NCBI GenBank assembly: GCA_029062895.1
Contig: JAIDPF010000092.1
Location: 1-35,156 of the forward strand
DNA: 35,156 nt
DNA from: Lachnospiraceae bacterium
GTDB lineage: Bacteria > Bacillota > Clostridia > Lachnospirales > Lachnospiraceae
Direction: 5' to 3'
In this document: in pieces, positions 1 to 35,156 of the stretch
Position numbering within the stretch: position 1 is the stretch's first letter
Layout of the letters: every line of letters begins with the position of its first letter
The notes under the pieces: generated by a model
Database searches by the model: none
The model's input: the letters and a program-made list of their open reading frames with translations, nothing else
Told to the model about the DNA's origin: nothing
Translations under genes and position numbers: made by a program

Positions 1-149
1 TATTATAAATGTGCATGTTATTAATAAAATCAAATATTAGGTTTAGTAAAAATTTATTAATAAAACAATTAACAAAAATAATATATTCAATATATTAAAA
101 AAATTATTTTATAAACATTATTAAGTGATAAAAGGAAAGGAATTTGCGG
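1..149. other. AT-rich leader upstream of the large secreted protein
   Basis: This stretch is overwhelmingly A and T, with no open frame of note. It ends in a ribosome site, AAAGGAAAGG at 131-140, placed correctly for the ATG at 150. Several TATAAT-like words occur but base composition makes a promoter call unreliable. It resembles in style the AT-rich leader in front of the other giant secreted protein at 32140. Confidence 0.5.
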
Positions 150-3100
150 ATGAAAAAACGAAAAAGCGCAATCAGGAGCAAGAAGGTAAGAACTATGGCG
201 TTGGTTATGGCGGCAGTTATAGTATTAGGTTCTATCCCCTCCATACCAGCAAGAGCGGAAGACGAGTTATACCCCTATATGATCTTTGCCGCATCGGATG
301 ATGAGGGTGCGGTTACGTTTGTTGTTAATAATGCAGGCATTAACGGAAGCGTTGCTACCAACGGAACCATTGCCGTTACCGGGGGCAACTGCAACATCAA
401 TGGCACAAGGACGGAGCGTGCCGGAGAAAGCGGCGAGCCGCTTTTGATGCCGGATCTTCGGGAACGGATTCAAAATACATACTTTGCGGCAGGGACGGAG
501 GCGCATGCGGAGGATTATGCGCTGGAAGAGATCAATATCAATGTAAATACCCCGATCGAAGGGGGCGGGGAGGTATCGCTGACCGGCAATATCAACTTAA
601 ATGCCGGAATCATGGCGCAGGAAGATATTGTACTTGACGGTGAAGTAAAGAATTCAGGGGATGTAGTGCTGTATTCCGCATCCGGCAACGTAGTCATCGA
701 CAGCACTAACGTGAACCTGAACGGTCTTGTCTATGCACCCTATGGAGAGATACGGATCACCTCTATGAATGTGAACATGAACAATGTGATCCTGATCGCG
801 CAGAAGGTTACAATAGAGACTAACGGCATCAATGGCGGCATGAACCAGGGAATGGCGCAGTTTATCGGAACAGAATATAATGTAATAGGGTGTGGATCAG
901 GAAATGACCATCCTGTGAATCCGGAAAATCCTGACCCAGTAGACCCGGAGAATCCGGAAATTGACTGGTCTGTGGATACGGACGGCGACGGACTTCCAGA
1001 TGCGCTGGAGGAAGAAGTCGGGACCGACCCGGAAATGGTAGATACGGACGGGGACGGATTAAGCGATTATGAGGAAATATTTATTACATGGACTGACCCG
1101 ATCAATCCATCTTCCGTACAGTCAGGCGTATTGGATGTGGATGCGGACAGTGACGGGGATGGGATTCCCAACCGGGAGGAACTTGATAAAGGATTAAACC
1201 CCGCAAGTGCGGACAGCGATTATGACGGTGTCTCCGATTATGACGAGCTTTATGTATATGGAACCGACCCGGTAAATGCAGACAGCGACGGGGACGGTAT
1301 CAAGGACGGGGATGAGATCAGCCTTGGACTTGATTCCTTAAACGGGAGCACAAACGGCGTGCCGGATGGGGAATATATGATTCATCAGACAGTCGATGCG
1401 GACAGTGAAGCACTGGCAGAGATCAATACAGCAGCAAACCCCTACCGTCTTTCCATAGAACTGGACGCATCCGGATATGTGGAGGGGAATATCATTGCAA
1501 GGGAAAGTCCATATGCAGTTTCAGTGGAAAATGACGCAGTCCTTGGGATTGTTGCAGGACTGGAATATCAGAGCGGCATAGCGGAAAACGTGACGCTGCA
1601 GTTCGAGATCACAGAACCGTACCGGGAGAATGTATCAGGACTGTATGCGCAGTATTCGGAAGAAAATCAGGGAATCCGCAGGTTTACGGTATTCTGTTGG
1701 GTGGATGAAGTGAACATGATGGTTCCGGTTAGGACACAATATGATCTGGAGCATAACAGCGTCTATGCAGAAGTAAATAGATTCGGGACTTATTACCTAA
1801 TAGATCGGGAATTATGGTATGAACAGCTTGGCATCATGCCCGATGACATGGAAGGACTGTATGAGAACAGCATACAGACGTATTCTGCCGCGATGGACAG
1901 CGGAGTGGAAGCCGTTGCCGCGGACAAGGAGGCTTATGCACTGATTAATGGGGAGTCTAAGAAGGTCTATCTGTACGGTGGACATATGTATGCAGTTTAC
2001 GCTGGACCTGCAACATGGACGGAGGCGAAGGTTTACTGTGAAAGCCTTGGCGGACATCTGGTGGTGATTACCTCACAGGAGGAACAGGATTTTATTGAGG
2101 AATATGTGCTGACGGTGGACATTGCGCAAGGATACTGGATTGGCGGGTATTCGGAGAACTATCCGTATGACTTTAAGTGGGTAACGGGAGAGGAATTTGA
2201 TTATGCCAACTGGGCAGAGGGGGAGCCGAATTTCTCAAGCGAGCTGTGTATCGAGATTTATGGAAATTATAACGGTTGGGACGGGTACTGGAACAATTGC
2301 CCTGTAAACATAACAAATAGCATTATCTGTGAATGGGAAGAGGAAAGTATGTCAGAGAACGACATAAGGGTGTATAATGCCTTGATATGGACTGCTTTGC
2401 CGGAGGATTTTGGACCAGTGTCCATTAACAATATGCAGGATTATGATGGAGACAGTCTCTTGGATGTAGATGAGATTATGTTTGAACATGAGTTATACGG
2501 CGGACCGGATGAGAATGGTGAGTATGAGCTTCCGACCCTTTGGGAGGTCTTTGCTTACGCAGTGGATCAAACCGGAGTACCACTGCCGGAGGAATGGGGG
2601 CTTGGATATTACTTATCGCAGCAACTGTTTGATACGAAGGTGGTACTGGTGCGTTCTGATCCGACAAGGATCGATACGGACGGAGATCTGTTTATGGACG
2701 GGTACAGCGAGGCAACGGCGCAGGACGGATACTATCCGTATGCGGATCCGAAGCCCATGATATCGGATGTCAGGATAACGTCGCTGGCAAATGACTATAT
2801 CTCGATTGATTATGAGTGCCTGGGAAACGCGCAGGATTGGAGTAAAATAAATAACTACAATCCTGCATCTTATGGAGGAAACCAGTATTGGTTTGATATA
2901 TATGGCACAACGGGAAAAGACATGATTTTTTGCAACGGAACATGTTCAGGAAACGATGTGCAGGAACGCGGCTGTGGGTTGATTGCTGCAGCAGATACGC
3001 TATTATATATGATGATCGGCGAAATAGGCGAAGATACAATGGTTACTTTTGAAAAGTCCGGTATTACAGTAGATATTAAAGACAGTTATCATAATATAGA

Positions 3101-3626
3101 TTATGAGACATACATTGATTATGTGACGGGAATATCTGATTATTTTAAGATCACCAATCAGGGTGTTCCAGGAGCGCAAATCCCTTTCTTTGCAGGAAAA
3201 GGGACATTGGAGGATGGTGTCGAAAATGCTGGGCGTGCTTTGGGTTACAGATACGAATCGAAATGGGTTGGGATTAATGATGAGGAGTATAATTTAGAAT
3301 TAATACGTGGAAGGCTTTGGGAAGATATCCCTGTTATCTTCTCATATATAGACATATGGCATATGCGACAACCAGAAAATGCGGAAAAAATGACGACTTA
3401 TAGGCTAGAAGACATGGTATATGTATATAATGAAGAAGATTCAACAAATGGTCATTATATGACGATTACAGGTGTGATAGAATATAGTGAGGATGTAAAA
3501 GGTTTAGTTGGTCATAAGACGATGTTAAGGATATCTACTTTTGGATGGGAACGATATGTAGATTACGACTGGTACGCAGACCATGTTGGATATTTTTCAA
3601 ATCTGTTGTATATTGGGGAATATTAA
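150..3626 (+). CDS. Large secreted multidomain protein: thrombospondin type 3 repeats, C-type lectin domain, C39-like cysteine peptidase domain
   Basis: A secreted surface or extracellular protein of 1158 residues. A TTG at 144 is in frame, but the ribosome site at 131-140 fits the ATG at 150 better. A Lys/Arg-rich signal peptide with hydrophobic core ends near residue 37 (IPARA-ED). Residues 40-245 are Asn/Gly/Val-rich with beta-helix-like periodicity. A Pro/Glu linker precedes about five acidic Ca-binding thrombospondin type 3 repeats (DTDGDGLPD and variants, about 276-400). A beta-sandwich-like segment covers about 420-555. Residues about 612-732 look like a C-type lectin fold ([28 protein letters not shown], final Cys). 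The C-terminal third carries a papain/C39-like arrangement: [12 protein letters not shown] with candidate nucleophile C942 and NGHYMTITG with candidate H1102. Peptidase activity is inferred from these motifs only. The gene is followed after 36 bases by a membrane protein, probably co-transcribed. Substrate unknown. Confidence 0.8.
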
Positions 3627-3662
3627 CTGTTATCGCGCTTATTGGGGGAAGGGGAGAAAACG

Positions 3663-4703
3663 ATGAAGATGGGAGTCGACCTTGTTATCATTTATATGAT
3701 GATGATGTTTGGTCCATGGGTGTTATTGTGCCTCGGAATAATGGGACTTGTTTTAATTTCTTTTGGAAAAAAGGAAGCTCGCTGGGTAATAAAGATCCTT
3801 GGATCTGTAATATTATGTATCATATTATGGGCGTTTGTGAATGTTATAAATTATATTATTGTGTATGAGTCTATGTGGTATGGCATATGGCTGGCATTGT
3901 GTCTGACAGTTACGGTGGTCACGGTCATTGTCCAGTGGATCAATAAAAAGCTCCTTAAAAAGAAGCCGATCCATTGGGCAAAAAAATTAGCTGCATATGT
4001 AGTTTTTTATGCTATAACATTATTTGTTTTATGGAAGGGTTTAAAGCCATATTTAGAGCCATATCCCAGCAACTGGCTTGCAACAAATAAGGTATACCGT
4101 GAACTTGCGTATGAGTTGTATAATCTGGAACTGGATTGTTATGAATATGAGAGGATACATAAAGGTTCTGATGGAGAAATTGTTATTTCTTTTGAAGAAC
4201 ATTCATACCTTTCGGATCATATTTTGAGAAGGACGCTACAACAAAGGGATTATATAGTGATTAAAACTGCGGTTGAGGAATATATGGAAGTGAATGAAAG
4301 TTTCCAAGGAAACAAAATAAACCTTGATTTTCGTATTGGTGGTTCTGGAGGGCCTTTATGTAGTATTTATAATTTTGACCCCGAGACGGGAGAAATAGGA
4401 ACAGAGGTACCTCGTTGGTTTGCTGAAGGTATTTATGCAAACAATTGTACGGAGTTAGCGGAATTTTATCATGATTTTTCGAAAATCAGCGCTAGCATCG
4501 AAACAATAGATGACATGCAGGAACTTGCAAACCTACGTAACCTTACCTATCTTCATTTATATGTTGGCGGTGCGGTTAGAGAGGATAAAGAATTAGAAAA
4601 GCAATATTTAGAAGAGTTAAATACATTATTACCGGATTGTGAGATTCATCTAAATCAATATAATATTGAAATTCGTCCCGCTTGGGAGGAATTCTCTGAC
4701 TAA
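3663..4703 (+). CDS. Membrane protein with about four TM helices and a large soluble C-terminal domain, unknown function
   Basis: I do not recognise a family. An in-frame TTG at 3642 exists, but AGGGGAG at about 3650-3656 supports the ATG at 3663, giving 346 residues. The first 140 residues contain four hydrophobic segments (about 5-30, 38-63, 68-90 and 105-127) separated by short Lys-rich loops. The remaining 200 residues are soluble and acidic. Near the C-terminus a leucine-rich-repeat-like stretch appears (ELANLRNLTYLHLYV), which may be a degenerate repeat or a protein-binding strand. It lies 36 bases after the secreted peptidase-like gene on the same strand. The pair may work together, for example as secreted enzyme plus membrane partner or protective factor, but nothing in the sequence proves this. 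Confidence 0.65.
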   Translation: MKMGVDLVIIYMMMMFGPWVLLCLGIMGLVLISFGKKEARWVIKILGSVILCIILWAFVNVINYIIVYESMWYGIWLALCLTVTVVTVIVQWINKKLLKKKPIHWAKKLAAYVVFYAITLFVLWKGLKPYLEPYPSNWLATNKVYRELAYELYNLELDCYEYERIHKGSDGEIVISFEEHSYLSDHILRRTLQQRDYIVIKTAVEEYMEVNESFQGNKINLDFRIGGSGGPLCSIYNFDPETGEIGTEVPRWFAEGIYANNCTELAEFYHDFSKISASIETIDDMQELANLRNLTYLHLYVGGAVREDKELEKQYLEELNTLLPDCEIHLNQYNIEIRPAWEEFSD

Positions 4704-4858
4704 AAATAGAAATATAATTCTTTATCACATCAATGGTAAAACGACATCCAATTAATGCTTGCACATCACCAAAAAAACTTATATAGTATATATCAATAAA
4801 TAATGATATAGACAGAGGCAGTTGACTCTGTCTATATCTGCCTAAAGCGGACTGGTCG
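4704..4858. other. Convergent intergenic region
   Basis: This 155-base AT-rich gap lies between the membrane protein (plus) and the superoxide dismutase (minus), which converge here. Its only clear structure is the 13-bp inverted repeat at 4805-4838, listed separately. Confidence 0.5.
4805..4838 (-). terminator. Perfect 13-bp hairpin downstream of the superoxide dismutase gene
   Basis: GATATAGACAGAG at 4805-4817 is exactly complementary to CTCTGTCTATATC at 4826-4838, with an 8-base loop. It sits about 20 bases past the minus-strand dismutase stop and between convergent genes. On the minus strand it is followed by an AT-rich run (ATTATTTATTG) rather than a clean T-tract. On the plus strand there is no T-tract. 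Terminator function, most likely for the dismutase, is therefore inferred. Confidence 0.5.
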
Positions 4859-5344
4859 TTAAAAAGGATGTATCACGCCACAGGCGATCTTGGTTCCGGA
4901 ATTGCCGGAGGGCTGTGTGGTAAAATCATCAGGTTTTTCATGCACGATCACTGATTTGCCGATTACCTGAGGGATTGTAAGCTGTTCCGCATAGACGGTC
5001 ATAAAGGAATAGCCGTTGCAGGAGAGGAGCGGCGGAAGATCGCCCGCGTGTTTCGGATGCGGCTGATTAAGAGGATTGTAATGGCTTCCGGTGTTGGCAA
5101 AATCATCCGAACAGTCGCCGTTTTCATGGATATGGAAACCATAAAAGGAAGGGTACTCTGTGGTTTCTGACGGCAAATGATAAAATTCCGCTGCGATCAG
5201 GATCCCTTCATAAGGCGTCTGATAGAAGCGGACGGTTCCTTTTAAGTCGGGATATTTGTTACTTCCGTAAACAAGGGCGAGCGCCTGCGGAGAGTTATCA
5301 TGCATAAGATTCATGAAGTAATCATAACAGGGATAAAAAACCAT
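4859..5344 (-). CDS. Superoxide dismutase family protein (Cu/Zn type)
   Basis: Cu/Zn superoxide dismutases convert superoxide to oxygen and hydrogen peroxide. The 161-residue product has the expected signatures: GFHIHENGDC (two Cu ligands), GSHYNP (bridging His), HPKHAGDLP (Zn ligands, including the Asp) and KSVIVHEKPDD (the last Cu ligand), followed by GNSGTKIACGVI. All metal ligands and both disulfide-position cysteines appear present. At the position of the active-site Arg of the animal enzymes (GNAGSR) there is Lys (GNSGTK). There is no obvious signal peptide, so it seems cytoplasmic, whereas many bacterial relatives are exported. The start at 5344 has AAGGAA seven bases upstream. It is divergent from the GH3 gene, with a 7-bp palindrome between them. 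Confidence 0.85.
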   Translation of the reverse strand: MVFYPCYDYFMNLMHDNSPQALALVYGSNKYPDLKGTVRFYQTPYEGILIAAEFYHLPSETTEYPSFYGFHIHENGDCSDDFANTGSHYNPLNQPHPKHAGDLPPLLSCNGYSFMTVYAEQLTIPQVIGKSVIVHEKPDDFTTQPSGNSGTKIACGVIHPF

Positions 5345-5447
5345 GATTGTTCCTTAATAAAAAGGTTTGCTTATCTATATGCATTACGTTGCATAAAGGT
5401 GAATTTGTTTGCTTAAGAATATGTCGATGCTGCATAATATCATTTTC

Positions 5448-5470
5448 GTTATTGAAAGTTTTGCAATAAC
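5448..5470. promoter_or_regulatory. Operator-like inverted repeat in the divergent sod/GH3 spacer
   Basis: GTTATTG at 5448-5454 and CAATAAC at 5464-5470 are perfect inverted repeats separated by 9 bases. They lie in the 255-base spacer between the divergent dismutase and GH3 genes. No open frame or other clear structure is seen in the spacer, apart from a short TTTGT-TTT-ACAAA palindrome around 5552-5566. A regulator binding site is possible but unproven. Confidence 0.35.
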
Positions 5471-5599
5471 CTGTGCTTTAATATATAAGATAATTGCGAA
5501 AGAGTTATGTAAGCCTCATAGACAGAATTGTGGAACAAAAAATTATAAAGTATTTGTTTTACAAACGCCTAATTTAATATAAAAGAGAGGAGACGGAGT

Positions 5600-8008
5600 A
5601 TGACAAGAAAAGAATTGGAAGAACTTTGCGCGAAGATGACATTGGAGGAAAAAGCGGGACTATGTTCCGGCAGTGACTTCTGGCATACGAAGCCGGTAGA
5701 ACGTCTTGGCGTACCGGCAATGATGGTATCCGATGGACCGCATGGACTTCGTAAACAGAAAGACGAGGGCGATCATCTGGGTGTGAATGACAGTATTAAG
5801 GCAGTCTGTTTTCCGACCGGATGTACGATCGCAGCTTCTTTTGACAGGGATTTGATCAGGGAAATGGGAGAGGCCCTTGGCACTTCCTGTCAGGCAGAGG
5901 GTGTGGGCGTAATCTTGGGCCCGGCTGTGAATATCAAACGTTCTCCTTTATGCGGACGGAATTTTGAGTATTATTCCGAAGATCCTTATGTTGCCGGAGA
6001 GATGGCGGCAAGTTATATTGAAGGCGTACAGAGTAAGCATGTGGGAACCAGTATCAAGCATTTTATGGCAAATAGTCAGGAAACAAGGAGAATGTCTTCG
6101 GATTCCAGAGTGGATGAGCGGACGATGAGAGAGATCTATCTGCCCGCATTTGAAACGGCAGTCAAAAAATCAAAACCATGGACAGTGATGTGCTCTTATA
6201 ACCGTATTAACGGAACTTATGCTGCAGAAAATAAATGGCTGCTGACAGAGCTTCTTCGGGACGAATGGGGATTTGATGGATTTGTTGTCAGTGACTGGGG
6301 CGCTGTCAATGACCGTGTGGCAGGAGTAAAGGCAGGGCTTGATCTGGAAATGCCGCCTTCCTTTGGAGTAAATGATAAGCTGATCGTAGAGGCTGTAAAA
6401 AACGGTACGCTGGAAGAAAAGGTATTGGATGAAGCGGTGATCCGTATTTTAAATATAATATACCGTTATATGGAGCATCGTGATAAGACGGCTGTATTTG
6501 ATCGGGACGCGCAGCATGATTTCAGTAGGAAGGCGGCGGAGGAATCTCTGGTGCTTTTGAAAAATGAGGGCGTTCTGCCATTGAAGAAAGAGCAAAAGAT
6601 TGTCATCATCGGACAGTATGCAAAAAAACCGAGATATCAGGGTGGCGGCAGTTCGCACATCAATAGTCATAAGGTATCAGGTATGCTTGATTTTGTGCAG
6701 GATATGAAAAATGTCACCTATGCCCAGGGGTATGATGACAGATTAGAGGAAGCTGCCGATATGGCTGGCGGTCATGCTGACAGCATCGATCCTAAGAGTG
6801 CGGATATAGCGAAGGCCTTATTAGACGAAGCGGTTCAGGCAGCAAAAGAAGCGGAGGTGGCAGTCATTTTTGCCGGACTGCCGGACAGCTTCGAGTCAGA
6901 GGGATATGACAGAAAGCATATGCGGATGCCGGACAGTCAGAATACGTTGATTCATGAAATTGCGAAGGTTCAGCCCAATACCATTGTGGTTCTGCACAAT
7001 GGTTCTCCGGTAGAGATGCCTTGGGTAGATGAGGTCAAAGGTATTCTGGAGGCCTATCTGGGCGGTGAAGCAGTAGGCGAAGCGGAGTATAATATTTTAT
7101 TTGGCAACGTCAACCCCAGCGGCAAGCTGGCAGAGACATTTCCGCTGCGGTTAGAGGACAATCCTTCGTATCTGTATTATATTGGGGAAGGGGATATGAC
7201 GGAATACCGGGAGGGCGTCTTTGTGGGATACCGTTATTACGATACAAAGAAAATGCAGGTGCTGTTTCCGTTTGGACATGGACTGAGTTATACGGAATTT
7301 ACCTATTCCAATCTCCGACTGGAGTGCGGCAGCGATGTAAAAGATCAGGTAAGCCGTCAGGGTGCGGTTGGCAATGTTGCTGCGGGAGACTTGAGTATCG
7401 ATGGTATGCTCAGAATCAAAGATACGGATCGTCTGAAGGTGTTCATTGATATTACGAATACAGGAAAAGTGGAAGGAAAAGAAGTTGTCCAGCTTTATGT
7501 TGCCGACAAGGAAAGCTCTGTCATCCGTCCAATGAAAGAGTTGAAAGGATTTGAAAAGGTCAGTTTAAAACCGGGCGAGACAAAGACAGTACAGTTTACG
7601 CTGGATGCCAGAGCATTTGCTTATTATCATACGGAGCTGAAGGAATTTTTTGTGGAAAGTGGAATCTTTAATATTTTAGTCGGAAGCTCCTCCAGAGAGA
7701 TCCATGGAGAAGGCAAGGTTTATGTAGAGGGAACCAGAGTATATAAACCTAAATATCATCTGAATACGACGATTGGCGATCTTATGAAGGATGAAAAAGC
7801 ATCACGTATTCTCGCGCCGTTATTTACAGCCAGTACGTTAGTGGAAGTCTGTGATACGGATAGTGCGGAAAAGGGTGAAGAGGATTCCTTTACGGGATTG
7901 CAGGAGGCAATGATGGGGTATCTGCCGCTTCGCGGAATGGTAAGCTTTCAGGATGGATCAGTTGATTTTGAGAAACTTCAGAAGATTCTGGATCAATTGA
8001 ACGAATAG
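5600..8008 (+). CDS. Glycoside hydrolase family 3 beta-glycosidase (beta-glucosidase-like)
   Basis: GH3 enzymes remove terminal beta-linked sugars from oligosaccharides. The 802-residue protein has the family layout. The N-terminal TIM-barrel domain (about 1-300) contains MVSDGPHGLR, SIKHF and the nucleophile loop GFVVSDWGAV, whose SDW Asp is the expected catalytic residue. The alpha/beta sandwich (about 310-560) has ESLVLLKNEGVLPL and the GGGSSHIN loop. The fibronectin III-like domain (about 610-715) has NTGKVEGKEVVQLYV and RPMKELKGFEKV. A further 85-residue tail ends the protein. There is no signal peptide, so it acts inside the cell on imported oligosaccharides. The start has GAGAGGAG about 8 bases upstream. 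Substrate cannot be fixed from sequence, but the nearby GH5 cellulase makes cello-oligosaccharides plausible. Confidence 0.92.
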   Translation: MTRKELEELCAKMTLEEKAGLCSGSDFWHTKPVERLGVPAMMVSDGPHGLRKQKDEGDHLGVNDSIKAVCFPTGCTIAASFDRDLIREMGEALGTSCQAEGVGVILGPAVNIKRSPLCGRNFEYYSEDPYVAGEMAASYIEGVQSKHVGTSIKHFMANSQETRRMSSDSRVDERTMREIYLPAFETAVKKSKPWTVMCSYNRINGTYAAENKWLLTELLRDEWGFDGFVVSDWGAVNDRVAGVKAGLDLEMPPSFGVNDKLIVEAVKNGTLEEKVLDEAVIRILNIIYRYMEHRDKTAVFDRDAQHDFSRKAAEESLVLLKNEGVLPLKKEQKIVIIGQYAKKPRYQGGGSSHINSHKVSGMLDFVQDMKNVTYAQGYDDRLEEAADMAGGHADSIDPKSADIAKALLDEAVQAAKEAEVAVIFAGLPDSFESEGYDRKHMRMPDSQNTLIHEIAKVQPNTIVVLHNGSPVEMPWVDEVKGILEAYLGGEAVGEAEYNILFGNVNPSGKLAETFPLRLEDNPSYLYYIGEGDMTEYREGVFVGYRYYDTKKMQVLFPFGHGLSYTEFTYSNLRLECGSDVKDQVSRQGAVGNVAAGDLSIDGMLRIKDTDRLKVFIDITNTGKVEGKEVVQLYVADKESSVIRPMKELKGFEKVSLKPGETKTVQFTLDARAFAYYHTELKEFFVESGIFNILVGSSSREIHGEGKVYVEGTRVYKPKYHLNTTIGDLMKDEKASRILAPLFTASTLVEVCDTDSAEKGEEDSFTGLQEAMMGYLPLRGMVSFQDGSVDFEKLQKILDQLNE

Positions 8009-8052
8009 AAGAAATAGGTCGCAGTAAAACTGCTCTGACATGGGGGATTAGT

Positions 8053-9312
8053 ATGGAAACATCTGCGGTAGCGATATTGAAAAAGGGCGAGGGCAGACTG
8101 CTTAAGGCAGGAGGACTCTGGATCTTTGATAATGAGATCGACGCCATTAGGGGAACGTATGCCGATAGCGGTATCGTGGCGGAGGAAGCCGTGCGGAATG
8201 GGGGCTATTGTAATGGAGATATCGTGAACGTCGAAGATTTTGACGGGTATCCCATGGGGAAGGGCTTTATCAATTTAAATTCCAAGATCAGAATCCGCAT
8301 GATGACCCGCGTATCAGATCAGAAAATTGATGAGGATTTTCTCCGGATGCGTGTGAAGGACGCATGGGAATACCGGAAGAAGACAGTAGATATCAGCAGC
8401 TGTCGCGTAATCTTTGGAGAGGCGGATTTTTTGCCGGGACTGGTGGTTGATAAATTCGCAGATGTGTTGGTGGTTCAGTCACTTGCGCTTGGCATTGACC
8501 GTTATAAAGAGACCATTATCGGGATGCTAAAAACGGCGATGACTGAGGACGGCATCACCATCCGCGGTGTCTATGAGAGAAGTGATGCCAAGGAACGTGA
8601 AAAAGAAGGTATGGCACGTGTCACGGGATTTCTCGGTAAGGAATTTGACACCAGAGTCCCGATCGTGGAAAATGGTGTGAAGTATATCGTAGATGTAAAA
8701 GACGGTCAGAAGACGGGATTCTTTTTAGACCAGAAATATAACCGCCTTGCCATCCAGAAACTGTGTAAGGATGCCAAAGTGTTAGACTGCTTTACCCATA
8801 CGGGTTCCTTTGCGCTAAATGCCGGGATCGCCGGGGCAAAGAATGTATTAGGCGTGGATGCTTCTAAGCTTGCGGTAGAGCAGGCTGCGGAGAACGCCGC
8901 ACTAAATGGACTTTCCGAAACTGTAAGATTTCAATGTGAGGATGTATTTGAACTATTGCCAAAATTGATCGAACAGGGCGAGCAGTATGATGTGGTGATC
9001 TTGGATCCGCCTGCATTTACCAAATCCCGAAGCTCTATAAAGAATGCCGTGAAAGGTTATCGTGAGATCAATCTCAGGGGGATGAAACTGGTGAAAGACG
9101 GAGGTTATCTGGCAACATGTTCCTGCTCCCATTTTATGGATTATGAGCTCTTTACCAGAACGATCGGCGAAGCGGCAAGGAGCGCTCATAAACGGCTGCG
9201 TCAGGTGGAATTCCGCACCCAGTCCCCAGATCACCCGATCTTGTGGTCAGCGGAGGAAAGTTACTATTTAAAGTTTTATATTTTTCAGGTGTGCAGCGCA
9301 AGTTTCCCGTGA
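8053..9312 (+). CDS. RlmI-like class I SAM-dependent rRNA (cytosine-C5) methyltransferase
   Basis: Resembles the RlmI/YccW family that methylates a cytosine of 23S rRNA. The N-terminal part (about 1-75) is PUA-like (KKGEGRLLKAGGLWIF). A central domain has DFLPGLVVDKF and the family segment DVKDGQKTGFFLDQKYNR. The Rossmann methyltransferase domain carries VLDCFTHTGSFALNAG (SAM motif I), ILDPPAFTKS (motif IV) and ATCSCSH (the catalytic Cys region). Length, 419 residues, fits the family. GGGGGA lies just before the ATG. It follows the GH3 gene by 44 bases across a small GCAGT-AAA-ACTGC hairpin, so the two may share a transcript, though their functions are unrelated. Confidence 0.9.
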   Translation: METSAVAILKKGEGRLLKAGGLWIFDNEIDAIRGTYADSGIVAEEAVRNGGYCNGDIVNVEDFDGYPMGKGFINLNSKIRIRMMTRVSDQKIDEDFLRMRVKDAWEYRKKTVDISSCRVIFGEADFLPGLVVDKFADVLVVQSLALGIDRYKETIIGMLKTAMTEDGITIRGVYERSDAKEREKEGMARVTGFLGKEFDTRVPIVENGVKYIVDVKDGQKTGFFLDQKYNRLAIQKLCKDAKVLDCFTHTGSFALNAGIAGAKNVLGVDASKLAVEQAAENAALNGLSETVRFQCEDVFELLPKLIEQGEQYDVVILDPPAFTKSRSSIKNAVKGYREINLRGMKLVKDGGYLATCSCSHFMDYELFTRTIGEAARSAHKRLRQVEFRTQSPDHPILWSAEESYYLKFYIFQVCSASFP

Positions 9313-9331
9313 ATGTTATCATAAAATAGAA

Positions 9332-9360
9332 TTGAAACATAAGTTTGATAATGCTATAAT
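9332..9360 (+). promoter_or_regulatory. Sigma-A promoter for the antiporter gene
   Basis: TTGAAA at 9332-9337 and TATAAT at 9355-9360 are separated by exactly 17 bases. TG at 9352-9353 gives an extended -10 (TGCTATAAT). It sits 39 bases before the GTG start of the antiporter, in the gap after the methyltransferase stop. Confidence 0.85.
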
Positions 9361-9398
9361 TTAGATTTGGAAAGTGATGGAAAGGCAGGGCAGTTTCT

Positions 9399-10598
9399 GT
9401 GGAAACGTACGAGATTTTCCGGGATTTGGCAATTATTATCTTAGCAGCTAAATTTATGGGAATTGTAGCGAAAAAATGTAAAGCCCCGATGGTGGTAGGT
9501 GAGATTATTGCCGGTCTGATCGTAGGCCCTTGTTTGTTTGACTGGGTTATAAGTTCCGATTACATAGCAAAGATGGCGGAGATTGGCGTGATACTGATCA
9601 TGTTTTCCGCCGGTCTGGAGACGAATCTGAAGGAGTTGAAAAAATCCGGTCTGATTGCCTTTCTGGTTGCTTGTGCAGGTGTATTTGTGCCGTTTGTGGG
9701 AGGCGCTATTTTATATATGGCATTTTATGGATGGTCAGCGTGGGGGACAGAAGGCTTTTTCAAAGCATTGTTTATTGGTTCCATCATGACAGCGACTTCT
9801 GTAGGAATCACAGTAGAGTGTCTGCGTGAAATGGGATTCTTGAAAGGGAAGATCGGGCAGACGATCTTAAGCGCCGCGATCATTGATGATGTGATCGGCA
9901 TCATCGTTCTGACTTTCGTGATAGGGTTTAAGGATCCCAGCTCCAATACTTTGCTGGTTGTGAACAACATGGTTGTCTTTTTTGCGGCTTCTCTGGTTGG
10001 CGGTTATCTGCTTTATCGGATCATGCAGAAGGTAGACGCAAGATATCCGCATTCGAGGAGGATTCCGATCATTGGTCTTGGAATCTGTTTTGCCATGGCA
10101 TATTGTGCAGAGAAGTATTTCGGCATTGCAGACATTACCGGCGCTTATGTGGCAGGTATCATCTTGTGTAATATACGGGATGCGGAATATATTGACCGGA
10201 AGGTATCGATCAATAATTATATGTTTTTTGGACCGATCTTTTTTGTCACTATCGGATTAAAGACAAATCTAAGGGAACTGGATACCAGTATGCTCTGGTT
10301 CTCTGTCTGCTTTGTTCTTGTCGCAATGCTGACGAAGGTCATAGGCTGCGGTTTGATGTCCAAAGTCTGCGGTATCAAAGGGATTGACTGCATCAAGGTC
10401 GGCGTAGGTATGATGACGCGCGGTGAGGTGGCGCTGATCATCACACAGAAGGGACTCGCATTGGGAATTATTGATTCCTCCTATTTTACGGCTGTAATTT
10501 TATTAATAATTGTATCTAGTATTTTGGTGCCGATCCTATTAAAATATCTATATACGAAAGCGCCCGATCCGGTGGAACCCGCGGCGCAGAGTACATAG
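9399..10598 (+). CDS. CPA2-type monovalent cation:proton antiporter (Kef/NapA-like membrane domain)
   Basis: An integral membrane protein of 399 residues with about 12-13 hydrophobic helices, no cytoplasmic TrkA-N/RCK domain and a short Pro-rich tail. Typical CPA2 features include the opening helix with MVVGEIIAGLIVGP, the SIMTATSVGITVECLREMG segment, and AAIIDDVIGIIVL, whose paired Asp residues form the ion-binding site in the family. It is expected to exchange Na+ or K+ for protons at the cytoplasmic membrane. The GTG start at 9399 is chosen because AAAGGCAGGG ends 8 bases upstream and no ATG fits. It has its own strong promoter. Ion specificity is not readable from sequence. Confidence 0.9.
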   Translation: METYEIFRDLAIIILAAKFMGIVAKKCKAPMVVGEIIAGLIVGPCLFDWVISSDYIAKMAEIGVILIMFSAGLETNLKELKKSGLIAFLVACAGVFVPFVGGAILYMAFYGWSAWGTEGFFKALFIGSIMTATSVGITVECLREMGFLKGKIGQTILSAAIIDDVIGIIVLTFVIGFKDPSSNTLLVVNNMVVFFAASLVGGYLLYRIMQKVDARYPHSRRIPIIGLGICFAMAYCAEKYFGIADITGAYVAGIILCNIRDAEYIDRKVSINNYMFFGPIFFVTIGLKTNLRELDTSMLWFSVCFVLVAMLTKVIGCGLMSKVCGIKGIDCIKVGVGMMTRGEVALIITQKGLALGIIDSSYFTAVILLIIVSSILVPILLKYLYTKAPDPVEPAAQST

Positions 10599-10624
10599 GA
10601 TACAGTCCAATTTAATGGACACAT

Positions 10625-10670
10625 AACCTGTTAATCTATCCTTATCAAACGGATAAGGGAGGTAACGGTT
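10625..10670 (+). promoter_or_regulatory. 5' leader hairpin that encloses the ribosome-binding site of the 39-aa gene
   Basis: The leader can fold from AACC-T-GTTA (10625-10633) pairing with TAACGGTT (10663-10670), 8 bp with one bulge. Inside it CCTTATC (10640-10646) pairs with GATAAGG (10652-10658) around a 5-base loop. The strong Shine-Dalgarno AAGGGAGG (10655-10662) lies in the inner stem and internal loop, and the outer stem ends directly at the ATG. Just upstream is a small GTCCA/TGGAC hairpin (10605-10620). The base pairing is directly visible; translational control is inferred. Confidence 0.55.
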
Positions 10671-10790
10671 ATGAAAGGATATTACATTAGTGAAGGATAT
10701 ATGGGATTGGTTGGTACGAAATATGTCCTGTTTGTAAATGAGGAAGAATATCTGGAATTTGTAAAAGAGCAAAATTTGAAGGTGGGGTAG
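10671..10790 (+). CDS. 39-aa micro-protein, unknown function
   Basis: A 39-residue frame begins at ATG 10671, nine bases after a near-perfect AAGGGAGG, and ends at TAG 10788. The product starts MKGYYISEGYMGLVGTKYVL and continues with an acidic FVNEEEYLEFVKE tail. It has four Tyr in its first 18 residues, two GY pairs, and no Cys, signal peptide or membrane segment. The pattern resembles small Tyr/Gly-rich proteins I associate with Lachnospiraceae, but I cannot confirm a family. It lies between the antiporter and cellulase genes, 57 bases before the cellulase start, and its ribosome site is within a hairpin. The excellent ribosome site is the main reason to call it a gene. Confidence 0.7.
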   Translation: MKGYYISEGYMGLVGTKYVLFVNEEEYLEFVKEQNLKVG

Positions 10791-10846
10791 CGGCATAAGA
10801 ACATATTTGCCGCAGGAATGATTGCATATGGAAAGGAAACTTGATC

Positions 10847-12589
10847 ATGAAGCTTAGTAAAAAGATGATTGCGGGAATCGTAACTGCGGCAGCATTATTG
10901 ATCGGTATTATCGGTCTGTTGGTAATGATGCCAAAGGGTCAGGATTCCAAAGAGGAACAGGTGGCAGTGAATAGTGGGGAAACGTTGCAGGATGCCTCAG
11001 GGACAGATGCGGACGAGACTGTGCTGCAGGGTCAGGCGGCGGATGCGGCTTCCGGGCAGAGCAATGGATCTGATGATACCTCCGGCAGTGCGGAGACGGC
11101 GGATCCCAATGGCACAGCCGGACAAGAAAACACCTCAGAGCAGGTCGCTGTAATGGATCAGAATGGTACTGACGGACAGACGGTGTCAGACCAGACGATG
11201 GAAATCACACCCGCTCAGACCCCTGTGTCTGCTACAGGAACTCCGGTGGCGATCCATGGTAAACTGTCTGTCAGAGGCAGCGGATTGGTTGATAAAAACG
11301 GTAATGAATTTCAGATTCAGGGAGTATCTACCCATGGTATTGCGTGGTTCCCGGAATATGTAAATAAGGCGGCATTTCAGACGATCCGTGATGAATGGGG
11401 CGCTAACTGCATCCGTCTTGCCATGTATTCCGCGGAATATGGCGGATACTGCACCGGAGGCAGTCAGTCGGAATTGAAGCAGCTGGTGAATGACGGGGTA
11501 TCTTATGCGACGGAGCTTGGCATGTATGTCATTATTGACTGGCATATCATGAATCAGGACGGCGATCCTAATACCCACAAGAGAGAGGCTTTGGCGTTTT
11601 TTGAGGAGATGTCCGCCAAATATGCGGATTATGACAATGTGATCTATGAGATCTGTAATGAGCCAAACGGAGGAACCCAGTGGTCTTCCATCAAAAGTTA
11701 TGCCTTGGAAGTCATTCCGGTCATTAAGGCAAATAACCCCGACGCGATCATCATCGTAGGTACACCGAACTGGTCTCAGGATGTGGATGTCGCTGCCAAT
11801 GATCCGATTACCGGATACAGCAATATCATGTATACGATTCATTTCTATGCGGACACGCACAGGGACAGTCTGCGGCAGAAGATGCAGACGGCTATTGATA
11901 AAGGACTTGCGTTGTTCTGCACGGAATTTGGTATCTGTGATGCCAGCGGTTCCGGCGCTAACAATATTACAGAGGGCAACAAGTGGATCTCTGCAATGGA
12001 CAGCAATAATATCAGCTACTGCATTTGGAATCTGTCAAATAAGGCGGAAACAAGCTCGCTTATCCAGAGTGGCTGCAATAAAACATCCGGCTGGACAACG
12101 AATGAGCTGACGGAAGCCGGAAAATGGTATGTCGGGATTCTGGATAGCGGCGTGACGCCGGGTTCAACAGGTATTTCGTCTGATACGGGCAATAATAACA
12201 ATAACGGTAACAACAATAATAATAACGGTAACAACAATAATAATAATAACAGCAGTACTCCGGCGGTTACGGCAAGTTCCGCCAATACGCAGGTTACCAT
12301 TGCCAATTCCGGCGGCTGGTCAAGTGGAAATGGCAATTGTTCCCAATATACGGTAACCATTAAGAATACCGGCAGCACAGCGGTCAATAACTGGAAGGTT
12401 ACAGTAAGTTTTGGCGGCAATGTGACACTGGATCAATCATGGAGTGGCAGTTTCTCGGCAAACGGCAGCAGCGTCACGATCACCCCAGTAGATTTTAACA
12501 GTGAGATCGCCGCGGGACAAAGTGTTGAGGTGGGATTTATCATTTCTTATTCAGGAAATGTAGGAACACCGACAGTGTCAATCGATTAG
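10847..12589 (+). CDS. Secreted or membrane-anchored GH5 cellulase (endo-beta-1,4-glucanase) with C-terminal CBM2
   Basis: Hydrolyses internal beta-1,4-glucosidic bonds of cellulose or related glucans outside the cell. An in-frame TTG at 10841 precedes the ATG at 10847, and GAAAGGAAAC at 10831-10840 spaces better to the ATG (580 residues). Residues about 8-28 form a signal peptide or N-terminal anchor. They are followed by a 100-residue Ser/Thr/Asp/Gly-rich low-complexity linker. The GH5 domain covers about 138-438, with GVSTHGIAWF, CIRLAMY, IIDWHI, the acid/base YEICNEP (E272) and the nucleophile FCTEFG (E360). A poly-Asn/Gly linker (about 445-470) leads to a family 2 carbohydrate-binding module (about 475-580) with conserved aromatics (GGWSSG, NNWKV, DQSWSG). 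A strong hairpin terminator follows. Confidence 0.94.
   Translation: MKLSKKMIAGIVTAAALLIGIIGLLVMMPKGQDSKEEQVAVNSGETLQDASGTDADETVLQGQAADAASGQSNGSDDTSGSAETADPNGTAGQENTSEQVAVMDQNGTDGQTVSDQTMEITPAQTPVSATGTPVAIHGKLSVRGSGLVDKNGNEFQIQGVSTHGIAWFPEYVNKAAFQTIRDEWGANCIRLAMYSAEYGGYCTGGSQSELKQLVNDGVSYATELGMYVIIDWHIMNQDGDPNTHKREALAFFEEMSAKYADYDNVIYEICNEPNGGTQWSSIKSYALEVIPVIKANNPDAIIIVGTPNWSQDVDVAANDPITGYSNIMYTIHFYADTHRDSLRQKMQTAIDKGLALFCTEFGICDASGSGANNITEGNKWISAMDSNNISYCIWNLSNKAETSSLIQSGCNKTSGWTTNELTEAGKWYVGILDSGVTPGSTGISSDTGNNNNNGNNNNNNGNNNNNNNSSTPAVTASSANTQVTIANSGGWSSGNGNCSQYTVTIKNTGSTAVNNWKVTVSFGGNVTLDQSWSGSFSANGSSVTITPVDFNSEIAAGQSVEVGFIISYSGNVGTPTVSID
12187..12252 (+). repeat. Poly-Asn/Gly linker repeat in the cellulase gene
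   Basis: Runs of AAT and AAC codons broken by single GGT codons encode a flexible interdomain linker of N5-7 blocks separated by Gly. It joins the GH5 and CBM2 domains. Such tracts are prone to length variation. Confidence 0.8.
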
Positions 12590-12596
12590 TGAATCA

Positions 12597-12630
12597 CAGG
12601 GGCTGCCTTCCGGTAACCCCTGTTTGTTTC
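12597..12630 (+). terminator. Intrinsic terminator after the cellulase gene
   Basis: CAGGGG at 12597-12602 pairs with CCCCTG at 12617-12622, with an inner GCC/GGT pairing around TTCC. It is followed by TTTGTTTC. It begins 8 bases after the cellulase stop. The same hairpin lies downstream of the minus-strand small gene and could act in both directions, though a T-tract is present only on the plus side. Confidence 0.75.
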
Positions 12631-12649
12631 CTATGAAAGTAAACAAAAA

Positions 12650-12850
12650 TTATCTTCTGTGGGGACATTCATGCAGACCGCAGGGACCGCAACCGGGTTT
12701 TTTCGGCGGAGGCGGAGGCGGACAGAATGGGCAGTTTCCACCGCCCGGCGGAGGCGGAGGAGAAGGTCTGGAACAGGATGGACAGGATGGTCCTTCCGGT
12801 CTTCCCCAATGGTCAGGTCGTCTGCCGTGAAACATATTATGAAAGAACAT
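12650..12850 (-). CDS. Small Cys/Pro-rich protein with three CxxC motifs, unknown function
   Basis: A 66-residue product with a polyproline core and three CxxC motifs (CPSC, CPFC, CGPC), seven Cys in all. The N-terminus is His/Arg-rich (MFFHNMFHGRRPDHW). There is no signal peptide or membrane helix. I chose this strand over overlapping plus-strand Gly-rich frames because the ATG at 12850 has GGGAGGA six bases upstream and a promoter (TTGACA, TATAAA) in front of that, while the plus frame has neither. The pattern suggests metal binding or disulfide cross-linking, as in some coat-like or redox peptides, but no family is recognised. Repetitive GGCGGA units in the DNA underlie the proline runs. 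Confidence 0.6.
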   Translation of the reverse strand: MFFHNMFHGRRPDHWGRPEGPSCPSCSRPSPPPPPGGGNCPFCPPPPPPKKPGCGPCGLHECPHRR

Positions 12851-12870
12851 AGGAATCCTCCCGATGTCAT

Positions 12871-12900
12871 TTTATAATATACTATGTAATATTTTGTCAA
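12871..12900 (-). promoter_or_regulatory. Sigma-A promoter for the Cys/Pro-rich small gene
   Basis: On the minus strand TTGACA (12900-12895) is followed after 18 bases by TATAAA (12876-12871), with TTATAA at 17 bases as an alternative. It lies about 20 bases before the ATG at 12850, with GGGAGGA between. Confidence 0.7.
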
Positions 12901-13021
12901 AAGGAAATAGTTCTATCTTAAAAAATGAAAGAATGGTATACTGTACAAAAGAAATTGAGAAACAAAAAACTGGTTATAATAACGTATGATCAGTCAAATT
13001 TAGAAAGGCATGGTAATTAGT

Positions 13022-13813
13022 ATGAGTGAAACATGTGATCATCAGTGCTCATCCTGCGCTAAATCGTGTGAGGAACGTCAGCCGGGCGAAGGGAATCGTC
13101 AGGTGAAAAAGGTCATTGGCATTGTCAGCGGAAAGGGAGGTGTTGGAAAATCTCTTGTAACCTCCCTTTTGACGTGCGCTATGAAAAAGCAGGGAAAAAA
13201 TGTTGCTATATTGGATGCGGATATTACAGGTCCGTCCATTCCAAAGGCATTTGGCATTAGAGAGAAAGCCAATATGAAGGGCAAAGAACTTTGCCCGGTT
13301 CTCACAAAGAGCGGTATCAAGGTGATGTCATTAAATCTTTTGATTGAGCGTGATACGGATCCTGTGATCTGGAGAGGTCCGATTTTGGCAAATTCCGTTT
13401 TGCAGTTTTGGACAGAGGTAAACTGGGGAGATGTGGATGTGATGTTTGTGGATATGCCTCCCGGAACAGGCGATGTACCGTTGACGGTATTTCAATCTTT
13501 GCCTTTAGCAGGTATCGTGGTGGTGACTTCGCCGCAGGAGCTGGTTTCCATGATCGTAGAAAAGGCGGTCAACATGGCAGCACAGATGAATATTCCTGTC
13601 CTTGGACTCGTAGAGAATATGAGTTATCTGGAATGTCCTGATTGCGGAAAAAAGATATCTGTCTTCGGGGAAAGTCAGGTGGAGAAGACTGCAGAGAAAT
13701 ATGGTATTCAGAAATTTGCAAGAATCCCGATCCTTCCGGAACTGGCAAAGGCATGTGATGAAGGCAGGATAGAGACCATTGATGGAGAATGGCTCGATCA
13801 ACTGCTGGATTAA
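13022..13813 (+). CDS. Mrp/NBP35-family P-loop ATPase (iron-sulfur cluster carrier)
   Basis: Mrp/ApbC/NBP35 proteins bind and transfer iron-sulfur clusters using a deviant Walker A ATPase. Here the motif is GIVSGKGGVGKS near residue 35-45, followed by ILDADITGPSIPKAFG, MFVDMPPGTGD and VTSPQELVS. A Cys-rich N-terminus (CDHQCSSCAKSC) matches the extra cluster-binding segment of NBP35-type members. A later CPDCG provides the CxxC used for the bridging cluster in Mrp dimers. An ATG at 13010 is in frame, but AAAGG at 13004-13008 would touch it, so 13022 is preferred. A TATAAT at 12975-12980 may be the -10, without a good -35 at normal spacing. Confidence 0.92.
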   Translation: MSETCDHQCSSCAKSCEERQPGEGNRQVKKVIGIVSGKGGVGKSLVTSLLTCAMKKQGKNVAILDADITGPSIPKAFGIREKANMKGKELCPVLTKSGIKVMSLNLLIERDTDPVIWRGPILANSVLQFWTEVNWGDVDVMFVDMPPGTGDVPLTVFQSLPLAGIVVVTSPQELVSMIVEKAVNMAAQMNIPVLGLVENMSYLECPDCGKKISVFGESQVEKTAEKYGIQKFARIPILPELAKACDEGRIETIDGEWLDQLLD

Positions 13814-13855
13814 TCCAATGCAGGAAAAGATATTATTTAGGAAAGAGAACATAGT

Positions 13856-15475
13856 ATGACAAGGGAAAAAAGAGTATTTTTATATACCATCATTATCGGT
13901 TTCCTAACCCACGCGTTTCGGATGACCAATACTATGATCTGTTCAGATACGACAAATTATCTGAAAAGCATAGGGGTTACCTGGGTGATATCTTTGGGAA
14001 GGATCTTACTGCCCGGAGTGGAAAAAATTAGAGGGACAGTGGAACTGCCTTTTCTGATTGGGGTCATTTGCCTTGTCCTGATCGGCTGTGTTGCTGTTTT
14101 CTTTGTGAGGCTGTTTGATATCCAGGAGAATATATTTCTTGTGATTGTTGTGTGGATTCTTGTAGCTAATCCCGTTGTAACTTCTATTTTCGCGTATATG
14201 TATACAGCGGATGGATATATGATATCCTTATTGTTTTCCGTATTGGCGGCATACCTGTGTCTGAAGAAAAAAGGATTGGCAGGGACTCTGTTGGGTGGTT
14301 TGTGTCTTGCTGTTTCACTGGGATTTTATCAGGCATTTATATCAGTGACCATCATCATCATGCTCTTTTTCCTATTTCGGATGTTATATACTTCGGAATA
14401 TGATATCAAAGATATCGGAAAGATGGCGGGAAGATGTCTTTTGAGCGGTGTGACAGGAGTTGCCATTTATGTGGTCGGAACCTTGATTGTTTGGAAAGTC
14501 GGCGGACACCAGGCGGCAGGCTACATGGGTATAGATTCTGCAGGCGGTACGGGAATACATGGTCTATTGCAGGCGGTAGTTGACTGCTATGTGGATTTTG
14601 CAAGATTTTATATTGTGCGATGGGAGCTGAACCGTTATAATGCTATGAATGTCTTAATGTTTATATTAACGTTGATCACATGGCTGGTTTTAGTGACTAA
14701 GAGGAAATTATGGAGAATGCCTGCCCGTGTGGCTCTTATGGCGTTTTTATTTCCGCTTATGCCGATTATTTGCCATATCTTTGAGTTTGCTTCGGCAGGA
14801 GTTTCTTATACTTCTACTTCCATGGAATACAGTCTTGCATTGATTTATCTATTGCTACTGATCATGTGGAGTGATATGCGGCTTTCTGTATCTACACAAA
14901 ATACGAACATTGAAAAGCCGGAGGATTCCAAGGATGCCGCAGACTTTGTAGAGAGGGTTAGATGGACGGATCTGCAGTATTGGAAGAGACATTATCTTAG
15001 TATGTTATCGGTAGTGCTTCTACTGTGTATTTCATTTCATTTTACGGTGATTGCCAACCGTTCCTATTACAATATGAATAATGCGAACACGAAAATGGAA
15101 ATGCTTCTAAACCGGCTTGTTATGAGGATGGAAATGACGGAAGGATATCATGAGGACATGGCGGTCGCTATCTACGGATCTTGTTATCAAACACCGGAAT
15201 ATGTTCCTGCTGCGCCGATGATGTCTGGTGTTGTTTCTAATATTTTTCTGACACAGGATAATGAATATATCAGTATGATGAATCACTATCTTTCGACAAG
15301 TTATAGACGGGCTGATTTTGAAACAATGTGTCAGATTGCGGCAACGGAGGAATTTGCAATGATGGAGTCATGGCCTTCGGAGAGTTCGATAAAGATAATC
15401 AATGAAACAATGGTTCTTTATTTATCGGATACGGATGTGGATCGGTATCTGCCGCAGGAAGAAGGAGAAGAATAA
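13856..15475 (+). CDS. Polytopic membrane protein, glucosyltransferase GtrII-like
   Basis: 539 residues with about ten hydrophobic helices. The N-terminal part resembles the GtrII-like glucosyltransferase family, which modifies surface glycans with lipid-linked sugars: an RMTN/DTTNYL loop after the first helix, then GRILLPGVEK. A hydrophilic loop near 350-375 precedes another helix. The C-terminal 150 residues are soluble, probably extracytoplasmic. It starts 42 bases after the Mrp stop and its TAA directly abuts the ATG of the GT2 gene, so the two glycosyltransferase-type genes are translationally coupled. Assignment is by overall pattern; catalytic residues were not verified. Confidence 0.7.
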   Translation: MTREKRVFLYTIIIGFLTHAFRMTNTMICSDTTNYLKSIGVTWVISLGRILLPGVEKIRGTVELPFLIGVICLVLIGCVAVFFVRLFDIQENIFLVIVVWILVANPVVTSIFAYMYTADGYMISLLFSVLAAYLCLKKKGLAGTLLGGLCLAVSLGFYQAFISVTIIIMLFFLFRMLYTSEYDIKDIGKMAGRCLLSGVTGVAIYVVGTLIVWKVGGHQAAGYMGIDSAGGTGIHGLLQAVVDCYVDFARFYIVRWELNRYNAMNVLMFILTLITWLVLVTKRKLWRMPARVALMAFLFPLMPIICHIFEFASAGVSYTSTSMEYSLALIYLLLLIMWSDMRLSVSTQNTNIEKPEDSKDAADFVERVRWTDLQYWKRHYLSMLSVVLLLCISFHFTVIANRSYYNMNNANTKMEMLLNRLVMRMEMTEGYHEDMAVAIYGSCYQTPEYVPAAPMMSGVVSNIFLTQDNEYISMMNHYLSTSYRRADFETMCQIAATEEFAMMESWPSESSIKIINETMVLYLSDTDVDRYLPQEEGEE

Positions 15476-16486
15476 ATGATCACTATCAGTTTATGTATGA
15501 TCGTCAAGAATGAAGAAGGGGTATTGGCAAGATGTCTGGATTCTATTGCTGATTTGATGGATGAAATCATTATTGTAGATACCGGATCGACGGACAGGAC
15601 GAAGGAGATTGCCCATAAATATACGGAACAGGTCTATGATTTTGCGTGGACAGGCAGTTTTAGCGATGCAAGGAATTTTTCTTTTTCCAAGGCTTCCAAG
15701 GAGTATATCTACTGTGCGGATGCTGATGAGGAGCTGGATGCGGAGAATCGTGAAAAATTCCGCGTTTTAAAGGAAGCAATGCTGCCGGAAATTGATATTG
15801 TGCAGATGTATTACGCGAATCAGCTTTCCTTTAATACCATCTATAATTATGATAAAGAACTGCGTCCCAAGCTTTATAAACGGCTGAGGGAATTTGTCTG
15901 GGAAGGTGCTATTCATGAGGCAGTTCGTCTGGATCCGGTGATTTATGACAGTGATATTGAGATATTACATAAACCGGAAGGGAATCATAAAGCAAGGGAT
16001 CTGGCGGCGTTTGAGCGATTGTTTAAAGAGGGTACGGCGCTTAATAAGCGCTTGCACAGCATCTATGCAAAAGAACTGATGATCGCAGGGGAAAAGGAAG
16101 ATTTTATTAATGCGTTTCCGATCTTTCAGGCAACTTTATCGGATGTTGGACGTGGAGAAGACGAGATCATGGAGGCATGTTGTATCTGCGCCAATACCTG
16201 CCTGATGACAGGGGAGGATTTGGGATTATTTCAATATACAACAAAGGCCATGGCAATGAACGGCTGTAGCGAGATCTGCTACATTCTGGGAGAGTATTAT
16301 CGCATGGCAGAGGAACCGGAGGAGGCAGCGGTCTGGTATTACAATGCTGCCTTTGAGACAGAAAGTGTAATTAGTTTAAAGCATCATAAGGAACTGCCGC
16401 TGCAGGCATTGTCTGAGATTTACCGCGGACTTGGAAATATAGAACAGGCGGAGTATTATGAAGGATTAATCAATAACTGTGAATAG
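15476..16486 (+). CDS. Family 2 glycosyltransferase with TPR-like C-terminus
   Basis: A 336-residue cytoplasmic GT2 enzyme. The GT-A fold occupies about 1-200, beginning ISLCMIVKNEEGVLARCLDS, with IIVDTGSTDRT for nucleotide-sugar binding and CADADEEL as the metal-binding DxD-type motif. HEAVRLDP is the region usually near the acceptor site. The C-terminal 130 residues are helical with TPR-like repeats (GEYYRMAEEPEEAAVWYYNA), common in this clostridial subgroup and possibly used for partner or protein-acceptor binding. It starts immediately at the stop of the GtrII-like gene, which suggests one surface-glycan pathway. Donor and acceptor are unknown. Confidence 0.85.
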   Translation: MITISLCMIVKNEEGVLARCLDSIADLMDEIIIVDTGSTDRTKEIAHKYTEQVYDFAWTGSFSDARNFSFSKASKEYIYCADADEELDAENREKFRVLKEAMLPEIDIVQMYYANQLSFNTIYNYDKELRPKLYKRLREFVWEGAIHEAVRLDPVIYDSDIEILHKPEGNHKARDLAAFERLFKEGTALNKRLHSIYAKELMIAGEKEDFINAFPIFQATLSDVGRGEDEIMEACCICANTCLMTGEDLGLFQYTTKAMAMNGCSEICYILGEYYRMAEEPEEAAVWYYNAAFETESVISLKHHKELPLQALSEIYRGLGNIEQAEYYEGLINNCE

Positions 16487-16501
16487 GGTTTTTCAGATGG
16501 C

Positions 16502-16520
16502 TGATCGCAGGATCATTTTT
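16502..16520 (+). terminator. Short hairpin with T-run after the GT2 gene
   Basis: TGATC (16502-16506), loop GCAG, GATCA (16511-16515), then TTTTT. It lies 15 bases after the GT2 stop and overlaps the stop codon of the convergent reverse transcriptase. The stem is only 5 bp, so strength is doubtful. Confidence 0.4.
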
Positions 16521-17727
16521 CTGTAGCGGATTTCTTATAATATTCATTTACCAGACTGCGGTATCCCCATTTCTTCATCATATCATAGGTGATCCGATAG
16601 TTTCCCTTATAATGTCTGCCTGTGATGCAGTAACGGATATATTCCTGCATATATTGATCGATCACTTTTAAGCGTCGGTCTGTGGTCAGGTTCGGAAAGA
16701 ACCATTTATTCCAGCTAAATTCTTTGTCGTCGGGGCAGCCATACAGCTTATGGTTCATGGAATTGATAAAGCCGATTGCAGCTTTTTCGCTGTCCAAACC
16801 CTTCTTACGTTGCCAGCGGCGGAGACTGTCGGCTTTTCTTCGGATCCGGGCCTTCATTCGATATAATGTATGGTCGGAAAGGTCAACACTGCCGTTATCA
16901 AAGCGGAATCCGAGAAATTCAAAAGGTTCACCCGGAAGAGAAATAGCGACCTTGTCTTGATTGACAGATAGATGAAGATCATGGAGCATTTGAAACAGCG
17001 CATGTTTGCGTTCCTGAAGTTCAGCCTCTGTTGCGGCGAAGATCAGGATATCGTCTGAATATCGAAAGTATGGGATCTCTTTTTCCAAAAAATATTGGTC
17101 GATCTCCCGGAGGTGAATATTGGCAAGAAAAGGAGAAATAGGCACTCCCGCCATAGCACCATGGGCTTCATGAATGATCCTGCCGCGTTCTACCACCCGG
17201 TCTTCGGAGAGTATCTTTTCAAATAGTTCAAAAAGCATAGCGTCTTGTTCCTTTAGAAAAGAAAGCTGCTCTAAAAGTATTGAAACATCTATGGAGTTAA
17301 AATAATTACTAATATCTGCTTTCAGACAGTACATCTGATCAACATGCGGAATACTGCTGATCTGACGAACTGCATGCATTACCCCATGGCTGCGACGGAA
17401 AGAAAAACAGTTTTTCGCGATATAGGAATCATAGCGAAAAAGCTGAAAAGAAATAAACTTTAAGAAAATGTTTTCCTCTTCCGGAAAGGAATAGACGACT
17501 CTTTTCTTCGTGCTTCCATCTTTATTGATAATACGTTTTTCTGGAAGATGGATAGGGAAATTGTGCTGTTTCCATGCCTCGCACAGCGGCAGGTAATTTT
17601 TCCCCATTATAAAATCTTTGATTGATTGCTCCTCTGATCTGGTTAAATGCTGTTTTTCAATCTTATAAAATAAAAAATCCAGCCAGTTCTTTTCTTCTAA
17701 GGCCAGAGCGTAAATGGAATTTTGCAT
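16513..17727 (-). CDS. Stand-alone reverse transcriptase (RNA-directed DNA polymerase), class unassigned
   Basis: 404 residues. A longer frame reaches 17868, but that extension translates the upstream RNA element. The ATG at 17727 has AGGAG five bases upstream and is preferred. RT palm motifs are clear: motif 3 LKADISNYFNSID (D138), motif 4 GVPISPFLANIHL, and motif 5 YFRYSDDILIFA (Y223-S-D225-D226), then QDKV and FLGFRF. The C-terminal 100 residues are basic and helical (RMKARIRRKADSLRRW), ending in GYRSLVNEYY, probably a thumb or RNA-binding part. There is no endonuclease, primase, nitrilase or protease fusion. The retron NAxxH motif is not seen, and motif 4 has SP where DGR enzymes have SQ. 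A structured RNA with its own promoter lies directly upstream. The most likely roles are phage defence or another RNA-templated function. Catalytic ability is well supported; class and role are not. Confidence 0.88.
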   Translation of the reverse strand: MQNSIYALALEEKNWLDFLFYKIEKQHLTRSEEQSIKDFIMGKNYLPLCEAWKQHNFPIHLPEKRIINKDGSTKKRVVYSFPEEENIFLKFISFQLFRYDSYIAKNCFSFRRSHGVMHAVRQISSIPHVDQMYCLKADISNYFNSIDVSILLEQLSFLKEQDAMLFELFEKILSEDRVVERGRIIHEAHGAMAGVPISPFLANIHLREIDQYFLEKEIPYFRYSDDILIFAATEAELQERKHALFQMLHDLHLSVNQDKVAISLPGEPFEFLGFRFDNGSVDLSDHTLYRMKARIRRKADSLRRWQRKKGLDSEKAAIGFINSMNHKLYGCPDDKEFSWNKWFFPNLTTDRRLKVIDQYMQEYIRYCITGRHYKGNYRITYDMMKKWGYRSLVNEYYKKSATEK

Positions 17728-17804
17728 GAGGTCTCCTGTTATGTTGTAATAAAATTTAAGTAATGTTACCAATCTGCAAAATAAATATGCAAGTGTAGAA
17801 AATA

Positions 17805-17842
17805 TAAAAAAGAAAGAGAAAAGGCTTTGAAGCAATAAAGCC
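17805..17842 (-). terminator. Intrinsic terminator of the RT-associated RNA
   Basis: On the minus strand GGCTTT (reverse of 17837-17842) pairs with AAAGCC (17823-17828), followed by TTTTCTCTTTCTTTTTT down to 17806. An alternative overlapping hairpin, GCAATAAGC with GCTTTATTGC, could compete with it. The U-rich tract is also the right arm of the long-range 17-bp repeat, so terminator and long-range stem share bases. Confidence 0.65.
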
Positions 17843-17953
17843 ATGCTTATTGCCACTGGACTGAACATACTCTGATCGCCCGCAAAATATTACCAAGGAG
17901 TATGCTTCATCCTTCACGGGCGCAGCCGAAGCTGCATTCCTCTTTCTTTTTTA
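17805..17953 (-). repeat. 17-bp inverted repeats bounding the RNA core
   Basis: The left plus-strand arm TAAAAAAGAAAGAGAAA (17805-17821) and the right arm TTCCTCTTTCTTTTTTA (17937-17953) are complementary over 17 positions. Fourteen consecutive bases match perfectly, then one position forms G-U in RNA. They enclose 115 bases. The placement resembles the closing repeats of retron msr-msd RNAs, although the RT is not retron-like. Confidence 0.75.
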
Positions 17954-18000
17954 ACTAAGAAAACTACAAAGTACGTCATAGCGGCAAGCGCCGCATACCT
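17806..18000 (-). ncRNA. Structured non-coding RNA upstream of the reverse transcriptase
   Basis: A predicted transcript of about 195 nt, starting about 5-7 bases past an extended -10 promoter and ending at a T-rich terminator 80 bases before the RT start. In RNA order it can form: a hairpin GCGGC-GCUU-GCCGC (17994-17981); a long-range stem, UAAAAAAGAAAGAGGAA (17953-17937) with its complement (17821-17805), 17 bp with one G-U; GCAGC-UUCG-GCUGC (17935-17922); CGCCCG (17922-17917) with CGGGCG (17882-17877); within that, AAGGA (17914-17910) with UCCUU (17899-17895). The loop GAAGCAUAC can pair with downstream GUAUGUUC (17870-17863), a pseudoknot. The base pairs are read directly; that the RNA is made and serves the RT as partner or template is inferred. 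A 6S-like or unrelated small RNA is a less likely alternative. Confidence 0.65.
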
Positions 18001-18004
18001 ATAT

Positions 18005-18033
18005 ATTTTAACATATATTGACATATTTTGCAA
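18005..18033 (-). promoter_or_regulatory. Promoter for the RT-associated RNA
   Basis: On the minus strand TTGCAA (18033-18028) lies 17 bases from TAAAAT (18010-18005), which is preceded by TG to give an extended -10 (TGTTAAAAT). The expected start is near 18000-17998. No convincing second promoter lies between the RNA terminator and the RT, so the RT probably depends on read-through from here or from the sucrose operon. Confidence 0.7.
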
Positions 18034-18106
18034 GTTTCGAGAAATCCGGAATTCTACATACACCTGCCCAAACCATTAAGGAAACAATGATTGAATCAGT
18101 ATTTCT

Positions 18107-19063
18107 TTAGAGTTCTTCCAGTGAAGGATATGAGTCAATTGCTCCGGCAGATTGCACGCTGATTGCACAAAATTTATTTGCAAATTCCAACAGTGAATTC
18201 ATATCAGCTTCCGTCAGAGATTCTATATTGTCCGGAGAAAATCCCAGTTCCCGAAGCTTCCACAAAAACGAGCCGATAAACCCATCGCCTGCGCCGGTGG
18301 TATCTACAGCTTTCACTTTTATTGCTGGTGAAAACGTATGATTGTTCCGGGTAAAAGAATAAGCTCCCTTGCTTCCGCAGGTAAATATTACAAGTTTGAC
18401 GCCTTTTTCGAAAAACATGGGAAGCGCATTCTCTATCGTATCCGTGCCAGTAATAAATTCCAGTTCTTCATCGGATATTTTTAAGATATCTGTCATACCT
18501 ACAAATTTCCAAATCACGTTTTTTAATTCAACCTTATCATCCCAAAGTTGAAAACGCAGATTGGGATCAAAACTAATGACCGCATTTTTCTTTCGTGCAG
18601 CTTCAACAGCTTTAATATGCGCCTCGCGCATGGGAAAATCTCCCAGAGATACGCTGCAAAAATGCAAAGCAAATGCATTGTCAAACCATTCCTGTTTGAT
18701 CTGATCTTCATTTAAAAGCATATCAGCAGACGGCTTACGGTAAAAAGAAAATGTTCTGTTCCCATCCTTTGCAAGGCTCACAAACGCCAGCGCGGTATTG
18801 GCTTTTTCCGTATAACTGATGCAGGATGTATCTATACCAGCCTTGGCAAGGGTTCTTGTTATTTTATCTCCAAAGGGATCCGCGCCAAGCTGAGTAATAA
18901 GCCTTGATTTTCCGCCAAGTTTGGAAAATGCGCCGCAGACATTTGCCGGAGCGCCGCCTACAGCGGGAAGGAAACTATTCACTTCGTAAAATTCGCAGCC
19001 GCTTTTATCGGGTATAAAATCAATTAAAGCCTCTCCAATTGCAATCAGGGTATCATTCGCCAT
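18107..19063 (-). CDS. scrK: Fructokinase (PfkB family)
   Basis: Phosphorylates fructose released from sucrose-6-phosphate to fructose-6-phosphate, using ATP. The 318-residue protein has the PfkB fold: N-terminal GGAPANVCGAFSKLGG (signature 1 and sugar site), a lid region, and signature 2 DTTGAGDGFIGSF with the catalytic-base Asp. Its start overlaps the end of the hydrolase gene by 11 bases, and AAAGGAATGG inside that gene serves as ribosome site, so the two are coupled. It is the last gene of the sucrose operon. No clear terminator follows, so some read-through into the RT-associated region is possible. The symbol rests on operon context and family; it could phosphorylate related sugars. Confidence 0.92.
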   Translation of the reverse strand: MANDTLIAIGEALIDFIPDKSGCEFYEVNSFLPAVGGAPANVCGAFSKLGGKSRLITQLGADPFGDKITRTLAKAGIDTSCISYTEKANTALAFVSLAKDGNRTFSFYRKPSADMLLNEDQIKQEWFDNAFALHFCSVSLGDFPMREAHIKAVEAARKKNAVISFDPNLRFQLWDDKVELKNVIWKFVGMTDILKISDEELEFITGTDTIENALPMFFEKGVKLVIFTCGSKGAYSFTRNNHTFSPAIKVKAVDTTGAGDGFIGSFLWKLRELGFSPDNIESLTEADMNSLLEFANKFCAISVQSAGAIDSYPSLEEL

Positions 19064-20402
19064 TTATACTAATAACCATTCCTTTCATTTTATATATTTC
19101 CGCATTGATTCCATCTGCCTTTATTCGTATATTTTCCTCATCGGGATAAAACCGGGTACTCATAACGTATCTTCCCCCGTCAAGATATACTTCAATACTC
19201 GACATATCCGCAATCATACGGATATCCCGGCATTGCTCTGTTCTGACGCGCCGTATCGTCCTGCCATATCCCATAGGTTGATTGTTAAAATCTATGCAAA
19301 ACATATTTTCCCGAAGGCTTAATGTCAGACCGTTATTAATAACAATTTCAAAATCCCCATTGATCTGTGCGGTCAGATCGAAGGGAAGGGAAACCTTTTG
19401 CTCTCCTTTCAGTGTAATTTTTTCTCCTCTTAAAGAATCATATTCCCTCATCGGATTCTGAAGCAGAGTTCCATCTTCAAGTCTTGAAAGCTTTCGAGGT
19501 ATTGTCAAGCAGTGCTGCCATCCCAGTGCAGTGGTGGGATTGGTATATGCAGAGTCACCGATGCCCATCCATCCAATTAAAATGCGTCTGCCATCAGGAG
19601 CTTCAAATGTCTGTGGTGCGTAAAAATCAAATCCGTAATCAAATTCTTTAAAATCTCTATTTAAAAAATATCCTGAAGAAAAAATATTCTGGTTTCTTTC
19701 GGTTTCCCGAGGAAGGCCCTGCGGGGAGATTCCTATATATCTGTGACCATCTACCATAAAACAATCCGGACACTCCCACATATATCCCATATCCGGTACA
19801 TCATACGTTCTCACATATTCCCATTTATCAAGATCCTGAGATTGATAGAACAAAACACAACCCTTATCGTCCCGTGTCCGTGCTCCCAGAATCATATAAT
19901 ACATTTCGTTTTCCTGCCATACCTTAGGATCTCTGACATGACAGGAACAGTAATCCGGATAGTCGCTATTTCTGAGCACCACCTTTTTTTCGCTCATATG
20001 ATGACCGTCGTTCGTGGTCACATGAATGACATTCGCGCCACGCCCGTTCAGAACATAATCATAATTTCCCTTTTCTTTAACATTCCCGGTGTAAAACAGA
20101 TGCAGCATATCATCCCGAGCAATAGCGCTGCCGGAATATACGCCGTCCCTGTCTTCGGGAATATCGGGAACAAGAACTGTTCCCGTAAATTCCCAGTTGA
20201 TCATATCAGGACTCTGGTAATGTCCCCAGCTTTTTTTTACGCCGCCATTAATATCGTCAGGCGCATATTGAAAATATACATGGTATTTTCCCTGAAACCA
20301 GCATAATCCGTTTGGATCATTGAGCCAGCCAACTGGTGGCTCTATATGGAGTTTTTGTCTCCATTTTATATTTTGTGATTTTTTATCCATACTTTTTTCC
20401 AT
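19053..20402 (-). CDS. scrB: Sucrose-6-phosphate hydrolase (GH32)
   Basis: Splits the sucrose-6-phosphate delivered by the PTS into glucose-6-phosphate and fructose. The 449-residue cytoplasmic enzyme has the three acidic GH32 motifs: WLNDPNGLCWF (nucleophile Asp), HVRDPKVW (transition-state Asp) and MWECPDCF (acid/base Glu). A five-bladed propeller is followed by a C-terminal beta-sandwich. AAAGGAGC lies immediately before the first ATG (20402), which is unusually close. A second ATG five codons in (20390) is at longer spacing, so the exact start is uncertain. It follows the transporter gene by 56 bases and overlaps the fructokinase gene. Confidence 0.94.
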   Translation of the reverse strand: MEKSMDKKSQNIKWRQKLHIEPPVGWLNDPNGLCWFQGKYHVYFQYAPDDINGGVKKSWGHYQSPDMINWEFTGTVLVPDIPEDRDGVYSGSAIARDDMLHLFYTGNVKEKGNYDYVLNGRGANVIHVTTNDGHHMSEKKVVLRNSDYPDYCSCHVRDPKVWQENEMYYMILGARTRDDKGCVLFYQSQDLDKWEYVRTYDVPDMGYMWECPDCFMVDGHRYIGISPQGLPRETERNQNIFSSGYFLNRDFKEFDYGFDFYAPQTFEAPDGRRILIGWMGIGDSAYTNPTTALGWQHCLTIPRKLSRLEDGTLLQNPMREYDSLRGEKITLKGEQKVSLPFDLTAQINGDFEIVINNGLTLSLRENMFCIDFNNQPMGYGRTIRRVRTEQCRDIRMIADMSSIEVYLDGGRYVMSTRFYPDEENIRIKADGINAEIYKMKGMVISINGE

Positions 20403-20458
20403 GCTCCTTTCAGCCGCGTCATTTTATAATTTAGTATTACCGTTTGATAATTTTATAA

Positions 20459-22384
20459 TTATCTCTTTAAATATATCAGATCTTCACCCATATTCAAAGT
20501 ATCAGTTTTTGTCTTTGTCACAGTGGAATACTCATCCGTATTTGAAATGATTACCGGAGTAATGGTTTTATAACCCTTTTCTTCTATCGCTGCCTTGTCA
20601 AATGTGATCAACAACTGCCCCTTGCTGATTCTGTCGCCGTCTTTGATATGCGCCTCATAGAATTCCCCATTCAGTTCCACCGTATTGATTCCCACATGAA
20701 TCAACACTTCGGCGCCATTATCAAGCGTCAGCCCTATTGCGTGATACGTATCGAACAGTGAACTTACAACACCATCTGCCGGAGCCACAACTTTACCTTC
20801 TGATGGTTCTATTGCAGCGCCTTCTCCTAAAACACCTGCCGCAAAGGTCTCATCAGGAACATCGCTTAGGGCAACTACCCTGCCCGTTAGCGGTGATGCA
20901 ATTGTAATTTCCTTTTCGATAGATTTTTCTGCAGAAACGTCAGAAACATTTGCAGTTGCGTTTTTATTCTCCGTCGGAGTTGTTGTTTCTGTAGAGCCTT
21001 CTTCCACAGCATCTTTATAGCCAAAGAACCATGTCAGAAGAAATGCGACAGCAGCAGCCGTAACAATAACAGCAATATATTTTAGAGGTGCATGAAGATG
21101 AAGAAGTATTGCGAACAGACCCGTAACGCCGGTAGCGCTTGCACCAAGATGCATGATGGAAGCCATACATGCGCCGACTGCTCCGCCTACAGCGCCAAAG
21201 ATAAATGGCCTTACGAATCTGATATTGACACCGAAAATAGCAGGTTCCGTGATTCCAAGCATACAGGAAAGGGAAGAGGGAGCTGCGATACTTTTTATTT
21301 TTTTATTTTTACTCTTCAAAGCCACAGCAAGGCAAGCGCCGCCCTGCGCCACATTTGCGGCGGAAGCAATCGGAAGCCAGTAGGTGTAACCATACTGCGC
21401 GATTTGCCCCATATCGATAACAGTATACATATGATGAACACCGCCGACAACTGTTGTTGAATAAATTCCACCCATAATAAAGCTGCCGATGCCATAAGGA
21501 ATCGTAATCAGCTTCTGAACGAACCAGAGAACCCAATTTTCAATAGCAACAAATAACGGTCCAATAAAAGTAAATGTTAGAAGTCCGGCAACTAGCAGAC
21601 TGACCAGTGGAGTTACAAACAGGTCTATAATTTCGGGAACTATTTTGTGTAGTTTTTTCTCTACGGTCGCAAGTATAAGAGCGGCCATAATAATCGGAAT
21701 TACATGGCCCTGATAACCAACCATATTCACATTATACAATCCAAGGATGCTGAAGCTCTGTGCCACTCCCTCGGTTGAAACCGTATAAGCATTCTGTAGA
21801 TTGGGATGAATAAGGAACATTGCAAGAACTGCGCCCAGATACGGATTTCCGCCAAACACCTTGGCTGCACTGTAACCAATTAGAATCGGAAGAAATGTAA
21901 ACGCAGCGTTAGAAAGCATATTGATGACCTGAAACAGGTAGCCACTCTGATCAATTGCGATAATGTTGTTATTACTCATAAAGTTGAGGGCTTCCATAAT
22001 ACCCATAATAAGACCGCCGGCAACAATTGCAGGAATAATCGGCACAAACACATCGCCCAGAGTCTTGATGACACGTTGAAAAATATTGCCTCGCGCCGCC
22101 GCTGCCTGCTTCACTTCCTCTTTGGTAGCGGCTGTGATGCCAGCCGCGTTGATAAATTCGTCATACACCTTGTTCACTGTACCGGTTCCTATGATAATCT
22201 GAAGCTGACCGGAGGATTCAAATACACCTTTTACTCCGTCAACATTCTCCAGAATATTCTTCTTCACCTTGCTGTTATCGGCAATGACCAGTCTTAGTCT
22301 TGTTGCGCAGTGGGCGGCACTGACAATATTTCCGCTTTCACCGATCGCCGCCAGAATTTCCACAGCACATTTTCTGTAATCCAT
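20459..22384 (-). CDS. scrA: PTS beta-glucoside/sucrose-type transporter, EIIBCA
   Basis: Imports and phosphorylates sucrose at the membrane using phosphoenolpyruvate-derived phosphate. The 641-residue protein has EIIB at 1-85, with phosphocysteine C26 in AAHCATRLRL. EIIC at about 105-455 has some ten membrane helices and the substrate region GVHHMY. A Thr/Glu linker leads to a glucose-type EIIA at about 490-640, with the active His H563 in VLIHVGINTV. Because EIIA is fused, no separate EIIA is needed. The specificity for sucrose rests on the linked hydrolase and fructokinase. AAAGGAG lies 8 bases before the ATG. A set of 10-bp repeats lies just upstream. No regulator gene is next to the operon. 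Confidence 0.92.
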   Translation of the reverse strand: MDYRKCAVEILAAIGESGNIVSAAHCATRLRLVIADNSKVKKNILENVDGVKGVFESSGQLQIIIGTGTVNKVYDEFINAAGITAATKEEVKQAAAARGNIFQRVIKTLGDVFVPIIPAIVAGGLIMGIMEALNFMSNNNIIAIDQSGYLFQVINMLSNAAFTFLPILIGYSAAKVFGGNPYLGAVLAMFLIHPNLQNAYTVSTEGVAQSFSILGLYNVNMVGYQGHVIPIIMAALILATVEKKLHKIVPEIIDLFVTPLVSLLVAGLLTFTFIGPLFVAIENWVLWFVQKLITIPYGIGSFIMGGIYSTTVVGGVHHMYTVIDMGQIAQYGYTYWLPIASAANVAQGGACLAVALKSKNKKIKSIAAPSSLSCMLGITEPAIFGVNIRFVRPFIFGAVGGAVGACMASIMHLGASATGVTGLFAILLHLHAPLKYIAVIVTAAAVAFLLTWFFGYKDAVEEGSTETTTPTENKNATANVSDVSAEKSIEKEITIASPLTGRVVALSDVPDETFAAGVLGEGAAIEPSEGKVVAPADGVVSSLFDTYHAIGLTLDNGAEVLIHVGINTVELNGEFYEAHIKDGDRISKGQLLITFDKAAIEEKGYKTITPVIISNTDEYSTVTKTKTDTLNMGEDLIYLKR

Positions 22385-22623
22385 AATATTACTCCTTTCA
22401 TCATGATATCAATTTCATTATCTTTCCATATCTTACTGTATCTTTCCAAAAATGGGATTTATTTCCTCTATTGATTTTGTTATATCATAAGTTTTCCCCA
22501 ATTTATTGTTTTTTGACAGAGTAAATCTTTTTTATTTTCTCATACTTTCATTTTATCTTGAACAATAAAAAATATGTGAAAATATTAGAAAAACAATAAT
22601 CTCTGCCGTAACTGGTGAAATGC
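22385..22623. other. Divergent spacer between the sucrose operon and the TraX-like gene
   Basis: An AT-rich spacer of about 240 bases. It contains the sucrose-operon ribosome site, the 10-mer repeats at 22419-22448, and a TTGACA at 22512-22517 without a good partner -10. I could not identify a convincing sucrose-operon promoter. No small gene with a ribosome site is seen. Confidence 0.4.
22419..22448. repeat. Tandem 10-bp repeats upstream of the sucrose operon
   Basis: TATCTTTCCA (22419-22428), TATCTTACTG (22429-22438) and TATCTTTCCA (22439-22448) stand head to tail. The two outer copies are identical and lie 20 bases (about two helical turns) apart, 35-64 bases before the transporter start. 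A protein-binding site on DNA or leader RNA is possible. Confidence 0.5.
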
Positions 22624-22652
22624 TTGACCAAATGCAGAGGGAGGAATATAAT
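22624..22652 (+). promoter_or_regulatory. Sigma-A promoter for the TraX-like gene
   Basis: TTGACC at 22624-22629, a 17-base spacer, then consensus TATAAT at 22647-22652. It lies 25 bases before the ATG at 22678, with AAAAAGGTAG between. Its position rules out the upstream in-frame ATG at 22615 as the start. Confidence 0.85.
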
Positions 22653-22677
22653 CGGAACAAAAAAAGGTAGATATTTC

Positions 22678-23403
22678 ATGGAAAAGATAAATAAACTAAG
22701 CGCCAACACCCTGAAGATCATTGCGCTGGTCACGATGACCATAGATCATGCGGGATTGCTTCTGATGGATAATTACAGACTACTGCGTATCATCGGCAGG
22801 CTGGCATTTCCGATCTTTGCTTATATGATAGCGGAGGGATGTCGATATACTAAGAATAAGAGGAATTATTTTCTTAGAATATTTTTGCTTGGTCTGCTCT
22901 GTCAGGCAGTATATTATATTGCGGAACGAAATGTGGATCAGGGAATATTAATGACGTTTTCAGTTTCCATTCTGCTTTCGTATGTAGTACTATGGGTAGA
23001 AAACAGAATAGGGGAATCATGTGAAGATACCGGTCTTGTTAATAAGATATTGCTGTGGCTTCTCCCGTTGGGTTTGATCATATTAACGGCGGTGATCTGC
23101 GGAGAGATCAGGCTTCTTCCGGGTGGGCGGTATATTTCATTTGATTATGGATTTTATGGGATCCTTTTGCCGGTGCTGATCGTCTTAGGCAGAGATAAGA
23201 AGCAGAGGCTGCTTCTGGCGGCGATAGGCATGACGCTGACTGCATTTTCTCTGGGCGATATTCAGTGGTATTCTCTTGTCGCGTTGCTGCTTCTGGTGTG
23301 TTATAATGGACAGAGAGGAAAATGGAACATGAAGTACCTCTTTTATATTTATTATCCACTGCATATGGCGGTTATTTACGGACTGTCGATGCTGATAGGA
23401 TAA
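22678..23403 (+). CDS. TraX family membrane protein
   Basis: 241 residues with about seven to eight hydrophobic helices and the TraX family opening: KIIALVTMTIDHAG, then RLLRIIGRLAFPIFAYMIAEG. In plasmid F, TraX acetylates pilin, but the many chromosomal clostridial homologues have no known target and are best viewed as membrane acyltransferase-like proteins. The start at 22678 is chosen over 22615 because the promoter -10 lies between them. The gene leads a likely operon with the VanZ-like gene (33 bases later) and the hybrid kinase. Confidence 0.85.
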   Translation: MEKINKLSANTLKIIALVTMTIDHAGLLLMDNYRLLRIIGRLAFPIFAYMIAEGCRYTKNKRNYFLRIFLLGLLCQAVYYIAERNVDQGILMTFSVSILLSYVVLWVENRIGESCEDTGLVNKILLWLLPLGLIILTAVICGEIRLLPGGRYISFDYGFYGILLPVLIVLGRDKKQRLLLAAIGMTLTAFSLGDIQWYSLVALLLLVCYNGQRGKWNMKYLFYIYYPLHMAVIYGLSMLIG

Positions 23404-23436
23404 TTAAAATAATCAGAAAAGGATGGCGGATTTCCT

Positions 23437-23931
23437 ATGAGAGAGATATTGTACCGTATCGTAGAATGGATTGCCCAGTGTCACAATTATCTGTTAAAAT
23501 TAAATGATGCTTATGAATATAATTTTTCTGATAAGCAGCTTCATTTTCTGGTGATCGGTTGCATCGGAATGCTGATTTTGCTGATTACATATCCGATTTT
23601 CCGGCTGCTTGCAAAGCATAAAATGTATCTGACAATCACCGGCGTTTACAGCTTTACTGTAATCATCGTACTGACCTTTGCCATAGAGATCGGACAGCGA
23701 CTCAGCAACACCGGTACTATGGAATTTGCGGATATTATGTATGGCGTGATGGGATTCTTAACTATATTTGTGGCAGCGGCTATTGCAAAGGGCGTTTATC
23801 TTTTGCTAAAATACGTCATAAAGCAAATCAAAAAAAGTCAAAATACCAAAGATATCCCAATTTCTCAAAATGCAGACAAAGTAAATATCGAAAATACTCA
23901 AAATACCGACAGCATCAATGGGGATATCTGA
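23437..23931 (+). CDS. VanZ-like membrane protein
   Basis: 164 residues with three to four membrane helices. The VanZ-like pattern is visible: DKQLHFLVIGCIGML in the first helix, FAIEIGQRLS with its Glu and Gln, and MEFADIMYGVMGF. VanZ itself raises teicoplanin resistance by an unknown mechanism; most genomic relatives are uncharacterised. The last 35 residues are hydrophilic and Asn/Gln/Asp-rich (a cytoplasmic tail). It lies between the TraX-like gene and the hybrid kinase with short gaps of 33 and 26 bases, indicating co-transcription. Confidence 0.75.
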   Translation: MREILYRIVEWIAQCHNYLLKLNDAYEYNFSDKQLHFLVIGCIGMLILLITYPIFRLLAKHKMYLTITGVYSFTVIIVLTFAIEIGQRLSNTGTMEFADIMYGVMGFLTIFVAAAIAKGVYLLLKYVIKQIKKSQNTKDIPISQNADKVNIENTQNTDSINGDI

Positions 23932-23957
23932 CACAATAGGAAGGGGAATGCCATAGT

Positions 23958-26900
23958 ATGGCGAAGACGCAGGAGCAGAAGGAGAAAATAAATATTGTCA
24001 TACTCTGTATACTGATCAATATCGTTGGTAAGTATGCGGCGGAACTGTTTCAGCTGCCGCTTTGGCTGGATGTGGTCGGGACTGGAGTTGCGGCGTATTT
24101 TACCGGACCTGTAGGTGCAGTCGTTACCGGTATAATGAATCATATCTTTTTTGTGTTTATAGATCTGACCACTCTGCCCTATATGCTGATCAGCATTACG
24201 GTGGGGCTTCTTATTGTATTTTGTGCCAGAAAGGGATATATGGAGAGCTTTACGAAGGTTATGATCTCCGGTTTTCTGGTGGGCCTGTTTTCCGTATTTT
24301 TATCCTTTGTGATCAATATACTTGTACATGGCGGCAAAAGCGACAATATCTGGGGCGATACTGTCTTTGATATGCTTCTATGGAATGGCGTTCCTGCCTA
24401 CCTCGCTGCATTTTGCGGAGAGGCGCTGGTGGATATTATTGATAAGCAGCTCTGCATCCTGATTGCGTTCTGGATAATCCTGCTGATCAGGCATAATCGG
24501 GAGAAAAACGATGGTATGCTGGGGAAGCGTTTTGCTAAGTCTTTGACGGTGGGTCTGCTGGTGATGTCCATAGTTGTAGTATCCTTGTCCATATATAGCA
24601 GGAGCGGTTATGCTCCTGTAGCAGATATTTCGGAAGACGCAGGCAGTTATAATGAATATCTGGAAGGGACACCCATCATCTGGGAGGGAGCGGATGCTGC
24701 CGAACAGATTTTTGCAGGCAATTATGTGGAGCAGATATATGACAGCAGTAACGGCATGTTTTCCTCGGAGGCTAACGCGATCGCGGAGACGGCGGATGGT
24801 TATCTCTGGATCGGAAGCTATGCCGGGCTGACAAGATATGATGGAAAGAATTTTGAATATATTAGGGAAGGCGGACTTGCCAGCGTGACGGCGCTTAAGA
24901 CCGATCAACAGGATCGTCTCTGGATCGGTACTAACGACGGCGGCGTGGCAAGATATGATCATGGAGAATATATTTATTTTACAAAAGCAGATGGTCTGCC
25001 TGCGAGCGCCATCAGGTCATTTGAGGAAATGCCGGACGGAACGATGTATGTGGGAACGACGGATCATCTGTGCAGGATCATGCCAAACGACCAGATCGAA
25101 GTGATCGAGGAGGGGATTTCCTATGTTAGTTCTATGGTGATACAGGGTGATATGATCGTAGGGATCACCAATGCGGGTCAGTTGTTTTTGTTAAAGGATG
25201 ATCAGCTTATATCGACCATGGAGACGGGAAAAGAGGATGCCTATTACAGATGTATAGATCTGACGGCACAGGGGATTCTGGTGGGAACTTCGGCAGATTA
25301 TATCGACTGCGTGGAGATTTCGGGGGATCAGCTTGTCATTACAAAGAAGATTGCGACAGGAGATCTGCACAATATTGCGTCGATCCAGTCTGACCGGCAG
25401 GGTCGTATCTGGCTGAATGCTTCTAATGGAATGGGTTATTTTGATCCGGAGGGGAAATTTTACTCCCATCGGTATGAGGGCTTTGACAGCTCGATCGAGT
25501 GCATGCATGAGGATTATCAGGGCAATCTGTGGTTTGCTTCTACGCGGTATGGCATAATGAAGTTAAGCCGTAATCGTTTTAGTGATATTTTTTCAGCGGC
25601 AGGAATCGGTCCGTCTGTAGTCAACGGCGTCTGTGAGTATGAGGATGCTTATTATTGCGGAACGGACAGCGGACTGATCATCATTGATCAGGAGAGCAGA
25701 CAGGCAGTGAAAAACGACCTGACGGATACACTGGAGGGAGTGAGGATACGCTGCGTCTATGTGGATTCCAACAACTATCTGTGGCTCTGTACTTACAGTG
25801 AGTACGGACTGGTGCGTGTGGATGCAAATGGCAGGATGACTACTTATACGGTGGAAAAACAGGGTGCCACCAGCAATCGTTTCCGCTGTATTCTGGAGCT
25901 GGAAGATGGGACGATCGTTGCCGGCAATAACAATGGCATCAATTACATTCAGGACAAAGAAATCTTTGCAACGATCACCAGCGAGGATGGTTTGGAAAAT
26001 GATCAGATCCTCTGCCTGATTGCGGGAGAGAACGGCGCGTTTTATGCAGGTACGGATGGAGCTGGTATCTATAAGATAGAGGATCAGAACATTACGAAAC
26101 ATATATCTACTGCCGATGGATTGTCCTCGGATATTATTATGCGTATGGTGCCTTATGGAGAGGGATATTTTGTTGTGGCAAGTAACGCTCTTTGCTTTAT
26201 GGAACAGGATCAGGCAAGAGTTTTGAATACGTTTCCGTATTTTAATAATTATGATTTGTTGCTTTATGATGAAGACGCCTATGTTTTATCCAGCAGCGGC
26301 ATTTATGTGACGGATGCTGGAAAGCTGCGAGATGGTGGGGAGATACAGTATAAGCTGTACAATTATACAGAGGGACTTTTGGAAGCGTTGATGGCCAATT
26401 CATGGAATTATGTGGATGAAGACGGCAGGGTATATTTTTGCACCAATCAAGGCGTATGCTTTTTCAAAGATCAGGAAGAAACTTTGGAAGGGGAACTGTA
26501 TAAATTTGATATAGCGGAGGTTGCTGCGGATGAAGAAGGGATTACGGAGGATAACCATATCTACCGTGTACCTGAAAGCGCGGGCAATGTTTCTATTATG
26601 CCATCAATCAGAAATTATACGCTTTCGGATGTCAGGCTGCAGCTTTATGTCGAGGGAATTGATAATGCGCCCAGAACCTACAGCCAGCGGACGATGGAGC
26701 CGATTCAGATCAGCAGGATACCGGCGGGAACATATCATATCCGCTTAAGTGTGATGAGCAATGATGGAACAGTGGTTCTTCAGGAGAAGGATTATCTGCT
26801 GATCAAAGATGCGCATAGGTGGGAATATACTTCTTTTAAGGTCTATCTGATTGTCGTACTGTCATATACATTTATAACCGCTATATGGACGATATTGAAT

Positions 26901-28574
26901 TTTATTAATATTCTGAAGCACAATCGAGAACTGGAGGGCATGCGGATACAGGCAAAGAATGAATTCCTGACCAATGTGTCCCATGAGATCCGCACGCCGG
27001 TCAATGCGATCATCGGTATGGATGAGATGATTTTAAGGGAAGATATTAATGACCGAATCGAAGAATATGCGTACAATATTCAGAGTTCCGGACAGATGCT
27101 GCTTGCTTTGGTTAATAATGTATTGGATTTTTCCACGATTGAGGCGGGCAGGATGTCCATTGCAATGGAAACATATCGGTTGGATGAGATTTTAAGTGAT
27201 ATGATCCATCTGTTAAGCTATCGTGCGGAGAAAAAGGGGTTGGAAATTCGGTTGGATGTGGATAAAGACCTGCCCCGATCCTTATGCGGCGATCTTCTCA
27301 GGATGAAGCAGATCATGTCCAACCTTCTGACGAACGCCATCAAGTATACGGATCAGGGATATGTAAAGCTGACGGCAGGGGGCGGGATCGTTGATAAAAA
27401 TAAAACGGTTGTAAAGGGGGAAACTGCCCCATCAGAGGTACAGACGGCAAAAGAGGAATGGGAAGACACGGAGATATTGATGCTGGAGATCTCCGTGGAG
27501 GATACCGGTATTGGAATCAAGCCGGAAGATATGGATAAATTGTTTGACAGTTTTACCAGATTGGATCAGGAGAAGAATCATGCGGTAGAGGGAACTGGAC
27601 TTGGGCTTAATATCACAAAAAAGCTGGTAGATATTATGGATGGAGAAATCAGTGTGGAAAGCAGCTATGGAACAGGTACGACATTTACAGTTCGTATCCC
27701 ACAGCAGATCGTGGATAACCATCCCATCGGCAATTTTAATAAGGCGTACCTAAGGAGAATGAAGCAGTCAAAACGATATAAGGAGACATATACCGCGCCG
27801 GACGTACATATTTTGACAGTAGATGACAATGAAATGAATCAGCAGGTCATCAAAGGACTTTTGAAGGATACCCGGATACAGATCGACGCTGCCATGAGCG
27901 GTCAGGAAGCAATAAAGCTCTGCCGGGAAAGGAAATATGATCTGATCTTTATGGATCATGTTATGCCGGATATGGATGGTATTGTAGCGATGCACCGTCT
28001 GCGGGAGCAGGCAGATATCGATACGCCTGTGATTATGCTGACAGCCAATGCGACGACTGCGCAGGATGATTACCTTACGCAGGGATTTGATGACTGCCTT
28101 ATAAAACCGTTCCTGCCGGATCAGCTGGAAAAGATTTTGCGGGCGTATATTCCTAAGGAAAAATTCCATTCGGAGTCAAAAGTTATGCCGAAACAGACTG
28201 ATACAAAGCAAGTTGCGGATAAGAATACGGAACAGGAAGGAAGGCATATTGATCGGAAAACCGGATTGATCTATTGCAGCGGCAGTGAAGAGATGTATCA
28301 GGCCATCTTAGATACTTTCCGAAAGCAGAAAAACCGGTATCACAATGGGTTAAAGGGATATTTTGCAAAGAACGACTGGAAGAATTACGCAATCCTGACT
28401 CATTCCTTAAAAAGCACCGCATTGACCATCGGGGCAAAGTCGCTTTCCGAGCAGGCGAAGAGACATGAGACGGCGGCAAAAACGAAAGATGCCACAACAA
28501 TCCGGGAAAATTTTGATGCGTTGCTTATTTTGTATGATGAAGTATTGGAAGAAATTGGAAAAATGATAGACTAA
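23958..28574 (+). CDS. Giant hybrid sensor histidine kinase: membrane N-terminus, beta-propeller sensor, HisKA-HATPase-REC-HPt
   Basis: A 1538-residue phosphorelay protein. Residues 1-215 hold about six helices whose opening (LWLDVVGTGVAAYFTGPVGA) resembles ECF-transporter S components. Residues about 225-790 carry many two-component-regulator propeller repeats (LWIGSYAGLTRYDG, LWIGTNDGGVARYD, AFYAGTDGAGIYKI). A Y_Y_Y-like beta domain follows (about 850-945), then a helix (961-985). The kinase core has the phospho-accepting H1009 in NVSHEIRTP and ATP-binding motifs LLTNAIKYT, DTGIG and GTGLGL. The receiver has D1333 in MDHVMPDMDG, and the HPt domain has H1482 in HSLKST. The layout recalls Bacteroides hybrid systems, but the DNA-binding domain is replaced by HPt. 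Phosphate therefore likely passes to a separate regulator, perhaps the next gene. Confidence 0.93.
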   Translation: MAKTQEQKEKINIVILCILINIVGKYAAELFQLPLWLDVVGTGVAAYFTGPVGAVVTGIMNHIFFVFIDLTTLPYMLISITVGLLIVFCARKGYMESFTKVMISGFLVGLFSVFLSFVINILVHGGKSDNIWGDTVFDMLLWNGVPAYLAAFCGEALVDIIDKQLCILIAFWIILLIRHNREKNDGMLGKRFAKSLTVGLLVMSIVVVSLSIYSRSGYAPVADISEDAGSYNEYLEGTPIIWEGADAAEQIFAGNYVEQIYDSSNGMFSSEANAIAETADGYLWIGSYAGLTRYDGKNFEYIREGGLASVTALKTDQQDRLWIGTNDGGVARYDHGEYIYFTKADGLPASAIRSFEEMPDGTMYVGTTDHLCRIMPNDQIEVIEEGISYVSSMVIQGDMIVGITNAGQLFLLKDDQLISTMETGKEDAYYRCIDLTAQGILVGTSADYIDCVEISGDQLVITKKIATGDLHNIASIQSDRQGRIWLNASNGMGYFDPEGKFYSHRYEGFDSSIECMHEDYQGNLWFASTRYGIMKLSRNRFSDIFSAAGIGPSVVNGVCEYEDAYYCGTDSGLIIIDQESRQAVKNDLTDTLEGVRIRCVYVDSNNYLWLCTYSEYGLVRVDANGRMTTYTVEKQGATSNRFRCILELEDGTIVAGNNNGINYIQDKEIFATITSEDGLENDQILCLIAGENGAFYAGTDGAGIYKIEDQNITKHISTADGLSSDIIMRMVPYGEGYFVVASNALCFMEQDQARVLNTFPYFNNYDLLLYDEDAYVLSSSGIYVTDAGKLRDGGEIQYKLYNYTEGLLEALMANSWNYVDEDGRVYFCTNQGVCFFKDQEETLEGELYKFDIAEVAADEEGITEDNHIYRVPESAGNVSIMPSIRNYTLSDVRLQLYVEGIDNAPRTYSQRTMEPIQISRIPAGTYHIRLSVMSNDGTVVLQEKDYLLIKDAHRWEYTSFKVYLIVVLSYTFITAIWTILNFINILKHNRELEGMRIQAKNEFLTNVSHEIRTPVNAIIGMDEMILREDINDRIEEYAYNIQSSGQMLLALVNNVLDFSTIEAGRMSIAMETYRLDEILSDMIHLLSYRAEKKGLEIRLDVDKDLPRSLCGDLLRMKQIMSNLLTNAIKYTDQGYVKLTAGGGIVDKNKTVVKGETAPSEVQTAKEEWEDTEILMLEISVEDTGIGIKPEDMDKLFDSFTRLDQEKNHAVEGTGLGLNITKKLVDIMDGEISVESSYGTGTTFTVRIPQQIVDNHPIGNFNKAYLRRMKQSKRYKETYTAPDVHILTVDDNEMNQQVIKGLLKDTRIQIDAAMSGQEAIKLCRERKYDLIFMDHVMPDMDGIVAMHRLREQADIDTPVIMLTANATTAQDDYLTQGFDDCLIKPFLPDQLEKILRAYIPKEKFHSESKVMPKQTDTKQVADKNTEQEGRHIDRKTGLIYCSGSEEMYQAILDTFRKQKNRYHNGLKGYFAKNDWKNYAILTHSLKSTALTIGAKSLSEQAKRHETAAKTKDATTIRENFDALLILYDEVLEEIGKMID

Positions 28575-28638
28575 ATCTTTATTATTTTCAAAAAAGAAGA
28601 ATTTGGCAGAAAAAATATAAAAAAATAGAAAAAAATAC

Positions 28639-28668
28639 TTGATTTCTACCCTAAAGAAAAGTTATGAT
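28639..28668 (+). promoter_or_regulatory. Candidate promoter for the REC-HD-GYP gene
   Basis: TTGATT at 28639-28644 and TATGAT at 28663-28668 are 18 bases apart, in an A-rich 149-base gap. AAGGAG at 28705-28710 is the ribosome site for the ATG at 28724, at a rather long 13-base spacing. Confidence 0.5.
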
Positions 28669-28723
28669 ACACATATGTTGATTCATTAAAAGATTTAATA
28701 TTTTAAGGAGTTGAAAAGACATC

Positions 28724-29845
28724 ATGGATAGTGAAAAGAAAACTTTATTAATTGCAGATGACGCAGAACTTAACCGCGAGATTTTGAAGCAGATTTTTGA
28801 AGGTCAGTTCAATGTGCTGGAAGCGGAAGATGGTGAGCAGACGATCAAGATACTGGATGAGCGTACAAACGAGATCTCATTGTTGTTCCTTGATTTGGTG
28901 ATGCCCGGCAAGTCAGGTCTGGAAGTTATGAAGCATATGCATGAAAAAGGTTATATGAATACGATTCCTGTCATCATGATCACCGGCGAGGCGACTGCGG
29001 AGACGGATGAAAAAGCATATGAGTACGGTGCGTCGGATATTATTTATAAACCCTTTGACGCAAAAGTTATCAGACGCCGTACATTAAATATCTTAGAGCT
29101 TTTTGAAAACAGATTTCATATGGAGAGAAAGCTGGAGAAGCGTACCAAGGAGCTGATGGAGAGCAGGATCAAACTGGAAAAAAGCAATGAGTTTCTGATC
29201 AATGCTTTAAGTTCTGTAGTAGAATTTCGTAGTCTGGAATCCGGTGAACATATTAAACGTGTAAAGTTTTTTACACGTATTTTCCTTACATATTTGAATA
29301 AGTTTTATCCGGAGTATAATTTTTCAAAGGAGCAGATCAACCTGATCGTCAATGCCTCTGCGCTTCATGATATTGGTAAGATCGCGATTCCGGACAGTAT
29401 ATTATTAAAACCGGCAAAGCTTACCAAAGACGAATTTGAGGAAATGAAGAAGCATACGACTTATGGCTGTGAAATCTTAGAGCGGTTTAAGCAGGAAGAC
29501 AGTGAATTTTATCGTTACTGCTATGACATCTGCCGTTATCATCATGAAAGATATGATGGAAACGGATATCCTGACAGAAAGAAAGGAGAAGAGATTCCTA
29601 TCTGGGCGCAGGTGGTATCGATTGCGGATGTTTTTGACGCGTTGATCAGTATGAGAGTATACAAGACTCCATATGCGACAGATACAGCATTTCAAATGAT
29701 TTTGGATGGCGAGTGCGGCATCTTTTCTCCGAAGATTTTGGATTGTTTCCAGATGGCAAAGGGTATTCTGTTGGAAACGTCTGAAAAGTTCTCATTTGCG
29801 GATTATGATTCGATTGATAAGGCTATGGATATGCCGGATCAATAA
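28724..29845 (+). CDS. Response regulator with HD-GYP domain (predicted c-di-GMP phosphodiesterase)
   Basis: 373 residues. The receiver domain (1-125) has the phospho-acceptor D57 in LLFLDLVMPGKSG and conserved KPF. A coiled coil (about 130-160) links it to an HD-GYP domain (about 160-350) with SGEHIKRV, the HD pair H215-D216 in SALHDIGKIAIPDSIL, and HHERYDGNGYP, where N280-G-Y-P283 is the GYP signature. HD-GYP proteins hydrolyse cyclic di-GMP in an iron- or manganese-dependent way, lowering this second messenger and favouring motility over attachment. Directly downstream of the hybrid kinase but with its own promoter. A phosphorelay from the kinase HPt to D57 is a reasonable inference. Confidence 0.92.
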   Translation: MDSEKKTLLIADDAELNREILKQIFEGQFNVLEAEDGEQTIKILDERTNEISLLFLDLVMPGKSGLEVMKHMHEKGYMNTIPVIMITGEATAETDEKAYEYGASDIIYKPFDAKVIRRRTLNILELFENRFHMERKLEKRTKELMESRIKLEKSNEFLINALSSVVEFRSLESGEHIKRVKFFTRIFLTYLNKFYPEYNFSKEQINLIVNASALHDIGKIAIPDSILLKPAKLTKDEFEEMKKHTTYGCEILERFKQEDSEFYRYCYDICRYHHERYDGNGYPDRKKGEEIPIWAQVVSIADVFDALISMRVYKTPYATDTAFQMILDGECGIFSPKILDCFQMAKGILLETSEKFSFADYDSIDKAMDMPDQ

Positions 29846-29851
29846 TTGATT

Positions 29852-29866
29852 AGCTTGTAACAAGCT
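29852..29866 (+). other. Short perfect hairpin after the HD-GYP gene
   Basis: AGCTTG-TAA-CAAGCT forms a 6-bp stem with a 3-base loop, starting 7 bases after the stop. No T-tract follows. It may protect the 3' end or be chance. Confidence 0.3.
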
Positions 29867-29909
29867 GATGGAAAGATCATAAAGGAAAATGTTATATTAG
29901 GAAAACGTC

Positions 29910-29949
29910 TGACCGTGGTCACTGACCGTGGTCAGGCTTTTTTTGTTTT
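29910..29949 (+). terminator. Terminator built from a tandem palindrome
   Basis: The 12-bp palindrome TGACCGTGGTCA occurs twice (29910-29921 and 29923-29934) with a one-base spacer. It is followed by GG, C and a run of seven T, then GTTTTC. Either copy alone, or the outer CTGACC and GGTCAG, can form the stem. It sits about 65 bases after the HD-GYP gene. Confidence 0.75.
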
Positions 29950-30016
29950 CGTTTATTTTAGGAACAGATTCGACAAATTTACATAAAATATTACAAAATA
30001 GTGGATAAGGATACAG

Positions 30017-30922
30017 ATGATGTCAAATTGTTTTTATGTGATTCTTGGAGTTGTCCTTTGCGTTCTGATCATATTCTGCTGTGCCGCTTATTGGAAGAGA
30101 AGGCGGGTCATCCATAAAGTCTGCTGTATGTGCATGGAGGAAAAATGCCATCTTTTGAATGATCTGGTGAGACCTTTTGGTTATTCTTATGTGGTATCGC
30201 AGGATATCTTCACAACGTGTATCGACGCCTGGCAGCGGGAATTTGGTTATTGCGATCTGTATGATAAGACGGCGGCAGGATTTCATATGATCATTGATTG
30301 TCTTCCCGTCTATTTTAATTATCGCGGAAGGACATGGATGATCGAATTCTGGAAGGGTCAGTATGGTATCAATACCGGCTGTGAGATCGGTGTCTACTAT
30401 GCGGACGGTATTGTGGAAAAAGAACGGTTGGATAAGACGCTGTTTGACTGTGTGGATGATGAAGATATGCAGAAGCTTTCGTTTACGCTGTCAAAGAAGG
30501 GATGTGATCTTGCGCGGCTTACAGGAAGGCATTGGTGGCTAACGGCGTTTTCGATGGGAGAGTTTTCCAGACCTTCCGAACTGGTGATGGATGTCAGGAT
30601 GACGCTGGCAGACTGCGAGATGGCGGAAGCATTTGTGGATGGACTGCATAGAGCTGGTTATGATAAAAGAATTTATCTTTCCGGCAATCAGGTGGCGTTT
30701 ACCTTCAAAAAGGGTATCAAATGCAAAGGTTTGTTACGAAGGATACAGGCGTTCTTTGCTCAGGCTTGCAACCGTTTCTGGTGCCGGGTCTTTCGGATAG
30801 TGACCAGACCATTCCAGATGTCGGTCGACAGGGTGCTTTATCTGTACTTCTATCTTCCGTTTGTTTTCCGCAGGATGTTCCGGCTGAAACGATTTAAGGG
30901 AAGGAAAACAGGGGTCAGATAG
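30017..30922 (+). CDS. DUF4474 domain-containing protein, membrane anchored
   Basis: 301 residues with one N-terminal membrane helix (about 6-26) followed by Arg-rich residues, then a soluble domain. The segment YRGRTWMIEFWKGQYGINTG and CEIGVYY matches the DUF4474 signature common in Clostridia; its function is unknown. The last 60 residues are strongly basic and aromatic. Either ATG (30017 or 30020) could be used; AAGG at about 30007-30010 precedes both. It lies 69 bases before a metallophosphoesterase gene on the same strand, and the two may form a unit. Confidence 0.8.
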   Translation: MMSNCFYVILGVVLCVLIIFCCAAYWKRRRVIHKVCCMCMEEKCHLLNDLVRPFGYSYVVSQDIFTTCIDAWQREFGYCDLYDKTAAGFHMIIDCLPVYFNYRGRTWMIEFWKGQYGINTGCEIGVYYADGIVEKERLDKTLFDCVDDEDMQKLSFTLSKKGCDLARLTGRHWWLTAFSMGEFSRPSELVMDVRMTLADCEMAEAFVDGLHRAGYDKRIYLSGNQVAFTFKKGIKCKGLLRRIQAFFAQACNRFWCRVFRIVTRPFQMSVDRVLYLYFYLPFVFRRMFRLKRFKGRKTGVR

Positions 30923-30991
30923 CTGCAAGAAAGCAATGGAATTTGAAAATGAGAATGTTAATGAGAATATAGATCAGATTGGAGATCAAAG

Positions 30992-31969
30992 ATGGGATAT
31001 ATGTCGCGTTTGAATAAATCCTTTGAGGGAGCCGTCAGGCTTCCTCTTTCGGACTGCTCAAAATATGTTGTCATCAGTGATTGTCACAGGGGTACGGGAA
31101 CAACCAATGATAATCTGTTAAAAAATCAGAATCTGTATTTTGCCGCGTTGCAGCATTATTATCAAAACGGATATACCTATATAGAATTGGGAGACGGAGA
31201 TGAATTGTGGGAGAACCGCAGTTTAAAGCAAATCATAGAGGCACATTATGACGTGTTCCGGCTGTTATACCTTTTCCATAAGAATCAACGTCTTTATATG
31301 CTATATGGGAATCATGATATGCAGAAAAAGAGCGGCAAATATATTGAAAAACAGTGCGAGGAGTATCGATGCCCGGAATATTACAGTGTAAAACGGGAAG
31401 ATTCCGCCCTGAAAGAATATGCCGGACGGCAGCAGGATCTTGACAGAAGGGAATGTTGCGGATGCAAAAAAGGAGAATGTTGTCCGATTCCGCGGGATAT
31501 GAAATATCATTCCGGATTGATATTAGAAAACTGTGGCTGCCAGAAGGCTCCGGATATCTATCTGACGCATGGACATCAGGCAGATCTGATGAATTCTACG
31601 CTTTGGAGAGTGAACTGTTTTCTGGTTCGTTATCTTTGGAAGCCGCTGGAGCATTTCGGAGTGCTGGATCCTACCAGTGCCGCCAAAAACTATACAGTCA
31701 AAGAGAAAACAGAACGCCGTCTGAAAAAATGGGCGGAAAGTACGGATCATGTATTGATTGCCGGTCATACGCACCGTCCTGTCTTGTCAGAGACGGAGAA
31801 GTATTATTATAACAGCGGAAGCTGCGTCCACCCGTATAGCATCACCTGTCTGGAGATCGAACATCTGCAGATCAGTCTTGTAAAATGGATGGTGTCTGCC
31901 AAACCGGATATGAGCCTTTATGTACACAGAAGCGTGTTGGCGGGACCGGTCACATTGAATCGGTCATAA
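30992..31969 (+). CDS. Calcineurin-like metallophosphoesterase with Cys-rich insertion
   Basis: 325 residues with all five metal-binding blocks of the family in order: ISDCHRG, ELGDGDELW, LYGNHDMQ, THGHQ and AGHTHRP. A two-metal hydrolase acting on phosphodiesters or pyrophosphates is expected; the substrate is unknown. LpxH-like and diadenosine-polyphosphate enzymes share the fold, but a Gram-positive context argues against lipid A. Between GNHD and HGHQ lies an unusual Cys-rich loop (CCGCKKGECC, five Cys in ten residues, with further Cys on both sides). GGAG lies before the ATG at 30992. Follows the DUF4474 gene. Confidence 0.85.
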   Translation: MGYMSRLNKSFEGAVRLPLSDCSKYVVISDCHRGTGTTNDNLLKNQNLYFAALQHYYQNGYTYIELGDGDELWENRSLKQIIEAHYDVFRLLYLFHKNQRLYMLYGNHDMQKKSGKYIEKQCEEYRCPEYYSVKREDSALKEYAGRQQDLDRRECCGCKKGECCPIPRDMKYHSGLILENCGCQKAPDIYLTHGHQADLMNSTLWRVNCFLVRYLWKPLEHFGVLDPTSAAKNYTVKEKTERRLKKWAESTDHVLIAGHTHRPVLSETEKYYYNSGSCVHPYSITCLEIEHLQISLVKWMVSAKPDMSLYVHRSVLAGPVTLNRS

Positions 31970-32139
31970 AATCCTGCAATTTCAAATCAGCTAAACCTCT
32001 TTTTTGAAACATTAAATATTTTATTTTTGCTAAAAATTATTAATATAAGTTATATTAAAATTTTATTAAATATGCAATATAGTTATATTTATATTGCACG
32101 TATATAATATTTATATAAAAATGAGGGGGTATAGAGCAT
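31970..32139. other. AT-rich leader of the subtilisin gene
   Basis: A 170-base strongly AT-rich region. It holds a perfect 9-bp palindrome, a TATAAT at 32103-32108 and the ribosome site GAGGGGGT at 32123-32130. No open frame is seen. Confidence 0.6.
32073..32098. promoter_or_regulatory. Operator-like 9-bp palindrome before the subtilisin promoter
   Basis: TGCAATATA (32073-32081) and TATATTGCA (32090-32098) are exact inverted repeats with an 8-base centre. They end 4 bases before TATAAT (32103-32108), so the palindrome covers the expected -35 region, a usual place for a repressor or activator site. AT-richness raises the chance of coincidence. Confidence 0.45.
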
Positions 32140-35100
32140 ATGAATCAGCAAAAGATAAGGCCATCATGGAGACAGCGGACAGCCTCGCTTATGATTATGG
32201 TATTTATGGCGGGAATCCTTTTTTCGGACATGCCGTTAGTGTATGCATTTGAGGGCGTACCGGAGACGGAGGAACAGGTCAGCGCATCGGAAATAGAGGA
32301 GCAGATCAGTGTGTCAGAAGCAGAGGCACAGGTCAACGCGTCAGAAACAGAGGAACCGATCGGCGTACCGGAGGATAGGAGTTATACGGGAGAAGGCTAT
32401 GAGGTTGACGCAACCGTGACAACGTACTGGGAAGGCGGCTACAACCTGTGCGTGACAGTGCGTAATACGTCGGAGGAGACGATACATAATTGGGGCATCC
32501 TGTTTGAGACGCAGGATAGTATAAGGGATCTTTATAATGCGGAGATATTGAGCGACAGAGAAGGCATGTACCTGCTGCGCAATAAAGTATATAATCAGGA
32601 TATCCCTGTGGGCGGCAGCGTATCTTTTGGCTACACGGCGTATCACACAGAGGCGGCGGATGTCCCGGAGGAATATGCAGTATCCTCTATTGAGAAAGCA
32701 GTGGAGAGCGATAGCTTTACCGTCAGCTGTCTGGTCAGTGACGAGTGGGAAAGTGGCGCAGTAGTGCAGCTTATGATTGAAAATACATCAGAGAGGACGA
32801 TCGAGGACTGGATTCTGGAGTTTGATTCCAAGATGCAGATCGAAAAGTTGTGGAATGCGGATCTGGTTTCTTATGAGGCGGGACATTACGTCCTGCGCAA
32901 TGTCTCTTATGCCCAGAATATCCCGGCGGGGGAGATGGCTGTAGTAGGGATGCACCTGTCAGCTGCGTCGGGAATAGAGGGAGAGGCGCTTGAAAACGTC
33001 ACGGTCAGGCAGATCGTTCCGTCCGGGGAGAGCGGATCAACGCCTTCGGATAATCAGGTATCAGACAATAATGTATCGGACAATAATGTATCGGATAATA
33101 ACGTTTCGGATAATGACATTTCCGGCAATGAGATACCAGAGGGGATTATCAACCATCTTTCCACAGGCGGGGACGGTGGGGAGATCTATTATAAGACTGC
33201 TTATGAAAGCGATGTGGTCACCGCTCCCGACGGTTTGCCCTGTATCAGGAACCAGTTCCTGTTATCCGCCGACGACACGGTAGACTTTGCGGAGGTGGAG
33301 GCGTATCTGGCGCAGAACGGCGCACGGATCGTAGGGTATATCGAAGTTACCAATGACTATCAGGTGGAAATGTATCAGGATACGGATATGACAGATCTGC
33401 AGGAGCTGACGGAGCGGATCGGCGTGCAGGCATGGGTCAGGCATATCGGGCTGAATTACCTGTGGCTGGAGGAGGCGGAGTTTCGGACGACGGATCCGTG
33501 GTCTGAGTCGGGAAACGCAGCCCATGGCGAATTGATTACAAAAGACCCGAGTGGTCATAACTGGGGACTTGATGCGATCGATTATGTAGGGGCATTGGTA
33601 AATGCGGGAGTGATCAGCAGCAAGTTTGCTTCCACGTCAAGTATCACGACAGACCATCTGACTACGGTCAGGATGGGGATTTTTGATACAGCGTTTGATG
33701 AATGGCATGAGGATCTGGATGATAATTTTGTGTGGACATGGAATAATTTTAAACAGTATGAATGTGGTGATCATTCCAATTGCCCGGATCATGGGATGCA
33801 TATAGGTTTAAGGGATGCATTTGAAGAACAGCTGGACAGAGAGGGAAGTCAGCAATTAGCGCATGGCACGCATGTGGCGGGGACTATGTGTGCGGAATTT
33901 AATAACGGTACCGGCATCAATGGCATCTGTATTAAAAACGAATTATACGGATATGCTTCTCATGGACCTGAACGGGCTATGCCGGAAAATAAGATTGAAG
34001 AGAGAGTGCGTACTACATTTGAAGCGGAATGTGGTTTTGGCGTGCTGATCACAAACCATGTCAAGGTGATTAATTACAGCATGGGAATTAGGGATGGTCT
34101 TGCATATGCGGCTTCCGTGGATACAGGGGAAGGAAGAGATAAGGCGACTGATTATTTAGATGTACAGTCCGGATATATGGAGGAGTTTCTTGGCCAACTG
34201 CTGGATAACGGATATGATTTTTTGATTGTTGTGGCTGCAGGAAACGGCAATGATAAAACATATTATAAATGTACTCCGACAGATAAATATATAGATGTAT
34301 ATATAGCTGGATATATTACGGCGGGAGATGCGCAGAGAGAACTTGCTAATAATAAAAATGCTGAAAAAGATTTAAACATTGAGTGGGATGTGAGTTTTGA
34401 TGCTTCCGGAAATGTTGAAGCAAAATACAACAATGTATTTGCTTATATTTCCGATAACAGTGCCTGTTACGACCACATACTCTGTGTAGGAGCTATAAAT
34501 TATGATATAAACGGGCACTATCCGATATCTAGTTTTAGTAATGGCGGAGGTCGGGTTGATATTTATGCTCCCGGAAATAATATTTACTGTACCTATCTGA
34601 CGGGATGTGCCCAGTCTAATTATGAGTGGATGCTTGAGGATGAAAATAGTGATTATGGAAGATTAAATGGGACTTCCATGGCTGCGCCGCATGTGTCGGG
34701 TGTGGCGGGACTTGCTTATAATGTCTATCCTGATATCAGCGCCGCTGATCTGAAACAGATCATTAAAAATACTGCCCAGAATATTGATGGAGTCCATGTT
34801 TTAAACGCTGCTGATGTGATTGAGGCTGTCGTACAATATAAAGAAGCGGATGAGACACAGGAATATACGATACAGCTTCATGTAGTGGATGCAAATAGAA
34901 ATGGAGTAAGGGACGCTGCGGTTGAGGTGCGCAGTTGGTCACAATATTGGTATAGGGTCTTGGGTGCGGCCATGACAATCAATGCGGTAGGCGGTACTGT
35001 AGTATACAGCGGAAAGACGGATGCGGCGGGAAATATCAAACTGGATATTCCATGGGGTAATTATTATGTGTTGGTGGATGGAGAAAATGTTAGTATTTAT

Positions 35101-35156
35101 GGGTTCATCAAAAATGCGGAAATCAGATTCATAAAAGGATGGATTGATGTTGATGG
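32140..35156 (+). CDS. Large secreted subtilisin-like serine protease with two CBM2-like domains (3' end outside window)
   Basis: At least 1005 residues, open at the right edge. The ATG at 32140 follows GAGGGGGT. A signal peptide ends near residue 37 (VYA-FEG). An acidic SAE-rich stretch precedes two related CBM2-like beta domains (about 68-170 and 188-290), both with 'VRNTSE/ENTSE...W..L.F' and 'YLLRN/YVLRN...IP.G' patterns. A 6-unit S-D-N-N-V linker (about 303-332) follows. The S8 peptidase domain has D516 (GIFDTAF), H575 (HGTHVAGT), oxyanion N702 (AAGNGND) and S846 (NGTSMAAPHVSG), with large insertions between D, H and N. A prealbumin-like beta domain begins near 905. The full triad predicts an active extracellular protease that may bind polysaccharide. 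Confidence 0.92.
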   Translation, partial: MNQQKIRPSWRQRTASLMIMVFMAGILFSDMPLVYAFEGVPETEEQVSASEIEEQISVSEAEAQVNASETEEPIGVPEDRSYTGEGYEVDATVTTYWEGGYNLCVTVRNTSEETIHNWGILFETQDSIRDLYNAEILSDREGMYLLRNKVYNQDIPVGGSVSFGYTAYHTEAADVPEEYAVSSIEKAVESDSFTVSCLVSDEWESGAVVQLMIENTSERTIEDWILEFDSKMQIEKLWNADLVSYEAGHYVLRNVSYAQNIPAGEMAVVGMHLSAASGIEGEALENVTVRQIVPSGESGSTPSDNQVSDNNVSDNNVSDNNVSDNDISGNEIPEGIINHLSTGGDGGEIYYKTAYESDVVTAPDGLPCIRNQFLLSADDTVDFAEVEAYLAQNGARIVGYIEVTNDYQVEMYQDTDMTDLQELTERIGVQAWVRHIGLNYLWLEEAEFRTTDPWSESGNAAHGELITKDPSGHNWGLDAIDYVGALVNAGVISSKFASTSSITTDHLTTVRMGIFDTAFDEWHEDLDDNFVWTWNNFKQYECGDHSNCPDHGMHIGLRDAFEEQLDREGSQQLAHGTHVAGTMCAEFNNGTGINGICIKNELYGYASHGPERAMPENKIEERVRTTFEAECGFGVLITNHVKVINYSMGIRDGLAYAASVDTGEGRDKATDYLDVQSGYMEEFLGQLLDNGYDFLIVVAAGNGNDKTYYKCTPTDKYIDVYIAGYITAGDAQRELANNKNAEKDLNIEWDVSFDASGNVEAKYNNVFAYISDNSACYDHILCVGAINYDINGHYPISSFSNGGGRVDIYAPGNNIYCTYLTGCAQSNYEWMLEDENSDYGRLNGTSMAAPHVSGVAGLAYNVYPDISAADLKQIIKNTAQNIDGVHVLNAADVIEAVVQYKEADETQEYTIQLHVVDANRNGVRDAAVEVRSWSQYWYRVLGAAMTINAVGGTVVYSGKTDAAGNIKLDIPWGNYYVLVDGENVSIYGFIKNAEIRFIKGWIDVD
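33046..33135 (+). repeat. Six 15-bp tandem repeats coding an S-D-N-N-V linker
   Basis: Six in-frame 15-base units (33046, 33061, 33076, 33091, 33106, 33121), of the type TCGGATAATAACGTT, encode SDNQV, SDNNV three times, SDNDI and SGNEI. They link the carbohydrate-binding and protease parts. The third codon positions vary between units, so the amino-acid repeat is under selection or old. Confidence 0.9.

Follow-up and report, generated by a model that had tools for sequence, protein, structure and literature searches.

UG26, which we take to be a member of DRT class 2, is listed in PADLOC as a candidate DRT under the profile RT_UG26, and Rfam lists an RNA family, RT-5, as RF03026. The UG classes of reverse transcriptases (RTs) are reportedly those of Mestre et al. 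2022, and the RT-N series of RNA motifs is said to go back to Weinberg et al. 2017. As described in PMC12632851, the UG17 RT is now called DRT10 and forms a unit with a SLATT gene and an ncRNA, in which the template lies directly 3' of a stable stem-loop and an A-B-A' repeat lets the cDNA reset in a telomerase-like manner. DRT9 consists of an RT and an ncRNA only, and PMC12489045 assigns to its RT a pair of C-terminal tyrosines. The locus analyzed here lies in a stretch of 35,156 nucleotides from a Lachnospiraceae bacterium (contig JAIDPF010000092.1; hereafter, the window) and joins a UG26 RT and an RT-5 RNA into one unit, with evidence at the level of individual base pairs. Since the RT matches RT_UG26 and the RNA matches RF03026, both halves of the unit were already catalogued, and the first-pass annotation of this DNA was wrong to call the system undescribed. 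The likeness to the two entries consists of a near full-length match to the RT profile and a full-length match to the RNA model; the window departs from the PADLOC system in the lack of an RTasCOG2852 partner gene, and from the Rfam drawing in an outer stem and a pseudoknot that go beyond it.

The RT is encoded on the minus strand at 16513..17727 (404 aa; stop codon at 16513-16515). The frame given by the ORF finder is longer (451 aa) and starts within the RNA, at an ATG at 17868; the part with homologues starts from the ATG at 17727. The RT_UG26 profile matches the protein with an E-value of 2.3e-157 and 521.8 bits, the next-best class among the PADLOC profiles being UG17 with 119.2 bits, and an RVT_1 domain is matched as well. 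The group II maturase model reaches 115.4 bits against a cut-off of 300, which speaks for a UG26 RT and not a maturase, and the retron St85 model reaches 58.7 bits against a cut-off of 235. The catalytic residues D138, D225 and D226 are invariant across 49 aligned homologues, and the motifs YSDD (residue 223) and GVPISP (residue 194) are present. NAxxH is a motif of retron RTs and has no match in the window RT; an SQ form in motif 4 is a feature of DGR RTs, and motif 4 reads GVPISP here, not the SQ form. The RT had been described as intact on the basis of these residues and motifs, and that description holds. With dN/dS values of 0.05-0.15 (two methods) among the RTs of the window and of its relatives L003, L004 and L005, the RT is under purifying selection. 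A retron identity was considered and rejected on account of the missing NAxxH motif.

An AlphaFold2 model of the RT (49-row alignment; pLDDT 93.8) finds its best structural match in group II intron RTs (TM 0.77), with G2L4 (0.72) and DRT9 (0.65, a moderate similarity) next, and the fold alone cannot separate these RT classes, which the sequence profile does. The C-terminus is rich in tyrosine, with Y381 invariant, Y389 conserved at 90% and Y396 at 80% (51 rows), and in the aligned homologues the last 20 residues hold no invariant tyrosine. Protein priming therefore has no clear support, and UG26 RTs differ in this respect from DRT9 and the C-terminal tyrosine pair reported in PMC12489045.

In the direction of minus-strand transcription, the RT is preceded by the RT-5 RNA (~17803-17953), and the RNA by a pfkB gene (18107-19063). 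The core of the RNA, at 17819-17925, matches RF03026 from end to end (E 1.9e-11, 61.7 bits against a gathering cut-off of 45.7) and is the sole Rfam match in the window by cmscan; genome-wide, RT-5 is likewise matched once, and the RT search (E 0.001) returned the window's own gene only. The whole element, with its closing outer stem, is placed at 17803..17953 on the minus strand from the Rfam core, the fold and covariation, with ends that we infer. The minus-strand region 17803-17957 folds with a minimum free energy (MFE) of -53.9 kcal/mol (z -4.6), a stability equalled by none of 200 shuffles. In the MFE fold the outer stem pairs 17937..17953 with 17805..17821 over 17 bp, its 3' arm ending in U's, and encloses a GCAGC-UUCG-GCUGC hairpin at 17922..17935, of which the two pairs conserved in homologues covary. 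A pseudoknot of 6 bp joins 17916..17921 to 17878..17883, and the central stem, P3, joins 17898..17904 to 17866..17872 through seven pairs. A terminal hairpin at 17831..17854, placed from the Rfam structure and a per-locus parse, is the proposed template boundary. The stability of the fold, its long outer stem and its UUCG hairpin thus bear out the folded upstream RNA first noticed in the sequence, and the main stems and the pseudoknot, the latter then put forward as a possibility, are strengthened by covariation in homologues.

The covariation alignment comprised 45 RNAs and was counted over 43 rows, the near-copies L003 and L005 being omitted. In a scan made without any structure the central stem came out on top; the small stem, the pseudoknot and the outer stem were recovered too, among a number of column pairs that are non-canonical. 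The central stem is canonical in 38-43 of 42-43 rows, with double-sided changes in 10-24 rows at six of its seven pairs, the seventh being invariant. The pseudoknot is canonical in 42-43 of 43 rows, and each of its six pairs has rows changed on both sides (1-12 rows); five pairs stand above swapped controls and one does not (P 0.378). For the outer stem, canonical in 27-37 of 42-43 rows, seven pairs were tested, of which five were reached by at most 1 in 1000 swaps, one gave 0.023 and one was non-significant (P 0.146). An isolated pair (columns 78/138) is canonical in 43/43 rows, with 16 double-sided changes. The RNA that goes with UG26 RTs is hence conserved, contains a pseudoknot and covaries. 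The outer stem lies outside RF03026, so that the element probably extends beyond the Rfam model, and the structure line of RF03026 does not draw the 6-bp pseudoknot.

The association of the two halves was followed through related genomes. The UG26 search gave matches in 37 of 397 family genomes at E 1e-60, at 39 places in all, and in 19 of 391 genomes of the class at E 1e-40, three of the latter matches (L060-L062) being group II introns, with group II RNA adjoining and without RT-5. Three near relatives were added from genome contigs, for a total of 56 UG26 loci, the window included. RT-5 lies above the Rfam cut-off in 45 of them, and sub-threshold matches lie upstream of the RT in four more (L023, L057, L033 and L036). 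The remaining seven are two contig ends (L004, L014), one locus with no match (L048) and four divergent RTs (L041, L042, L043 and L059). Conversely, in a sample of 398 genomes of the phylum RT-5 occurs in two, the window's own (G000) and G222, and both carry UG26. Homologues thus keep the upstream RNA. The first-pass reading of an RT with a cognate upstream RNA, unlike a retron or a group II intron and plausibly anti-phage, withstood the checks set for it on RNA retention, on covarying pairs and on placement of the RT among maturases. Individual loci depart from the usual layout. In L046 (2694-4021; L089), RT-5 lies ~1.2 kb upstream of the RT with an opposite-strand gene between them, and in a relative, L047 (L090), RNA and RT are adjacent; in L048 (L091), the UG26 RT has a different gene directly before it and no RT-5 within 2.6 kb upstream.

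A third component is frequent in this group. Clustering of neighbouring genes yielded one recurrent small gene, with 26 members, on the same strand and close upstream of the RNA. The profile RTasCOG2852, which belongs to the DRT set of PADLOC, matches 18 of these 26 (best E 3.5e-63); no Pfam family lies above its cut-off in the nine members scanned, and nothing convincing was returned by NCBIfam and PHROGs. COG2852 is, we assume, a Vsr-like endonuclease, and in the partner the conservation of nuclease-type active-site residues is uneven by eye. Profile searches were applied to 55 loci, of which L014 and L023 have too little upstream sequence and the four divergent RT loci, all without partner, were set apart; the gene is found in 31 of the 49 testable loci, in one of which (L075) it sits between the RNA and the RT. 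Hence, the two-component layout first proposed is the rarer one among the testable loci of the family, and the accompanying statement that no effector gene is present applies to the window, where the neighbours are pfkB and a glycosyltransferase, and fails for most testable relatives. Eight further loci of the genus include four with the partner (L131, L133, L134 and L135), two without it (L129 and L130, both of the window's clade) and two with too little upstream sequence (L128 and L132). In a separate sample of the family, the partner is present in 16 of 200 genomes; 15 of these carry UG26, and the sixteenth (G516) gives a weak match and is outside the UG26 list. No partner was found in the window (within 2.6 kb upstream), L003 or L005, nor in the genomes G000 and G401 at E 1e-4; the contig of L004 ends before the gene could be seen. 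On a rapidly built RT tree, the distribution of the partner takes 10-13 changes to explain, the number varying with the labels included; starred branches demand 6-7 or more of these changes, and RT and RNA therefore persist without the partner in several clades.

The genomic surroundings suggest that the unit has been inherited locally. The window's neighbours are shared by L003 and L005, and in three genomes of the same genus (G1165, G1169 and G1172, which may be the same organisms as L003-L005) the RT lies beside the same glycosyltransferase. UG26 RTs are present in 10 of 18 genomes of the genus, and their neighbourhoods differ across the family, a pattern of local vertical descent within a patchy distribution. 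A tblastn search with the UG26 RT matched 1296 plasmid and 36 phage records, all below 60% identity; among the matches listed (50 plasmid, 30 phage), identity is at most 30%, most of the plasmid ones carry a group II RT annotation, and none could be recognised as a copy of UG26. A phage- or plasmid-borne UG26 was rejected on these grounds. Among viral contigs, a single-sequence scan returned nothing and an alignment scan returned one relative at 27%. This result is at odds with PMC10504277, which reports UG26 among the RTs of deep-sea viral contigs. As a separate observation, tRNA genes lie near the UG26 units of L011, L018, L035, L039, L052 and L059, and are possibly integration sites.

What the unit makes, and what for, can be approached by analogy. 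Each of the 45 parsed RNAs has an unpaired stretch of 6-15 nt, typically ~10, that separates the terminal hairpin from the outer-stem 3' arm. In the window, the per-locus parse places it at 17821..17830 on the minus strand (UCAAAGCCUU), its last base also ending the outer-stem arm in the MFE fold, and we infer that it is a candidate cDNA template. When 16-nt segments were taken every 4 nt, the segment over this loop had the top excess of direct repeats (3.28 vs 2.56), and the loop itself has a mean shared length of 3.21 against 2.54 in shuffles (sd 0.12), with at least 4 nt shared in 15 of 42 distinct loops against 4.5 in shuffles; these excesses treat homologues as independent, which they are not. 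An A-B-A' test in which 5' and 3' halves were swapped between loci is non-significant overall (p 0.11-0.57 over twelve segment sizes). Split by loop type, it gives p 0.01-0.05 for the UUUAA subset (20/42) and p 0.10-0.21 for the UUCAA subset (15/42), which includes the window, at three sizes each. In addition, complementarity between the loop and its own hairpin exceeds that of swapped halves (p 0.0003; UUCAA subset p 0.003), and such complementarity fits a switch or a terminator as well as a template. The A-B-A' repeat was rejected as proof of a template, given that the excess did not withstand the swap control in the full set or in the subset of the window and that the loop can pair with its own hairpin; for the same reasons, the template is offered here as a proposal.

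The reading we put forward, to which we assign about an even chance, is that the UG26 RT and the RT-5 RNA form a DRT-kind ribonucleoprotein that makes a cDNA of short repeats and is probably directed against phage. By analogy with DRT2, DRT3, DRT9 and DRT10, the RT would bind the RT-5 RNA. The ~10-nt loop that follows the terminal hairpin and precedes the outer stem would be a short template with the hairpin as its boundary, and would be copied repeatedly, as in DRT10 and telomerase. For the window, the expected product would be a tandem repeat with a 9-nt unit, GGCTTTGAA in one of its rotations, and this DNA would take part in anti-phage immunity. Since RTasCOG2852 was not found there, the window lineage would presumably need only RT and RNA, like DRT2 and DRT9. 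In favour of this reading are the UG26 profile match, with UG17 as runner-up, the upstream RT-5 of most UG26 loci, the covariation, the DRT10-like position and the repeat excess of the loop, the purifying selection and the partner from the DRT set; against it count the swap tests, the pairing of loop and hairpin, the lack of an invariant tyrosine in the last 20 residues, the nearness of the fold to group II RTs, the lack of a recognised copy in the phage, plasmid and viral-contig collections, and the missing partner of the window. In its fullest form the proposal is tentative, with the balance somewhat against it: UG26/RT-5 would be a further telomerase-like bacterial RT, separate from DRT10, in which a hairpin-bounded loop of a pseudoknotted RNA templates short tandem repeats, and the lineage of the window would have lost its partner and now work as RT and RNA alone.

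The likeness to DRT10 lies in the rank of UG17 as next-best class for the RT, in an upstream ncRNA that is closed by a stem and has a short 3' loop following a hairpin, a position that fits the DRT10 template site 3' of a stem-loop, and in the third gene of many relatives. The window differs in having no SLATT gene directly beside the RT, the third gene of its relatives is another protein and is located before the RNA, and the repeats of the window are a prediction; no primer residue was found. No UG17 relatives turned up in 245 genomes of the class at E 1e-60, and the DRT10 RNA was hence compared through the text of PMC12632851. DRT9 shares with the window the layout of RT and ncRNA only; unlike what is described there, the candidate loop of the window is not a poly-U tract.

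Several other explanations bear on the same data. The RNA may be reverse transcribed from another segment, giving a longer retron-like copy or a DRT2-like rolling-circle copy. The overall failure of the swap test is in keeping with this, as is the loop before the 3' arm of the pseudoknot, which is highly variable in sequence and length; that loop, however, apparently holds inserted hairpins in some loci (by eye), as suits a peripheral loop, and the absence of NAxxH and the poor St85 score weigh against it as well. A template elsewhere in the RNA seems to us unlikely. An equally improbable reading is that of a domesticated housekeeping unit, without a role in defence, kept vertically in one clade after loss of the partner. 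It accords with the neighbours common to the window, L003 and L005, with the strong purifying selection on the RT and with the missing partner in the window's genome; yet the patchy occurrence of UG26 in the genus and its differing neighbourhoods across the family suit a defence gene, and the partner is missing from several other clades as well. Finally, descent from a group II intron, with a degenerate maturase and remnants of the intron, would explain why a group II RT is nearest among solved folds, and is extremely improbable: cmscan finds no group II RNA in the window, the maturase model stays far below its cut-off, and L060-L062, which do carry group II RNA, are set apart from the UG26 RTs in the tree by a split with full SH-aLRT support. 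A group II remnant was rejected on these grounds.

The 3' end of the RNA admits yet another interpretation, in which the loop forms one side of a terminator or switch hairpin, the RNA is a scaffold or regulator, and the RT either synthesises DNA without a template or is under the control of the RNA. Within 17823-17854, the pairings GCAAUAA/UUAUUGC and GGCUUU/AAAGCC are mutually exclusive; the MFE fold contains the latter, and the centroid fold and the Rfam structure contain the other hairpin. The excess of own-locus complementarity of the GGCUUU/AAAGCC kind over locus swaps suggests that the region is a bistable element. An intrinsic terminator was named earlier; what corresponds to it is a possible alternative hairpin at 17823-17842, GGCUUU...AAAGCC, with U's after it. 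A terminator or switch in place of a template is favoured by this sequence, by the own-locus complementarity and by the MFE fold, but not by the centroid and Rfam structures, and the pairing is apparently weak or absent in many RNAs of the UUUAA type (by eye); we regard it as quite unlikely, more so than a template elsewhere in the RNA. At the other end, the extended -10 promoter proposed at 18033-18005 (TTGCAA-17-TAAAAT with TG) is unsupported, with one match against 1.9 in shuffles and a position ~50 nt upstream of the RNA. Directly before the outer stem, TATAAT is found with 6/6 letters in 11 of 43 loci (1.8 expected) and with at least five letters in 24 of 43 (15.9 expected); the window's own match has 4/6 letters only.

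In PubMed Central, outside which most subscription papers lie, we found no functional study of a UG26 or RT-5 system among the papers listed, no papers combining COG2852 or "RT-5 RNA" with reverse transcriptase, and no DRT11-DRT15 naming this system, an apparent DRT match in PMC13275509 being a footnote mark. The term UG26 is absent from the main texts of the 2025 DRT10 preprint, the DRT3 preprint (PMC13174585) and the RT-classification paper PMC8934634. The analysis names a specific stretch, 17821-17830, as a testable template candidate. If the repeat model, in which this loop is copied over and over, were true, telomerase-like synthesis would extend to a Clostridia RT class with a pseudoknotted RNA, and the partnerless lineages would offer a minimal two-part version for study.

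The divergent UG26-like RTs present a different picture. Those of L041 (239-6468), L042 (1107-6946) and L043 (745-6319), which have neither RT-5 nor the partner, adjoin genes that are most like NHLP/NHLM bacteriocin-export ABC transporters (below NCBIfam cut-offs), of the ABC1 type in all three and of the ABC2 type in L042 and L043. In L041 the RT forms the C-terminal portion of a 1271-aa protein whose N-terminal half is radical SAM. These RTs look like members of peptide-modification clusters, and as such they merit a study of their own.
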